The notes under the pieces are model-generated. The model was not told the origin of the DNA. It made no database searches and saw nothing but the letters and a program-made list of their open reading frames with translations. Both the position numbers and the translations under genes were made by a program. Below, one piece after another: positions 1-64,000 of a stretch of 64,000 nt of DNA; the stretch's first letter is position 1; the number at the start of each line of letters is the position of its first letter. Where the stretch lies: NCBI RefSeq assembly GCF_030994125.1, contig NZ_CP099918.1, positions 1 through 64,000 on the forward strand, given 5' to 3'. Source of the stretch: Pseudoalteromonas xiamenensis (GTDB lineage Bacteria; Pseudomonadota; Gammaproteobacteria; Enterobacterales; Alteromonadaceae).

Positions 1-898
1 CACCGGAGTGAAGATTTCAAGTCTGCATTTTTACATTATAAATTGGCAAATGAGGCTCAGTACACTCAATGTCACTTCCAAACCGAAGACATGCTTCCAT
101 TTTTTGGTTCGATAAAATCGGTATGTGGCAGTGATTTTTTTAACCAATCTCTCGATAAAGTTACTGCGACATTTACGCCTGTGTTTATTGTAGGTTTACC
201 ACGTACAGGCTCTACTTTGCTTGAGCAAATGCTGATCCAACACGAAAACATCGACTCTTTAGGTGAAAATACGGCAATAAGTGACAAGGTTGTAAGCTAT
301 TTAGAAAAACGCGTCGAAGCACCTTTTCCAGAATGTCTGCACCGTTTGAGTACCCATGTCCTTGATTACGGACGAGAGATTTATACCAATGAAATTCGTA
401 ACGCGCGAATTGAAGCGCCTTACGTCATTAACAAGCTTCCTTCGAATTTTCAATCTATTGGGGTGATCCGTAAATTATTTCCTGATGCGCGCTTTATTCA
501 TGTCACTCGAGAGTTTAATGCGAATGCATGGTCCGTGTATTCTAATTATTTTGAACACGATGAACCTTATTTTTGCTCTGCAAGGGAATACCAAATTTAT
601 GCTCAAGCAGAAGAAGAACTGATGACACATTTCAAGCAATGTATTGGTCGCCATATTCACACGGTCAGCTATGAAACGCTCTTAGCTGAACCGGAAAAAA
701 CCATTAAAAGTACACTCAACTTTTTTAGATCAGTATTATGACCCTGAATGCATGAACTACTATAAAGGGAAACGATTGGTCCATACATTGAGTAAGTCAC
801 AAGTACGCCAACCCTTAACAAAAGCGCCTATTGAGGCTTGGAAAAAATACCAAAAAGATTTTGAGGGCCTTTTAAACCAGGAATCAGTAAGCCCGTAA
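1..898 (+). pseudogene. Sulfotransferase family protein, 5' cut by window edge, frameshifted
   Basis: The reading frame is open from base 1, so the gene starts outside the window. It contains the PAPS-binding loop GLPRTGSTLLEQ (near base 195), typical of the sulfotransferases that often follow TPR repeats in marine bacteria. The frame stops at 739-741, right after a run of six T (721-726). In the next frame translation continues as LDQYYDPECMNYYKGKR and runs to a TAA at 896-898, with the C-terminal segment containing SQVRQP seen at the end of this family. Reading the run as five T restores one continuous protein. So this is either a true frameshift or a sequence error. Role inferred from the family: sulfate transfer from PAPS to a sugar or other acceptor. 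Confidence 0.75.
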
Positions 899-937
899 AT
901 TCAATTATCTAATTAACTCTACGGGTTGGCAAAGCGA

Positions 938-1853
938 TTACAGAGACCTATTTTTAAGATGGGATTGGAACCAGAATAACGCGTCTTGAAATTGATCGAG
1001 ACGTGCATTCGGGTGCGTAAGCATATTAATGTGGTCATAATTGCATTTATGGCCAAAACGTTTGCCAAAAATCCTAATTTCCTGTGTGCCTAAACCCGAC
1101 TCTTCCATAAATTTTTTAATGTCGATTGGTTGTGCCAATGCTTTGTCCTTAACACCTGCAATATGCAAAATTGGCGGTAGTGCCATCTTGGAAAGCGTCT
1201 TGGCATAATCAAAGTTATCATCTGAATCTACCCAAGGTTTAATTTTCGCCCATTCCATACTTTGGCGATGTGACTTTACTGTTTCTTCATCGCTTCCCCA
1301 CTTTAACTTTCGTGCAGGTAGGTATCCATGTTTCTTAGCTAAAATAGGTGCTAGACCATACCAAATCAGATTTCCCTGTATAAACTTTTGCGGGTGTCGG
1401 TTATAAAGGCTGCGTTTAGAGCCAAAATATACACAGGCATCAACGTGTGAAATCATCTCTGGAAAGCGCGCGAAATAACTGTTCATCAACACACCGCCCC
1501 AAGAATGGGCGACCCAAAAGCGAGGATATTTACCCCTGAGTCCCCCTTTATTCCTTCCAACATAGTCGGAATGTCTTCTAGGATAGCTTCAGTCTGTCCG
1601 TAGCTATGACCTGGGCCAATATTAGGGATACTCTTTCCGCGACCTCGCAGATCGGCAACGTAACAATCATAGCCATGCTCAGCCAGAAATGGCGCCAACC
1701 CTTTGTTGGATTCCGTATATAAAAAATTTTGCCATTTTCGACAGCTCCGTGCATGAAAAACACCGGTTCACCTGTGTTTTCATCATCGTAAATTCGACGT
1801 AAATGCAGTTTTGCACCACCAAATGGAAGCAATATCGATTCTTGTTTGATCAT
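938..1853 (-). pseudogene. Alpha/beta hydrolase with two frameshifts
   Basis: Three overlapping pieces in different frames make up one hydrolase. The N-terminal piece (from ATG at 1853) reads to MHGAVENGKIFY, with the HG oxyanion motif. The middle piece (about 1700 to 1540) carries EHGYDCYVADLRGRGKS. The last piece holds the nucleophile elbow WVAHSWGG and runs to the stop at 938. The joins lie near 1715 (run of A on the + strand, one base short) and near 1530 (AAA run on the minus strand, one base short). With both corrected, a lipase/esterase-like protein of about 305 residues results, with Ser in AHSWGG and a late GHKCNYDH histidine. An upstream GTG at 1919 is a possible alternative start. 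Substrate unknown. Confidence 0.75.
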
Positions 1854-1975
1854 CCTGATGTCTTTTATTTTTGTAAAATCAAACTCATCGTACCAGCTAA
1901 GACTATCGACAGCAATCACGGCAACCCAGCTCGCCGTTTATGAAATACTTAGGCTTGTTTCCTCCTATCCAAATT

Positions 1976-2818
1976 TCAAAAAGACGTAATACCAAAGATT
2001 CTTCTAACATCAAGTTTAGGAATGTTACCTGTGTACATACGTGCAGTTTCAAAACAGGGCTTCATCGCATAATTATCCACTAATGCTAACGCCTGTTCGT
2101 TAATTGCAGGAACATCGAGATATATAGTATCACCTTCCCGTAAACGAGACTGAACTGCGTCAAAAAGTGCTTGCGCGTACTCTATTTTATCGGCGAATAG
2201 TGGCCCGACCTTAACACCCTTTTCGCAATATCGAGCAACGGCATACCCTTTCAGTTTACCTTCGATGAGGTATCCAAACGCAATATGCTCAGGATGTTCA
2301 ATCCAGTTTTTCAAAAATTCTTTACGTTCAACTGGGAAAAAGGCAGTTTCAAACTGTGCCACTTTATCGAATGCAACGTCGATAAGGTCACAAACCTCTC
2401 CCGAAATTGATTTCGGTGCGACGACAGAACCTTCAAAACGAATATTTTGATAGGCGAATTTAAATCCCGATTTTTTGTAATTATCTTGCTGTGCCACAAC
2501 ACCGTCTAATCCAACATTGATCCCTGAAAGATAGTTCATACCTGCTTGCCAAAGTTTATAACCAAAACCTTTTCCACGATATTCAGGTTTTACAATGTAA
2601 AACCCCAAAAAACCAAACTCATTGCCATAGTTAACCACCGAAATACTAGCAATAGGCTCGTCGCCTAAATACCCCATCAGGAACCCATTTGGATCGGCTC
2701 TATAGTAACATTCAGCATCAAATTTGCCCGGATTCCAGCCTTCAAGTTCGGCCCAGTTTGATGCCAGTTTAAGATCATCTAATGACATGGTTTTGATTGT
2801 ATATTCCTGACTATTCAT
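1976..2818 (-). CDS. Two-domain GNAT acetyltransferase
   Basis: This is a 280-residue protein. The first GNAT domain (about residues 10-130) has the acetyl-CoA loop motif PEYRGKGFGYKLW. The second half (about 135-280) resembles the C-terminal acetyltransferase-like domain found in YitH-type proteins. ATG at 2818 is chosen because AGGA lies about 7 bases upstream; a longer frame to 2842 has no better signal. It follows the broken hydrolase on the same strand after a gap of about 120 bases. The substrate cannot be told from sequence; the family acetylates amines of small molecules or proteins. Confidence 0.85.
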   Translation of the reverse strand: MNSQEYTIKTMSLDDLKLASNWAELEGWNPGKFDAECYYRADPNGFLMGYLGDEPIASISVVNYGNEFGFLGFYIVKPEYRGKGFGYKLWQAGMNYLSGINVGLDGVVAQQDNYKKSGFKFAYQNIRFEGSVVAPKSISGEVCDLIDVAFDKVAQFETAFFPVERKEFLKNWIEHPEHIAFGYLIEGKLKGYAVARYCEKGVKVGPLFADKIEYAQALFDAVQSRLREGDTIYLDVPAINEQALALVDNYAMKPCFETARMYTGNIPKLDVRRIFGITSF

Positions 2819-2977
2819 GTTGATTCCTATGTTATTTATCAATCAAAGTACTTGTACTATGCGTTGCCCACCGAATAGAGCTTAACATCCTCATTTACTT
2901 TGAGTTTCCAAAGATAGAAAGCACAGCATGATGGAATAGATTATGTTTGTTAGCTAGGTTTAAAGTATACTTAGCTT

Positions 2978-3856
2978 TTGCCTATAACACGAAGAACTGT
3001 GCATACTCGAAATATTCATCGCCAAGGCTACGATTTTAAGCAACTCGTTTCCGTATACCCTGCATTGTCCAATCATATCGTAATTACTCAAAGAGGACAG
3101 CAAAGCATTGATTTCTCAAATCAAACAGCAGTTATTACGCTTAACCAAGCCTTACTTAAGTTGCATTATGGGATAGATTTTTGGACTGTGCCAAACCCAT
3201 TTTTGTGTCCTCCCATCCCAGGACGTGTAGACTACATTCATCATTTAGCCGAATTTCTAGAAATACAACCTGATTTTCATTCTCACGATAAGGTCAAAGG
3301 GCTGGATATTGGGACTGGTGCTTCCGCTATTTATCCTATTTTGGGACTAAAATGCTATAGCTGGCAATTTGTCGGTTCTGACATTAATAAAGACGCACTA
3401 AAGTTAGCGAAACAATGGTCTGAGTTTAATAACCTTGGCCTGAAATTCCGACATCAACCAAATGGCGAAATGATGTTCGATAATATTATTAAACCTGGTG
3501 AGCAGTTTACATTTACTATGTGCAACCCGCCGTTTCACGCTTCAGCACAAGAAGCACAAGCGGGCACAGAACGAAAGTGGCGTAACTTAAAAGGAAAGAC
3601 TCAATCGAATCTCAATTTTGGTGGTCATGCACCGGAATTGTGGTGCGAAGGGGGTGAACTGACGTTTATTAAAAACATGATCAGTGAAAGCCAGCAATAT
3701 TCGGAACAGGTAAATTGGTTTACGAGTCTCGTGTCAAAATCCGATCATTTAAACTCTCTTGAAAAACACGCAAAAGATTTGGGCGTCACCAATTGGAAAG
3801 TTGTCGATATGGAACAAGGGAGTAAACAAAGTCGATTTGTCGCTTGGAATTGGTAG
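2978..3856 (+). CDS. rlmF: 23S rRNA (adenine1618-N6)-methyltransferase RlmF
   Basis: The product methylates A1618 of 23S rRNA using SAM. It has the family start motif HRQGYDF, then SIDFSNQTAVITLNQALL, the SAM-binding LDIGTGASAIYP, and the N6-adenine methylase motif NPPF (in CNPPFHAS). It is 292 residues, somewhat shorter than the roughly 308 usual for the enzyme. The frame opens with TTG at 2978; GTG at 2999 is an alternative and neither has a strong ribosome site. The 3' end is odd: from about 3532 to 3854 the DNA is repeated at 5212-5534, and here a stop comes right after AWNW whereas the other copy continues 16 residues. I infer that the C-terminus here was replaced when the repeat formed. 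Confidence 0.9.
   Translation: MPITRRTVHTRNIHRQGYDFKQLVSVYPALSNHIVITQRGQQSIDFSNQTAVITLNQALLKLHYGIDFWTVPNPFLCPPIPGRVDYIHHLAEFLEIQPDFHSHDKVKGLDIGTGASAIYPILGLKCYSWQFVGSDINKDALKLAKQWSEFNNLGLKFRHQPNGEMMFDNIIKPGEQFTFTMCNPPFHASAQEAQAGTERKWRNLKGKTQSNLNFGGHAPELWCEGGELTFIKNMISESQQYSEQVNWFTSLVSKSDHLNSLEKHAKDLGVTNWKVVDMEQGSKQSRFVAWNW
3532..3854 (+). repeat. Direct repeat, copy 1 (rlmF 3' end)
   Basis: Bases 3541-3854 match 5221-5534 with a constant offset of 1680 and one visible difference (C at 3746, A at 5426). Similarity fades over the ten bases to the left and stops abruptly to the right after TTGGT. This copy is the in-frame end of the full rlmF gene. Confidence 0.95.
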
Positions 3857-3880
3857 CAATATTTTATATTAAGTATCCTA

Positions 3881-3908
3881 GGTATAGGAAGCATTCACTT
3901 CCTATACC
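3881..3908. terminator. Hairpin between rlmF and the DUF4234 gene
   Basis: An 11-bp perfect inverted repeat (GGTATAGGAAG / CTTCCTATACC) has a 6-base loop. It sits between two convergent genes, followed by AT-rich sequence but no clean T run, so a bidirectional terminator is plausible. Confidence 0.55.
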
Positions 3909-3920
3909 ATTATTATATAT

Positions 3921-4391
3921 TTAACTTTGGACTGATTCTGTCTGACTTGAAGAAACAACATTTTGTTTACTTTGAATCTCAGCCAAATCGTTAATACAAT
4001 AGTTAATATAATAAACATTAAACAGGAACGTATAAAACCCATTCATACGAAGGTCTATTTTATACTCGTTTGTTGCATATTCCTGTAATGCCGTTTTAGC
4101 CCTAAATGCCCACAAGATATAAAGCACTGCGCTCGAAATTGAGAGTAATCCCGCCACAGCATCTACAGCAGCAACACCAGAACCTTGAAAAGTACCACCA
4201 AGCCCAACACATACAGCAATATAAATTGGATAGTTATCGTCTACGAGTTCTTTTTTTGTAATAGACGCTATTATTTTCGAATTTTTGAATAGCCAAAGAA
4301 TTAAGTAAATTCCTGCTGTAGCAATTGACAACAAAACAAAATTGGTAGTTTTTGTATTTACTTGTTCTTTAAGCTCGGTAATAGATGACAT
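3921..4391 (-). CDS. DUF4234-type small membrane protein
   Basis: This is a 156-residue protein with four hydrophobic stretches (near residues 18-36, 52-70, 78-96 and 118-134). The pattern TTNFVLLSIATAGIYLILWL near the start is typical of DUF4234 membrane proteins. The function of the family is not known. AGGAAG lies 4 bases before the ATG at 4391. It is the only gene between the two copies of the rlmF 3' repeat, so it may have arrived together with the repeat. Its base composition is more AT-rich than rlmF. Confidence 0.75.
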   Translation of the reverse strand: MSSITELKEQVNTKTTNFVLLSIATAGIYLILWLFKNSKIIASITKKELVDDNYPIYIAVCVGLGGTFQGSGVAAVDAVAGLLSISSAVLYILWAFRAKTALQEYATNEYKIDLRMNGFYTFLFNVYYINYCINDLAEIQSKQNVVSSSQTESVQS

Positions 4392-5185
4392 GTTTCTTCC
4401 TTATCCAATAGGTATAATTTCCATCATTGCAAGCAAAAAAGACTTGCATTATCCATGCTCGGAAGATTGACCCTTGACCGATAAAATAAGCTTTTAAAGG
4501 AAAGGTTTAGAAATGAATTACAGCCATCAATTGTCAAGTTAGATCCTTTTTATAAACTTTAACAACGAACTAATCCATGTCCATCAATCAAACGACCGGT
4601 TACAAATGTAAAATATTTCCTAGGGCGTTTTCAAGTTATTATTTGAAATTTTATATGATATTAATATTACATCACAACTTTAGAGCTCATTCCGCAAGTG
4701 GCGAAATACAATAGTGAAACTTTAAAACCAAAATTCGTGCAATATATTAAATATTTTCCATTCAAGAAACCACACCTTAAATAAAGCTGCTAGTTTACTT
4801 TTAAATTAGTAACCTCCTTCCATAAATGAGTAACTACTACCTATTGCCATCTAAAAGATCGAACTCCTCATTGCTGATTAACAATCGTTTAATTTACATG
4901 ATGATCAACTCCATTACTGTGATGAGCTAGGGTGTTTTGTTGCGCTATGCCATATTAGGCATCATAACGTTGACTAAGGGTCGTTACGTTCGGATTTGAA
5001 AATGTTCCGTGCTGGATTTGAAGCTTTCAAATTCGGAGACCCTAACTAAAAGCGCTCTATAGTGCTTCAAAACCAAGAAACGTTCCCTAGTGACTAAGCA
5101 CACCGTTCATCGTCGATTTTCTTATAAATTGAAACTTTTTTCAACTTTCTTTCACGAGAATCCAAGTTCTTAGATTTAATACACT
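4392..5185. other. Noncoding stretch inside the rlmF repeat pair
   Basis: No convincing gene is seen in these 794 bases. There is a small hairpin ATGCC-atatta-GGCAT (4950-4965) and a larger imperfect fold at about 4977-5043, in which AGGGTC pairs with GACCCT and an inner TTTGAA/TTCAAA arm is present. I tested it as an integron attC site but core motifs do not fit. The DNA is AT-rich and may be decayed remains. Confidence 0.5.
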
Positions 5186-5584
5186 ATGAATAATTTACCC
5201 CTTCCTTTCCCTTTTCACACTTCAGCACAAGAAGCACAAGCGGGCACAGAACGAAAGTGGCGTAACTTAAAAGGAAAGACTCAATCGAATCTCAATTTTG
5301 GTGGTCATGCACCGGAATTGTGGTGCGAAGGGGGTGAACTGACGTTTATTAAAAACATGATCAGTGAAAGCCAGCAATATTCGGAACAGGTAAATTGGTT
5401 TACGAGTCTCGTGTCAAAATCCGATAATTTAAACTCTCTTGAAAAACACGCAAAAGATTTGGGCGTCACCAATTGGAAAGTTGTCGATATGGAACAAGGG
5501 AGTAAACAAAGTCGATTTGTCGCTTGGAATTGGTCAGCGCAGCCTCATCAAAAGGACGAAGTCCATTTTATCAGTTCGAATTGA
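5186..5584 (+). pseudogene. Detached 3' fragment of rlmF
   Basis: A frame of 132 residues starts MNNLPLPFPF and then, from HTSAQEAQAG on, repeats the last third of RlmF. It lacks the SAM-binding region and the NPPF motif, so it cannot be an active methyltransferase. It runs past the point where the full gene stops and adds SAQPHQKDEVHFISSN, which would bring RlmF to about the usual family length. A hairpin follows at 5620-5641. I therefore infer that this is the original 3' end of rlmF, stranded by the insertion of 3855-5211. Confidence 0.8.
5212..5534 (+). repeat. Direct repeat, copy 2 (stranded rlmF 3' end)
   Basis: It is the partner of 3532-3854, at a fixed offset of 1680 bases, nearly identical. 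Sequence beyond 5534 is unrelated to that after 3854. Confidence 0.95.
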
Positions 5585-5619
5585 TTTGATGTTCCAACTG
5601 CCTGTTAAGATGGATAAGA

Positions 5620-5641
5620 CTGGCTCTTCACAAAGAGCCAG
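5620..5641. terminator. Hairpin after the rlmF fragment
   Basis: A perfect 9-bp stem (CTGGCTCTT / AAGAGCCAG) with a 4-base loop lies 35 bases after the fragment's stop. There is no long T run. It would suit the old terminator of rlmF. Confidence 0.45.
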
Positions 5642-5730
5642 CACCTTTACAAAGCTAAACACCATAATTGATCAAAAAATCGTGCCACACAACAAACAAA
5701 AGGCTTAAGGCACATATTTAACAAGTATGA

Positions 5731-6253
5731 TTAGTTTTTATTAGTCGCTTGTGTATTTGCTTTTTCTGCTCGCTTTACTTCAAGTTTCTCATTAAATTCC
5801 TGACTCAACTCCTGAATTTTTGGTAAGAAACTTTGAACCATCTTCATAGAAACTTGCATTGTATCCGACATTACCTGAGGCATTTTCGTTAGCATGGAAC
5901 GTCCAGACTCAGACTCATAAAATGCTAACATATCCGAAATTTCCTTTTCAGTGTAATGCTTTAAATAAACATCAATAATGTCTGCTCGCATTTTATCCAT
6001 ACTCATTTCCGTACGCATTACATCAAAAAGTTGCTTCGTGTGTTCATCAAATAACGCTTGTTCTTCTGGCGTTTTACCTAGTTTGGGGTGAATTTTTCAC
6101 TATAGATTGCTGCATCTGGTTATACATTGATTCCATCATTGAATCCATTTGCATTGAAGTGAGTAGCGATTCTACTGCTTCGCGTCGCGCATCTTGCGCT
6201 TGTACGTAAAATGAAAATAGCAAACTAAAGCCTAAAACGAGCAGTTTTTTCAT
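5731..6253 (-). pseudogene. DUF2059 exported protein, one frameshift
   Basis: The start at 6253 gives a clear signal peptide (MKKLLVLGFSLLFSFYVQAQ), then a helical region with SMMESMYNQMQQSI. That frame ends at a stop near 6077, after a run of four C (minus strand, near 6090). Dropping one C joins it to the second frame (NSPKLGKTPEEQ...), which holds the DUF2059 core with HYTEKEISDMLAFYESESG and ends at 5731. The corrected protein is about 173 residues. The family is periplasmic and of unknown function. Confidence 0.75.
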
Positions 6254-6400
6254 ACTAAATCTCCATGTTTTGATGAAATAATTTATCTTTTTGCTAACTA
6301 CATCAATAAGATGCTAATAACGCTTCAAATTACCACAAACCTCAATTAGGAACAATAAAATCAACTCTACCTATTGGATATCGTTACTTCGAGAATCAAC

Positions 6401-7281
6401 TCAACTAAAGCTACGTTTAAACTCATCTTTGTATCGCCTTGATAAAGGTAAATGAGTTCCGGCCTTTAGTTTAATCTCTCCATCTCCACTTGCCTGATAT
6501 TGAATGCTTTCAATAGCATGATGATTTACGCTATAGCTACGGTGAATGCGGCTAAAACCTGCAGCTTTAAGCCTCTGTGACACATTAGATAAAGTGCCTC
6601 GAAGCGGATATACACGGCCATTACTGTGTAGGTTGACGTAGTTACCTGATGATTCGAGCCATTCAATTTCGGCAACTTTAACCAAAAACTCTTTATCCAG
6701 TTTTCTAACCAAGAAATGTTCCGGATAAGGCACTACTGAATTACCATCTGGAGCTTGTTCACTAGTGATAGGAACTGCTTCTCCTTTCACCCTAGAAAAA
6801 CCAAATCGCACAAGATGATATACAACATACAAAGAAACATAGCCCCATGCATCTTTGCGGTATTCGTACCATCCTTCTCTCATCCAATCACCAAAATCAT
6901 ATAGTCCACCTGCCACTAAATAGACTAAATGGCGAATTAAAACCATTAAAGCAATATGGCCTAAACTGAACACAATCGTTCCTACTAAATGAACTAAAAT
7001 CTGTTTGCGAATATAACTAAAACGAGGTGGAAATGTTCGAAAAAACCAAAACAACAACGGCATTAAGCAAAATGTGCTCAACGCACTGGAGTATTCCCAA
7101 ACAATCGGCTCCCACAACGAAATACTCGGATTGCCATGTCGAGTAAACACTCCATCCATTGCGTTGACGCATTGATGGAATTATTGATGAAAAGGTAGAT
7201 TGCCAAGCATATATAACCATAAAAACGTTGATGTTGGTCTAGACGTTCAAACCAAGTATTTTTTTTATCCCCAATATCCAC
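6401..7281 (-). pseudogene. Membrane-anchored LytTR transcription regulator, frameshifted
   Basis: The start is probably GTG at 7281 (GGGA 6 bases upstream), giving MDIGDKKNTWFERLDQHQR and a first membrane segment. The frame breaks near 7155, within a short ATGG repeat, and continues in the next frame from MDGVFTRHG to the stop at 6401. Either one base or one 4-base ATGG unit is missing. The rest shows two or three more membrane segments, then a C-terminal LytTR DNA-binding domain (about 100 residues) with the motif EWLESSGNYVNLH and IHRSYSVN. Such proteins regulate neighbouring genes without a receiver domain. The divergent acyltransferase at 7375 is the likely target. It could be active only if the frameshift is an artefact. 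Confidence 0.75.
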
Positions 7282-7330
7282 CGCTAATCCCTAAAACAAG
7301 TCAGAACAAACACTTATGCGTATTTTTTTG

Positions 7331-7343
7331 GACGTGTCACGTC
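7331..7343. promoter_or_regulatory. Palindrome between LytTR gene and acyltransferase
   Basis: GACGTG-t-CACGTC is a perfect inverted repeat, 32 bases before the acyltransferase start and 50 bases from the LytTR gene start. It may be an operator for the divergent pair; known LytTR sites are usually direct repeats, so the binding protein is uncertain. Confidence 0.3.
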
Positions 7344-7374
7344 ACACTTGAGAAAAATATAACTGGAGCTGGCT

Positions 7375-8578
7375 ATGGAAAACAACCTTAATCTTCGTCG
7401 TTATGATATTGATTGGATACGTACAATCGCTTTTAGGCGTCCTAATTCTATATCACATCGGCATGTACTACGTTGCTGATTGGGGATGGCATATTAAAAG
7501 TGACACGACTTACGTCTGGCTACAAGATGTTATGGTGTTAACAAATCCTTGGCGAATGTCGTTGCTGTTTTTTATTAGCGCTGTTGCCTTGTCGCTCGTT
7601 TTAAAACGTTATCATGCTCAAGACTTGCTCCTGATTCGAAGTAAACGCTTATTAATTCCGCTCATTTTCGGTATGTTTACCATTGTCGCCCCCCAGGTTT
7701 ACGTCGAAGCACTTAGCCAACAGCTCATAGAGCCAGGCTTTCTCTCTTTTTGGAGTCAATACATCAATCCTAAAACAACATTGCTGACTAAACATCACTC
7801 CCCTATAGGGCTTCTTACGTGGAATCATCTCTGGTTTTTACCTTATTTATGGCTTTATAGCGCCATTGTTATTGTGCTTCACCCGATACTATTGGACATA
7901 GCAAATGCAAAGTGGTTTTCGAATATTTCAGCGAGATCGTTTGTTATTCTCACAATGACATCGATTGTCTTAAGTTGGTACTTTCTAAGGGAGTCGTATC
8001 CTCCATCAAACGCGTTGGTAGGTGACTGGTACAATCATGCTAAATATTTTGGTGCCTTTATTCTTGGGTACTTTTTTCCTCGACACATTATTTGGTGGTC
8101 AAAACTCATTGAAAAACGACGTCTATTTTTAATGCTGGCCGTAACTAGTTACATGTTTATTTTATTGGATAGACATGGGATGTTTGCCTCTCTTGCTGAG
8201 ATGTATAAAACCAATGATGTGGTAAAGATCTTATATGGCTACCTATTTTCGATGAACCATTGGGGATTTATGTTTGCCGTGGTGGGATATGCTGGATATT
8301 GGCTAAATCGACCCAGTCCTGTGTTACGTTATTTGAATGAAGCTATCTTGCCATATTACATTCTCCATCAAACGCTCATCGTCGTGTTCGCTTGGTGGCT
8401 TAAGCCATATTTATTCCATCCTATCATCGAGTTTCCGCTTTTACTTGTGTCCACTCTGGCTGGTTGTGCAATAGGATTTGAAATCGTGAAACGCGTGCAA
8501 ATATTTCGATGGTTGTTTGGATTAAAACGCTCAGGGGAATCGGACTCGATAAAATACGCTTTTAGTAACTCAAAGTAA
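7375..8578 (+). pseudogene. Acyltransferase family 3 membrane protein, frameshifted near the start
   Basis: The best start is ATG at 7375, with GGAG 6 bases upstream, giving MENNLNLRRYDIDWIRTIAF. This is the usual opening of acyltransferase_3 proteins (R-x-x-x-D-W-I-R). The frame is lost at a TTTT run near 7434-7437; removing one T joins it to GVLILYHIGMYYVADWGWH and the long frame that ends at 8578. About ten hydrophobic segments follow. The family moves acyl groups onto sugars or glycans at the inner membrane. A truncated product could also start inside the second frame (7403). Confidence 0.75.
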
Positions 8579-8624
8579 TTTGTCGTTTAATCGAGTGCGC
8601 ATTGTCAAAGGCGTGCTGAATTTA

Positions 8625-10034
8625 TCAATGAGGTTTGCCTACTGGAAGCACAATGTGTACTCGAGTATGCAAACCGAGCTGAGACTCTACATACATATCG
8701 CCAAAATGGCTTTTAATAATCGCTATCGCGATGCTGAGCCCAAGACCTGTACCCGAGCCAATCGGTTTAGTGGTAAAGAACGGGTCAAATATGCGATTTA
8801 AAATATCAGGTTCGACTCCCCTGCCGTTGTCTTCAATTAGAATTTCTAAGCTGTCTTTATCTAAAGGTTTAATTGAGATGAGCACTTTACCTTCCGCTTT
8901 GTCTACAACCGCTTCATACGCATTCTTAATTACATTAGTTATTGCTGTACCTATTTGGCAACCAATACATCGGATCAAAAAATCTTCTGGAATTTGAGTT
9001 TCAACAACACAACAATGCGGTTTTATTTCCTGTGACTTTTCCAAAGCAAGCTGAATCATTTTGGATAAATTAACGTCTTCGACAGCTTGTACCTCTTGTG
9101 CCGTAAATACACCTAAATCTTTCACTATCGCCTGAATGCGATTGAGGCCAAGTTTGACATCCCCCATTAAGTCATTCGCGTCGTCGAAGACCCAATCAAG
9201 TTGGTAATTCTTTTTCAAAACCTCGAGCTGCTGAAGATACTGTTCTTCATTTGAAATCGAAGCATTTACTGTGTCTTTCCACATTGATTGCCACTTGCCA
9301 AGATAAGACTCTAAAAATTCAAGGTTAGAAAATAGAAAACCAAGTGGATTATTAATTTCATGTGCAACACCTGCAGCCAATTGACCGAGTGAGGCAAGTT
9401 TTTCAGCCTGAACAAGCGCAAATTGCTGGCGTTCGATTTCAGCCATTGCATCAACAAGTTCATCATTGGACGCTTTTAGCTCGGCGGTGCGTTGTTCTAC
9501 TTTCAACTCCAAACTTTGATTAAGTAGCGCAAGTTCATCAGATAAATGCTTGAGTTTTGAGACATGTTCAAATGCCCTCAATGCAGCCGTAACCGTCGAG
9601 AACAACCGTTCTTTCGTCAGTTCTGTCTTGCATTTGTAATCATTGATATCGTACTGCTGCATAACAACCTGTTCAGGGACATCCCCTGGCTGTCCGGTCC
9701 GCAGCACAATTTGCACAGTATCATTCATCAAGGTATTACGAATTTGCTCTGCACATCGAAGTCCCGCATCGTTTGTTTCCATGATGACGTCGAGAAGAAC
9801 GAGCGCTACGCTTGGTTTGTCTCGAAGGATAGATAAAGCTTCGTCGCCGCTGTAGGCATGGAGTATTGCAAGTTTTTTTCCATGATACATGAAATTATTG
9901 AGGACTAATTTAGATAGAATATGCACCTGCTCATCATCATCGACGATAAGTACTGGCCATGCTCGTTCGTCATGACTCTCATGTTCGTCAGATTCTTTCT
10001 GAAAGAAACTTAAAGGCGCATCTTTGTCTATCAT
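8625..10034 (-). CDS. Receiver-histidine kinase hybrid (REC then kinase)
   Basis: This is a 469-residue soluble protein. The N-terminal receiver domain (about 25-150) has LIVDDDEQVH, the phospho-acceptor Asp in LVLLDVIME, and a Lys-containing DYKCKTELT. A coiled-coil linker follows (165-210), then the kinase H-box GVAHEINNPLGF (His near 227) and an HATPase domain with N-box IKNAYEAV and G-boxes EDNGRG and GSGTGLGLS. There is no membrane segment and no output DNA-binding domain. So it probably receives a phosphoryl signal and passes it to another, unlinked partner. It faces the acyltransferase end to end and is otherwise alone. Confidence 0.9.
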   Translation of the reverse strand: MIDKDAPLSFFQKESDEHESHDERAWPVLIVDDDEQVHILSKLVLNNFMYHGKKLAILHAYSGDEALSILRDKPSVALVLLDVIMETNDAGLRCAEQIRNTLMNDTVQIVLRTGQPGDVPEQVVMQQYDINDYKCKTELTKERLFSTVTAALRAFEHVSKLKHLSDELALLNQSLELKVEQRTAELKASNDELVDAMAEIERQQFALVQAEKLASLGQLAAGVAHEINNPLGFLFSNLEFLESYLGKWQSMWKDTVNASISNEEQYLQQLEVLKKNYQLDWVFDDANDLMGDVKLGLNRIQAIVKDLGVFTAQEVQAVEDVNLSKMIQLALEKSQEIKPHCCVVETQIPEDFLIRCIGCQIGTAITNVIKNAYEAVVDKAEGKVLISIKPLDKDSLEILIEDNGRGVEPDILNRIFDPFFTTKPIGSGTGLGLSIAIAIIKSHFGDMYVESQLGLHTRVHIVLPVGKPH

Positions 10035-10166
10035 TTCGGCCAGATACTCACATTTTTTAGAATGTTTGTCTGTTCTTACGAGAGCAAATAACGATGATTA
10101 ATTCATAGAATCGCATTTGCACACTAAAGTAATCTTGGGCCGAAATGACCAATTTTACAAATTGAG

Positions 10167-10751
10167 TTAGCAGACTTTCGCTAACTCTTCTTTATAATGT
10201 GCTCGACATACCGATACGTATCGGTCATTGCCACCTATTTCCACTTGGGCGCCATCTGCAACTGCAAGACCCTGCTCGTCTAACCTCAACACATGGTTTG
10301 CTTTGCGTCCACAATGACAAATTGTCTTCAATTCAATTAATTTATCTGCCCACGCAAGTAAATATTGAGCACCTAAAAATAGTTCGCCTCGAAAATCCGT
10401 TCGTAATCCATAACACAAAACTGGAATACCCAAATGGTCAACGACGTCAGTCAATTGGAGCACTTGATCTTTTGTTAGAAACTGCGACTCATCGACCAAA
10501 ATACAATCCAGTTTTTGCTTTTGGTGTGCGTCGCTAATTAAGGCAAGCACGTTGGTTTCGTTTTCATAAACGTGTGCATCGGCTTCAAGACCGATACGAC
10601 TCGCTACTTTTCCAACTCCTGAGCGATTGTCAATTGCTGCTGTAAGAATAAAAGGCGTCATACCTCTTTCGCGATAATTGAATGCGGATTGCAGAAGGGT
10701 TGTCGACTTGCCCGCGTTCATCGCGGAATAATAAAAATACAGCTGTGCCAT
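10167..10751 (-). CDS. tdk: Thymidine kinase
   Basis: It phosphorylates thymidine to dTMP for salvage, using ATP. It opens [17 protein letters not shown] with the P-loop GKST, as in the E. coli enzyme. It also has the DESQFL motif (catalytic Glu region), and the zinc-site cysteines C-x-C (TICHCGRK) and later C (VSVCRAH). The product is 194 residues against about 205 in E. coli. ATG at 10751 is chosen over the in-frame ATG at 10757 because it matches the family start and lies 8 bases from AAGG. Confidence 0.95.
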
Positions 10752-10813
10752 TGTCATTACCTTATAGAAAATCCAATGGATAATATCAAACAACAGCTAA
10801 AAAACGAAAGAAC

Positions 10814-11581
10814 TCAGTCTTCCAATCCTTTCATAATGTATTTCAAATAGAGCGGTGTGCTCGGCATCTTTTCTAAATGTTGCCAAACCGCATTTACAGT
10901 AGAGGGATGCTCTTTTGCATATCCTTTTGAAAACGCGACAAATCCATAATTCATCTCAGATGCTGGATACTTTGCAGCAAGGCTATCTGAGTGCAAAAAG
11001 CCAATCACTTTTTCTTGGCCGATTTCACAAATCCCCACCGTTGCATCAACAACACCTTTTAACACCAAATCGTAAGCATCGTTTTGCGAGTAAGTATTTA
11101 TCACTCGGTAACCTTGTTCGGCTAAAACAGATGAAACGGAATAACCATTTGGAACGGCTACCGTGACACTTGCCGTGCCTTGAAGACGATTAACACGAGT
11201 CTTTTTAACGATTAAACAAGAACCAAATTGGCTAATTGCTTTACGAGTGTGCAAACGCCCATCCACTCGTTTAGGAAATACCATAAAAGATTCACGTTCC
11301 TCTCGGTAAGAGGCGATAACCGCGTCGACTTTGTTTAAAGTAAGATCTGCTAAACAACGTTTCCAAGGACGTCTTACAAATTGAAAATGAATATGCGGGT
11401 CAGCAATGGTTATCTTTTGCAAAATCTCAATACTTGCACCTGGGTCTTCTTTGGGTACGTCAAAACCTTCTCCCATAAACATTGGGGGAAGTGCTTTATC
11501 TTCGTAGCAAAAGATAATTTCAGAACCATAGCACGTTATTGAGCAAAAAAGGCTAAACACCCAGATAGCGACAAATTTCAT
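10814..11581 (-). CDS. Periplasmic solute-binding protein (family 3 type)
   Basis: This 255-residue protein has a signal peptide (MKFVAIWVFSLFCSITCYGS) and the two-lobed solute-binding pattern. Its motifs include FQFVRRPWKRCLADL, VDAVIASYREER and VDATVGICEIG. No ABC permease or ATPase lies next to it. Orphan proteins of this kind are common in Alteromonadales and often have no proven ligand; amino acids or small dicarboxylates are typical of the family. It sits just downstream of the ogt region and upstream of tdk, with its own spacing. Confidence 0.8.
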   Translation of the reverse strand: MKFVAIWVFSLFCSITCYGSEIIFCYEDKALPPMFMGEGFDVPKEDPGASIEILQKITIADPHIHFQFVRRPWKRCLADLTLNKVDAVIASYREERESFMVFPKRVDGRLHTRKAISQFGSCLIVKKTRVNRLQGTASVTVAVPNGYSVSSVLAEQGYRVINTYSQNDAYDLVLKGVVDATVGICEIGQEKVIGFLHSDSLAAKYPASEMNYGFVAFSKGYAKEHPSTVNAVWQHLEKMPSTPLYLKYIMKGLED

Positions 11582-11708
11582 GGAGTCTCGAAGAAGCTTG
11601 CTCTCGCATAGTTAGTAAGTGAAGCATAGTAAAAAATCGCTAACTTTTCGATCCTTATTTGCCACAATTCTGTATTTATAGAGAGATAAGCACATGATAC
11701 TGGGAAAT

Positions 11709-12170
11709 TTAATGATAATGTTCCCTTTCATGCTCAAGTAACCAAGCTTTGGCATTAATACCACCTGCATACCCCGTTAAGGTCCCATTGGCACCAATAA
11801 TTCGATGACAAGGCACAATAAAACTGATTGGGTTTTTACCGTTGGCAGCCCCAACCGCTCGAACAGCCTTGGGGTTATCTAGTTTATTCGCTATCCAACT
11901 ATAGCTATAGGTTAGGCCATAAGGAATGGTACTGAGTATTTGCCAAACGGAGCGCTGAAAAATTGTCCCTTTTACGTCGAGCTTAACCTCAAACTCAAAT
12001 CTTCTTCCATTGAAATACTCTGTTAATTCCGTCATTCCTTGGATTAAATGCTTATTAGAACCTTTTACTTCTTCATATATCGGATGAAAACCAACATAAC
12101 ACAGTCCATTTTCCGTCGCTTGTAAGGTAATTTCACCAATTGGCGATGGCATTTTAGCAGTAAGGATCAT
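11709..12170 (-). CDS. ogt: Methylated-DNA--protein-cysteine methyltransferase
   Basis: It repairs O6-methylguanine and O4-methylthymine by moving the methyl group to its own cysteine. The active-site motif FIVPCHRIIG is present, along with RAVGAANGKNPISF upstream of it. It has about 153 residues and no N-terminal Ada domain. ATG at 12170 is preferred: it overlaps the stop of the upstream Ada-AlkA gene as ATGA and has GGAG 7 bases before it. An in-frame ATG at 12182 is less likely. The overlap shows co-transcription and probably translational coupling with the glycosylase gene. Confidence 0.95.
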   Translation of the reverse strand: MILTAKMPSPIGEITLQATENGLCYVGFHPIYEEVKGSNKHLIQGMTELTEYFNGRRFEFEVKLDVKGTIFQRSVWQILSTIPYGLTYSYSWIANKLDNPKAVRAVGAANGKNPISFIVPCHRIIGANGTLTGYAGGINAKAWLLEHEREHYH

Positions 12171-13528
12171 AATAAACTCCATAGTTGAAACGTTAAATAT
12201 GAGCGAAATGGCGCCGCATCTTCCTGCTTAAACTGTTCACACTTGCCCATCGCTTTAATGACTCCTAAGTCACCACCTAAAAAGATATCAGGATGGCTTT
12301 GTCCTCTCATTTGCGCATATTGGACTGTCCATGGACCTATTCCTTTAATCACCAACCATTCTTCAAGTTCCCGTGCAGGTGTCCGCCATTCATAGTCAGC
12401 TAATAACTTCAACGATGCTTTTCGCCTTTCTGGCATCTTGAAAAAATCAAGTTCACTTGTCGCGACTCGCTTAGGGGTTGGAAAGGTTTTAACATCCCCC
12501 CTTTGCACACCTAATTGATCATAAAGTGTTTGTACATAAGTTCGAGCCGCTTTTACCGACACTTGCTGCCCTAAAATAGCTCTTATCCCAGCTTCAAATG
12601 GGCTCCAAATACCTGGCAAACGAAGTCCTTCCACTAACTCAAAGTTAGCACTAACCTTCCCTTTCAGAAGATTCTCAATTACTGAACAATCCGCATCAAG
12701 ATCGAGTACACGCCTAATGTTTTGCACCACAACATGCAAACCTTTGACGTCATTAATGTCAATATCAACCATGAAACCATGCTTTTCTTCATTAAGGGTT
12801 GCGGTGAAACGACCATAATACTCATGCAATTCAAAGGTTCGCCCATAACTGATATCCGAAACCCATTCGAGGCCTTTAATTAAGCGAGCAGCCAGAAAGC
12901 GTTGCAACACAACCCAGTTATAAGGCGGTCGATACGTTAAAAATAATCGAATAGATGTGGTAATCGGTTGCGACCCTTTTGCTCGCAAATGAGAAGGCGT
13001 GAGTTGATAAAGCTTCGAAAACGCGTCATTGAAACGGCGCACTGATGAAAACCCACTCGCGTAGGCAATGTCTGTGATGCTCAACTGAGATTGCTGTAAC
13101 AATTGCTTAGCGAAATCACATTGCTTATAAAGTGCATAGGACTTAGGTGTCGTTGCAAAGTACTGCTGAAAAAGTTTGTTCAAATGGCGAACCGAAATTC
13201 CTAAACGGTCTGCAAGATCAGTCGTTGATCCCTCATTCAATGCGCCTTCATCAATCAGCTTTTTGGCTCGATTCGCGGTTGTCCCAGTCCCCTGCCAAGC
13301 ATAACTTCCTGGGGCACTGTCAGGTCGACAACGTATGCAGGGCCTAAAACCCGCTTGTGCGGCTTGATGTGCAAATTCAAAATATTCAACATTTTGCTCT
13401 TTCGCCATCGGCGCAGGACATATGGGACGACAGTATATCCCGGTACTTTTCACTGCAACATAAAATAACCCATCGAAACGAGGGTCTCGCGATTGTCTCG
13501 CCGTCTGAAACTGAGTTTTGGTATACAT
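12167..13528 (-). CDS. alkA: Ada-type activator fused to AlkA DNA glycosylase
   Basis: This 453-residue fusion has four parts. Residues 1-75 form the Ada metal-binding domain, with the four zinc cysteines in TGIYCRPICPAP and GFRPCIRCRP; the first is the methyl-phosphotriester acceptor in E. coli Ada. An AraC-type helix-turn-helix pair follows (about 85-180), with ITDIAYASGFSSVRRF. Next come the AlkA N-domain (190-300) and an HhH-GPD glycosylase domain with IKGIGPWTVQYAQMRG and the catalytic Asp in LGGDLGVIKA. It likely senses methylation damage, activates the operon and excises 3-methyladenine. The O6-methylguanine function is separate, in the overlapping ogt gene. Confidence 0.93.
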   Translation of the reverse strand: MYTKTQFQTARQSRDPRFDGLFYVAVKSTGIYCRPICPAPMAKEQNVEYFEFAHQAAQAGFRPCIRCRPDSAPGSYAWQGTGTTANRAKKLIDEGALNEGSTTDLADRLGISVRHLNKLFQQYFATTPKSYALYKQCDFAKQLLQQSQLSITDIAYASGFSSVRRFNDAFSKLYQLTPSHLRAKGSQPITTSIRLFLTYRPPYNWVVLQRFLAARLIKGLEWVSDISYGRTFELHEYYGRFTATLNEEKHGFMVDIDINDVKGLHVVVQNIRRVLDLDADCSVIENLLKGKVSANFELVEGLRLPGIWSPFEAGIRAILGQQVSVKAARTYVQTLYDQLGVQRGDVKTFPTPKRVATSELDFFKMPERRKASLKLLADYEWRTPARELEEWLVIKGIGPWTVQYAQMRGQSHPDIFLGGDLGVIKAMGKCEQFKQEDAAPFRSYLTFQLWSLL

Positions 13529-13543
13529 AGTCGCACAAAGCCT

Positions 13544-13572
13544 GAAGGTGATAACTAAAGCTTATCACCTTC
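13544..13572. promoter_or_regulatory. 11-bp inverted repeat before the Ada-AlkA gene
   Basis: GAAGGTGATAA and TTATCACCTTC form a perfect inverted repeat with a 7-base spacer, 16 bases upstream of the Ada-AlkA start codon. It may be an operator, a 5'-leader hairpin, or a terminator for the upstream acetyltransferase gene; no T run follows. Confidence 0.45.
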
Positions 13573-13609
13573 TAAGAACTAATTTAGCCACTTTTGGCAC
13601 TGAACCTTA

Positions 13610-14089
13610 TTATTCAGCTTTGGCAAAATCCACTAAAGCTTGTCCAGTGAGTCGATAGATAATCCATTCGCTTTGAGCCTGAGCACCTATACTTTCATAA
13701 AAATCAATTGCGGGCTTGTTCCAATCCAGTACAACCCATTCAAATCGACCGCATTTACGTTCTAACGCGTGATTTGCCAAGTACTTCATAATGGCTTTGC
13801 CTGCCCCTTTTCCTCGGTGGGATGGGCTCACAAATAAATCTTCTAAGTAAAGGCCGTTTTTACCAAGCCATGTAGAATAGTTAAAGAAGTACACTGCAAA
13901 CCCGATGACTTCGTCGCCGTCAAAGCACAGAATTGCATGCGCCGTTGCGCCTTCACAAAACAAGGTATTGATGAGTTTTTCTTCGGTAGCGAAAACTGCA
14001 TCAGGCTCTTTTTCATATATCGCTAACTCATTGATAAAATGTAGAATCGTAGAAACATCTTCAATTTCTGCTGGTCTAATCTGGAGCAT
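13610..14089 (-). CDS. GNAT acetyltransferase (SSAT/diamine acetyltransferase-like)
   Basis: A single GNAT domain of 159 residues. LYLEDLFVSPSHRGKGAGKA is the acetyl-CoA site, and FEWVVLDWNKPAIDFYESIG is cut here to its key NKPAIDFYE part; together they match the spermidine/spermine N-acetyltransferase-like branch. It could acetylate polyamines or small amines such as thialysine. ATG at 14089 has GAGA just upstream; a longer frame begins at 14110. It is transcribed towards the alkylation repair pair, separated by the inverted repeat at 13544. Confidence 0.88.
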   Translation of the reverse strand: MLQIRPAEIEDVSTILHFINELAIYEKEPDAVFATEEKLINTLFCEGATAHAILCFDGDEVIGFAVYFFNYSTWLGKNGLYLEDLFVSPSHRGKGAGKAIMKYLANHALERKCGRFEWVVLDWNKPAIDFYESIGAQAQSEWIIYRLTGQALVDFAKAE

Positions 14090-14274
14090 TTTTCTCTTTT
14101 TTATTTGCAACTATTTGTATCCGTAATCTTCCATACCGTCAGAGTGATTGCAACTGCTTCACGTTAAAATTCAAAACGGCTTCCTAACATCACATCTCTA
14201 AACTGTTTTTTCACTGTGTCACCAAATGCATGACAATCTCGTTTAGATTTGATACCTTCTACGCAGAATAATTT

Positions 14275-14649
14275 ATGGTAGTCATTTTGTTTTCAAGTAC
14301 TCTATTTCGTTTAGTTACCTCGTTACTTTTGATGTGCATAGTGGCATTTCAGAGTATCGCTGCTATGGCTGATTCGAATGCGGTACATCAAATAACAGAA
14401 AGTCATTTACAAACTGAGCACGACCATCTCTTTGATACCAAAAAAACGGTAAACTCTGATTCTGAAGCAGATGGCCACCACATTAAAGATTGTCATCATT
14501 GTGGCCATTGCAGTGGTTCCCATATTAGTTGGGTCAACAGCGCTATCTCACCTAGCCTTGACGACGGCCTGACAACACACCTTTTCAACTGGATTAAACA
14601 CCAATCCAAAGGCTATTACGCCTCCTTGCTTAGACCGCCCATTGCCTAG
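14275..14649 (+). CDS. Small exported His/Cys-rich protein next to metal efflux genes
   Basis: This is a 124-residue protein with an N-terminal hydrophobic segment (residues 8-30) that looks like a signal peptide. The mature part has scattered His and a tight cluster, DCHHCGHCSG (near residues 72-81), well suited to bind metal. I do not recognise a named family. Similar short proteins often come before CusBA/CzcBA genes in marine gammaproteobacteria, which suggests a periplasmic metal chaperone or sensor. The frame may start slightly later than 14275. No T-rich terminator separates it from the adaptor gene at 14891. Confidence 0.65.
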   Translation: MVVILFSSTLFRLVTSLLLMCIVAFQSIAAMADSNAVHQITESHLQTEHDHLFDTKKTVNSDSEADGHHIKDCHHCGHCSGSHISWVNSAISPSLDDGLTTHLFNWIKHQSKGYYASLLRPPIA

Positions 14650-14890
14650 CGCATTTAAATTTCAATCACCTTTTTAAATTAAAATTTTCGGTAGACTCGC
14701 CTGCTCGGTTTTAATCCAGCTCAACATAATTGGGGTTGGTTAGACTGCTATGGTACTTGGATACAGTTACGTTCTACATACGTTTAGCGGCAATGATAGA
14801 TAGTTTTCTAAAGCATTGCCTTTACATGTAGGAATTCCCGTGTCCTTCTCCATGAAATGAGCCGAGTTTGCCCCATGCTAGGTAAACGTT
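14650..14890. other. Gap before the efflux operon
   Basis: These 241 bases carry no gene. The region probably holds the promoter of the adaptor and pump genes, but no recognised metal-regulator operator (MerR, ArsR or CueR type) was found by eye. Confidence 0.5.
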
Positions 14891-16006
14891 ATGAATTTAA
14901 ATTTCTCCGCGTCGACACGTGTCGCCGTGTTATTTTCCATGCTTATGCACTTTTCAGTTTTGGCAAACAACGCTGTTCATTTAGACGATGAACGCCAAGA
15001 AAACACTATCAAGTTAACGCCACAGCAAGTCGCCAACATTGGTCTTGAGATACAACAAATTAAACCAAGAACACACACCTCACTGTTGACTTTGCAGGGT
15101 GAAGTACGAGCGAATAACTACGCAAGCTACATTGTTACACCTAGAACCGAATCCATCGTCATACAAAGACATGTGAAACAAAACGACATAGTCAATCTAG
15201 GCACTCAGCTCGTTACACTATTCAGTCCAGATATCGCAAACGAACAAGCGAATTATCTGAGTGCATATCAAGAATGGCAGCGTGTAAAAAATTTAGGAAG
15301 CAGTATCATCAGTGACAAAGATAAACAGCTGATTAACATTGACTTTCGCCGCTCAACCGGAAAACTATTAGCGTTCGGCCTCGATCAGGGTCAAATCGAT
15401 GCCTTGCCATCGATGCCATTGGATAAAATGGGCCAGTATGTCCTAAATGCAGAACAAGCAGGTGTTGTGATCAATGATGAATTTGTTCGTGGGCAACGCG
15501 TTGACGCTGGTACTCCTCTCTTTTTTATTACAGACGAATCGTCACTTTGGGTTGATGCGCAACTGCCATTGCAAGAAACGCTAAACGTCTTACCCGGTAC
15601 GCAAGTCGAAGTGCAGGTATTGGGCCAGAAATTTGGTGCTATGGTCACTCAACAAAGTCATTTTGCACTCACCGATACTCGCTCACGAGTCGTACGACTC
15701 AATGTAAAAAATGAGAACGATCTATTGCATCCAGGCATGTTTGTCACAATCAAACTTCCCGCAAATAGACAAAATGTGAGTGTGGTACCAGAAAGCGCTC
15801 TGGTGCGTTCAAGCGATGGTGATTGGCAAGTATTCATCGAGCACGAATCTGGAGAATATGTCCCCATTGAAGTAAAACGTCTCGGCGAGTTTGAAGGAGG
15901 GATCGCCATTGATGATATCAATAGTGGTTCAAAAGTCGTTGTGAAAGGCGCTTTCTACTTGGCCTCCGAACTGGCTAAAGCTGGTTTTGATACGCATAAC
16001 CATTAG
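14891..16006 (+). CDS. RND efflux periplasmic adaptor (CusB/CzcB-like)
   Basis: A 371-residue membrane-fusion protein with a signal peptide (ending near VLANN). Its lipoyl/barrel-sandwich halves lie around LQGEVRANNYASYIVTPRTE and VLNAEQAGVVINDEFVRGQR, with a helical hairpin between them and the beta-barrel domain NVKNENDLLHPGMFVTIKL. It would link the inner-membrane pump to an outer-membrane channel. It ends 8 bases before the pump gene, with a GGAGG in between (in ATTAGGAGGCAAG). The metal (Cu, Ag, Zn, Co or Cd) cannot be decided. Confidence 0.92.
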   Translation: MNLNFSASTRVAVLFSMLMHFSVLANNAVHLDDERQENTIKLTPQQVANIGLEIQQIKPRTHTSLLTLQGEVRANNYASYIVTPRTESIVIQRHVKQNDIVNLGTQLVTLFSPDIANEQANYLSAYQEWQRVKNLGSSIISDKDKQLINIDFRRSTGKLLAFGLDQGQIDALPSMPLDKMGQYVLNAEQAGVVINDEFVRGQRVDAGTPLFFITDESSLWVDAQLPLQETLNVLPGTQVEVQVLGQKFGAMVTQQSHFALTDTRSRVVRLNVKNENDLLHPGMFVTIKLPANRQNVSVVPESALVRSSDGDWQVFIEHESGEYVPIEVKRLGEFEGGIAIDDINSGSKVVVKGAFYLASELAKAGFDTHNH

Positions 16007-16014
16007 GAGGCAAG

Positions 16015-19000
16015 ATGATTAATAGAATTATTTCATGGGCACTTTCAAATCGTGCGATCGTGTGCATAGTACTTGCCGTCCTACTCATTGCTTGTGCAAT
16101 CGTCATCCCAAGAATCAATCTAGATGCTTTTCCTGATGTCACGAATGTTCAAGTCTCTGTTAACACAGAGGCACCAGGTTTGGCAGCTGAGGAAGTGGAG
16201 CAACTCATCACCTACCCTATCGAAACAGTGATGTATGCGCTGCCAGATGTGGAATCTGTCCGTTCAATTTCAAAGACCGGTCTATCTGGTGTCACTATCG
16301 TATTCAAAGAAAATGTCGACATCTATTTTGCTCGGCAATTAGTTTTCGAACGGCTTGAACAAGCCAGAGGTTCACTCCCAGGAACAATATCCGCCTCTGA
16401 AATTGGTCCGAATACTTCAGGACTTGGCCAAATCTACCAATACCGACTAGATGCAGACGTAAATAGTGGTATCGATAATATGACGCTTCGCAGCCTCAAT
16501 GACTGGGTAGTGAAATTACTACTAATGCCCATCGATGGTGTCACCGATGTATTGTCGTTTGGTGGAGAAGTGAAACAATTAAGTGTGGAGCTAAATCCAG
16601 AACAACTCAACGCGTTTGGACTTACTCAGCAAGACGTGATAACGGCAATCGAAGAAAATAACCTTAATGTGGGTGGATGGTATCTCAATCGTGGAGAAGA
16701 ACAATTGGCGATCCGAGGATTTGGTTGGATCCGCTCAGAGTCTGCTATCCGAGATATTGCACAGTTACCCGTCAAATACCGTGAAGGCCGTATTGTAAAA
16801 GTAGCGGATGTCGCATTAGTAAAGTTTGCAGGTGAAGAGCGTCAAGGAGCGGTTACTATGTCAGTCAAAGATGACAATCGACGCGTTACTACTAAAGGCG
16901 AAATCGTCACAGGGATTATTCTGAAACGTCTCGGCTCAAACACGAACGAGACAATCAACGCGATAAATCAACGCGTCGAGCAAATAAATCAAGCGTTACC
17001 TAAAGGCGTCACTTTCCAGGTTATTTACGACCAGTCACAACTCGTCAAAAAAGCCATCGATACTGTGGTTTTCGCTTTGCTATTAGCCTTTCTATTTATC
17101 ATTATCGTACTTCTCTTATTTTTAATGGACTTACGCGCGACTTTGCTCGTTCTAATCTCCATACCAATCTCAATCGCGCTCGCTTTATTTGTTATGACGA
17201 TACTGGGGCTCTCTGCAAACCTTATGTCACTCGGCGGTCTCGCGATCGCTATCGGCATGTTAGTCGATGGATCGGTGGTAATGGTCGAGAACATGGTTAA
17301 GAGACTCAAAGAAAATCAGATATCTACTTCGCGTTCTACTGCTGAAACCATACGCATAGCAGCTTGTGAAGTTGCAAAGCCTGTTTTCTTCGCTTCAAGT
17401 ATCATCCTTGTGGTGTTTCTACCGCTATTTAGTTTCGAAGGTGTTGAAGCAAAACTATTCGAACCTATGGCTGTGTCAATCATGTTAGCAATATTAGCGT
17501 CAATGTTTGTTGCTATCGTCGTTGTTCCCGCTATTGCCAGTCAAATATTATCGCGAAAAACCACTGTACGACAAAACCCTCTACTGAATGTGTTGGAGAA
17601 AAGCTATCTACGTCTACTAAGTGCAGCTGTCCGGTCATCTAAGAGGATATTGGTCGGCATGCTGGGGATCGTTTTCAGTACACTATTGGTGATACCTCAG
17701 CTTGGCAGTGAGTTTGTCCCTGAACTTGAAGAAGGCACGATTAATCTAAGAGTAACCCTTGCCCCCTCGGCGAGCCTAGACACCGCGCTGACGCTTGCTC
17801 CAAAGCTTGAGAAAGTACTTTTAGCCTTTGAGCAAGTGGATTATGCCGTCAGCCGTATTGGTCGTGCTGAAATAGGTGGCGATCCAGAACCCGTAAACAA
17901 TATCGAAGTGTTTTTATCGTTAACCCCGCATGAGAGTTGGCCGAAAGGCCTTACGAGACAGTTACTTCAACAACAAATGGCGAAGCAGTTGGAACAATTT
18001 CCTGGCGTATTACTTAATTTTTCACAACCAATCGCAACGCGTGTTGACGAGTTGTTGTCCGGTGTCAAATCACAACTTGCTATTAAAATCACAGGAGAAG
18101 ATTTAGGAAAATTGCAGTTGTTGGGTACCCAACTTGAGCAGCGGATAAAAGCGATAGAAGGGACGGCTGACGTAGCACTTGAACAATTGGGAGGGGAAGC
18201 GCAGTTACTCATTGAACCGAATCGTACGGCACTTTCGAACTATGGGCTCGCCGTTAAGGATTTAATGGATATTGTTGAAAAAGGAATCGGTGGGGTAACT
18301 ACGGGACAAATTTTCGAAGGAAACGCGCGCTTCGATATTCGAGTTCGACTCCAAAAATCATTTCGAAATTCAATTTCCGCAATTGAAGCCTTACCAATAC
18401 AAACACCAAGCGGCTATTGGGTTCGCGTTAAAGATGTAGCAACGGTTGCGTATGCCACAGGTCCAATCCAGATCCGCCGTGATGACGTACAACGTCGTGT
18501 GGTAATACAAGCAAACGTGTTAGGACGTGATATGGGCTCGGTTGTCTCCGAGATCAAAAAGACCATCGAACAGAGTAATCTTTTACCTGCAGGCTACAGT
18601 TTTAGTATTGGTGGTCAATTTGAAAATCAGCAACGCGCACAGAAGCGTCTGCAAATACTCATTCCTGTGTCAATATTACTGGTCGCCGTTTTATTGTACA
18701 TTACGTTTCAATCACTAAAACAAACACTGTTGATTTTAGTGAATGTACCTTTAGCAACAGCGGGTGGCGTGTTGTCTCTATACGCTTTTGATCAATTTCT
18801 ATCCGTTCCAACAGCTATTGGTTTTATTACCCTATTCGGTATAGCCGTGCTCAATGGTGTTGTTCTCATCGATAGCATTAATCAACGCATGAAAAGTGGA
18901 ACTAGCATACAAGAAGCGGCCATCCATGGTGCACTTTCACGATTTCGCCCAGTATTAATGACGGCGCTGACAACCGCGATGGGGTTATTACCTATGCTGA

Positions 19001-19134
19001 TGTCTACAGGCGTTGGTGCTGAAATTCAAAAGCCATTGGCAACCGTCATTGTTGGGGGAATTATCACCTCAACGCTATTGACCTTAATTGTGCTTCCTGT
19101 TTTAGTCGTTATGACGACAAAAAAGACCGACTAA
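16015..19134 (+). CDS. CusA/CzcA-family heavy-metal RND pump
   Basis: The 1039-residue length is normal for the family. Features are an N-terminal TM1, large periplasmic loops, two groups of TM segments (about 340-540 and 870-1030), and the conserved TM4 proton-relay motif AIAIGMLVDGSVVMVENM with Asp and Glu. It exports metal ions from the periplasm or cytoplasm in exchange for protons. It is co-transcribed with the adaptor. No outer-membrane factor gene (CusC/CzcC) lies nearby, so the complex must borrow a TolC-like channel from elsewhere. Metal specificity is unresolved. Confidence 0.95.
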   Translation: MINRIISWALSNRAIVCIVLAVLLIACAIVIPRINLDAFPDVTNVQVSVNTEAPGLAAEEVEQLITYPIETVMYALPDVESVRSISKTGLSGVTIVFKENVDIYFARQLVFERLEQARGSLPGTISASEIGPNTSGLGQIYQYRLDADVNSGIDNMTLRSLNDWVVKLLLMPIDGVTDVLSFGGEVKQLSVELNPEQLNAFGLTQQDVITAIEENNLNVGGWYLNRGEEQLAIRGFGWIRSESAIRDIAQLPVKYREGRIVKVADVALVKFAGEERQGAVTMSVKDDNRRVTTKGEIVTGIILKRLGSNTNETINAINQRVEQINQALPKGVTFQVIYDQSQLVKKAIDTVVFALLLAFLFIIIVLLLFLMDLRATLLVLISIPISIALALFVMTILGLSANLMSLGGLAIAIGMLVDGSVVMVENMVKRLKENQISTSRSTAETIRIAACEVAKPVFFASSIILVVFLPLFSFEGVEAKLFEPMAVSIMLAILASMFVAIVVVPAIASQILSRKTTVRQNPLLNVLEKSYLRLLSAAVRSSKRILVGMLGIVFSTLLVIPQLGSEFVPELEEGTINLRVTLAPSASLDTALTLAPKLEKVLLAFEQVDYAVSRIGRAEIGGDPEPVNNIEVFLSLTPHESWPKGLTRQLLQQQMAKQLEQFPGVLLNFSQPIATRVDELLSGVKSQLAIKITGEDLGKLQLLGTQLEQRIKAIEGTADVALEQLGGEAQLLIEPNRTALSNYGLAVKDLMDIVEKGIGGVTTGQIFEGNARFDIRVRLQKSFRNSISAIEALPIQTPSGYWVRVKDVATVAYATGPIQIRRDDVQRRVVIQANVLGRDMGSVVSEIKKTIEQSNLLPAGYSFSIGGQFENQQRAQKRLQILIPVSILLVAVLLYITFQSLKQTLLILVNVPLATAGGVLSLYAFDQFLSVPTAIGFITLFGIAVLNGVVLIDSINQRMKSGTSIQEAAIHGALSRFRPVLMTALTTAMGLLPMLMSTGVGAEIQKPLATVIVGGIITSTLLTLIVLPVLVVMTTKKTD

Positions 19135-19155
19135 TTATCATTTACCTAGAGGAAC

Positions 19156-19184
19156 ACACGATGCTAAACCGTTTAGCATCGTGT
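19156..19184. promoter_or_regulatory. 14-bp inverted repeat between pump and CDF genes
   Basis: ACACGATGCTAAAC and GTTTAGCATCGTGT are perfect complements separated by one base, 21 bases after the pump stop. There is no T run. It could slow transcription between the pump and the CDF gene, or bind a dimeric regulator. Confidence 0.5.
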
Positions 19185-19218
19185 TAGGTACTTACAAAAT
19201 TCAAGTGAGGTATTGAGC

Positions 19219-20121
19219 ATGTCACATGCACATCACCACGGAGCTCATGGACATCATCATACTCATGACAAACTCACGTATGCCGTATTCATTAATATTT
19301 TACTTACCATCGCGCAAATCGTTGGCGGCGTTTTATCAGGCAGTTTGTCGCTTGTTGCGGATGCACTGCATAATCTATCCGATGCTGGCGCTATTTTTAT
19401 TGCGCTGCTAGCTCGCAAAATAGCGAATCGCCCAGCGAACGAAACAATGACCTATGGCTATCAACGCGCTGAAATCATTGGCGCATTAATAAACAGCACA
19501 ACTCTCATTTTAATCGGTATTTATCTCATCTTCGAAGCCATTAGCAAAGTATTCAATCCAGAACCCATCGATGGCTGGATTGTCGTTTGGATTGCAGCGC
19601 TTGCCCTGTTCATCGACGTCATCACCGCATTGTTAACGTACTTTTCTGGCGCAAAAACAAGTATGAATATACGTGCGGCATTTATTCACAACATATCCGA
19701 TGCGCTTGCCTCGTTGGTTGTGATCATTTCAGGCTCACTTATTATCCTTTATCAAATTTATTGGGTTGATATCGTTGCTACCGTATTGATCAGTTTATAT
19801 GTGATTTATCACGGTTCACTTCTTGCGAAGGAAAGTATGAACATTCTTATGCAAGCTGTACCTAACCACATTACATTGCCAGAGGTGGTTGATTTCATGA
19901 AACATACGATGGAAATAAAGGATGTTCCTCATATTCATATCTGGCAATTGGATGAACACAAAGTCATGCTTGATGCGCAAATTATTTTAGGAAATCAACT
20001 CAACATCGATATAGCTCGATTAAAATTGGCACTTAAAGAAAAGTACCACATCTCTCACGCGACTATAGAGATAGTTACCTCGGCAGATAAAATAGATACA
20101 TGTTATATATCAGCAAGTTAG
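19219..20121 (+). CDS. Cation diffusion facilitator, His-rich N-terminus (ZitB/CzcD-like)
   Basis: This 300-residue, six-TM cation/proton antiporter probably exports Zn2+ and related ions from the cytoplasm. The N-terminus is a His cluster (HAHHHGAHGHHHTH). The TM2 metal site is H-x3-D (DALHNLSDAGA) and TM5 repeats H-x3-D (HNISDALAS), the canonical zinc tetrahedron. A cytoplasmic C-terminal domain follows (about 210-300). ATG at 19219 has GAGG 8 bases upstream. It lies 84 bases after the RND pump on the same strand, so the region works as a metal export module. Confidence 0.93.
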   Translation: MSHAHHHGAHGHHHTHDKLTYAVFINILLTIAQIVGGVLSGSLSLVADALHNLSDAGAIFIALLARKIANRPANETMTYGYQRAEIIGALINSTTLILIGIYLIFEAISKVFNPEPIDGWIVVWIAALALFIDVITALLTYFSGAKTSMNIRAAFIHNISDALASLVVIISGSLIILYQIYWVDIVATVLISLYVIYHGSLLAKESMNILMQAVPNHITLPEVVDFMKHTMEIKDVPHIHIWQLDEHKVMLDAQIILGNQLNIDIARLKLALKEKYHISHATIEIVTSADKIDTCYISAS

Positions 20122-20148
20122 ATAGAGTCTTTTATTGTAATGAAAATA

Positions 20149-20184
20149 GATTCTCATGTTGAAACCAAATGAGAATCACAATCA
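20149..20184. promoter_or_regulatory. Inverted repeat and weak Fur-like site before the bacterioferritins
   Basis: GATTCTCAT (20149-20157) and ATGAGAATC (20169-20177) are perfect complements and may end the CDF transcript. The right arm overlaps TGAGAATcACAATCA (20170-20184), which matches the 7-1-7 Fur pattern at 11 of 14 positions by my count. Confidence 0.35.
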
Positions 20185-20277
20185 GTTTTTAACCGTATGT
20201 TTTTAAACGTTTTTTATTGACACTCAGTATGCAGAAGGTACACTGACCCGCATTATAGATATCCCTAGGAGCCCGCT

Positions 20278-20748
20278 ATGCAAGGCAAGCAAAAAGTCAT
20301 TGATGCATTTAATGCACTTCTCGCAAACGAACTGGCCGCTATCGATCAATATTTTATCCATTCGCGTATGTACGATGATTGGGGAATGGCGAAGTTGTAT
20401 GAGCGTCTAAATCATGAAATGGAAGAAGAAACCACGCATGCGGATTGGCTCATTAAACGTATCCTTTTCCTGGGTGGTGTACCAAATATGACGAATCGTC
20501 GTGACTTGTTAATTGGCTCTGACGTACGTTCTATGATGCAAAATGACCTCACGCTCGAACTTGAGGTGGTGACATCTGTAAAAGCAGCCATTGCGATTTG
20601 CGAACAAGAGCAAGACTACCAATCTCGTTCAGTACTTGAAAAACTACTTTTCGACACTGAAGAGGACCACGTCTATTGGCTTGAACAACAGCTTGGTCTG
20701 ATGGACAAGATTGGTCTACAAAATTACGTTCAGTCACAGTTGGCATAA
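20278..20748 (+). CDS. bfr: Bacterioferritin, ferroxidase-type subunit (no haem methionine)
   Basis: This 156-residue iron-storage subunit keeps the di-iron ferroxidase ligands expected from E. coli Bfr: Glu in ANELAAIDQYF, Glu and His in EEETTHADW, and Glu and His in TEEDHVYWLE. The position of the haem-ligand Met52 (E. coli DEMKHAD) is Thr here. So it should oxidise Fe(II) but not provide the haem axial ligand. ATG at 20278 follows AGGAG by 7 bases. The next gene, 9 bases downstream, has the opposite set of residues. Confidence 0.93.
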   Translation: MQGKQKVIDAFNALLANELAAIDQYFIHSRMYDDWGMAKLYERLNHEMEEETTHADWLIKRILFLGGVPNMTNRRDLLIGSDVRSMMQNDLTLELEVVTSVKAAIAICEQEQDYQSRSVLEKLLFDTEEDHVYWLEQQLGLMDKIGLQNYVQSQLA

Positions 20749-20757
20749 GGATTTCAA

Positions 20758-21222
20758 ATGAAAGGTGATAAAGCTGTCATAGCGTCACTAAACAAAGTTC
20801 TTGCAAACGAGCTTGTTGGCATTAACCAATATTTTTTGCACGCTAGAATGTTTAAGGACTTTGGTTTTAGCCAACTTGATAAAGCTGACTACAAAGTTTC
20901 AATCCAAAAAATGAAAAACGCGGACCGCCTTATTGAACGGATTTTATTTTTAGAAGGCCTGCCAAACTTACAAGATTTAGGTCGACTTCGAATTGGCGAA
21001 AATAGCCAAGAAATGATTGAAGCCAATCTTTCGTTTGAACAAGACACCGTGAAAGACCTTCACAATGCGATAGCTCTTTGCGAAAGTAAACAAGATTACA
21101 TCAGCCGTGAAGCGCTTAACCATATTTTGGGTGAACAAGAAGAGCAAATTGATTGGCTTGATACACAGATTAGCTTAATTGCAAAAATGGGCATCGAGAA
21201 CTATCTACAGTCGCAGCTCTAA
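20758..21222 (+). CDS. bfr: Bacterioferritin, haem-type subunit (ferroxidase ligands lost)
   Basis: This 154-residue bacterioferritin keeps Met at the haem position (QKMKNAD). However, it has Lys and Asn where the first gene and E. coli have Glu51 and His54, and Gln at Glu127 and His130 (GEQEEQIDW). It is therefore expected to bind haem and not to work as a ferroxidase. Paired genes with this division of labour are known, for instance in Magnetospirillum. The two probably build mixed 24-mers. It is co-transcribed with the first gene (AGGA before the ATG) and ends at the strong terminator at 21243. Confidence 0.93.
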
Positions 21223-21242
21223 TCAAAAATCGATTGAGTTAA

Positions 21243-21293
21243 GAATACAAAGCAAAAAGGCTTACCAGTGGTAAGCCTTTTTGCTTTGTATTC
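21243..21293. terminator. Shared terminator of bfr genes and bfd
   Basis: A perfect 24-bp stem with a 3-base loop (AGT) includes a CTTTTT run. It lies between the convergent bacterioferritin operon and bfd (ending at 21296), and it is symmetrical, so it should stop both transcripts. Confidence 0.92.
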
Positions 21294-21295
21294 GT

Positions 21296-21490
21296 TTATG
21301 CGACTTGATCGGTAATATCAGCTATTTCGATAAGTCGTTCATTCAAAATTTTCTTCGTACAGTTTGTGCACTTACCACACTGCGTGCCTACAGAAAGCTC
21401 TTTTGCAAGATCACGCATAGTCATCGCACCATCATCAATAGCTTGTGCAATTTTTTTATCGGTAACACCATGACAAATACAGATATACAT
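21296..21490 (-). CDS. bfd: Bacterioferritin-associated ferredoxin
   Basis: A 64-residue [2Fe-2S] protein with the four cluster cysteines in YICICHGVTD and QCGKCTNC, the usual Bfd spacing. It donates electrons to the haem of bacterioferritin and so releases stored iron. It faces the paired bacterioferritin genes. The haem-type subunit is its natural docking partner. A Fur-like site lies upstream at 21541. Confidence 0.95.
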   Translation of the reverse strand: MYICICHGVTDKKIAQAIDDGAMTMRDLAKELSVGTQCGKCTNCTKKILNERLIEIADITDQVA

Positions 21491-21540
21491 AAATAAGAAC
21501 CAATCTCAGTACGATTTACAAAATGGATTTTAGTGTAAAC

Positions 21541-21555
21541 AACAATAATTATCAA
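21541..21555 (-). promoter_or_regulatory. Putative Fur box of bfd
   Basis: On the minus strand TTGATAATTATTGTT contains the TGATAAT half-site followed by ATT, about 50 bases upstream of the bfd start. Repression of bfd by Fur is known in other gammaproteobacteria. Confidence 0.5.
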
Positions 21556-21766
21556 TACTGTTTTTAAACTTTGTTTTATCCGTCTTTTATACCTATGATT
21601 GTTTCTATAAAGAAAACAAATTATCTTTTCGACTTAAATGATGTAAATAATTCTTAAAATATGTGGTAAATTATACTATTAGAATATGAAATTGTTCATG
21701 GAAGAAGCTTGAGTACTTGGATGTAGGCGGAACAAATTGGTTTTCGCAGCATTGGAGTTAGAGTAG

Positions 21767-24700
21767 ATGCGTTTGACGTCTGTGTTTATGCTTCTGTTTT
21801 CTTTGTGCGTTGCATTAAATGCCTTCGCGACGACAAATTACGCGCAAAGACTGACACGCCTTTCTGTTAATGAAGGCTTATCCCAAAGTGTCGTTAATAA
21901 CATAGTGCAAGATAAGCTCGGTTATGTATGGGTTGGTACCGAGCAAGGGCTCAATCGTTTTGATGGTTATCAAATTAACGTTGTTAATAACGACATTGAT
22001 TTTTCTGATAAACCCATTTATTTGCTGCGCGCTCTAAATAATGGTCAAATTTTTGTTTCTACTGGCTATTCAGGTAGTTACCTCATTGATCCCAAAACAC
22101 TGGTCAGCAAAAAAATCTATTCCGGTAAAATCACGCCTGAAAGTACATTGTTCTCTCCTATTTCTGTTGTTATCGAACGCGGCAACTTGTTATACGTTGG
22201 CATTGAACGTCAAGTATTTACGATTGACTTGAGAACACTTGAATCCAATTTTCTCGTCGCATTACCTGACACCGTCAGCTTAGTTCGTTCGCTTGCTTTC
22301 GTCGGGAATGATTTGCTTATTGGCAGTGACGTGGGCTTGTACAAATTGGACACTCGTCAACATTTACTCAACCCAATTCAATTCATCACCGCAGAGAAAG
22401 TCGATAAATTAAATCAAAATGTGAAATTCCTAACCTATGATCCGACATTGGGACTTTTGGTTGGCACAGTCAGAGGCCTTTACGTATTGCCTTTTGATGG
22501 CATGGAATTCAAACCTGAGCACACGTATACACTGGTCGCTGACCTCAATATTTGGGACTATCAAAAAACAGAATTTGGCGAATTCATAGCAACCGAATTG
22601 GGCCTATATGAAATTCACCGTAAAAGTAAAACTGCAAGCAAGGTCCTGAGCTTTGATGGCAGTCGCTATAATGTGACGAACATCAGTGTCTACGACATTA
22701 TGGTAGACAAAAATAATGTCATGTGGATGGCCTCAAGGGAGCAAGGCGTTTTTTATTGGCCGCTTCAAGCAAAGCGATTTATTAATGTAAAGTCGCCTTC
22801 ACACCCGCTTGCGAGCAACACTATTTGGTCAATTGAAGAAATTGATAATCAACTTTGGATGGGGTCAGACAATGGCCTTATTGCTGTTGAACACAATCAA
22901 GCGGTGGAGACGTTTTTCCAAAACACCGACCCCAAAGAAATATTTGGTCTCAACGCTGTTGTAACAATTGCATCAGGCCAGTACCAAAATCTTAAAGTTT
23001 TGTTATTGGAAACTCCGTTTGGCATTCAAGTCTTCACGCCTGCAACCGATGAGATTCGAAACCTCACTGAAATCCAAACTCAGTTGAAAAACGATGACTA
23101 TATCCGTGGCATGTATGAATCGGAACAATTTATCTACTTTGCTTCAAACAAAAATTATTACCAATGCTCTAAAACCGAACTACAGTGCAATCCAATTGAT
23201 GGTTTATCGGAACAACTTTCTACGAATTCCTTTTATAAGTTCCTAGCACCACTTCCCACGCATCCAAATGATTTACTCATTTCGACAAATAGTAAATTAG
23301 TGCGTTATAACACCCAAAGCCACACCACGTTTCTCGTTTACGATTTTGGCAAAGAAGATTCTTCAAGATTTTCCGTGGTAGATAGTTGGGTTGCAGACAC
23401 TAATGGCACATTGTGGCTCGCCACTTCCACGGAAGGCCTCGTGGCGATTAGTCTAGAAACACTAGAGAAACTCAGTGTATTCAATGAAAAATCAGGGCTG
23501 TTAACAAACACCATTTATGAACTACAACTTGATAATACCAATGCGCTGTGGGCAAGCACCCAAAAAGGTCTTTACCGGTTTGACCTGTCTGACCGTAGTA
23601 TCAAATTATTTAGTCATCACAATGGACTTCCAGTCGATGAATTTAATTCCGGTGCAAGCGCAAAGTTAAAAAATGGCAATCTCGCCTTCGGGTCGACTCA
23701 AGGGATGATTGTTTTTGATCCAACGGCCTTAGCAACCAAGAGCAGCCAAACCCAAATTGAAATCACCGAATTGGCCTTAATGTCTAAAAACAAGCCATTC
23801 GCCATTTCAGACTCAATCGCACTTAAGCACGATGATGTAGGTTTGCTCATTCGTTTTTCAGATTTTGATTTTTTAGATCAACACAACGACTATTATTCAG
23901 CAAAAATGACTGGGCCGACTAACGCCGACTATCACGATGTAAAACTAGGTAAGCTGTTCTTTAGTCAGTTAAAGCCTGGTAATTATCAACTAACACTCTT
24001 TTTGAAAGAACGCGGCAGTAATCGTGAATTAGCTAGTAAATCATTGAAAATATCAGTTGCTCATGCCCCGTACGCATCCCCACTCGCCATTACAGCTTAT
24101 GTTGTCTTTGCTTTGGCGCTTTTTGCTCTTTGGTTACGTCAAAGTAATAAGAAACAGCAAATTATAAAAAACGCGTTGACAGAAATGACTCGTAGCCAGA
24201 AGCAAACTGGCCTCGCATTGCAAGCAACAAACAGCGGTATTTGGGAAGTCAATCTGGTAACACGTACTATTATTCAACAACGGCTTATCCAAGAACTCGG
24301 CTATAAGGACTTGGACGATATATGTAATGCTGAAATACACAAAGACCTCATTCATCCAGATGACTATCCTGCTGTCGAACAACAATGGTTTGCGCTCCTC
24401 AACAAGAAAGAACAAGACGCCGTTTTCGAAGCGACTTATCGAATGAAAGCCAGTGACGATCAGTGGTGTTGGTATCACGACGTCGGACGGATATCAGAGT
24501 TCCAAGATGGCATTCCAATTAAAGTATCGGGTATCTACAGTAACATCACAGAGCAAAAAGCGACGAACATGATGGCATCTATTTTAGGTGATGCGTTCGG
24601 ACAGATAAACGATTGGCTTTTAATTCTAGATACGAATTTGCTTCCTATCGCTGCGAACTCAACGTTCTGCCATGCTTTTGGTATTGCTCAAGGCCAAATT

Positions 24701-26257
24701 AAAGATTTGTCAATTCCGCAATTTAGAGAGGCGTTAGGGAGCAGAAATTTCTCCAATTTGTTAAAAAACATCAAGTCGCTGCAACCTAAAGGAAACCACC
24801 GTGAAGAGGTCACCTTACGGACCTCGCACAACGCAAAACATCCCATTCAATTAAGTATTAATGCTATTACTAAGTCCAGTGAAGATATTGAATATTATGT
24901 GATTGTGCTCTCAGATTTATCTGAACAAAAGAAAACGGAGAAAGAGTTCCGTTTTTTAGCAAATTACGATTCGCTCACAGGTTTACCTAATCGCAACTTG
25001 ATGATGAAACGCATTCAAAAAGCCATTAACGTTGCCCAAAATGACGAATTAGTTGGTTTATTGTTTATCGATTTAGACAAGTTTAAACCCATAAATGACT
25101 CTTATGGACATGATGTTGGTGACAAGCTTTTAAGTGCTATTTCACGTCGAATCGAGTCAATATTACCAAGCGGTTGTACGTTGGGAAGACAAAGTGGTGA
25201 TGAGTTTCTTGTGCTCTTTGAATCAGTAAAATCTCCAGAAATAATTAGCGAGTTGGTCAGCGCATTACTTATCGCTTTGCCTGAAAAAATAACCATTAGT
25301 GGTTTTACGGTAAGCATCTCTGCCAGTATCGGCGTTGCAATTTATCCGTTTGATGCGAACAACGCTGAAAAACTTATACGTCATGCCGATGTGGCAATGA
25401 TCCATGCAAAACAAAGTGGACGAAATAGCTTTAAGTTTTTCACCAGTGCAATGAACGATGAGATTTTAAGAAAGCTGAAACTCGAAACGTCCCTAAAAAA
25501 TGCAGTCAAGGAAAATGGCTTTTTTAATCACTATCAACCTATTGTAAACTCACGAAATAACCAAGTGGTTGGGGTTGAGCTCCTAATGCGCTGGGAACAG
25601 GAAGGCCAGTTAATTTCGCCCGCTGAATTCATTCCTGTCGCTGAGGAGGTTGGCCTTATTGAAGTCATGACAGATCAGGCCCTCAAACGCGCAATTTTAG
25701 AGTTGAAACCGTTACTGCTTGAAAACCGCGATTTTTATATTTCGCTAAACTTATCCGCCCACCAAGTGCTTAGAGCAAATATTACTGAACATCTAGTCGC
25801 TATTTTGTACGAATTTGGCATCCCTTGCAGCCGACTACGATTGGAAATCACTGAAAGTACATTGTTGGCTGACAAGGTAAAAGCAAAATCGGCCTTAATG
25901 GAGTTGAATGAGCAAGGCTTTATACTTTTACTGGACGACTTCGGAACGGGGTACTCGTCGCTGACCTACTTAAGCCAATTCCCGATCGATATTATTAAGA
26001 TTGACCAAGGATTCGTGCGTAGCATGGAACATACGCCAAGTAATAAATCCATCGTTAAGACAATTACTATGCTTGCGAATAACCTTGGCATGACGTGTAT
26101 TGCAGAAGGTGTTGAATCAATGGAGCACATTCGTTACCTAAGCCAATTAGGCATCAACTATATGCAAGGCTTCTATTTTTCAAAGCCCGTATCCGCTGAA
26201 ATTTTGATGTCTGATTTATATATTGATGAAGTAGGCAAGAAAGCAAAAGCGGGTTAA
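21767..26257 (+). CDS. Sensor with beta-propeller, PAS, GGDEF and EAL domains
   Basis: This is a very large (1496 residues) c-di-GMP enzyme. A signal peptide (1-21) comes first. A periplasmic two-component-type beta-propeller follows (first repeat DKLGYVWVGTEQGLNRFDG; about 30-680), then a Y_Y_Y domain (about 680-765) and one TM segment (770-790). In the cytoplasm come two PAS-like regions (about 815-1050), a GGDEF domain (motif SGDEF near 1142) and an EAL domain (VELLMRW near 1270, DDFGTGYSS near 1389). SGDEF and ELL are tolerated variants, so either activity is possible. The layout suggests that a carbohydrate or other periplasmic signal is turned into c-di-GMP change. Confidence 0.93.
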   Translation: MRLTSVFMLLFSLCVALNAFATTNYAQRLTRLSVNEGLSQSVVNNIVQDKLGYVWVGTEQGLNRFDGYQINVVNNDIDFSDKPIYLLRALNNGQIFVSTGYSGSYLIDPKTLVSKKIYSGKITPESTLFSPISVVIERGNLLYVGIERQVFTIDLRTLESNFLVALPDTVSLVRSLAFVGNDLLIGSDVGLYKLDTRQHLLNPIQFITAEKVDKLNQNVKFLTYDPTLGLLVGTVRGLYVLPFDGMEFKPEHTYTLVADLNIWDYQKTEFGEFIATELGLYEIHRKSKTASKVLSFDGSRYNVTNISVYDIMVDKNNVMWMASREQGVFYWPLQAKRFINVKSPSHPLASNTIWSIEEIDNQLWMGSDNGLIAVEHNQAVETFFQNTDPKEIFGLNAVVTIASGQYQNLKVLLLETPFGIQVFTPATDEIRNLTEIQTQLKNDDYIRGMYESEQFIYFASNKNYYQCSKTELQCNPIDGLSEQLSTNSFYKFLAPLPTHPNDLLISTNSKLVRYNTQSHTTFLVYDFGKEDSSRFSVVDSWVADTNGTLWLATSTEGLVAISLETLEKLSVFNEKSGLLTNTIYELQLDNTNALWASTQKGLYRFDLSDRSIKLFSHHNGLPVDEFNSGASAKLKNGNLAFGSTQGMIVFDPTALATKSSQTQIEITELALMSKNKPFAISDSIALKHDDVGLLIRFSDFDFLDQHNDYYSAKMTGPTNADYHDVKLGKLFFSQLKPGNYQLTLFLKERGSNRELASKSLKISVAHAPYASPLAITAYVVFALALFALWLRQSNKKQQIIKNALTEMTRSQKQTGLALQATNSGIWEVNLVTRTIIQQRLIQELGYKDLDDICNAEIHKDLIHPDDYPAVEQQWFALLNKKEQDAVFEATYRMKASDDQWCWYHDVGRISEFQDGIPIKVSGIYSNITEQKATNMMASILGDAFGQINDWLLILDTNLLPIAANSTFCHAFGIAQGQIKDLSIPQFREALGSRNFSNLLKNIKSLQPKGNHREEVTLRTSHNAKHPIQLSINAITKSSEDIEYYVIVLSDLSEQKKTEKEFRFLANYDSLTGLPNRNLMMKRIQKAINVAQNDELVGLLFIDLDKFKPINDSYGHDVGDKLLSAISRRIESILPSGCTLGRQSGDEFLVLFESVKSPEIISELVSALLIALPEKITISGFTVSISASIGVAIYPFDANNAEKLIRHADVAMIHAKQSGRNSFKFFTSAMNDEILRKLKLETSLKNAVKENGFFNHYQPIVNSRNNQVVGVELLMRWEQEGQLISPAEFIPVAEEVGLIEVMTDQALKRAILELKPLLLENRDFYISLNLSAHQVLRANITEHLVAILYEFGIPCSRLRLEITESTLLADKVKAKSALMELNEQGFILLLDDFGTGYSSLTYLSQFPIDIIKIDQGFVRSMEHTPSNKSIVKTITMLANNLGMTCIAEGVESMEHIRYLSQLGINYMQGFYFSKPVSAEILMSDLYIDEVGKKAKAG

Positions 26258-26269
26258 ATATAACCCGCT
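26248..26269. terminator. Hairpin between the GGDEF/EAL and hybrid-kinase genes
   Basis: A 9-bp stem (AGCGGGTTA / TAACCCGCT) with loop AATA overlaps the GGDEF/EAL stop codon. On the minus strand it is followed by T-rich DNA, so it probably also ends the kinase transcript. Confidence 0.5.
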
Positions 26270-26295
26270 CACTTAAATCGGATTCGTCAAACACA

Positions 26296-29061
26296 TTACG
26301 TGGCTATCCGCTCCACTTTACTTAACGCTCTGAATAAGTCGTCCGTTTTAACTGGTTTGGCAACAAAGTCATCCATACCAACTTGGATACACTTGAGCCT
26401 ATCCTCTGCAAATGCATTCGCTGTAATGGCAATAATGTGTGGCCCACCATATTTACCGGGTTCTTGACGAATATGCCTTGTGCATTCAAACCCGTCCATA
26501 TTCGGCATTTGACAGTCCATTAGCACAATTGGAAAGCTTTGCTCTTGTAAACGAACTAAGGCCTCTTTTCCATCACTTGCACATTCAATTTCACACTGTG
26601 TCTTTTCCAACATCTTTTTGACTACAATCTGATTAACCAAGTTGTCTTCAACAAGAAGCACTTTAATGCCTGATAACTCAGGGACAGTAATAGGTGCTAA
26701 TGAAACACTTTCGCCATCGACTACAACGCACGGGATAAACACTTCAAAACGACTCCCAACGTCTGGTTCACTTTGCACATTAAGTTCACCATTCATTAGC
26801 TCAACCAAACGTTTACATATCGTTAAGCCGAGCCCAGTCCCACCAAATTTGCGTGTTGTTGATGTATCCGCTTGTACAAATTCTTTAAATAAATTAGCAA
26901 GCTGCTGTTCACTCATACCAATACCCGAGTCTTCCACAACAATTTCAAGTCGACCGTCAACGTATTGAATACCTAAAGAAACCGTACCTGAACCGGTGAA
27001 TTTCCCAGCATTACTCAGCAAGTTGTTAATCACCTGTCCCACTCTAAGCGCATCTAAATTCAAAAAGGCAGGAAGGCTTCCAGAAATTTGATAGTCAAAC
27101 CTGACGCCTGGTTTAGTTCCCGTTTTACCAAACACCCGTGCAATGTTATCGAATAAACGGTAAGTTTCTGTCGGATGAAAATCGAGTTTCAATGCCCCTG
27201 CTTCTATTTTTGAATAGTCCAGAATATCGTTCAATATTAAGAGCAGATTGTTTGCCGATTGTTGGATCATGAGTACTTGATCGGAGACTTCTGTCGATAA
27301 CTCGTCACTATTAATAAGATGCTCAGAGAGCCCTAAAATACCATTTAACGGTGTTCTGATCTCATGGCTCATATTGGCTAAGAACTGACTTTTAGCCTGA
27401 CTCGCTTTGTTTGCTACGCGCACAGCTTCTATCAATTCTTGCGTTTTCTCATTGACCTGTTGTTCAAGTTTGACGTTAAAGTCTTTCAGCTTTTTATTGA
27501 GCGCTTCATTTTCATCATACGAATTCTGTAAACGCGCAAAACTCGTATTTAACTTCAAGGCAAGTTGAGAAAACTGTTGTTGCAATCCAACCATCTCAAG
27601 AAACCCGTTTTGAGTTCGTTGCTCGTCCGATATCATCTTGCTCGGATCGAAGTCATGTATATGGTTACTCAAGCGCTCTATCGGACTCACCAGCACACGC
27701 GTTAATTGACTGACAAAGACGCTGCTCAATACAATAATCGTAACCGCTAGAAAGCCCGACAATCCCCATGCTGACGCCGCCGCGAGATTAACATGCTTAC
27801 GTTCAAGCAGCGTAACGACGGTCCATCCTAATGTGGGTGAGTTGTTTTCGTGATAGTAGAAAATATCATTTTGGCTTGTTTGAAAAAGATGAGTGTTCGA
27901 ATCAAACGCTGCGCGCTTATCGTCGGCGACTAAGTCGAGTGTCTTAAACTCTGCTTTTAATGAGCTGTAAACGACTTTATTTGCACTGTCTAGCACGAGC
28001 AATTCGCCAGAGGTGTTAACCAGTCGGGGAATAAACTGCTCAAATGACTCAAATATCAACGAACCTTCTACAATTCCTGCAAATTTGCGATTGTTCATTA
28101 CCGGAGCTGAAATTGCGACGATTGGTTCGTTTCCAAGTCCTCTTCCTCTGAAAATATCCGAAACAAATCCATCAGGATAGTGTTGTGCCGATTGGTAATA
28201 ATCTCTATCTGCGACACTTTTGTCTTCGTCCATCATGCTTAGCTTAAAGCCTTCAGGGTAAAAATGCGTAATTTGCGCTTTATTGTCGGTGACAATACCT
28301 GTTCGGAAGTTTGGGTGGAGTAACATTAATTGAGCAAGCGCGTTTTGTTTATCGATACCAAGTTCGATACTTTTAGCGGTAAGCGCAACCGCTCTTTTAT
28401 AGCTTTGAAGATAGTCTTCTATTTGTCTTGTTACCGTTAACGAATCTTCGGTGAGTTGATTTTTCACCTCCAACTCGAGGCGGGCGTAATAATTGTTTGT
28501 TAACACAATGGAGGTCACCAAGACAACTAACACTATTAATAAACTAACGGTGTAATTTAGCATCTGATATAGCGGTGAGGCGCGCCACAGTTGCCGAATA
28601 AAGAAAAAGCCAAGCAAATCGACAACGGCTAAATATAGCGCAGCATTAATAAAGTACTTTGCAAGCGCAGTGACGATAACGAGAAGTGGTAAAGCGAGGA
28701 AAAAATAGCCAAAAAGAAATAAGAGCGCTAGGCCTATTAAAACCCAAAACGCAAGCCCACGTAAAAATAAGGGCTTATTGCTATTAATACAAAGAACTTG
28801 TAGCCAGACGACTTCAAGAGCGAACACCACCGAAGACCAACAATGATCCCAACGGTAATAAATGAAACCGGCACCAATCGCAACGGCAAGTAAAGCATAT
28901 TGCCAACCAAATAATAGCAGCACACATAGAACGAATAGCTGACCAAACAGAAACTCGGAGCTATCAAGAAACCAGAAAGGTAATAGATTCGCAAAGCCAC
29001 CAACGACGCCAAGGGTCACCGTACACAATAACGGGAAAAGTCGATGCTGAGTGATTATCAA
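26296..29061 (-). CDS. Membrane hybrid histidine kinase with periplasmic sensor
   Basis: A 921-residue protein. The first 190 residues are a bundle of hydrophobic helices. Next comes a Cache-like periplasmic sensor (about 205-420) with ADRDYYQSA and [14 protein letters not shown], and a TM near 430. A HAMP-like coil and coiled coil follow (about 455-550), then HisKA with [10 protein letters not shown] (His near 565) and HATPase with [18 protein letters not shown] N-box and [11 protein letters not shown]-terminal receiver ends it, with Asp in [12 protein letters not shown] (near 849) and Lys in AKPVK. No dedicated response regulator is adjacent, and it faces the GGDEF/EAL gene. Confidence 0.92.
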
Positions 29062-29295
29062 AGCGCGCGTTCCATTTTATCTTCTGTCTATAAAGTTAAA
29101 AGATACCGCGCAATTTGCCAAGTAAATACTGAAATTTTAACTACTTAACTTGTGCTTTCGTTTATATGGGTAATCTATTCGACAACACAAGATACAGATA
29201 AGCTTACAAAAACATAAAACAATCAAAGTTAAATGTGGCGAAAAAACACGCTTTCTCCTCATTGAGCATACGACTCTTAAACTTAAATAAAAAAT

Positions 29296-30198
29296 TTAGA
29301 TAATTGGCTGAGGATGAGCGGGACAATTATGACTTTCAACTTGAATAATGCTTTTGACTGCTCCAAATCGTTGTTTTAAAGACGTTTCTATGGCTATTTT
29401 ACACAGCTCGTCATGTTGCTCGAGCGTACAGTGGTGTTTTAAGACAATATGCGCACCAATAGTTACCACGCCAGACACTCGTTTAATGGTGACATTGTGA
29501 ACGCTATCTACATGCTCGGCTTCGAGTAAAGTATGCTCTACTTGCTCTAAGTTTGGTAAATCTTCTCTTTTTAACAGTCCCTTTAAACATACCCTGACAA
29601 CGCGCGCGCCGGTATATAAAACGAACAAAGATATGAACATACTCGAAATCACATCGATAACTTGCCAACCCGTGAAATGTAGCAACACACCGGCGATAAA
29701 CGTGGTGACGGTAGACAATAAGTCTAAGAATGAATGCAGGAACACTGCGTAGACATTGATGCTGTCTTTGCGGCCTTTATACAAAATCCAAGCGGAAAGA
29801 CCATGAAATAGAAACCCTATCGCTGATATCATGGACATCATGTAAGAGTTAATTTCAAAATCGTGCCCAGCGCCATGCGCTGACAACCTTTGTGTACCTT
29901 CGTATAAAATCAATACACTTATAGAGAGATACAATACACCATTAATAAGTCCACCGGTGTACTCGGCTTTTTTATGTCCTTCATCGAAATTTCGAGCCAG
30001 TTTGACTGCAAAAGTGGATGCTATAACAGCGATAAACAGTGAACTATTGTGGACAAATAAATGACCGGCATCCGCCAAAACGGCTAGTGAGTTTGAGTAG
30101 TAAGCCCCAAAAAGCTGAATAACCATAAAGGTACAAGTTATCGCTAATGCTAGCAGCAATCGGCGACGAGATGCTTCGTGAGTCGTAATACTGGTCAT
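29296..30198 (-). CDS. Second cation diffusion facilitator, altered TM2 site
   Basis: This 300-residue, six-TM transporter of the CDF family has TM5 H-x3-D (HSFLDLLST) and a cytoplasmic C-terminal domain ending in a Cys-His pair (SHNCPAH). TM2 reads DAGHLFVHNSSL, so the usual H-x3-D is H-x3-H: the Asp of the zinc site is replaced by His. It may change the metal choice or the proton coupling. ATG at 30198 begins MTSITTHEAS; an upstream in-frame start at 30246 is possible. The gene stands alone, far from the other metal export genes. Confidence 0.88.
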   Translation of the reverse strand: MTSITTHEASRRRLLLALAITCTFMVIQLFGAYYSNSLAVLADAGHLFVHNSSLFIAVIASTFAVKLARNFDEGHKKAEYTGGLINGVLYLSISVLILYEGTQRLSAHGAGHDFEINSYMMSMISAIGFLFHGLSAWILYKGRKDSINVYAVFLHSFLDLLSTVTTFIAGVLLHFTGWQVIDVISSMFISLFVLYTGARVVRVCLKGLLKREDLPNLEQVEHTLLEAEHVDSVHNVTIKRVSGVVTIGAHIVLKHHCTLEQHDELCKIAIETSLKQRFGAVKSIIQVESHNCPAHPQPII

Positions 30199-30430
30199 AG
30201 TTAGGTATAGGTTCTTTTGGCAGATAGTAATGATATACAGTATCAATTGTAACGCGAATTCCTCCTGTGCGCACTAAAATTAGCGCTGAGCGCTTTTAAT
30301 TTGGCCTAAACGCTCCTGAAATAGTGATATTGGACGGCAGAACACTCAAGATTCTCAGTACATTAAACATTAATCGCCGAGAAAATAAGCCCTAATTTAT
30401 CAAACCAACGTAATGGGCACCGTTTTTTCT

Positions 30431-31414
30431 CTATTCTTGAACCAAAGCATCAATTTGCCATCGTTCGATAATCCCATCCGAACTAACGGTCAGGATAGTA
30501 CCCGGCTTTTCTTCAATAATATCCAATACGAGCGCTTCCCCGCCGGAGGCATTGATAAACCAAGACCCTAACTCTTTGCCCGTCTCCTTGGACCAAATTG
30601 ATAGTTTTGATTTGGATGAGGTCGTTACAATATAAGGTCTCTCTTCAAGGATCAGCCCTTCTCTAAACCATCGAAAACGTTCAGGATACGAAAGCGTTGT
30701 TTTGATGTGCCCGCTTTTAACATCAAAATAGCGTTGATTATGTAATGCATCAGAGACGAATGCCGTATCAAGCGTTTTGGTTGCTGCGAGGGTGGTAACA
30801 CGCTTCTCAACATGAAATTCACTAAGCACAGTCGCATCACTGAACAACCATGTTGACACCACGCCATCAAGCCCAGCGCTCATGACCTGCTTACTGTCCG
30901 AATCCCAAATAAGATAAGCAACTTCACTTGAATGAGGTTTAAAGAGACGTTGTGATTTATCTTTAAATGATAACAGAACGATTGAGCCATCAGTCATCCC
31001 CACGCTGAGATATTCGTCATTGGGCGACATTGCAATACTTGCTATTCGCGCAAGAGGATCCGCACCACTTAGGCTAAAATATTGTTCAAGTTGACCCGTT
31101 TCAACGGACCAAAAGCTGAGTCGTTGCTCACCACCTACGACTATGTTTGTTTTTTGGTTAGTCAAAAGAAACGCTCTTGCAACCTCACCTATCTGGCTAA
31201 ACTCAAGTTGCATTCGCTTAGTACGACTTGATAGATCCCAGAGTTCTAGATTTTTACTTTGGGTGTACAAGAGAACTGATTGGCTATCCTTTGAAAAGGC
31301 GCCATAAATCACTTGTTCATTAACCAGTCCAAACGCATCATCCACCTTTTCAATTTGTTTTCCACCGCAACTCATCAGGAGTATGAAACTAAAGAGAATC
31401 GTTAAATTTCGCAT
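30431..31414 (-). CDS. WD40-like repeat lipoprotein, copy 2
   Basis: This 327-residue protein has a lipobox LLMSCGG (Cys near 17). It then carries beta-propeller-like repeats with WD40-style ends (LELWDLS, LSFWSVETG, LSIWSKETG). Its layout and many phrases match the upstream gene (SPNDEYLSVGMTDGSI against KFVAGMEDGAI; both end in SSDGIIERW or NTDGLIETW), so the two are tandem paralogues. It is an envelope protein of unknown role, probably a scaffold. It starts at ATG 31414, four bases after the stop of the first copy, with AAGGAATAG upstream. Confidence 0.8.
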   Translation of the reverse strand: MRNLTILFSFILLMSCGGKQIEKVDDAFGLVNEQVIYGAFSKDSQSVLLYTQSKNLELWDLSSRTKRMQLEFSQIGEVARAFLLTNQKTNIVVGGEQRLSFWSVETGQLEQYFSLSGADPLARIASIAMSPNDEYLSVGMTDGSIVLLSFKDKSQRLFKPHSSEVAYLIWDSDSKQVMSAGLDGVVSTWLFSDATVLSEFHVEKRVTTLAATKTLDTAFVSDALHNQRYFDVKSGHIKTTLSYPERFRWFREGLILEERPYIVTTSSKSKLSIWSKETGKELGSWFINASGGEALVLDIIEEKPGTILTVSSDGIIERWQIDALVQE

Positions 31415-31418
31415 GTCA

Positions 31419-32417
31419 CTATTCCTTATCCACACTATCCAGCAAAGGCGTCAAATTCCACGTTTCAATGAGGCCATCTGTATTCACGGTTACCATATGT
31501 GTTTTATCTGGTTGTGTTACAGCCAATACTGTTGCGCCATCCTTCATTGTTTGGCAAGACCATACACCAATTTCTCTACCTGACTTCAAATCCCAAAACG
31601 TAATTTGTGACTTACTAGAGGTCGTCATTAATAACTTGCCCGATTCGTCAAAATACGCTTCTCGAAAAGGCTTAAAACGAGAAATATAATCAAGTTTTAC
31701 AATAACATCGCCTGATTCAGCATCCAGAATTTGCTGTTCGTGTAAACCATCTGACACAAACACGCGATCTGCACTTTTGTTTACTGCCAGCGACGTAATA
31801 CGATGTTGGTACATGTTAGAATAAATCGCTTTCGGTTCGCCAAATTGCCACCTTGCAATTTGTCCGTCCAGAGAACCACTATATACAACGTCGCCATTAT
31901 TTGTTAATTGAATATGTGATACTTGCTGACGATGTGGCTGAAATTGATTATTAATCCCGGTGTCTAGCTGAGCCATATTAATCGCACCATCCTCCATCCC
32001 CGCAACAAATTTGAGTTTGTTTTCAGACAACGCTGATGCCGTTATTCGCGCCAGTGGCGAAATCCCCTGCATTCTAAGCTTACCGATGTATTCAAGTGGT
32101 TTTACTCTAAAAATCGCAACGTCATTTTCACCGATCACGAGGGCTATGCTGCCGTCTTTTGAGTATTCAACCTGCCGTGCTGGCTTGGGTAATTTGTCCT
32201 CGGGCAGAATAACGTCGACTTGCTTTGCACTAAAAGACCAAATTTTGACCTGCTGTTCATGGGTTAAGAAAAGTATTGACTCAGCATCACCTGAAAATTG
32301 AGCATCTAAAACGGGTTCACCCACAGAGATCGCAGCTTGATTGTTTAACCCTATTTTTTCTTGCCCACATCCAACGACTAAAAATGAGCAAAGAGCAAAA
32401 ACAATTAGCGTATTCAT
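31419..32417 (-). CDS. WD40-like repeat lipoprotein, copy 1
   Basis: This 332-residue protein starts MNTLIVFALC, with lipobox LVVGCG (Cys near 17). WD40-like blades include VKIWSFSAKQ, IARWQFGEP and ITFWDLKSGREIGVW. It is the upstream member of a tandem pair. A longer frame (MGFTRVFSTS...) begins at 32465 with GGAT before it; I prefer the shorter one because the signal peptide is then of usual length. Function is unknown; outer-membrane anchoring is inferred from the lipobox. Confidence 0.8.
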   Translation of the reverse strand: MNTLIVFALCSFLVVGCGQEKIGLNNQAAISVGEPVLDAQFSGDAESILFLTHEQQVKIWSFSAKQVDVILPEDKLPKPARQVEYSKDGSIALVIGENDVAIFRVKPLEYIGKLRMQGISPLARITASALSENKLKFVAGMEDGAINMAQLDTGINNQFQPHRQQVSHIQLTNNGDVVYSGSLDGQIARWQFGEPKAIYSNMYQHRITSLAVNKSADRVFVSDGLHEQQILDAESGDVIVKLDYISRFKPFREAYFDESGKLLMTTSSKSQITFWDLKSGREIGVWSCQTMKDGATVLAVTQPDKTHMVTVNTDGLIETWNLTPLLDSVDKE

Positions 32418-32840
32418 GCGTATATTGAAAAGGAGAGAAGTCGAGAATACTCGCGTAAAACCCATGCGTAATCCCAGTTAATGCAATTGAGTTGTTTAGA
32501 CTGCCATAATAAATCGGGTTAAGAAAGGATGTAACTGCTGGAGCAAGGTAAATTAGGTTCAAGTTAAGCGCCATTTGGCAAATCCACTCAAAGTCAGTTA
32601 CACCCAGCATGACCTTTTTTGTGGGGGTATTGTAGAAAGCGGAGACACTCAGGCAAGCTTAGCAGGCCAAACTGCTCACTACACACAAAAGTTAAAGCTA
32701 TGCACTTTGATTATAGTTCACCCATGCAAAAATCAAAATTATTTGAACGAAAATTATACTCATCTTGAAAATGCATTTATACCTTTGAATGTCACATTTA
32801 TCCGTTACAATATCGGCAAAGTAAACGTGGAGTTGCAAAC
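32418..32840. other. Gap between WD40 lipoprotein and nudB
   Basis: These 423 bases hold the divergent promoters. TTGAAT-15-TACAAT (32784-32810) is a possible nudB promoter with a short spacer. A 99-codon open frame on the + strand (32575-32874) overlaps nudB out of frame and looks unreal. No RNA gene was seen. Confidence 0.4.
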
Positions 32841-33290
32841 GTGCTTCGTCAACCTTTCTCCGTACTTGTTGTAATTTATAAACGTGATGGTGATTTTCTA
32901 CTAATTCAACGAGCAGATGACCCTGAGTTTTGGCAATCTGTCACTGGAGGCATAGAGCAGGGTGAGAAACCGATTGATACTGCAATACGAGAGTTGAAAG
33001 AAGAAACGGGTATTGATGCGCACAAGTTAAATCTTTCTGTCGTTCAACATAGTCATACCAATAGCTATGAAATCCGTCCTCAATGGCGCTATCGTTATGA
33101 GCCTGGTAACTACATTAATACAGAGTATGTGTTTAGTGTAGAGGTGCCAGAACACGTCACACTCGTCTTGAATCCGTCGGAACACACTGCCTATACTTGG
33201 TTACCCCAAAGACTCGCTGCGCAAAAAGCGTGGTCACCCAGTAACAAGAAAGAAATTATTGAACTTGAAATACAAACACATGCCATTTAA
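32841..33290 (+). CDS. nudB: Dihydroneopterin triphosphate diphosphatase (Nudix)
   Basis: This 149-residue Nudix hydrolase has a perfect Nudix box, starting GGIEQGEKPIDTA and continuing with REL-x-EETGI. NudB removes pyrophosphate from dihydroneopterin triphosphate in folate synthesis. The C-terminal EHTAYTWLPQRLA and size fit NudB. The start is GTG at 32841, with GGAG 8 bases before. Its last 35 bases overlap the end of the convergent methyltransferase gene. The usual aspS and ruvC neighbours are not in this window. Confidence 0.88.
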   Translation: MLRQPFSVLVVIYKRDGDFLLIQRADDPEFWQSVTGGIEQGEKPIDTAIRELKEETGIDAHKLNLSVVQHSHTNSYEIRPQWRYRYEPGNYINTEYVFSVEVPEHVTLVLNPSEHTAYTWLPQRLAAQKAWSPSNKKEIIELEIQTHAI

Positions 33291-33876
33291 TCGCGTCCCG
33301 ACCAAAAAAGTCCGCCTGCGCTTCTTTTTGGTAAATACACGATAAACCCTCACACCTTGCGGCATGCAACAATTGTTCAATTGCAATATTGGTCACGCCA
33401 CGTTGCTCGTTGTCCTGAACATCTTGAGACTCTCGCAAGCTAATCACGATAATGCCACCTTGAAGCAACAGTTGTGTAACGCGATAAAGTGAAGGTCTGA
33501 GCGCCCAAATTGGCAGATGATTTAAAACAGAGCTTAATAAAATAACATCGAACTGGATCCCTAGCTGCTCAGTAAAAAACATTCGAGGTAAGCTGTCTTC
33601 TAGCCAAAGAATGGGTAACGACCCGGAATAAGCCTCTCCCATCCTTTTTAACGTCGTCGCAGGCTCGACCGCAACCACGTATGGGTCATTGCCGTTTAAT
33701 GCAAAATACACCGCGTCTCGACCCGCTCCCGCACCAACGTCTAGAAAACGCGCTTGCGCTTTTCTCAAATACGGTTTCAACAAATGCAACCAATGAGCAT
33801 GTAGATATTCAAAATCAACAGCTTGATATTGATTTGCTAAGTCATAAGCATGAATATTGTAATAATCTTGCGACAT
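33256..33876 (-). CDS. SAM-dependent methyltransferase (class I)
   Basis: This 206-residue protein has motif I FLDVGAGAGRDAVYF, acidic motif II VAVEP, and LSSVLNHLP as motif IV. It looks like a Tellurite-resistance/UbiE-style small-molecule methyltransferase, substrate unknown. ATG at 33876 (MSQDYYN) is favoured. It ends inside nudB (35 shared bases, opposite strands). Confidence 0.83.
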   Translation of the reverse strand: MSQDYYNIHAYDLANQYQAVDFEYLHAHWLHLLKPYLRKAQARFLDVGAGAGRDAVYFALNGNDPYVVAVEPATTLKRMGEAYSGSLPILWLEDSLPRMFFTEQLGIQFDVILLSSVLNHLPIWALRPSLYRVTQLLLQGGIIVISLRESQDVQDNEQRGVTNIAIEQLLHAARCEGLSCIYQKEAQADFFGRDAIKWHVFVFQVQ

Positions 33877-34006
33877 CGTGTATCTCAAAAATCAAAAGCC
33901 GTTTAGTTATACGCGATGAAAATAACAAAATTATGACTCTCAACGGGGAACAGATTTCTTCGTGATGAGGTCTACTCATATAGTCGTTTGGCACAGGATA
34001 AATATC

Positions 34007-35113
34007 ATGCAGCTAGATTCACTTTCTACACCTTGTCTTCTCGTCGACAAAATGAGATTTATGAATAATATTTCTCGTCTTAAATCTCGATTGAGCGAAT
34101 TGGGCGTTGCTGCTCGCCCGCATTTAAAGACCCTAAAGTCTGTTGAAGCCGTTAAGTTTTTGTTGCCTTCATACGATAGCCCCTGCACCGTGTCGACGCT
34201 CAAAGAAGCGAAAGAATTCGTTGCTGCTGGTTATAGAAACATCACCTACGCAGTGGGTATCACCGCAGATAAACTACCTACTGTTCTTGAACTCCAACAT
34301 CAAGGTGCTCACATCAACATTCTCATCGACAATGCGGTTCAAGCCGAGGCTATTTTAGCGTTTTGCGAAACGAACCATTGCACGTTACATGTTTTGATTG
34401 AGATTGACTGTGATGGTATGCGAGCAGGCATCAAACCAACGGATGAACAACTAGGGAAAATAGCCCTAAAACTTGCCAGTCGAGGTTGCTTTGCTGGCGT
34501 TCTCACGCATAGCGGCGGTGCGTACTTATGCCAATCAGAAAGCGAGATCAAACAATTTGCCATACAAGAACGCATTGCTATAACTCAAGCTGCATCACGG
34601 ATCCGGTCAATGGGGTTACCTTGTAATACAGTCAGCGTAGGTTCAACGCCAACAGCACACCATGGTGAGGACTGGGAAGGTGTTACAGAAGTTCGAGCCG
34701 GCGTATACGTTTTCTTTGACTTGGTGATGGCAAACCTTGGAGTATGTGAATTAAAAGACATCGCGCTGTCCGTCGTTACTCGAGTAATTGGCCACAATGC
34801 CGAAAAGAATTGGTTGATTATTGATGCTGGCTGGATGGCATTATCAAAAGATCCTGGGGATGGTAAAAGTGGTTACGGTCTAGTCGAAAAGGCAAATGGA
34901 GACATCGTCGCGAGTGCAATGGTGAACAGCGTAAATCAAGAACATGGAATCATCCATTTACCGTCAACTGAGTTGCTTTCATCTTATCCCATAGGCTCTA
35001 TATTACGAATTTTACCAAATCATGCCTGCGCGACCGCTGCAATGCATGAAAGCTACCACGTTGTCGATCAGCGTGGTGAAATGACAAATTGGTCGAGATT
35101 TAATGGTTGGTAA
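34007..35113 (+). CDS. D-threonine aldolase/D-serine dehydratase-family PLP enzyme
   Basis: This 368-residue fold-type III PLP enzyme (alanine racemase-like N-domain) has the PLP lysine in RPHLKTLKS. The C-terminal metal site reads NHACATA: His near 339 and Cys near 341. From what I know of the family, His plus Asp marks Mn-dependent D-threonine aldolases, and His plus Cys marks zinc D-serine dehydratases of eukaryotes. So this enzyme is closer to the dehydratase type by that test, but it is annotated either way in bacteria. ATG at 34007 has AGGA 8 bases upstream. It is 55 bases before the DUF4336 gene on the same strand. Confidence 0.82.
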   Translation: MQLDSLSTPCLLVDKMRFMNNISRLKSRLSELGVAARPHLKTLKSVEAVKFLLPSYDSPCTVSTLKEAKEFVAAGYRNITYAVGITADKLPTVLELQHQGAHINILIDNAVQAEAILAFCETNHCTLHVLIEIDCDGMRAGIKPTDEQLGKIALKLASRGCFAGVLTHSGGAYLCQSESEIKQFAIQERIAITQAASRIRSMGLPCNTVSVGSTPTAHHGEDWEGVTEVRAGVYVFFDLVMANLGVCELKDIALSVVTRVIGHNAEKNWLIIDAGWMALSKDPGDGKSGYGLVEKANGDIVASAMVNSVNQEHGIIHLPSTELLSSYPIGSILRILPNHACATAAMHESYHVVDQRGEMTNWSRFNGW

Positions 35114-35168
35114 TCTCTAAGAAGCAACTATTATTAACGAGTACTTTACATTTAACCAAGGAGGTAAT

Positions 35169-35885
35169 ATGAAAAGTATTGACGAACATATCTGGATTGT
35201 CGATGGTAGTACCGTGCAATTTTTTACCATGCCTTTCACTACCCGAATGACCATTGTAAAACTCAGCAATGGCGATTTATGGATCCATAGTCCGATTGAA
35301 TTGACCCCTCAATTAAAACAGCAAGTCGAAAACTTAGGCTCTGTCCGTTATTTAATTGCACCAAATCATCTGCATCACCTATTTATGAAGCAGTGGCAAG
35401 ACGCTTATCCTGAAGCATTATCTTTTGGTACTGAAGAAGTGTTAAAGAAACGCGGTGATTTGTCCTTTACCGGTTCACTGGAGAAACTAGCAGAAACACC
35501 CTGGGCAAAAGAAATTGATTCTCATCTGTTCACTGGCTCTCCCGCAATGGAAGAGTGCGTGTTTTTCCACAAGTCCAGCCAAACTCTCATTGTGACTGAT
35601 TTGATTGAAAACTTTTCACCAAAAGCATTCGGTTCATTTAAACGCTTTATGGCATCTCTTGTTGGGGTATTGGCGCCTCACGGTAAAATGCCTTTAGACT
35701 GGCGACTTACATTCACCTTTCATAAGAAGGAAGCTAAAAAGCACATTGAGCACATTATCGCATGGCACCCTATGACAATCGTGATGGCACATGGTGTCAT
35801 TATTACTGAAAATGCCGTTGACTTCTTAATGGAATCATTTGATTGGCTTGAGCCATCGATATCGAAAGCGGAACAATTGAACTGA
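35169..35885 (+). CDS. DUF4336 protein (metallo-beta-lactamase-like)
   Basis: A 238-residue soluble protein that matches the DUF4336 pattern: it starts with a WIVDG turn and has a metallo-beta-lactamase-style core, LIAPNHLHHLF, then TLIVTDLIENF. The HNLHH cluster resembles a metal site but the second half of a normal metallo-beta-lactamase site is not clear. Function unknown. A strong ribosome site (AAGGAGG) comes before the start. It is followed by the hairpin terminator at 35891. Confidence 0.82.
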   Translation: MKSIDEHIWIVDGSTVQFFTMPFTTRMTIVKLSNGDLWIHSPIELTPQLKQQVENLGSVRYLIAPNHLHHLFMKQWQDAYPEALSFGTEEVLKKRGDLSFTGSLEKLAETPWAKEIDSHLFTGSPAMEECVFFHKSSQTLIVTDLIENFSPKAFGSFKRFMASLVGVLAPHGKMPLDWRLTFTFHKKEAKKHIEHIIAWHPMTIVMAHGVIITENAVDFLMESFDWLEPSISKAEQLN

Positions 35886-35890
35886 TTTTT

Positions 35891-35928
35891 AGTAACCCTT
35901 TTAGCGCGTTAAAAGGGTTACTATTTTT
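35891..35928 (+). terminator. Terminator of the DUF4336 gene
   Basis: A 13-bp perfect stem (AGTAACCCTTTTA / TAAAAGGGTTACT), 6-base loop, then ATTTTT. Confidence 0.88.
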
Positions 35929-35945
35929 CTACACCAACATAACGT

Positions 35946-36425
35946 TTACTGATCCAGTTCTTGCATTTTTTCGACTGGTGTAACCCAAAATATACCCACA
36001 TCCTTTTTAGTTACGCGTACAAACTGCCCTTTCAAAAGCGGCTGTGTACTTTTTACTTTCCAAGAAATACCTGAATAAGAAAACGTTACATTGTCGGAAT
36101 TAGGTTCCACATCTTCAACAAGTTGAAACTCAATATTTGCAAAGTCACTCGTCACAGCCGTTAAGTCTTGCTTGTTCTGCATTCGTTCAAGCGGTTTCCA
36201 TAACAACAGTGCCAAAACCACGGTTACAACTGCATTAAACGTAAGCGCTACTTCCCAACTTTCATTGATTAATCCCAAGTACATGGACAATGCACTGATG
36301 AGACAGGACAGCCCCAAAAACAACAATATAAAAGTAGCAAACCCAAATACTAGAATTTCGATGCACAAAGCGACAATACCTATTATGGCGATGCTTTCCC
36401 ATAGATTCTCAGTAAACCAGCTCAT
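35946..36425 (-). CDS. NfeD-family membrane protein
   Basis: This 159-residue protein has hydrophobic helices at about 10-75 followed by a small OB-like soluble domain (about 90-155), typical of short NfeD proteins. It follows the SPFH gene by 3 bases, and NfeD proteins work with SPFH partners at membrane microdomains. The pair is co-transcribed. A role in membrane quality control is inferred from the family. Confidence 0.88.
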   Translation of the reverse strand: MSWFTENLWESIAIIGIVALCIEILVFGFATFILLFLGLSCLISALSMYLGLINESWEVALTFNAVVTVVLALLLWKPLERMQNKQDLTAVTSDFANIEFQLVEDVEPNSDNVTFSYSGISWKVKSTQPLLKGQFVRVTKKDVGIFWVTPVEKMQELDQ

Positions 36426-36428
36426 TAC

Positions 36429-37382
36429 TTAGCCTTTTTGCGTTTTATTTAATGTATTGATAATAGACATACTTTGAGCAACTAAACTACTCGCGTCCGT
36501 CGCGCCATCCGGTAATAGAATGACCGAAGATTGTTTTGCAATCGCTTCTTTTGCTGCTATCGCTTTTGTTGCAAGGTCAAGCTGAATTGCTTTTTGACCT
36601 TCTACTGTGTTTGCTGCGTCACCCACTTGGCGCAGTGCCTGTGCTTGTGCCTCTGCAACCGCTAAAATTGCTCTTGCTTCACCCTCTGCTTTTAGGATCT
36701 GTTCGGCTTTATCCGCTTCTGCTGCAAGAACTTGTGCTTGTTTTTTACCTTCAGCAACGTTAATTGCTGCTTGTCTGTCGCCCTCGGATTCCAAAATTTG
36801 AGCTCGTTTTACACGCTCTGCTTTCATTTGGGCTTCCATGGCTTCCATTACTGAATTTGGTGGCACAATGTCTTTAATCTCATAACGCAAAACTTGAATA
36901 CCCCAAGGGTCGGAAGCTTGGTTAATCGCCGCAACGATATTCGTATTGAGTAAATCACGTTCTTCAAACGTTTTGTCTAATTCCATTTTGCCCAGCTCAC
37001 TACGCATGGTTGTTTGCGCAAGCTGTGTTACCGCAAAAATATGGTCATCTACACCATACGTGGCCTTATATGGGTCAAGGACGCGGAAATACAGCACGCC
37101 ATCGACGATAAGTGAAATATTGTCTTTCGTAATCGCAGACTGTGAAGGGACATCTATTGCTTGCTCTTTAAGGCTTCTGTCTGCGGCAACTCGATCGATA
37201 AATGGCACAATAAAATTCAAACCAGCCTCTTTTGTAGACTGGAATTTGCCAAACCGCTCAACTACCCACGCTCGGTTCTGTGGCACAAATTTAATACTGC
37301 TTTTCAAAACAATAATCACAAACAGCAATACAAAGAAATTAATGGTAAATACAAACTGTAAAAGTTGACTGACTGGGTCCAT
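36429..37382 (-). CDS. SPFH/Band 7 protein (QmcA/stomatin-like)
   Basis: This 317-residue protein has one N-terminal TM segment (residues 10-28), then the SPFH domain with VPQNRAWVVERFGKF and VPFIDRVAAD. A long Ala/Glu-rich coiled coil follows (about 190-270), then a short C-terminal tail. It forms large ring-like assemblies at the membrane, often controlling FtsH. ATG at 37382 has AGGA 7 bases upstream, so the extra N-terminal residues of the longer frame (37403) are not used. Confidence 0.93.
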   Translation of the reverse strand: MDPVSQLLQFVFTINFFVLLFVIIVLKSSIKFVPQNRAWVVERFGKFQSTKEAGLNFIVPFIDRVAADRSLKEQAIDVPSQSAITKDNISLIVDGVLYFRVLDPYKATYGVDDHIFAVTQLAQTTMRSELGKMELDKTFEERDLLNTNIVAAINQASDPWGIQVLRYEIKDIVPPNSVMEAMEAQMKAERVKRAQILESEGDRQAAINVAEGKKQAQVLAAEADKAEQILKAEGEARAILAVAEAQAQALRQVGDAANTVEGQKAIQLDLATKAIAAKEAIAKQSSVILLPDGATDASSLVAQSMSIINTLNKTQKG

Positions 37383-37545
37383 GTGAATTCCTCGATTAAA
37401 CACTAATTCAGTTCCTAAAATCAGCCTACCATGACTATTTCAATTAGCCTATAGATTCGTAAAACTATGCGATTCCACCTCAACGTTACTTTTTTGTAAA
37501 TTTTTTGTTTTTTGTGTTTGACTTATGAAATGGATCAGCTAATTT

Positions 37546-37645
37546 TAAGACTCGAAAGGAAAACTCGAGTTATCAACTCAACTCGTTTTGAAATACAGAC
37601 ACGTTTTAACCCAGTGAGTCTCAATGGGGCTGTTGCCCCTTTTTT
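37546..37645 (+). ncRNA. Candidate small RNA with its own terminator
   Basis: GGGGC-tgtt-GCCCC followed by TTTTTT (37626-37645) is a clear terminator for the + strand, yet no + strand gene precedes it (flanking genes are both on the minus strand). Upstream lies TTGACT (37518-37523), 16 bases, then TAATTT (37540-37545), a moderate promoter. A transcript of about 95-100 bases would fit, with an internal AACTCGAGTT palindrome. Confidence 0.4.
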
Positions 37646-37813
37646 CTATTTTCTAGTTAGGGTTTTCGTAGCCTTTGAAGAACAACAAAGGTTGCGACAC
37701 CTTTTTTGACGTTATTTACATTACCTATTCCTCGTTGGAAACTTTGCTAAAAAACTGCCTTACTCCATGTAATTCAATCACTTTAATAACGCCTTTTACT
37801 TTGGCCTGAACAT

Positions 37814-37840
37814 AAAAAAGCCACACCGGAGTGTGGCTTT
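37814..37840 (-). terminator. Terminator of ahpF
   Basis: A perfect 10-bp stem (AAAGCCACAC / GTGTGGCTTT) with CGGA loop, followed on the minus strand by T-rich DNA, 33 bases after the ahpF stop. Confidence 0.85.
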
Positions 37841-37872
37841 GCATTGCTTTTGGGTGTATTAGCAATGAATTC

Positions 37873-39483
37873 TTATGCGGCTTGGTTGTTGTCTTCTTGG
37901 CCCAAGCGAATTAAGTAGTCGAATGCACCGAGTGTTGCGGTTGCACCACTGCCCATCGCGATGATGATTTGCTTAAATGGTGTCGTGGTTGCATCACCAG
38001 CGGCATAAATTCCTGGAATAGATGTCGCACCTTTCGCATCGATCACTATTTCACCAAAACGCGTTAACTCGATACCACTGTCTTTTAACCAGTCAGTATT
38101 TGGAACAAGCCCGATTTGTACGAAGATACCCGCAAGTTCCACGGTTTTTAATTCTTCGGTCGTTCTGTCTTTATATACAAGACCGGTGACTTTGTTACCG
38201 TCTCCCAGTACTTCTGTTGTTTGCGCGCTTTTAATAATCGTAATGTTTGGCAAACTCTTAGCCTTACGAATAAGCACTTCGTCCGCTCGCAGCGTATCGG
38301 CAAATTCCAATACGGTAACGTGCGATACGATATTCGCGAGATCAATTGCCGCTTCGATACCAGAGTTACCACCACCGATCACCGCCACCGGTTTACCTTT
38401 AAAGAGCGGGCCGTCACAGTGTGGACAAAACGCGACACCTTTGCCCTTGTATTCTTGCTCGCCGGGTACATTCATCGTTCTCCAACGTGCGCCGGTTGCC
38501 AATACGACTGATTTGGCTTTCAATACCGCGCCATTTTCTAGCCCGATCTCTACGTGTTCACCGCGTTTAAGCGAGGTCGCACGCTGGCTTTTCATAATAT
38601 CAACGTTGTAGTCTTTTACATGTTCTTCAAGCTGCGCGACTAATTTGGGGCCTTCGGTGGCTTTGACCGAAATAAAGTTTTCAATCCCCACAGTGTCTGA
38701 AACCTGCCCGCCGAACCGCTCGGCAACTACACCAGTATTTAACCCTTTACGCGCCGCATAAATCGATGCTGCAGAACCCGCAGGGCCACCACCGATAACC
38801 AATACATCGAATACCTGCTTGTCATTTAATGCTTTAGCTTGTTTTGCGCCCGCATTTTTGTCTACTTTATTCAGTATCTCAGTCAGGCCAATGCCGCCTT
38901 GTGAAAACAGTTCTCCGTTTAGGTATACCGTTGGCACCGCCATAATGTTTTTCGCACTGACCTCGTCTTGAAACAGTGCGCCATCAATCATAGTGGCTTT
39001 CACATTTGGATTCAGAGCCGCCATCAAGTTAATCGCCTGAACGACTTGAGGACAGGTTTGGCAACTCAATGAAATATACATCTCAAAATTCAATTCTGAT
39101 TCTAAGCTTGCGATTGACGATTTGTCTTCATCGCTCACTTTCGCTTGATGTCCGCCACTGTGTAATAGTGCGAGCACCAAACTGGTAAATTCATGGCCCA
39201 TTGGGATACCCGCAAACGTAATTTCAGTCTTGCGAGCTGGGCTTGTTACCGTCATAGACGGTATACGCTTGTTTTGCGTCGCTACTTTCACTGTAATCAG
39301 CGAACTGAGTGACGCTAAGTCGTTGGCTAATTGCTTTAACTCTTGTGATTTTTTGCCTTCATCGACAGCAATGACCAATTCAATTGGGTCAGATAGCGAG
39401 TTAAAGTGGCTTTTTAATTGATTTTTAATGTTGTTATCTAACATAGATTTAGTCTCAACTGCTGTGAATGGTGTGGTGCTCAT
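37873..39483 (-). CDS. ahpF: Alkyl hydroperoxide reductase subunit F
   Basis: This 536-residue NADH-dependent flavoprotein recycles AhpC. The N-terminal domain carries the thioredoxin-like CxxC in [10 protein letters not shown] (about residues 130-137). The FAD site is [18 protein letters not shown], the active disulfide is FCPHCDGPL (about 345-353), and the NAD site is [10 protein letters not shown]. Its length is close to E. coli AhpF. It follows ahpC on the same strand after about 40 bases. Confidence 0.97.
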
Positions 39484-39524
39484 AGAGCACCACCATTATT
39501 TGCTTAACGTTTTTGTTTAAACGC

Positions 39525-40091
39525 TTAGATCTTGCCAACGAGGTCTAGTGATGGTGCTAATGTCTCATCACCCGGTTGCCAAGAAGCTGGGCAAACTTCA
39601 CCGTCGTGGTTGGCAACATATTGTGCCGCTTGTACTTTACGTACTAATTCTTTCGCGCTGCGGCCAATGCCTAGGTCATGAGTTTCAACAACCTTGATTT
39701 CACCTTCAGGGTTAATCACAAACGTACCACGTAGCGCTAAACCTTCTTCTTCAATCATCACACCGAAGTTGCGAGTGATACGCCCTGTTGGGTCACCAAT
39801 CATTGGGAATTGGATCTTCTTAATTGTGTCTGACGCGTCGTGCCATGCTTTGTGTGTAAAGTGTGTGTCTGTTGATACAGAGAACACCTCAACACCCATG
39901 CCTTGAAGCTGCTCGTAGTGATCTGCAAGGTCACCTAATTCCGTAGGACATACAAAGGTGAAGTCCGCTGGGTAGAAAAACACGATTGACCATTTACCGA
40001 GTAGATTTTGTTCACTCACTGGCAGGAATTCACCGTTGTGGTAAGCCGTTGCATTGAAAGGTTTAATAGTTGTGTTGATTAATGAAGTCAT
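39525..40091 (-). CDS. ahpC: Alkyl hydroperoxide reductase subunit C
   Basis: A typical 2-Cys peroxiredoxin of 188 residues that reduces H2O2 and organic peroxides. The peroxidatic Cys is in FTFVCPTEL, the resolving Cys in GEVCPASW. ATG at 40091 (MTSLINTTIKPF) has TGAGGA 5-6 bases upstream; the longer frame to 40103 is unlikely. It is the first gene of an ahpCF operon, likely under OxyR-type control. A palindrome lies upstream at 40190. Confidence 0.96.
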   Translation of the reverse strand: MTSLINTTIKPFNATAYHNGEFLPVSEQNLLGKWSIVFFYPADFTFVCPTELGDLADHYEQLQGMGVEVFSVSTDTHFTHKAWHDASDTIKKIQFPMIGDPTGRITRNFGVMIEEEGLALRGTFVINPEGEIKVVETHDLGIGRSAKELVRKVQAAQYVANHDGEVCPASWQPGDETLAPSLDLVGKI

Positions 40092-40189
40092 GGTTTTCCT
40101 CACTTGTAATTAATTTAACTGATTAAGTGTGCGAGCAGTTTTTACTTTCGTTTTCGCTGTTCGCTTTCGATGTGATAAAGATACGTTGA

Positions 40190-40203
40190 ATCTCTAAAGA
40201 GAT
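40190..40203. promoter_or_regulatory. Palindrome upstream of ahpC
   Basis: ATCTCT-aa-AGAGAT is perfect and lies 99 bases before ahpC. The wider region is only loosely like an OxyR site (four tetrads spaced by 7), so the regulator is uncertain. Confidence 0.35.
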
Positions 40204-40319
40204 AAAATTGATTGTTTAGATTATTTCAATCGATTTTTTGGAAGGTAAATAGATAATCAAGTCGTTTGCCTATTGACGATAAATCAATGAAAATTAACGA
40301 GGGTTAATCGGAGCTATCT

Positions 40320-40748
40320 ATGGAACGTTTTTTCAATCACATTCAAATGGGGTATCTAGGCCTTCTTCCTTTTCTATTTTTTGTCGCATGGCAATTATTT
40401 ACAGGTGCCGATGCCACGGCTATCAACATGTTTTCATATTACAGCATGGGGATTCTAGCATTCATGGCTGGCTCAATATGGCGGCCAGGTGCACAATCTA
40501 AAGTATCCGCTTGGTTAACCGTTGCCGTCACCATTCCATTCCCACTACTCGCCTTAGCGAGTCCTTTAATGGTGTTAATTTATTTAAGTGCTGCGTTTTG
40601 GGTCGTACTACTCGTTGAAAAGTATTCACCTCTTTGGCCTGACTATTATCCCGACTATCGAAAAATGCGCGTTGTTTTAACGTCTGTTGTGTTTGTTAGT
40701 CACCTTTTTCAGATAGCAATGTTTTTATCTTTGACTACGCTTAAGTAA
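40320..40748 (+). CDS. DUF3429 membrane protein
   Basis: This 142-residue protein has about five hydrophobic helices (near 12-28, 38-52, 62-92, 94-104, 118-136) and the DUF3429 phrases GYLGLLPFLFF, MGILAFMAGSIW and PDYYPDYRKMR. The function is not known. It lies opposite ahpC and could be read with the cyclase gene 21 bases downstream. Confidence 0.8.
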   Translation: MERFFNHIQMGYLGLLPFLFFVAWQLFTGADATAINMFSYYSMGILAFMAGSIWRPGAQSKVSAWLTVAVTIPFPLLALASPLMVLIYLSAAFWVVLLVEKYSPLWPDYYPDYRKMRVVLTSVVFVSHLFQIAMFLSLTTLK

Positions 40749-40769
40749 ATTAATTTCGATTTCTTGCCA

Positions 40770-41606
40770 ATGCGCCATCCTGTTTTAATCGCATTCATTT
40801 GGATTATTGGATTTTCCTTCTCAATCACAGTGTGGACTTCAGCCCATTCTTTTTACGAATCTATCGAGGAAATGCTGTGGTTTTGCTTGGCTTTAACCTT
40901 GTTAGCACAGTACTACCCCAATAGAACTTCGCCTCTTTTTCTTTCTGGTTGGGCGCTTTTTTGCTTTGGTATGATATTAGACATCGCTGATGAGTTTTTT
41001 GAAGATTCCTTCGCAATATTCAACATCATCGACACCTCCATTAAGAATGCGGGTTTTATTATGATTGGAGTAGCGATGTTGCATATGCTTCGACATAAGC
41101 ACAATTTAATTAAGCAAATCAATCAAGAAATGGCTGAGAAAGAACTTCTACAGAAAAAGCTGCTTTTTGAAGCCTATCATGACCCACTTACTTCTCTCGG
41201 CAATCGTCGAGCTTGCTTTGAGTTTTTTGAGACCCAGCAAGAAACACACAGCCAACTCTATTACTTTGACCTTGATAACTTTAAAACAGCCAACGACAAA
41301 CATGGGCACTTAGTAGGTGACAACATTCTGAAGCTGTTTGCTCATGCAATTAGTATGGAGTTTGGTGCTGAAAACTGTTTCCGATTAGGAGGCGATGAGT
41401 TTGTCGCGTTCGGCCCTTCTATACCCGTCACCGAACAATGGCGCGAGAAGCTACTAAACGAGCTAAAACCTTTTTCTGTGGGAGCAAGTATTGGGTTTGT
41501 CGAACTGCGCGCAAACGTTTCTGCTGATACCTTACTAAATCTTGCAGACCTACAAATGTACAAAGACAAATCACATAAAATATTTCGTTCTTCAAGACGG
41601 CATTAG
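40770..41606 (+). CDS. Membrane diguanylate cyclase (GGDEF)
   Basis: This 278-residue protein has a block of TM helices in the first 120 residues. A coiled-coil linker follows, then a GGDEF domain with [11 protein letters not shown] and the intact active site [11 protein letters not shown]. It should make c-di-GMP. ATG at 40770 is chosen over an upstream TTG at 40764; the ribosome site is poor. Confidence 0.88.
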
Positions 41607-41665
41607 CTGGCTTAAGTGACATACCACTGATACTCTATAGTTATTATCCCAACAGAGGAAAGCCT

Positions 41666-42757
41666 GTGTTTAGTCAATTATTTAGTAACAAAGCGCTCGA
41701 GCAAGAAGTCACAAAATTAAGACAAAGCTTAGCACAAGCAGAGAACAAACTTTCTAAACTAGAGTCGGAAAACGAAGAACTAAAACAAGAACTCATTCAT
41801 CAACAAACGCTATTGAACGACAATACGGACAATCAGCTACTCCAGTCTGCCTTAAACGGCCTGGCTCAAATTCACGGTATTCGTGAGTCTGTTTTACACA
41901 GTTTTGAAGAAATTAGTACTGAAAGCCAAGCTATTAACTACGTCAACCAATCTTTCCTCAAATCTGAAAACTCACTGAAAGACATTTTGGGTGGGATGGA
42001 TACGTTGTCGACAAACATGGGCGGTATGACCACCAATATATCCGGTCTTTCGCAAATGGCTGACAACATCAATACGTTCGTAACCACCATTTCTAAAATT
42101 TCAGATCAAACCAATTTGTTGGCCTTAAACGCAGCAATTGAAGCCGCACGTGCTGGTGAAGCGGGCCGAGGATTCAGCGTCGTTGCCGACGAAGTTCGTG
42201 CACTTGCAAACAATACCAACGAATCTGCGAACGAAGTATCCGACCTTGTAAAAAAAATAATCAGTACGACGCAGCATACCGTTGAGGCCGTGTCCGTCAT
42301 CCAAGGGTCAAACCAGCAACTTTCATCAAGCATTGCCCATCTCAATGATGAATATCATGTGATTGTCGATCGTTGTAAAAGCATGAAAGGCACTATCCAA
42401 AAAGCGTCTGGATTAACGTTTATTCAAACCGTAAAACTCGACCATGTAGTCTGGAAGGGTGAAGTGTATAGCCAATTGCTCGGTAAAAGCCGCACAAAAC
42501 CTGAAGAGTTTAGCGACCATACAATGTGTCGATTAGGTCAGTGGATGAAAACCGAAGGCTCTAAAATCTATTCTGATTTGTCTGCATTCAAACGACTTGA
42601 TGCGCCTCACAAAGAAGTTCACAGAGCAGGTGTAGAAGCGATGAAACTGTTCCGTGTTGGCAACAAACAAGGTGCAGTAAAAGAACTTAACAAGATGGAA
42701 CAAGCAAGTGCCGATGTCATGCACTTATTAGACGAACTGGCTCACGCTGGTCGTTAA
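41666..42757 (+). CDS. Soluble chemoreceptor with C-terminal zinc-binding CZB domain
   Basis: This 363-residue protein has no TM and no HAMP. It starts with a coiled coil (residues 9-55). Next comes an MCP signalling hairpin with the tip [20 protein letters not shown] and the [19 protein letters not shown] stretch. It ends in a CZB domain with its three His and one Cys zinc ligands: His in LDHVVWK, Cys in HTMCRLGQW, and two His in PHKEVHRAG. It likely senses zinc or a redox/oxidant signal that acts on zinc, in the cytoplasm. Adjacent c-di-GMP genes suggest a motility link. Confidence 0.92.
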
Positions 42758-42806
42758 ACGGATACATCTGATACAATAGCGCCAAGAATACTCGTTAGTT
42801 TGAAAC

Positions 42807-43601
42807 ATGCATATCAATCCTACTTGGCGCGTCCTCACTGTCGGTGACGGTGATCTAACCTTCTCCCGCGCGTTAAAAATGAATTATCCAGACTTGTCAC
42901 TGGTGGCATCCGTTTATGACAGTGAAGAAACGCTGAGAAACAAATACGAACAACATGCCATAGATGATTTACACAATGCTCAAGTCCCTGTCTACTTCGA
43001 ATTCGATGTAACAGATACAACATGTTGGGCGAAGCTCGCTCGAACGTTTGACGTCGTGATTTTTCAATTCCCGTTAATCCCCTCTTTCACTTCCAAAGAA
43101 GCCTTTGAAAGTACGCCATATTCTGTGAATACGCTTAATCGGATTTTATTACGAAAGTTTATTCATCATTCTCAACAATATGCTCTCGATCCAAACGGCC
43201 CAATGCTAAGCTACATTACATCAAAAGATGTTAAACCTTATCGTGAGTGGAATTTAGAAGGTTCATTAATTAGCAATCTAAACTACCATTACTTGGGGTG
43301 CAGTCCTTTTCATATCGAACTTTTTCCAGACTATAAAATTCGCAACGTAGACCGAGATAAACACGTCAAAGATACCTCTGGTATCACCTATGTCTGGTCC
43401 TCAAAAACTGAATTAAGTGAAAACCACTCGCTTCAAGTACCTGAATATCTGGGCGAGCAATATTGCACTATGTGTAGAGTCGGTGAATTCTTTAATGAAC
43501 AAGACAAATCTGCGCATAAGCGCTCGAGACTTCACAAAGCAATGGCCCGAAATGAAGTGGCATGGGAAGCTTATTTAGCGGTTGAAAATTTGCAAGATTG
43601 A
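42807..43601 (+). CDS. DUF2431 (Bmt5-like) methyltransferase with matrin-type zinc finger
   Basis: This 264-residue protein starts with a SAM-binding VGDGDLTFSRAL, the signature of DUF2431, whose eukaryotic member Bmt5 makes m3U in 25S rRNA. The acidic-NPP-like position reads FQFPLIP, close to the FNFPH-type motif of that family. At the C-terminus is C-x2-C-x13-H-x5-H (YCTMCRV ... AHKRSRLH), the spacing of U1/matrin-type RNA-binding zinc fingers. I infer an RNA methyltransferase. The zinc finger and the family are uncommon in bacteria. The target is unknown. Confidence 0.8.
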   Translation: MHINPTWRVLTVGDGDLTFSRALKMNYPDLSLVASVYDSEETLRNKYEQHAIDDLHNAQVPVYFEFDVTDTTCWAKLARTFDVVIFQFPLIPSFTSKEAFESTPYSVNTLNRILLRKFIHHSQQYALDPNGPMLSYITSKDVKPYREWNLEGSLISNLNYHYLGCSPFHIELFPDYKIRNVDRDKHVKDTSGITYVWSSKTELSENHSLQVPEYLGEQYCTMCRVGEFFNEQDKSAHKRSRLHKAMARNEVAWEAYLAVENLQD

Positions 43602-43731
43602 GTACTTTTTTAAACTAAAGTTAATAGATAAACACTAATTTGTATGCATAAAATAAAGTATACAATTATTGATTGTTCTGCGCTTTCAAGCACATTAGAC
43701 TAGCCGCTCTTTTGTGCTTAATGGGATTATC

Positions 43732-44583
43732 ATGGTCTTTAATCGCGATTTTGTTTTTGCTTTTATTTGCTTGTTATGCGCCATGATTACGATTCAATCC
43801 GGCGCGTCTATTGCAAAGCAACTATTCCCGTTAGTTGGCCCTGAAGGTACGACAGCTTACCGACTCGGTTTCTCGGCGCTGATTTTATGCTTAGTTTTTC
43901 GACCTTGGCGTAAATTGCCAGAGCAATGGGGTTCCGTTATCGTCTATGGCTTATGCTTAGGTGGTATGAACATCATGTTCTATTTTGCGCTTGAGCGCAT
44001 TCCCCTAGGCATTGGTGTCGCTCTCGAATTCACAGGTCCTTTAGCCGTTGCATTATTTTCATCTAAGCGGAAACGAGACTACCTTTGGGTTATTTTCGCA
44101 ATTGTCGGGATACTGCTACTGTTACCAGATATGTCAAATGTAAACGGTCTCGACCCAATCGGCGTGATTTTGGCGCTTGGCGCAGGAGCATGTTGGGCTG
44201 GATATATCTTGTTTGGCAAGAAATCTGGAAATCAAGGTTCTGGTGGGACTACTGTTGCACTTGGTATGAGCATAGCCGCTATTTGCCTCGTTCCGGTTGG
44301 CGTCGTATCGCAAGGCAGTGCATTATTAAATTGGGATCTTATCCCGCTTGGTATCATGATTGGTGTTCTATCAAGCGCACTACCTTACAGTTTAGAAATG
44401 GTTGCGCTTCGCAACATGCCTGCTCAAGGCTTTAGTATCATGATGAGCCTTGAACCTGCGATTGCCGCCATTGCCGGCTTACTTATTCTGGGCGAGATAC
44501 TCTCATTTTGGCAATGGCTTGCGATTTTAATGGTTATCATAGCTTCACTGGGTAGCTCGATTACGGCGAAACAACCCAGTTAA
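43732..44583 (+). CDS. RhtA-like EamA-family exporter
   Basis: This 283-residue transporter has two EamA repeats and ten TM segments. It includes the RhtA-type phrase YFALERIPLGIGVALEF, and the second repeat has LPYSLEMVALR. RhtA exports threonine and homoserine; the match is to the family, and the substrate here is inferred. ATG at 43732 has GGGA just upstream; an earlier in-frame start at 43714 is less likely. Confidence 0.88.
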   Translation: MVFNRDFVFAFICLLCAMITIQSGASIAKQLFPLVGPEGTTAYRLGFSALILCLVFRPWRKLPEQWGSVIVYGLCLGGMNIMFYFALERIPLGIGVALEFTGPLAVALFSSKRKRDYLWVIFAIVGILLLLPDMSNVNGLDPIGVILALGAGACWAGYILFGKKSGNQGSGGTTVALGMSIAAICLVPVGVVSQGSALLNWDLIPLGIMIGVLSSALPYSLEMVALRNMPAQGFSIMMSLEPAIAAIAGLLILGEILSFWQWLAILMVIIASLGSSITAKQPS

Positions 44584-44632
44584 TCAAAGTAGTTACGTTC
44601 AAATCCGTTAGCTTCTTAGTAAAAAATGCGCG

Positions 44633-44678
44633 AAGAGCAACACGTTTATTCCCTTATAAAAAATGACGCGTTGCTCTT
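44633..44678 (-). terminator. Hairpin between the RhtA-like and M6 peptidase genes
   Basis: A 12-bp stem (one G-U pair) AAGAGCAACACG / CGCGTTGCTCTT with a 22-base loop. On the minus strand a TTTTTT run follows shortly after, so it suits termination of the peptidase gene. Confidence 0.5.
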
Positions 44679-44688
44679 AGTCATGAAA

Positions 44689-46545
44689 TCAACGGGTCAT
44701 ATTTAGAACATAGTTGCCCGAACCTGAGTAAGAATAAACAATAACTCGATAGTAACCACTTGATGCAGTGTAATTTATGGACTCACTGGAAGTTGCAGAC
44801 TCTGACACGGCAACTTGCTGCCATGCACTATTTACCCATTTTTCAATTTTTAGGTCGAAATCCGCACCTGTTGGCCCTTCTAAGTTCAACGAAATGCTAC
44901 CGCCAGCATACTGAAACCAATTGCCATTTGGTTCAATTGCCTGACCTTTGTTGTCAAGGTAACCTCGATATTCCTCAATAGGCAAAGCTCCAACTAAATC
45001 AACATTGAACGTCATTGTTGGTTTTGGATCAGATATTTTATCAATCAACATGCCCGAATTTTTCCCACTCCACCATTTTGCGTTCGTCCCCTTACTTGAT
45101 AACGCATTCGGTAACGTATCGGAAAACTCACCAGCCACATCAAATAAATCCGTGCTATCACCACGATTACGTTTGTTTTCAGGATCACGATTGCCATCGG
45201 CATGTTCCATTTGAATGTATGGGTGCCACTCATCAGAATTAGAACCTGTTGGGTCGACATGCCAAATAGCGAGACCTTGATCAAGTTGTTCAGCGTTTTG
45301 ACCACTTTTGTGGATAGCTTCTATATAAAATGCTTCTGTCGCGTTGTTTTCGTTAGTCCATTTGTAAGACGTGTTTGTTCCAGATGTATGGCTTACTTGG
45401 CCTAAAGGCGCATTGCGGTTAATACTCGGGTTAAGCTCCGTCACTATGTCCCAACCTGCTTTATCTCGCAATGGGGCAACAGGAGGTGTTGGATTGAAGC
45501 GATTGGTCGCGCCGATTGCACCAAACCCCATAACACCGAAACTGGCAACAGAACCTTCTGAAGATCCGTCATAGTCGTATAGATCCGGCCAGTTGGTAAT
45601 CAAGTGCCCGGATTCATGAACAAACGTACCGATGGCAAGACTGCTACCCATATCGGTAATTTGATATCGATCGGTGCATACTCCATCAGCACAGAATCTT
45701 GGACTCAACTGCGCCATGTGTGGCCACAAACCTTTAGACCAACTACTGTCTGATGCACCAGCATAAAATACGTTTAAACCTCGAATACGCTTGCTGCTAT
45801 CCACCGTTAACGTTGAAAAATCAAACCCTTGCGTGTTTTCAAGCCAAGCTAATGCTTCCGATATTAGTTCCTGAGAACGCACCGTCGAGCTCAAACTGCT
45901 GTCTGCATAGTAGGCTTTATTTTTCTTTGCAGTGTAGTATGCAGTAACCGTGTTGGTGTAATCGAGTTTTCCACCTGAGACTTCACGAAAATAGCCACGA
46001 ACAGACTGCGCATTGCCGAATTCGGCGTAATTCAGATCATTTAAGAAAGACTCTACTTGGGATTTGCTAATGGTCCCACGTAAATCTGGGAAATCGATAA
46101 TGATCGTCAACCCCTTTACATTACCGTCTATTGCAAGTGGTGAACTACGTTCGCTTGAAGTTCCCAAAAACTCCGTTTTCGCTTTACTCAACTGCTCAAT
46201 GACCGCTTCGCGCGACAGGGATTTTCTCTCACCGAATGTAGCTTCTAAACGCTTATTCTGTAACGTTTTGTTGGCAACCAATACACCACTTGATATGTAC
46301 GCTTCACCGTTCTTTGAAAGTTTCGCGTAAGTCATCCCTTTCAGCTTCTCATCATAGATTACTGGGAATCCAGAGGTCGTTGTTTGCGTTGCAACGTAGG
46401 TGTTGCCGTTAAGCACGATTTCCACTTTTTCACCATTTGGCTGAGTGAAAAAATAGGACTGATCTTTGTAGGGAATTGCTGCCAATGCGCTGCTTGACGC
46501 CACGACTAAAACGGACAAAACTTTGCTTAAATGTTTACCTTTCAT
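44689..46545 (-). CDS. Secreted M6-family metalloprotease
   Basis: This 618-residue zinc protease has a signal peptide (MKGKHLSKVLSVLVVASSSA) and a prodomain to about residue 135. The M6 catalytic domain has the HExxH motif FVHESGHLITNW (His near 309) and a downstream Asp-Tyr-Asp region (LYDYDGSS). Met-containing ASFGVMGFG and GLAIWHVDP, which are M6 family features, also occur. The C-terminal 100 residues (from about 520) form a PPC-like (pre-peptidase C-terminal) beta domain. It is probably secreted by type II secretion and degrades extracellular protein. Confidence 0.92.
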   Translation of the reverse strand: MKGKHLSKVLSVLVVASSSALAAIPYKDQSYFFTQPNGEKVEIVLNGNTYVATQTTTSGFPVIYDEKLKGMTYAKLSKNGEAYISSGVLVANKTLQNKRLEATFGERKSLSREAVIEQLSKAKTEFLGTSSERSSPLAIDGNVKGLTIIIDFPDLRGTISKSQVESFLNDLNYAEFGNAQSVRGYFREVSGGKLDYTNTVTAYYTAKKNKAYYADSSLSSTVRSQELISEALAWLENTQGFDFSTLTVDSSKRIRGLNVFYAGASDSSWSKGLWPHMAQLSPRFCADGVCTDRYQITDMGSSLAIGTFVHESGHLITNWPDLYDYDGSSEGSVASFGVMGFGAIGATNRFNPTPPVAPLRDKAGWDIVTELNPSINRNAPLGQVSHTSGTNTSYKWTNENNATEAFYIEAIHKSGQNAEQLDQGLAIWHVDPTGSNSDEWHPYIQMEHADGNRDPENKRNRGDSTDLFDVAGEFSDTLPNALSSKGTNAKWWSGKNSGMLIDKISDPKPTMTFNVDLVGALPIEEYRGYLDNKGQAIEPNGNWFQYAGGSISLNLEGPTGADFDLKIEKWVNSAWQQVAVSESATSSESINYTASSGYYRVIVYSYSGSGNYVLNMTR

Positions 46546-46881
46546 GTTGTATCTCCATTTATTGGGTACAACATAGATACCAACAGATTAACATTTAATC
46601 AACCTTGCATTTTCATCTGGCCAACTCCTAAATGGACAACCTATATCTACAGGTTAGCCATATACGAATTGATATATTCAGGTATAGTTTCCTTAGCATC
46701 TAAATAATGCAAATGAGAGGAATATATAGGGAGAATGAATCCATTGCGCACTTTGTGAACAAATGTAATAAAAATAGAAAAGGCTAAGTAAGACAGTAGG
46801 CAATGATATTGCGAGCTAAATTTCTGTCTGCACTTAAATCAAACTTGTTGGCCACATTTAGTTAAAAGGTCGCAGTCGCGT
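46546..46881. other. Gap between M6 peptidase and envelope operon
   Basis: These 336 bases contain the peptidase promoter and the 3' end of the operon at 46882. No gene or clear terminator is visible. Confidence 0.5.
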
Positions 46882-47715
46882 TTACAACTTTACGTCTAAA
46901 TTCTTTTTAAGTACCGTACCAAACTGTTCACTCACATCATCAAACGCAAGTTCACTTAAGATATCCATTGATTCATTTCGAAATGAAATTCCTTTTCCTT
47001 TAAGAATATTTTGCTTAAAAATTTCATCTTTTTTTACATTGATCAATCGGATAGACACAATCACATCTGCCCTACGGCGACGAAACGATGGTTTGCTTGC
47101 CTCTGTGATATCAATAACCACAGTAGCTTTCGTTAACTTGTCAGTTGTCATTAATCCCAAATCACTCAATTGGGTTAATGTTAGATGAGCAAGATAATCG
47201 AGTTGAGGCTCGCTGTTTTTTACAAAGAAAGTTTGCGCCTTCAATCGTTGATTTTGTGATTCACGTTCTGCTTGCAGTGCATTTTTAATATCCGCCTCAG
47301 AAACAACAATAGCCGAATAAACTAAGCATCGTTCGCTGTCAATCCAATTATCGTAGATTGTTGCCCCTTTAATAATTGCTTTACTCTCAAAACGTGCCTT
47401 ATTTTTTGTTCGACTGAGTGCTACATTATTTTCTTTTAGTTGATCAAGTTCTGTTTTTGATTGCACCGTTGTCTCAAGTAACACGGCTAGTGATTCTGTT
47501 GCTGACTGCTTCGCTTTTTTGAGATCTATCTGCTTCAAACCTGTACAGCGCGCGATGCCAAATGTTTTAAATTGGCCGTTTCCTGACTGCTCTGTGTCAA
47601 TCCAGTCTGGTTTTGCTTGTTGCTCAAAATAATTTATACAACCGCATGCAGCTTTCACATTTGATGGATAAAGTAGGGATCCTATGATCCCTACTAAGAT
47701 GAAGCTAAACTTCAT
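46882..47715 (-). CDS. Second LPP20-like exported protein (envelope operon gene 5)
   Basis: This 277-residue protein has a signal peptide (MKFSFILVGIIGSLLYPSNV) followed by Ala-Cys-Gly-Cys. This is not a standard lipobox, so it is probably soluble or cleaved before the cysteines. A central segment with ARCTGLKQIDLKKAKQSATE and AIVVSEADIKNALQ resembles LPP20-type domains. Further on is a region of beta strands with ADVIVSIRLINVKKDE. The start codon overlaps the preceding gene's stop (TAATG), showing coupling. Function is unknown; the context suggests an envelope complex. Confidence 0.7.
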   Translation of the reverse strand: MKFSFILVGIIGSLLYPSNVKAACGCINYFEQQAKPDWIDTEQSGNGQFKTFGIARCTGLKQIDLKKAKQSATESLAVLLETTVQSKTELDQLKENNVALSRTKNKARFESKAIIKGATIYDNWIDSERCLVYSAIVVSEADIKNALQAERESQNQRLKAQTFFVKNSEPQLDYLAHLTLTQLSDLGLMTTDKLTKATVVIDITEASKPSFRRRRADVIVSIRLINVKKDEIFKQNILKGKGISFRNESMDILSELAFDDVSEQFGTVLKKNLDVKL

Positions 47716-48800
47716 TACAGACGTCCTGATTCTTTAAGCTCTGCTAACGCCACATCAAATTGATTGCGCTCATCAACTCGACGAATTGCGGTACGTGTTT
47801 CTTCTAAGTCCTTTGGATCGATGTCAAGCATCATCGCTTTTTTATAGAACGCTTTTGCTACGTCAAGTTCCCCATTTCGCTCTGCGCATAAGCCGTTGTT
47901 ATATAAAAGCGCCAATGAATCACTGTACATAGATTGTGCGTCAGCAAACATCTGGCATGCTTCGTCATACCACTTAGCCTCAGCAAATTCGATACCTTTA
48001 TCTAATTTTGCTTTCGCTTCTTTGGGCATTTTTGAATTGTCGCTTTCCATTAAATCAGGTGACACCACCACCCGGTGAGGAGCAATATCTTTGCGCAATT
48101 CAGCAAACGCAACTTGAACTGCCGACTGCCTTAACTCTTCTTTCGTTTTATGTGGCTCATTATCATCGTTACAGCGGCTGGACTCAGCATTCCCACTGTA
48201 ACTTTTATTAAACACAATTCGCCCGGATTCTACAGAAACCACTTTCGGCGTTAGGCGCGCATGTACTTGTTTAGTCGAGCAGCTCACACTGTATTCGTAT
48301 TGATTCTTGCATTTTTTATCCGAACATTTAGAGCGAGTTTCAGAGTAATGTTGCGTTTCATCTGACAGTGCATAACTTGCCGTTACAATCGCGTCAGCAC
48401 CTAACAATTTGCCTAATTTCGCACTTGTTTTCGCATCTGCTAGATCACTTGTTGAAAAACGTTGCTCTTTAATAACTCGGTCTATTGTAGAGCGGTCAAT
48501 CATGACAAAGTAGTTTTGACCTTCAACTACCGTATTTGTGTATAAAGACTCAACACTATCAGACATTTCTCTTTCTACACTTCTCCCTTGATTTCCAGAT
48601 ACATCGGTCACTGCAAGCTTACGAACATCGTTCATTTGCTGCTGTTTCGCTGGTGACATGTACTCTATTGGCAAAGGAGGGCTTGTAAACGCGCTTGAAA
48701 CCACCTCCCCTAAATCTTGAAGTGTAGACATCACACTTTGAGTCACATTACAGCCAGTTAATGTGACCGCTACAGCTGAGAGTAGAATTACTTTTTTCAT
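47715..48800 (-). CDS. CsgG-like lipoprotein with C-terminal TPR (envelope operon gene 4)
   Basis: This 361-residue protein has a lipobox LTGCNV (Cys 17). The N-terminal half (about 55-240) looks like CsgG/HfaB/LpoB-type proteins: RKLAVTDVSG, FVMIDRSTIDRVIKEQRF, LGKLLGADAIVTASY. The C-terminal part (about 265-350) has TPR-like helices (KWYDEACQMFADAQSM, LALLYNNGLCAERNGELDVA). CsgG forms outer-membrane export pores, and LpoB activates penicillin-binding proteins. Here the nearby lytic transglycosylase makes a cell-wall role likely. AAGGAAATTAA precedes the ATG. Confidence 0.8.
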   Translation of the reverse strand: MKKVILLSAVAVTLTGCNVTQSVMSTLQDLGEVVSSAFTSPPLPIEYMSPAKQQQMNDVRKLAVTDVSGNQGRSVEREMSDSVESLYTNTVVEGQNYFVMIDRSTIDRVIKEQRFSTSDLADAKTSAKLGKLLGADAIVTASYALSDETQHYSETRSKCSDKKCKNQYEYSVSCSTKQVHARLTPKVVSVESGRIVFNKSYSGNAESSRCNDDNEPHKTKEELRQSAVQVAFAELRKDIAPHRVVVSPDLMESDNSKMPKEAKAKLDKGIEFAEAKWYDEACQMFADAQSMYSDSLALLYNNGLCAERNGELDVAKAFYKKAMMLDIDPKDLEETRTAIRRVDERNQFDVALAELKESGRL

Positions 48801-48811
48801 TTAATTTCCTT

Positions 48812-50086
48812 TTATAGTCTGTTATTCGATGCAAAGTAGTCTTTACTGGCGAGTACTTTTTGCAGGTAACGTTGTGTTTCCGTTGGCGTGCGTTTTTGCA
48901 AAGTGTCGAAAACCTCTTGATGCGATAAACGATTGATCTGTTCAATTGCTTTGACTCGATTATTTACGCCACCATTAAATGCCTTTGAAACGTTGCCGAT
49001 GCCGGTATTGTAAGCTGCAATGGTGCAATATAAGCGACTGGTTGGATTTTCAATGCCATTTAAAAAGCGTTGAGTAAGCAGATTTAGATAGGCTGCCCCA
49101 TAGAAAAGATTCTGTTCACTTTCATAAAGAGTTTTCGCATCCGGTAAACCCTTTTTCTTGAGCGTAAATTTATTTACATCCGCTCCAGCAGTCGCAGGCA
49201 CTATCTGCATTAAACCAAATGCCGGAATACTCGATTTAGCAAGAGGGTTAAAATGGCTTTCTGTTTCTGTCACTGCTAACACTAAATTTACGTCAATTCC
49301 ATGCTCCGACGCATTCTCTTGAATATCAGTCAAAAATGGAGCACTTCGTTCTATACGCGAACGATTACGGTTGATTTGATAAGTTTTCGTGTTCGCAATC
49401 AGTAACTTTTCACGCTGTATCGAAAGTTGTTTTTTATCTTCGATAATGGATGTCTTCACCTGTTTTTGTTCATCAGAAAGTGGCTTTTGTGATTCTAGAT
49501 TGGCAATTTCATCAAGTTGATTGTCGATCCGTTTGTTGGTCCGCTCAATGACGTTCACTTGATACTGTGAAGGCATAATTTCTTGTGCCGTCGATGCTAT
49601 TGTGTGTAACTGCTCAAGGTTTTCAATGCCTATTTTGCTTAACGTTGAATCCTCCACTAACTTATCAGCTTCTATTTTCGGGGCTTCTAGGGAAAACTCT
49701 AGTTCGGCGAGTTGATTCGGAGAGCGATTAAGCGATTGAGTTAATAGCGCTTTGATTTCCTGTTCGTTTAGTGCTTTTATTTCGTCATTGATAATACTAA
49801 TTTCAATGATATCTTTCTCGAAATCAACAACCAGTTTAGCATTGCCATCTGCCGAATAGCTCACAAACGTATCTTTGCTCGAAACCTCTGGAACACCCCA
49901 TTTATCAATAAGTTGTGCTTTAAATGCTTCATATTTGGCAAGGTAGTCGGTTTTAAATTGCGCGTATTGCGCTTTTTGCTTTAACTTGAATTCATCAAAT
50001 GACGTCGTTGTACCCGTCGCAGCGTTAATCGGAACACTCATTAATAAAACGGCAAAGAGTGATGGGAAAGTAATCCTTGTAACCAT
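48812..50086 (-). CDS. MltC-like lytic transglycosylase (envelope operon gene 3)
   Basis: This 424-residue protein has a signal peptide (ends near INAATG). Its N-terminal part (about 25-180) with KYEAFKAQLIDKWGVPEVS matches the DUF3393 domain before MltC-type enzymes. The C-terminal SLT domain (about 265-420) has the catalytic Glu in VTETESHFNPLA, then AFGLMQIVPATAG and CTIAAYNTGIGNVSKAF. It cleaves murein glycan strands. MltC itself is a lipoprotein; here no lipobox Cys is seen. A coiled-coil stretch (195-240) lies between the domains. Confidence 0.88.
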   Translation of the reverse strand: MVTRITFPSLFAVLLMSVPINAATGTTTSFDEFKLKQKAQYAQFKTDYLAKYEAFKAQLIDKWGVPEVSSKDTFVSYSADGNAKLVVDFEKDIIEISIINDEIKALNEQEIKALLTQSLNRSPNQLAELEFSLEAPKIEADKLVEDSTLSKIGIENLEQLHTIASTAQEIMPSQYQVNVIERTNKRIDNQLDEIANLESQKPLSDEQKQVKTSIIEDKKQLSIQREKLLIANTKTYQINRNRSRIERSAPFLTDIQENASEHGIDVNLVLAVTETESHFNPLAKSSIPAFGLMQIVPATAGADVNKFTLKKKGLPDAKTLYESEQNLFYGAAYLNLLTQRFLNGIENPTSRLYCTIAAYNTGIGNVSKAFNGGVNNRVKAIEQINRLSHQEVFDTLQKRTPTETQRYLQKVLASKDYFASNNRL

Positions 50087-50095
50087 GCCTAATTC

Positions 50096-50857
50096 CTAAT
50101 AATAAAACTGATATTCGTACTGAGTAAGGATTGAATCCACTACAAGTGGCAATGCTTTTTCGGTAATTGCGACGAAGTTAACGGTTTCATTTGAAACTAA
50201 TTTACTCAGAGTGGGCGTTAGTGAATCTTCCGGTTCCGATGAGTTCGCTTGTGTATAAGCGTCGCTGAGTAACGTTTTATCTAGTTTCGTCCCTTGATAA
50301 TCAACAAGACCGTAGGCCATTTGATTGAACAAATAATGTTTACCCAAATCTTCAAAAAGCACGAAATACTTGACGTTAAAATGGTCTATTGAAAAGTCGT
50401 TTAGATTTTCCAATTTATCAACAAGGCGCATTGGCGATGGAACAGATTGTTTATCCAGTAGGCTATAGGGATGAAAATCAGCTTTAAGACCCGTAATGGA
50501 GTATCCCACCACCCTTTTATCTTCGATAAGTAGCGCTAAAATATATTTTTTATCGAGATAATAGTTAATAGTTACTGCATCATCGTATTTTGAAGGTTTG
50601 ATGAGTTGTGGGGCACCGAAAATAGAATAAATATAGTCAATATTACTACCCACATTAACTTTCGCGAGTGACTCATATTCGTACACATTGGTGAAATTAG
50701 ACACAACCGCAACGTAAGCTTCTTGTATCATCGATTTAGTATCAGACCAATTTCCAATCGCCATTAGCGACAAAGACAAAACGATAATTTTGTCTTTGAA
50801 TCTAGCGAACATACTCTTACTTTCACCGTGCTCAGACGTGCCCACAACCGAATTCAT
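50096..50857 (-). CDS. Unrecognised membrane-anchored protein (envelope operon gene 2)
   Basis: This 253-residue protein starts MNSVVGTSEHGE, with one hydrophobic segment (about residues 25-42) and then a mainly beta/alpha soluble region. The region has few charged clusters but recurring aromatics, with IDYIYSIFGAPQLI and YEYQFYY at the end. The start is supported by GAGG 5 bases upstream, and only 7 bases separate it from the lipoprotein gene before it. It may resemble the so-called ETEC_3214 domain proteins; I am not certain. A single-pass inner-membrane partner of the complex is the simplest reading. Confidence 0.6.
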   Translation of the reverse strand: MNSVVGTSEHGESKSMFARFKDKIIVLSLSLMAIGNWSDTKSMIQEAYVAVVSNFTNVYEYESLAKVNVGSNIDYIYSIFGAPQLIKPSKYDDAVTINYYLDKKYILALLIEDKRVVGYSITGLKADFHPYSLLDKQSVPSPMRLVDKLENLNDFSIDHFNVKYFVLFEDLGKHYLFNQMAYGLVDYQGTKLDKTLLSDAYTQANSSEPEDSLTPTLSKLVSNETVNFVAITEKALPLVVDSILTQYEYQFYY

Positions 50858-50864
50858 AAAAACC

Positions 50865-51410
50865 TCAAAGTTTATTTTCAGATTTTATGAAATTTAAATA
50901 CAGCAATGCTTCGTTTTCTGGGTCTAGTTTTGTCGGGCCTTCTGCAATAAGCATCTCGAACAGACGCTTCGCTTTCTCTTCTGGAAGGGTGACTAGAACG
51001 CACACGTTTTTGTTGTCGCCCATTTGCGCATAATCTACTTTCTCGACCACAGTGCCTTGCAGGCTCTGATCAGTAAAATTCGCTATCGTTTGGCTAAACG
51101 TTTCCTTCACGAGATTTTCATTTCCTAATTGCGCTTTCTTTGAAAACGCTTCTTGCAGACTTGAAAGGCGGGTATCGACTTGTTTGGCAATTTCGTCTCG
51201 TGCCAGCATTGCAGCTTGGCTCTTATCTAAACTAAAGCTGTTTGAGGCCAGTACACATGAAGAAGCTGCAAATCCTTTTTCTATGGTTGGGTTGGTCACC
51301 CAACTTGGTATGGTCATCCCCATTTCCGAAGCGTTTGTTTTCTCCGTTGAACTACAACCTGAGAGCAATAATGCTGAAGTGAACATAGATAGTGTCATTA
51401 AACGTTTCAT
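50865..51410 (-). CDS. LPP20-family lipoprotein (envelope operon gene 1)
   Basis: This 181-residue lipoprotein has a lipobox LLSGCSS (Cys 19). The LPP20 domain has IPSWVTNPTIEKGFAASSC and AMLARDEIAKQVDTRLSSLQ. It opens the five-gene operon with AAGGAT before its ATG. LPP20 proteins are outer-membrane lipoproteins of unclear role; in Vibrio the related FlgP works with FlgO and FlgT at the flagellar base. The flagellar genes are not here, so a different complex is likely. Confidence 0.85.
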   Translation of the reverse strand: MKRLMTLSMFTSALLLSGCSSTEKTNASEMGMTIPSWVTNPTIEKGFAASSCVLASNSFSLDKSQAAMLARDEIAKQVDTRLSSLQEAFSKKAQLGNENLVKETFSQTIANFTDQSLQGTVVEKVDYAQMGDNKNVCVLVTLPEEKAKRLFEMLIAEGPTKLDPENEALLYLNFIKSENKL

Positions 51411-52126
51411 TTTAATCCTTTAAACACCGAGAGTTTATTTTTGCTATTACAAAATTAAGAGTTCGTGTATTGAGTCAACGTTAAAACCAGTATGTAAACT
51501 CAAAAAATCATAAGTGATAAAGAAATAAACAGCTTATTACACCGCAATATTCACAATGATGTTCATGACAACGATTATGTGTTAAAGCGCCTGAAAAATG
51601 AGCGTTAGAAAAGAAAGTAGGCTAGACACAGCCTTAGCCTTGACGAAACAAACGCAAAACACACGACGCCAGTTTAGAATGCCAAAGTGATTCACATCTG
51701 TTTGCGGAAAAGATTCCGATTTCCTTTCTTTTAATTATTTTGGTTACAGCAAAAGTTAACCAAAATTTATATCCTTATCAGCTACAGTGCGCAGTTTAGA
51801 ACAATATTTTTCCTCAAATCAAGCGCTAATGATTACAATTTAATACAAATTTGATCTAGATCTCGGGAGTTTGTAAATATTAAGTTACTTTTAGTTTTAC
51901 TTAAATTCATGTAATTGCAGTCTTTTTTGCTCACTTGAATCTGAATCCACAAACCAACCACGCTTCTGTTTCCCTCCATTTAAGCGATACAGTAAGTTCG
52001 ATTTGGAAATGCCACTTTTGCCTCAAAATGTTGTAGGTTCGCCTCATTTTGAGCAAAATTCGTTTTCATTACATATTGTGCAATTAGAATACTTGCTCGA
52101 CCATTTTTAGGGACAATTAATAAAAC
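51411..52126. other. 716-base gap between two divergent genes
   Basis: No convincing gene. The sequence is AT-rich and carries the promoter of the envelope operon on one side and that of the pyrophosphatase gene on the other. The gap is unusually long for this dense window and could host an unseen regulatory RNA, but I find no terminator hairpin to support one. Confidence 0.5.
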
Positions 52127-53335
52127 ATGTCTAAACGTAACGCACATATACTTCGCCGATTGTTGCTCCTGATGACAATAATCTGGCTTCCTAGTGTGTC
52201 AGCCAAGCAAGCACCGGTCGTACTCATCTCGTTAGATGGCTTTCGATGGGATTACATTGAAAAGCACGGTGCTGAAAACTTAAAACGCATTGCGATGCAA
52301 GGTACTCGAGCGCAATTCATGCGACCTGTTTATCCAACCAAAACGTTCCCAAATCATTTGTCTATCGTCACCGGACTGCTACCTTCTAATCACGGTGTTG
52401 TAGATAATCATTTCTGCGATAAAACACGAGAGCAATGTTATGAAATGGGGGATGGACTTGACGACAGTACGTGGCTATCCGGCATTCCACTCTGGAATCT
52501 CGCCGAAATGCAGGGCGTGAAAGCGGCGACGTATTTTTGGCCGGAGTCAGACGCTCGATTTAATGGACGTACAGCATCTTATTATTATCACTATTCTAAA
52601 CACAGTGATTATCAAAATCGCATTAACCAAATGGTACAGTGGCTCCAATTACCAGAATCCCAAAGACCAGAATTTATCGCAGGTTATTTTTCATTAGTAG
52701 ACTCTACGGGACATAAATTTGGACCGAATGCGCAGGAAACGAAAGAGGCTGTGCAGCGCGTAGATGAGTTAATTGGTCAGTTCGATAGACGCCTAGCTGA
52801 ACTTAAGTTAGACGTGAACCTCATTTTAGTGTCTGACCACGGAATGTCTCAAGTAGACCCCGAAAAAGCAATTTTAGTTGAGGAACTTGGTGTATCGGAA
52901 ACAGATTTCGCGATACTAAATGGCGCTACTAAAGTCCACTTTTACAAGAAACCGACCTCAAATGTCTCAATTGATCACATTAGAAAACAACTGATGTCAA
53001 AAAGCGCAGGGCGTTTCGACGTTTTGTCAAAAGAGACGTTACTAAAACGAGGTATCAAGGACGATAGCCGCCTAGCAGATATTCTCATTGAAACCACCGC
53101 GCCTCGAACATTCAAGTACAAAAGACCCTCAACCGAACACGGCATGCACGGTTATGCTTTCACCAAAGACATGGGCGCAATCTTTATCGCCAAAGGTCCT
53201 GCATTTAAGCAAGGATTTGAATTAACGGAGGTCAACAATCTTGATGTTTACCCAACGGTTGCCAAAATACTAGGTCTAAAGTTACTTGGACCAATTGATT
53301 CAGATGGCATAAGTATCAAAGCATCACTTAAATAA
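52127..53335 (+). CDS. Nucleotide pyrophosphatase/phosphodiesterase (NPP-like)
   Basis: This 402-residue secreted or periplasmic enzyme of the alkaline phosphatase superfamily has metal-site Asp in VVLISLDGFRWDY, the nucleophile Thr in VYPTKTFPNH, and DSTGHKFGPNA. LVSDHGMSQVD carries further metal ligands, and the final His is in STEHGMHGY. It hydrolyses pyrophosphate or phosphodiester bonds such as those of nucleotides. A signal peptide (near residues 10-26) is present. It ends at the terminator shared with the S9 peptidase. Confidence 0.9.
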   Translation: MSKRNAHILRRLLLLMTIIWLPSVSAKQAPVVLISLDGFRWDYIEKHGAENLKRIAMQGTRAQFMRPVYPTKTFPNHLSIVTGLLPSNHGVVDNHFCDKTREQCYEMGDGLDDSTWLSGIPLWNLAEMQGVKAATYFWPESDARFNGRTASYYYHYSKHSDYQNRINQMVQWLQLPESQRPEFIAGYFSLVDSTGHKFGPNAQETKEAVQRVDELIGQFDRRLAELKLDVNLILVSDHGMSQVDPEKAILVEELGVSETDFAILNGATKVHFYKKPTSNVSIDHIRKQLMSKSAGRFDVLSKETLLKRGIKDDSRLADILIETTAPRTFKYKRPSTEHGMHGYAFTKDMGAIFIAKGPAFKQGFELTEVNNLDVYPTVAKILGLKLLGPIDSDGISIKASLK

Positions 53336-53341
53336 TGTCAT

Positions 53342-53385
53342 ATCAAGAATAAGAAAGGCCCTTTCGGGCCTTTTTTATTCTTGAT
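53342..53385. terminator. Shared terminator of the NPP-like and S9 peptidase genes
   Basis: A 20-bp stem with one wobble (arms ATCAAGAATAAGAAAGGCCC and its near-complement) has loop TTTC and a T run. It overlaps the S9 stop codon. Confidence 0.92.
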
Positions 53386-55849
53386 TTTGTATCACCGGGA
53401 TTTCCATAACGGCTTTCGTTGGTTGATCGTTGTTTACGCCCTCCGGCATTAAATATTTATCAAGCCAACGTTCTTGCTCCCACAACACGTGCATAATACT
53501 TTCGCGAGCTTTGTATCCGTGCCCTTCTTCGGGAAGCATAACTAACCGAGCGGTTTTACCTAACCCATTGAGCGCCGCATACATACGCTCAGATTGCATT
53601 GGGAACGTACCTGAGTTTGGATCTTCTTTGCCATGAATGAGCAACAGAGGTTCATCGATTTTATCCGCATTGAAGAATGGGGACATTTGCGCGTAAATCG
53701 TTTGGGCTTGCCAAAAGTCGCGCTCTTCACCTTGGAATCCAAAAGGTGTTAAGGAGCGATTGTACGCACCACTACGTGCTATGCCTGTTTTAAATAAATC
53801 ACTGTGCGCCAGTAAATTAGCCACCATAAACGCACCATAAGAATGCCCCGCTATCGCAATACGATTCTTGTCAGCAATACCACGCTCAACCAAGGTATCT
53901 ACCGCCGCTTTTGCGCTCGAAACCAATTGCGGAATAAAACGGTCATTTGGCTGGCTATCACCTTCTCCAATGATGGGCATTTTCGGATCATCAAACACTG
54001 CGATACCTTTCGATAGATAAGGCATTGGCCCCCAGAATCCAATGTAATTAAACTCATACGGCGATTCTCGCATCTGCGATGCAACAGCCTTATCTTTAAA
54101 CTCAAGCGGATACGCCCACATCAAAACTGGTAGTGGTCCTTTTTCTTTTGTATACCCTGCAGGAAGATACAACGTGCCGCTTAACTGTGTTCCATCTTCC
54201 CGCGTATATTTGATCACTTCTTTTGTCACACCAATAAAATCGGGATATGGGTGGTCGTATCGTGTTAACTGCGTAATTGAACTATCGGTTAAGTTTCTCA
54301 AGAAGTAATTCGGTTGCTCAGTTGCTGATTCACGCAATGTGATAAATTGCATTCCTTCATCATCCAACACCGAAACCACGCGCTCATAATACGGTGCTTC
54401 TGATTGCCATACTTTATTAACGTCGTTTGTTTTAATGTCATAACGAGCCAGATAAGGTTGTTTACCTTGCGCCGAAGCGCCATCAGCGACCAGATACATG
54501 TAGCGGCCACCAACCAATTTAACCACTTTTGAACCTAAATCGTTGTAGGTCATAACAAAAGAGCCAGGATCTTTATAACTGTCGTTATAGCTGCGTTCTG
54601 AAAACAGCACGCGATTTTCATCTGCATTACGCGGGGAAACGACGTGCGTTCTCACATGTCTATCTTGGAAACGCCATTCACTCAATAGCGCAACATTATC
54701 GTCAGCCCAATCTATATGGCTGAATCGCCATTCCATTTTCGCAAATAACTCAGGCTCACGACGAAATGGCGCACTGATTGAGTACAAATAATCATGGAAA
54801 GGCACTTGTGCCTTCATGGAACCGCCGTCCTGAGCCTCAGCCCAAATAACCGTCGCACCTTTGTCAGCTCGCCATTGAAATTCGCGACGTCCAGCTTGAA
54901 CACTATCAAAACCTTGCGGGATAGTTTCTGCTAATGGAACTCTGGCCAATTCATAGAGCGGGTGTCCGCGCATGCCCCAGATCTGCCAAACAGTCGGAAA
55001 ACGGTTAAAGGGAACTTGGTAGGAAAATGGCTCATCAATCATCGCGATTAACAAATTTGTGGCGTCTGGGGATACCGCATAATCGGAAATAATCAGCGCA
55101 GGACCAATACCTTGTACTCGGCCATCTAAAGTCAGTTTGACTAACTGTGTTTGCCCGTAAAATTTGAATAACGCTTCATCATGAGGGGTTTGTAACAAGT
55201 TTTGATAAGTGCGGACAGGCGCTTTTTCGCCCTTAGACTCTTGGATAACCGGCTTCAACTTTGCTTTTTCTGCTTCAGGAGGCGTTTTACTGTGATTCGA
55301 CGCAACAGCAGCGACGATTCCGCTGCTATCTTGAAGCCACTCATAGGGTTCAGTAATAAATGCATTGAGCGCAAGTTCGCTCAATTGCTGTAACTTACGC
55401 GTTTTTACATCGTACAGCCAAAGTGTAGTGACTTTGTCCCCAGCAACAACAAAGGCCAGATACTGAGAGTTGCTCGACCAACTCGGAAAGGCAATTTTAC
55501 CTTCAGGTAATTGATTGAGCGGAATAATACTGCCTGTCTGAACGTGCTTAAACTCTAATGTATCGTAAAGTCGAGTTGTGGTTTTAATGCGAGTGTCAGG
55601 ATTGAAACGTACGCCCGCGAGTGCAACCTCGGGTTTGGTAAGATCCGTCAAACTCAATACGCGACTGCGGTCCAATAACGCCATCCAAGCCCCGTCTGGT
55701 GACAATACATTGGTCGGAAGAAGCTTTGCATCTACCACCGAAGCGATAGCAGAAGAAGGCATTTGATATTCAGTATCCGTAGCGTGACTTGCCATTGGTG
55801 TAATGACGCAAAATGACACCAATAAACACATTAACCACTTTTTCAACAT
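53375..55849 (-). CDS. S9-family serine peptidase (prolyl oligopeptidase fold)
   Basis: This 824-residue exported protein has a signal peptide (to about residue 24, ASHAT). An N-terminal beta-propeller follows, then a C-terminal alpha/beta hydrolase with the triad Ser in GHSYGAF (near 667), Asp in HGKEDPNSG (near 743) and His in PEEGHGYK (near 776). It resembles bacterial relatives of chloroplast glutamyl endopeptidase, which cleave peptides after acidic residues; the exact specificity is inferred. GAGA lies upstream of the ATG. The gene is divergent from the LacI regulator. Confidence 0.92.
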   Translation of the reverse strand: MLKKWLMCLLVSFCVITPMASHATDTEYQMPSSAIASVVDAKLLPTNVLSPDGAWMALLDRSRVLSLTDLTKPEVALAGVRFNPDTRIKTTTRLYDTLEFKHVQTGSIIPLNQLPEGKIAFPSWSSNSQYLAFVVAGDKVTTLWLYDVKTRKLQQLSELALNAFITEPYEWLQDSSGIVAAVASNHSKTPPEAEKAKLKPVIQESKGEKAPVRTYQNLLQTPHDEALFKFYGQTQLVKLTLDGRVQGIGPALIISDYAVSPDATNLLIAMIDEPFSYQVPFNRFPTVWQIWGMRGHPLYELARVPLAETIPQGFDSVQAGRREFQWRADKGATVIWAEAQDGGSMKAQVPFHDYLYSISAPFRREPELFAKMEWRFSHIDWADDNVALLSEWRFQDRHVRTHVVSPRNADENRVLFSERSYNDSYKDPGSFVMTYNDLGSKVVKLVGGRYMYLVADGASAQGKQPYLARYDIKTNDVNKVWQSEAPYYERVVSVLDDEGMQFITLRESATEQPNYFLRNLTDSSITQLTRYDHPYPDFIGVTKEVIKYTREDGTQLSGTLYLPAGYTKEKGPLPVLMWAYPLEFKDKAVASQMRESPYEFNYIGFWGPMPYLSKGIAVFDDPKMPIIGEGDSQPNDRFIPQLVSSAKAAVDTLVERGIADKNRIAIAGHSYGAFMVANLLAHSDLFKTGIARSGAYNRSLTPFGFQGEERDFWQAQTIYAQMSPFFNADKIDEPLLLIHGKEDPNSGTFPMQSERMYAALNGLGKTARLVMLPEEGHGYKARESIMHVLWEQERWLDKYLMPEGVNNDQPTKAVMEIPVIQNQE

Positions 55850-56131
55850 GACTTTAATCTCGATGTTTTGAAAAACTCAGCAAATAATACTAGAAGAGCA
55901 AAAAATTGCTACCTTTTCATACATTTAATATAACTTCTTTCTACCTTAGAAAAGCAAATCGCGACGCTCACCTTGATTCTTTATGGGTTCGCTTTAACGC
56001 CGATAGTGCGTTTTGAGTCAATATTCTAAATAGAATTGGTTGATTCTTTTGTACACTGAAAAGATAGGATACACTTCGTTAATAATAAATGAATACCCGC
56101 CGGCTCATTGAGTTGGTTTGAAACAAAAATC
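55850..56131. promoter_or_regulatory. Divergent promoter region with ATTCTA-aa-TAGAAT palindrome
   Basis: The 282 bases between the S9 peptidase and LacI genes hold a perfect palindrome at 56023-56036. It lacks the central CG usual in LacI-family operators, so binding is uncertain. Confidence 0.3.
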
Positions 56132-57160
56132 ATGAATAACAATAACAAACCTGAGAAAGTAACGATTTTTGATGTTGCCAAAGAAGCACAAGTGTCCAAA
56201 TCCACGGTGTCTTTGGTCCTTACACAAAGTGATAAAGTCAGCGATAAGAGCCGAGAGAAAGTACTTCACGCAATCGAAAAACTAGGTTACGTATACAATA
56301 GAGATGCCGCAGCACTTCGAAGTAAACGCTCCAACCTAGTCGCTATTGTCATCAATGACTTAACCAACCCCTATTCTGCACAGCTCGCCATCGGACTAGA
56401 AAAGCACATAGGAGCGCTTGGTATGTTACCGATGCTGGTAAACACCAATGAGTCGTTTGAGCGCCAGAAACAAGTCGTCAATACCTTAAAAGAATACAAT
56501 GTTGCCGCATTCGTTATGTGTCCAGCCCCAGGTACGGATAAAAATTGGGTTAATCAATTAATTCAAAGCGGATTTCCAGTCATCAACATCATGCGCGAAG
56601 TGCAGTACAGTGATGCGCCTACCATTTTGCCTGATAACCAAAAAGGTACGATGCTTGCGACGGAACATCTACTTTCGCAAGGCATGAAAAACCTCGCTTT
56701 TGTGGGCGGTACAGAAGATATTTCAGACTACCATGAACGCTTAGCTGGCTTTAATACCGCCATGCGTTTACATAAAGAACATACGCCTTCGGTCATTGCT
56801 CCCTCTCAAACCAATCGACAAGGCGGCCGTGAAGCCTTTAAAGAACTGTATGCTCGCTCCCCAGACATTGAAGCGATTGTTTGCTTTAGTGATGTCATCG
56901 CCTACGGAGTCATTGAAGAAATTCGAAATGCGGGCTTGGAACCCGGAATAGACATCAAAGTCGTAGGTTTCGATGACTTAGAAGACTCGCGAATGATGTC
57001 TCCCGCACTTTCTTCTGTCCATATTAATGCCAATGAAATTGGCAAGAGAACTTGTTTAGTACTTTCGGAATTACTCGACAAATCGACACCGCCTTTACGT
57101 ACCTTAGTGGATGTAAAGCTGATAGTGCGCGCATCATCAGATCAGAGAGTGATAGGATAA
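56132..57160 (+). CDS. LacI-family transcription repressor
   Basis: This 342-residue protein has an N-terminal helix-turn-helix with VTIFDVAKEAQVSKSTVSLV and the hinge helix (RDAAALRSKRSNLVAI). A periplasmic-binding-protein-like effector domain follows, ending near EIGKRTCLVLSELL. A longer frame from 56108 lacks a good ribosome site, so ATG 56132 is used. The effector is probably a sugar or nucleoside, unknown here. It lies opposite the S9 peptidase and 218 bases before the ThrE-like gene. Confidence 0.92.
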   Translation: MNNNNKPEKVTIFDVAKEAQVSKSTVSLVLTQSDKVSDKSREKVLHAIEKLGYVYNRDAAALRSKRSNLVAIVINDLTNPYSAQLAIGLEKHIGALGMLPMLVNTNESFERQKQVVNTLKEYNVAAFVMCPAPGTDKNWVNQLIQSGFPVINIMREVQYSDAPTILPDNQKGTMLATEHLLSQGMKNLAFVGGTEDISDYHERLAGFNTAMRLHKEHTPSVIAPSQTNRQGGREAFKELYARSPDIEAIVCFSDVIAYGVIEEIRNAGLEPGIDIKVVGFDDLEDSRMMSPALSSVHINANEIGKRTCLVLSELLDKSTPPLRTLVDVKLIVRASSDQRVIG

Positions 57161-57378
57161 AAAACGAACATTCGCATCCTCGGATAGTGGAGACAGACAA
57201 GAACACACCATTCTTGTTAACGACTCATTTTCATTCGTCGTGTCAATGAGTTAAATACGTAAATTGACGCGTAAAAAAGGTGTATCATCGCAGTTAATAC
57301 GTATAGAATTCGCATCAATTTGATGGTTAGCTAAAATATAACCAATTTATTTTTATTTATAAGCAAGGCAACATAGAT

Positions 57379-58713
57379 TTGAATTCAGCAACATTTATTC
57401 AAAAGCGTAAATTCATCGTTCGCTTGGGCAAAATGCTCCACAAGTACGGCACGCCAGCATATCGATTGGAAGCTCACCTCATGGAAGTGGCTACGCATTT
57501 GGGTCTGAAATCGTCATTCGTCATGTCTCCAACGTCTGTTACCTTTGTAATTTGGACTGAAGGGCATGAAGAAGAATACACTCACGTTGCTCGAGTTGAG
57601 CCGGGCGATCATGATTTAGGATCGCTGGCAGATACCGATGATGTCGTCAATCGCCTATTGTCTGGAGAACTGACGACAGAACAAGCTGAAAAATGCTTGG
57701 AAGAAATCAGTAAACAAAAACCACCTTACAGCCGCTGGTTTAATGCCTTGGCATTTTTAATGTCAGGTGGCGCGTTTGCAATGCTGATGGGGACCAGTTG
57801 GAATGACGTTGTTTGGTCGGGGCTGATTTCGCTTGTCGTGTTTATTTTCGTGCTATGGTCAGGCCGCTCAAAACGTGTTCTGCACATGCTTGAACCGTTG
57901 GTTGCTATTGTTTCTGGTTTGCTTGCGTGCGCGATAAGCGTTTACGTCGATCCGCAAATCAACATTCGCCTTGTGGTATTATCATCCATTATTGTATTTA
58001 TTCCCGGACTTGCTCTGGCGCTCGCATTTGCAGAACTTTCTGCTCGTCATTTGGTTTCTGGCACTGCACGATTTATGGATGCAATTATGTTGCTCTTTAA
58101 ATTGTACTTTGGCGCTTTTGTGGGGATTTCACTGGGATTTGCTATTTTCGGCCAAACCGCATTTATCCAGCCTGACCCATTACCGAAATGGACAGCTTGG
58201 CTCGCTGTTTTTGCCTTATGTACCAGCCTTATCGTGGTATTTAGAACCAAGCTTCGTCATGCATCTTGGTCAATCGCTGCGGGGTTTATTGCCTATGCAG
58301 CAAGTATCGGCGCAGCGTTCTATTTTGATTATGCGCTTGGCACATTCATAGGCGCATTCGCCCTTGGTGTGTTCAGTAACTTTTTCAATCGCTTAGTCAA
58401 TGCACCCGCGTCTATTGTGGCTATGCAAGGGCTCATCGTGTTAGTGCCGGGCTCAAAAACCTATATCGGTCTTAACTCGCTTATTGAAGGTCAAAGTTTT
58501 GTGCACTCTGACCACATCGGCCAGCAAACGTTCCTCATTTTTATGTCACTCGTTGCAGGTTTAATCTTCGCAAACGTTGCACTACCACCGAAAAAAGTTT
58601 GTAAAAGTGGCCGTTTGGCCACTTCCTATATCCAACGTCTAACTTTACGCGAATACTGCTCGAATTCTTCTCCAAACAATTTTCGCATCGCACGCTCTTC
58701 AGGTCGAATTTGA
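57379..58713 (+). CDS. ThrE-like threonine/serine exporter, 3' end probably shifted
   Basis: An N-terminal ThrE domain (about 1-125) has GKMLHKYGTPAYRLEAHL. Ten TM segments follow, with PGLALALAFAELSARHLVSG and VLVPGSKTYIGLN. It exports threonine and serine in known members. After LPPKK the frame runs on 40 residues, through a hairpin and 88 bases into the opposing gene. The A run at 58591 has six A; with seven, the protein would end KKSL and stop directly before the hairpin. So a single-base loss or error is likely, and the real protein should be about 405 residues. Confidence 0.82.
   Translation: MNSATFIQKRKFIVRLGKMLHKYGTPAYRLEAHLMEVATHLGLKSSFVMSPTSVTFVIWTEGHEEEYTHVARVEPGDHDLGSLADTDDVVNRLLSGELTTEQAEKCLEEISKQKPPYSRWFNALAFLMSGGAFAMLMGTSWNDVVWSGLISLVVFIFVLWSGRSKRVLHMLEPLVAIVSGLLACAISVYVDPQINIRLVVLSSIIVFIPGLALALAFAELSARHLVSGTARFMDAIMLLFKLYFGAFVGISLGFAIFGQTAFIQPDPLPKWTAWLAVFALCTSLIVVFRTKLRHASWSIAAGFIAYAASIGAAFYFDYALGTFIGAFALGVFSNFFNRLVNAPASIVAMQGLIVLVPGSKTYIGLNSLIEGQSFVHSDHIGQQTFLIFMSLVAGLIFANVALPPKKVCKSGRLATSYIQRLTLREYCSNSSPNNFRIARSSGRI
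58605..58624 (-). terminator. Hairpin ending the isoprenylcysteine methyltransferase-like gene
   Basis: A perfect 8-bp stem (AAGTGGCC / GGCCACTT) with GTTT loop, followed on the minus strand by T-rich DNA. Confidence 0.6.
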
Positions 58714-59084
58714 AAGTGATTCATGTAAAGCACAAAGACGATGACTAACAAACTATTAAGCGGAGCAAACAGATAAATACCCCATGCAATAAGTACAAGC
58801 AACATCCCTAGATACATAGGATTTCGCGTGAATTGAAAGATACCCTGTGTCACCAGATGGGATGCAGTATCAGGTTTGGTGGGGTTAACTGTCGTATTTT
58901 CAAGCTTAAAAATAACCGCACCACTCACAGCAACTCCCACACCAACTAAAAACACCAAACAAGCCACCGCAATATGCCACGTTGTGTTGTGTAATACTGG
59001 TGTCACCTGCTTTACGGCACACATTAGCAATCCCAAAACGACGACGATATAGATAGGTGGAACTTTTGCTTCTAAATTTTTCAT
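58626..59084 (-). CDS. Isoprenylcysteine carboxyl methyltransferase-family membrane protein
   Basis: This 152-residue protein has four TM segments and the PEMT/ICMT signature TQGIFQFTRNPMYLGMLL, followed by RPEERAMRKLFGEEFEQY. It methylates phospholipids or other small molecules in some members; the bacterial substrate is unknown. It stops immediately after the hairpin and overlaps the shifted end of the ThrE gene. Confidence 0.85.
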   Translation of the reverse strand: MKNLEAKVPPIYIVVVLGLLMCAVKQVTPVLHNTTWHIAVACLVFLVGVGVAVSGAVIFKLENTTVNPTKPDTASHLVTQGIFQFTRNPMYLGMLLVLIAWGIYLFAPLNSLLVIVFVLYMNHFQIRPEERAMRKLFGEEFEQYSRKVRRWI

Positions 59085-59254
59085 GCGTTAACTCGTGCTT
59101 TTTTCTAATCCACTACTACAGTAAATAATACAGAAAGTTACATTTTTTAATAAGTTAAAACGTTTGTCCTCAAGTTTGATACAGACTTTAAAGCGCCTAT
59201 CCATACAATGCTTGCTTCACCAAAATTGCATTGAATTAAACAAAAATTGCGTTT

Positions 59255-59271
59255 CTTAAGACTTTCTTAAG
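59255..59271 (+). promoter_or_regulatory. PmrA-type box before eptA-like gene
   Basis: CTTAAG-ACTTT-CTTAAG is an exact double half-site with 5-base spacing, the pattern of PmrA boxes. TACAGT (59282-59287) follows 10 bases later as a likely -10. It lies 50 bases before the eptA-like start. Confidence 0.7.
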
Positions 59272-59320
59272 TTTCGGCTTTTACAGTCTGTTTAACACCC
59301 GAATAGGAATAACACAAACG

Positions 59321-60937
59321 ATGAACTCAGGCGTAGAGAATTTAACCAACACTTCAACGAAATCCACTACTGAATACGCCCAAGACCTATTTTCAAATCG
59401 CTATGTCATTCGGTTTATTGTGGCAATGTGGATAACACTTACGTGCAATACTGTGTTTTATCAAAATTTAAACGAGAATGTGCTTGTATCTGCAGGCTTC
59501 CTTTTGTTTGCGTTAAATTGGCTGCTTATCACAATATTCAGTGTGGGACGTCTATTTAAACCTGGTTTGATTTTGCTGATTTGTATCAGCGCCTCGGTTG
59601 AGTACTTCAGCACGCGATTTGGTATTATGATGGATTATGGGATGTTGCAAAATGTCCTTGAGACAGATGTAAAAGAAGCGGCAGACCTTATTAACTTTCG
59701 ACTTTTCTTCCATTTCCTTGTTTATGCAGCCCTTCCTAGTGCCTTGGTGCTTTTCGTTCCTACCCCAAAATCGTCAATGAAAAGAAGAGTATTGACTTAC
59801 ACAGGTAACTTCCTATTGGTGTTAGGGCTACTCGGCACACTCGCCTTTATGCACTACCAAACGCTTTCTGGTTACTTCAGAATGAATAAAGAACAGCGTT
59901 ACTACGCAACTCCGCTCAACGCCATTTCCGCGATTAAATCTCACGTCAAAATGAAGCTGAAACCAAAAGCGACTACGTTCACGCAAATTGCGTCAAGTGT
60001 TGCGTTTGTGCCTTTTTCTGAAAAGCCGACCGTTTTTGTACTCGTTTTAGGTGAAACCGTTCGTGCAGATCACTTTGGCCTCAACGGCTACGAGCGTAAT
60101 ACCACGCCAACTCTTTCTCAATTACCCGTATTCAACTTCAAAGACGTCAGTTCCTGTGGCACGGCAACCGCACACTCTGTCCCATGTATGTTCTCATGGA
60201 TGAACAAAGCGGATTACGATGAATTTACGGCAAAAAATTCTGAAAACGTAATAGACATCGTAAAACGCGCCGGATTTGACGTGATTTGGCGCGACAATAA
60301 CAGCGGCTGTAAAGGTGTATGTAGCCGTGTTAAGACGGAGAAACTTTACGAAGTCGTTACATGTGAAGACGGCTGCCCTGACGAGCTATTGTTAGACGGT
60401 TTGCCAAAACTATTAGCGCAGAAGAAAAATACACTTATCGTATTACATCAACAAGGCAGTCACGGACCGGCCTATTTCCGCCGCAGCCAACAAAAACACA
60501 AAACGTTTTTACCTGAATGTGAAGATGAAACGTTTGCAACTTGCTCTCAGCAAGAAATTATAAACGCTTATGACAATAGCTTAGTCGAAACCGATGCAAT
60601 GTTGAGCAGTGTAATTGAGCTTTTGGACAAGCAAAAAGACGTAAATACGGGCTTGCTGTATGTCTCTGATCATGGCGAGTCACTGGGTGAAAATGGTGTT
60701 TACCTTCACGGTTTACCTTACGCATTTGCACCTGATTCTCAAACTCATATACCTATGCTTTTTTGGTTATCTGATAATTATCAAAAAGATGTGAAGTTAG
60801 ACAGAACGTGCTTAAATGAAATTACAGCAAAGCCAACTAGTCATGATGCACTCTTTGGAAGCTTGCTAGGATTACTTTCAATTGACATAAAAACGGAAAA
60901 GCAGACAACGGATTTGGTTACTGGTTGCAGGGGGTAA
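59321..60937 (+). CDS. eptA: Phosphoethanolamine transferase (lipid A, EptA-like)
   Basis: This 538-residue protein has five N-terminal TM segments (about 30-180) then a periplasmic catalytic domain. The zinc site includes Glu in LGETVRADH, the nucleophile Thr in [12 protein letters not shown] (near 279), and [10 protein letters not shown]. It adds phosphoethanolamine to lipid A phosphates and gives polymyxin tolerance in known members. The PmrA box upstream fits that use. The Omp85-like gene follows after one base, so the two are coupled. Sugar or other targets in the envelope cannot be excluded. Confidence 0.92.
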
Positions 60938-60938
60938 T

Positions 60939-62597
60939 ATGAAATATAACAAAGTCGCAATGGCTATGCTTGTCCTCCCAATTGGCCAAGCTTACAGCGC
61001 CGATTTGCTCAAACTTGACACGCTTTGCACTGCAAAGCGTGTCAACGAGTCAAAAATGACGCGCAATACCACGCAAGGGAATACCGAAAAAAACATCGAG
61101 ATCAAAAACATCACAATAAATGCAAACCCTATTTTTGACCCAGAAGACCCTGAAACAACCTCTCTCCACGAATTTGCAAATTGGTTACACATAGAAACGC
61201 GCGACGATATTATTCGGTCACAACTCCCCTTTAAAGAAGGCGATATCGTCAGCGAAGCTGACATTTTGGAAGCTGAACGCATACTGCGTAGTAAAAAATA
61301 TATTCGAGAGTCAAAAATCAATTACGACCCTCTTTGCGAAGAAAAGAAATCACAAGATTTAGCAGTCGAAACTTGGGATACTTGGAGCCTTTTACCCAGC
61401 ATTAACTTTGGTCGCAGTAGTGGAAACAATCGTTACAGCTTTGGCTTCAAAGAGGAAAACTTTTTGGGCTATGGCATTCGCGCTTCGGTTAAGTACAAAT
61501 CTGACCATGAGCGCACAGGCTACCACACCGTTGTGCAAATGCCTGCTCCATGGCAACCGCATGCACTAATGACGATGCAAGCAGATGACTACGATGATGG
61601 AAAAATTTACATGGCTGATTATTTCCAACCATTTTACCAGCGCTCGAGCCCGTCGCTTTATCGTATCTACATGCAGTCTCAAGAGCAAACAACGTCAATT
61701 TACCATAATGGCGAAACTGAAAGTAAATTTCGTTACGATGGCACAGTTGGGCAACTCGCCTATGGCCAAAAATGGAAACAAACGGACGAATACACATTGC
61801 GATGGATAGCAGGTTTAGATTTCCAAGATGTTCAATATACCGACCCAACATTACTTGGCCGTACGGATCTAATAGACTACAAACTGCTTGCACCTTGGAT
61901 GGGCATTCAGTTTATTGAAGATCAATACGTTGTTTTACAGGACATTGATCTAATAAGTCATAGTGAAGACATAAACTTAGGTTGGGCATTCACCAGCAAA
62001 CTCGGTTTTGATACCGAATCGAATGGTGCTGGCACAATTTTAGAACTCACCGCTGATAAGGCCTGGCTGATTGGCGAAAAGTGGCTCTATCGATTCAACG
62101 CGTCCGCTAACGCAGAACTAGGTACTAGTCGCAAAGACCGTTTTTCAGGTTCGGTGTCTGGAAAAGTGAATTATCGCTTTTCAGACATGTACGCGTTATA
62201 TGGTGAAGCGTTAGTCAAGTGGCAGAACGATGAGTTTGCAGAAAAACCGTTGGCTGTAGGGGGTGAAGAAGGTATACGTGGCTTTCCTCAAAGCTATCAA
62301 CATGGTACACAATTAGCAAAATCAACCGTTGAGTTCCGCGTTTATCCAAACATTAATCTCTACCAGTTAGTTGATGTGGGTTTTGTTGGATTTTTAGATG
62401 TTGGTAAGGCATCTGGCACCATCGAACATGAAAACGTAACAAACAAAGTGTTGGGAAGTGCAGGCCTTGGCATTCGCCTTTATTCATCACGCTCCAGCAA
62501 CGAAAATGTCGTACATATTGATTTTACCAAACCGCTAAGTTCATTTCCTAACGTAGATAGTTGGGAACTAGGACTCTCGGTTGAAACGCGCTTCTAG
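60939..62597 (+). CDS. Omp85-family outer-membrane protein (POTRA plus barrel)
   Basis: This 552-residue protein has a signal peptide ending at QAYSAD. A POTRA-like region (about 50-130) has [22 protein letters not shown]-terminal 16-strand barrel follows (from about 140) with the Omp85 strand [12 protein letters not shown], the conserved R-G-F motif, and a last strand ending VETRF, a BAM signal. It differs from BamA (five POTRA) and TamA (three). It could insert an outer-membrane or surface protein, and its coupling to eptA is unusual. Confidence 0.85.
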
Positions 62598-62611
62598 CGC
62601 GTTTTTCTTTT
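62584..62611 (+). terminator. Terminator of the eptA-Omp85 operon
   Basis: A 9-bp stem (AAACGCGCT / AGCGCGTTT), loop TCT, then TTCTTTT; it overlaps the stop codon. Confidence 0.85.
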
Positions 62612-62709
62612 CAAGGTTCTAAAGCATCCGCCTGTTGTTCTTGATAAGGCATTATTTAGGTCTCTAGGATTGACGGCGTGATTGGATAAACGGTTAGGTG
62701 GTACGTTGC

Positions 62710-62738
62710 CGAAGTCCAACTTTTTTCGTTGGACTTCG
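62710..62738. other. 11-bp inverted repeat near the LtaS-like gene end
   Basis: CGAAGTCCAAC and GTTGGACTTCG are perfect complements with TTTTTTC as loop. Neither strand has a T run after the stem, so the role is unclear. Confidence 0.5.
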
Positions 62739-62746
62739 ATTCGACT

Positions 62747-64000
62747 TTAAGGCAGTCGATATAATTTATTGCTGTACAGGTAATTCCCAAGCAACGCATG
62801 AGCAAGTGCGGTTTGATGCTCGTCGTTCGTCACTTCATCAGCACGCAAAGATAGGTCATGCTTATCGAATACGAAACCGATTGCGGGTTTATTCGGTTGC
62901 AACACGGTGAGTTTATGTTCCGTCAAGTAACCAAAGTTATTACCGAATTGCATCATTGCTCTTGATTTCCCTTCACTTTCTTGGCTGGACATGTCTCGTC
63001 CGATCATTGGTGAATCATTTGTAACCCCAATTAACGACAACATCGTTGCTGGCATATCCAGAGAACTGGTAATGCGAGCATCTTTTTTGGCTTCGATATC
63101 TGCACCAAGGATGACGCCAGGGATATGAAAGTTTTTAACAGGTATTGGTGTTAATGAATCGACGCGTGCGTCATGGTCTGCAATAACCAGAAAAACCGTA
63201 TCGTCCCAATAAGCGCTTTGTTTTGCTTTTTCAAAAAACTCACCAAGTGCTTTATCCGAATACTTGATTGCGTTATTTCGAGTGTTTGGCAATTCATCAT
63301 ATTGCTCAATGACGCCTTGAGGATATTCATAGGGTGTGTGATTGGACGAATTGAAAACCAAGCTAAAGAACGGTTTACCTTGTCTGGACAATTGCTCAAA
63401 CTGATTGTGCGCTTCGGCATAGAGATCTTGATCACACGCCCCCCATGAACCAATGAAGGTAGTTTTACTAAACTTCGGCAAATCAACAATATCGCTAAAA
63501 CCATTGCCTAAGAAGAAAGATTTCATATTGTCGAAATGGCTTTCACCTCCATATACAAATTGAGTGTGGTAACCCTGTTGTTTTAACAACTGCGCAATCG
63601 TAAAAAAGCCATTCTGCGCTTTACTCAATTTAACAACCGCACGCGATGGAGTTGGTACGAAGCCTGTCGTTACCGCTTCAATGCCTCGTACGGAACGAGT
63701 ACCCGTCGCGTAGAGTTGTTCGAATGTCCAACCTTCGTTCAACAATTTATCCAAATTTGGTGTTAAAGGAAGACCGCCTAATCCCCCAACAAAGCGTGCA
63801 CCTAGGCTTTCTTGCAGTAAAATAACCAGATTGCGCTTTTTACCTTGGTAAGTCGCTTGTTGAATATTACGAGTTGGAATATCACCTTCGATGAAACGGT
63901 TACCCCGTCCTGATGCCAACTTAACAGTTTTGAGCATGGTTTCAATATCCATACTGCCGTAGAATTTCTCCGCATTTTGCTCAGAAGCCATGTTTTTAAG
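62747..64000 (-). CDS. LtaS-family sulfatase-fold transferase, 5' end outside the window
   Basis: The frame is open at the right edge (64000), so the N-terminal membrane region lies beyond. The visible catalytic part has VILLQESLGARF (metal-site Glu), a conserved Thr in YATGTRSVRG (nucleophile), NSSNHTPYEYP, and VIADHDARVD. These match lipoteichoic acid synthase-like phosphoglycerol transferases, common in gram-negative bacteria as OpgB-like or other modifying enzymes. In this setting, next to the eptA/Omp85 genes, it may modify envelope glycans with phosphoglycerol. Confidence 0.88.
   Translation of the reverse strand, partial: LKNMASEQNAEKFYGSMDIETMLKTVKLASGRGNRFIEGDIPTRNIQQATYQGKKRNLVILLQESLGARFVGGLGGLPLTPNLDKLLNEGWTFEQLYATGTRSVRGIEAVTTGFVPTPSRAVVKLSKAQNGFFTIAQLLKQQGYHTQFVYGGESHFDNMKSFFLGNGFSDIVDLPKFSKTTFIGSWGACDQDLYAEAHNQFEQLSRQGKPFFSLVFNSSNHTPYEYPQGVIEQYDELPNTRNNAIKYSDKALGEFFEKAKQSAYWDDTVFLVIADHDARVDSLTPIPVKNFHIPGVILGADIEAKKDARITSSLDMPATMLSLIGVTNDSPMIGRDMSSQESEGKSRAMMQFGNNFGYLTEHKLTVLQPNKPAIGFVFDKHDLSLRADEVTNDEHQTALAHALLGNYLYSNKLYRLP

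What the first reader, a model, noticed from the sequence alone, without database searches (positions are those of the whole stretch)
46882..51410. Five-gene envelope operon joining CsgG-like, LPP20 and lytic transglycosylase proteins
Five minus-strand genes run with gaps of 7, 9 and 11 bases and one TAATG overlap: LPP20 lipoprotein, unknown membrane-anchored protein, MltC-like transglycosylase, CsgG/LpoB-like lipoprotein with TPR, and a second LPP20-like protein. Known parts each act at the outer membrane or cell wall, but I know of no named system with this set. The nearest idea is the Vibrio FlgO/FlgP/FlgT group at the flagellar base, yet no flagellar gene is near. A trans-envelope pore or cell-wall remodelling complex is possible.
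Basis: partly seen in the sequence, partly recalled or inferred. Interest (0 to 1): 0.8.

Follow-up and report, generated by a model that had tools for sequence, protein, structure and literature searches.

The report
Unnamed five-part cell-envelope gene module
Five neighbouring genes of a marine bacterium appear to encode a cell-wall-cutting enzyme with its membrane-anchored helpers, and similar sets of these genes recur together, in shuffled order, in many relatives, which points to an envelope machine for which we found no name.

Summary
The set recurs. Of the 28 other ETEC_3214 genes found in 394 genomes of the order, 24 lie within 8 kb of the same transglycosylase and two LPP20-type genes; 3 of these also have the CsgG-TPR gene and 13 a more distant CsgG-like gene, in several gene orders. 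A two-gene relative (LPP20a + transglycosylase) lies within 4 kb of an LpoB gene in 40 of 40 genus genomes carrying that LpoB. The CsgG-like protein is modelled with the fold shared by LpoB, PelC, GNA1162 and FlgT. FlgT of this genome lies on another contig. Best reading: outer-membrane lipoproteins and an anchored ETEC_3214 protein place and control a dedicated wall-cutting enzyme. Searches of the held open-access library found no paper on the set. Contacts and function are inferred. ETEC_3214 gains a genomic context.

The parts
50865..51410 (-). LPP20a: short lipoprotein (lipobox LSGC by eye, Ser at +2), first gene of the operon
   Evidence: no Pfam hit by itself; LPP20 by profile-profile comparison
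50096..50857 (-). ETEC_3214-domain protein (NF043066): short N-terminal hydrophobic segment, then a probably periplasmic domain with weak structural likeness to BLIP-like and DUF4309 proteins
   Evidence: mean model confidence only 67
48812..50086 (-). MltC-like lytic transglycosylase with a signal sequence (by eye) and no lipobox; E276-S277 invariant in 12 relatives, GLMQ and AYNTG stretches kept
47715..48800 (-). CsgG/LpoB-like lipoprotein (lipobox LTGC by eye) with C-terminal TPR helices
46882..47715 (-). LPP20b: signal sequence (by eye), LPP20 domain, cysteines 24, 26, 57 and 130 invariant in four relatives
   Evidence: starts inside TAATG
51411..52126 (.). 716-base intergenic stretch upstream of the operon, where its promoter should lie
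   Evidence: promoter-like sites no more frequent than in shuffles (12 against a mean of 14.8 over 46500-52200), so no promoter is claimed

Best explanation
The five genes encode one cell-envelope complex built around a dedicated lytic transglycosylase. Two lipoproteins (LPP20a and the CsgG/LpoB-like TPR protein) sit on the inner face of the outer membrane and, with LPP20b, form a scaffold, perhaps a ring, as relatives of these folds do (CsgG, PelC, FlgT, FlgP). The ETEC_3214 protein is anchored at the inner membrane. The MltC-like enzyme, without the lipid anchor of MltC, is held between them and cuts glycan strands where and when the scaffold allows, opening or remodelling the wall locally. 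Shown by sequence: recurrent co-occurrence, catalytic motif, predicted fold of the CsgG-like part, signal and lipobox sequences. Inferred: location, physical contact, ring form, local control, and what the opening serves.
Against: No experiment and no model of contacts. TPR and TolB-like folds are common; TPR rows reach the same Z. 4 of 28 ETEC_3214 genes lack such neighbours, and the one E. coli copy looked at stands alone. 3 of 24 clusters show no CsgG-like gene, and L042 has LPP20a + CsgG-TPR without the enzyme. The close CsgG-TPR gene is rare: 3 of 147 family genomes with the own. Several LPP20a-like genes in the class stand without enzyme or CsgG-like gene, for example L083, L085, L088, L089. 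The N-terminal membrane segment of the window's ETEC_3214 protein is weak.
Confidence: 0.5

Rival explanations
1. A ring scaffold like the Vibrio flagellar H-ring (FlgO/FlgP/FlgT) that serves another trans-envelope machine or an outer-membrane opening; the transglycosylase only clears the wall for it.
For: FlgP, H. pylori Lpp20 and FlgT share an SHS2-like fold, and FlgP and FlgT form rings, according to PMC12222027 (passages); the CsgG-like part matches FlgT and the LPHT ring. One related locus (L045) has LPP20-like, FlgT_N-like (below cut-off), CsgG+TPR and transglycosylase genes next to an MlaE/ABC/MlaD transporter. 27 of 29 ETEC_3214 genomes carry FlgT_N.
Against: No flagellar, pilus or secretion family among the neighbours that were family-scanned, though most neighbours in the related loci were not scanned; the ring-forming hairpin insert of FlgP was not tested for LPP20a; only one locus has the transporter.
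Confidence: 0.25
2. A peptidoglycan-synthesis control module: the LpoB-like TPR lipoprotein activates a synthase (as LpoB or LpoP do, recalled) and couples it to the transglycosylase.
Against: No synthase family among the five proteins or the scanned neighbours; the sequence match to LpoB is below cut-off (0.04).
Confidence: 0.2
3. A curli-like secretion pore.
For: CsgG Pfam match over cut-off; CsgG chains nearly tie with LpoB in Foldseek (1.1e-4 against 8.0e-5).
Against: The hairpin 137-189 is largely polar (simple count, no CsgG control, so odds raised slightly from a first 0.04); no curli gene noticed by eye beside it.
Confidence: 0.06
4. Unrelated genes that share an operon by accident.
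For: Patchy distribution: 3 of 147 family genomes with a close CsgG-TPR gene.
Against: Recurrence in 9 genera with shuffled order.
Confidence: 0.01

Closest known systems
Vibrio FlgO/FlgP/FlgT (H-ring group)
   Same: Combines CsgG/TolB-like and LPP20-type proteins at the outer membrane (partly recalled; PMC12222027 passages); fold match to FlgT
   Different: FlgT_N and an LPP20 match (below cut-off) lie about 0.4 kb apart on the other contig, C1; no transglycosylase or ETEC_3214 protein is part of that group (recalled)
LpoB/PBP1B and LpoP
   Same: Fold of the CsgG-like domain; TPR domain as in LpoP among many TPRs
   Different: No synthase among the five; both domain types in one protein; below the LpoB cut-offs
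CsgG curli secretion channel
   Same: Pfam CsgG domain over cut-off, lipobox
   Different: Largely polar hairpin, no curli gene noticed beside it
MltC membrane-bound lytic transglycosylase
   Same: Catalytic domain and weak N-domain match
   Different: No lipobox; 150.8 bits against an MltC cut-off of 375
ETEC_3214 (E. coli H10407)
   Same: NF043066 domain over cut-off
   Different: PMC5554520 (abstract and passages) reports activation by CfaD and unknown function; the one E. coli copy read here has no such neighbours annotated

Membership tests
CsgG secretion channel | CsgG domain | tested here: met
   PF03783 40.8 bits, cut-off 20.8
CsgG secretion channel | hydrophobic transmembrane beta-hairpins | tested here: inconclusive
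   hairpin strands 137-159 and 167-189 of the model have 6-8 polar or charged residues of 11-12 on each face, which speaks against it; no CsgG control was run (one search printed only TPR chains)
CsgG secretion channel | curli partner genes | not tested
   none noticed by eye in the ORFs around the operon; no search was made for them
LpoB | LpoB family score | tested here: not met
   PF13036 14.3 bits against 22.3; NCBIfam LpoB 15.9 against 110.55
LpoB | LpoB C-terminal fold | tested here: met
LpoB | activates PBP1B | not testable with these tools
   needs biochemistry
Flagellar FlgO/FlgP/FlgT | encoded with flagellar genes | tested here: not met
   no flagellar family among the 8 proteins at 44689-55849 scanned with Pfam; FlgT_N lies on contig C1
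Flagellar FlgO/FlgP/FlgT | needed for motility or part of the motor | not testable with these tools
   needs mutants
FlgP-type ring former | beta-hairpin insert in the SHS2-like fold (PMC12222027, passages) | not tested
MltC | SLT catalytic domain and motif | tested here: met
   PF01464 6e-23; E276-S277 invariant, GLMQ and AYNTG kept in the alignment of 12; motif meaning recalled
MltC | equivalog score and lipoprotein anchor | tested here: not met
   150.8 bits against 375; only cysteine is at residue 354
NF043066 ETEC_3214 domain | family cut-off | tested here: met
   91.2 bits against 35

The most novel reading that the evidence does not exclude
The module is a reusable envelope gate: an outer-membrane platform of LPP20 and CsgG/LpoB-like proteins with its own wall-cutting enzyme and an inner-membrane ETEC_3214 tether, a non-flagellar cousin of the flagellar H-ring that different trans-envelope machines (in one locus an MCE lipid transporter) borrow to pass the cell wall and outer membrane.
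Probability: 0.22. Interest if true: 0.82.

Novelty: new variant of a known kind. Interest (0 to 1): 0.62.

Why it matters
It gives the ETEC_3214 domain, a relative of which is found in 231 of 5426 E. coli genomes, a genomic setting, and ties the LPP20 and CsgG/LpoB families, known from flagellar rings and wall-synthesis control, to a dedicated wall-cutting enzyme. If the complex is real, it is a tractable system for asking how outer-membrane proteins license local cutting of the cell wall away from flagella.

Tried and rejected
A curli-like pore is disfavoured by the strand pattern, without a CsgG control: meant to bring one, printed only TPR chains. A phage-defence role: no PADLOC match at 0.1 for any of the five. 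A flagellar role: weakened, not excluded. PDB sequence searches with the CsgG-like protein and with its profile matched through the TPR part, and with its ~345-aa cousins gave nothing useful. The structural likeness of the ETEC_3214 domain to BLIP-like and DUF4309 proteins rests on a model of mean confidence 67 and is only a lead. Kinship of the 373-408 aa gene of the eight-gene variant to CsgG-like proteins stayed unproven (37%); the 215-222 aa genes in L127, L129 and L137 gave nothing firm. LPP20b against the LPP20d family gave 16.9% with few rows but 94.7% with more. That a transglutaminase-like enzyme replaces the transglycosylase in L078 and L080-L082 rests on weak matches of the SLT model (2e-5 to 3e-8) and PF04473 at 0.06 for one, and is not used. 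In one search two new models gave no labels, probably because an old pressed file was read; one search repeats the annotation with the full set and recounts it. One search found no locus files and gave nothing. Promoter scan: no excess over shuffles.
Full report
What is there. Five minus-strand genes at 46882-51410 form a tight operon with gaps of 7, 9 and 11 bases and a TAATG junction. The window lies on contig C2 of a two-contig genome of 4.6 Mb. Its genus is Pseudoalteromonas: the contig of same-genus genome G164 that holds L033 has the length (730,648 bases) of the Pseudoalteromonas rhizosphaerae RA15 contig that holds L005.

The parts. LPP20a (50865-51410) has a lipobox LSGC. The second gene (50096-50857) is an ETEC_3214-domain protein, NF043066, 91.2 bits against a cut-off of 35. 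The third (48812-50086) is a lytic transglycosylase: SLT domain 6e-23, MltC N-domain 6e-4 (below cut-off), MltC equivalog 150.8 bits against 375, no lipobox. E276-S277 is invariant and the GLMQ and AYNTG stretches are kept in an alignment of 12 relatives (motif meaning recalled). The fourth (47715-48800) is a lipoprotein with a CsgG domain (1.9e-10) and TPR helices. The fifth (46882-47715), LPP20b, starts inside TAATG. Lipoboxes and signal sequences were read by eye. By single-sequence Pfam search LPP20b is below cut-off and LPP20a has no hit. By profile-profile comparison LPP20a and LPP20b match a family (c3) at 97.4% and 95.6%, and a member of that family passes the LPP20 cut-off at 9e-7.

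Relatives in the genus. A transglycosylase match at 1e-30 or better occurs in 55 of 99 genus genomes, own included, at 60 places. I fetched 26 of these places, one per genome, mostly the longer matches. LPP20a lies beside the enzyme in 25 of 26; the exception, L045, has other LPP20-like genes. Five-gene sets with the CsgG-TPR/LPP20b pair occur in L005, L006, L007 (Shewanella) and L032-L034, in the order CsgG-LPP20b-ETEC_3214-transglycosylase-LPP20a, different from the window. L017, the closest among the loci read for the window's first three genes, has LPP20a-ETEC_3214-transglycosylase-LPP20-CsgG2.

Two-gene core with an LpoB operon. In 14 of the 20 loci the pair LPP20a + transglycosylase stands divergent from a TPR lipoprotein, an LpoB protein (PF13036 1e-39) and an LPP20 protein. 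That LpoB is 79-100% identical in 40 of 99 genomes, and in 40 of 40 it lies 3.2-3.9 kb from the transglycosylase. These genomes are related, so this is not 40 independent events. 52 more have only a distant LpoB (25-30%), and 7 none, among them the window's genome, which also has no PF13036 match.

Wider survey. NF043066 was found in 29 of 394 genomes of the order, 11 of 114 genera. All 28 loci other than the own were read. 24 of 28 have, within 8 kb, the transglycosylase (model E below 1e-80), a short LPP20 gene and a second LPP20-type gene; L112, L126, L128 and L133 have none of these. Of the 24, 3 have the CsgG-TPR type, 13 the CsgG2 type, 5 (L115, L120, L124, L138, L139) the corresponding gene of the eight-gene variant, and 3 (L127, L129, L137) none. 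Caveats: the CsgG2, LPP20d and variant models were built in part from L113, L114, L117, L118, L120 and L124, and the others in part from L007, which is L125; these match by construction. CsgG2 proteins had no Pfam CsgG hit in the four scanned (L113, L117, L118, L017); their kinship to CsgG-TPR is by profile comparison, 95.5% or 67.6% with other rows. The LPP20 label of the second gene was checked with Pfam in L113, L117, L118 and L017 (over cut-off) and not found in L120. With the own genome the module covers 9 of 11 genera and 7 of 9 families. A simple chance model, two such enzymes assumed per 4.5 Mb genome and 8 kb to either side, gives 6e-48 by gene and 3e-18 by genus; the genus figure is the fairer one. 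In the class sample 3 of 369 genomes had the profile match; besides the own, both lie beside the transglycosylase. The LPP20a profile found 20 of 369, several near the LpoB operon or the enzyme, others with neither (for example L083, L085, L088, L089).

Gene orders with this content: the window's; L017's; CsgG-LPP20b-ETEC_3214-enzyme-LPP20a (L123, L125, L132); ETEC_3214-LPP20-CsgG2-short LPP20-enzyme (L113, L114, L117, L121); ETEC_3214-LPP20a-enzyme-LPP20-CsgG2 (L116, L118, L119, L122); LPP20-CsgG2-LPP20a-enzyme-ETEC_3214 (L130, L131, L136; in L134 and L135 with the LPP20 gene on the other strand).

Flagella. FlgT_N was found in 219 of 394 genomes. 27 of 29 ETEC_3214 genomes have it, the two without being G868 and G960, against 192 of 365 others; Fisher 8e-6, not corrected for ancestry. 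In the own genome FlgT_N lies on C1 at 3,082,597 with an LPP20 match, below cut-off, at 3,083,228. So the operon is separate from that set, while its host range overlaps with that of FlgT.

How it probably works. Two lipoproteins at the outer membrane, a likely tether at the inner membrane and an unanchored wall-cutting enzyme are made together. The simplest mechanism is local, scaffold-controlled wall cutting. Proteins of the SHS2-like fold of Lpp20 form rings in FlgP and FlgT (PMC12222027, passages). H. pylori FapH, in an operon with flgP, forms a ring near the outer membrane and helps keep its barrier (PMC11756786, abstract start and passages). HP0018, whose homologue adjoins an LpoB homologue in many enterohepatic Helicobacter, had MltD as a potential partner by co-IP (PMC11394524, passages). 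These are analogies. One locus, L045, links the enzyme, LPP20-like, FlgT_N-like (below cut-off) and CsgG+TPR proteins to an MlaE/ABC/MlaD transporter, which inspires the bolder reading that the module is a gate lent to trans-envelope machines.

In print. In the held library no paper has LPP20 with CsgG, FlgO with CsgG and lipoprotein, COG3014 (that label for the TPR lipoprotein is recalled), or MltC with Pseudoalteromonas, operon and lipoprotein. LPP20 with LpoB gives one paper and LPP20 with lytic transglycosylase three, all on Helicobacter (listing). ETEC_3214 gives one, PMC5554520, seen as abstract and passages: activated by CfaD, function unknown. Most papers of subscription journals are not held, so the set may be described elsewhere.

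Verdict. A real, recurrent five-part envelope module for which no description was found. The mechanism is inferred.

Noticed in passing
L045:854-15402: Transglycosylase, two LPP20-like (just below cut-off), FlgT_N-like (below cut-off) and CsgG+TPR genes beside an MlaE/ABC/MlaD transporter and a 622-aa protein with beta-helix and weak fn3 and GNA1162/LpoB-like matches.
   Followed up: partly
L044:1109-9061 (also L035, L043, L047, L124): Eight- or nine-gene variant: a lipoprotein, an LPP20 protein, 385-, 455-, 432- and 237-aa proteins without firm Pfam family, then transglycosylase and LPP20a; L124 has ETEC_3214 inside.
   Followed up: partly
L078, L080-L082: LPP20a-like genes beside a ~500-aa protein with a similar helical N-terminus and perhaps a transglutaminase-like C-terminus instead of the SLT domain.
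   Followed up: partly
G000 whole genome: No LpoB match (PF13036), although 92 of 99 genus genomes have an LpoB-like match; 6 other genomes also lack it.
   Followed up: no
L140:7986-8723: E. coli ETEC_3214 family gene without transglycosylase or LPP20 gene annotated around it; 231 of 5426 E. coli genomes have a match.
   Followed up: partly
window 44689-46545: M6-type peptidase with a C-terminal PPC-like stretch (below cut-off) downstream of the operon; not part of the module.
   Followed up: no
L116, ORFs starting at 9730 and 10311: Second LPP20 gene of this cluster appears as two ORFs of 184 and 137 aa.
   Followed up: no
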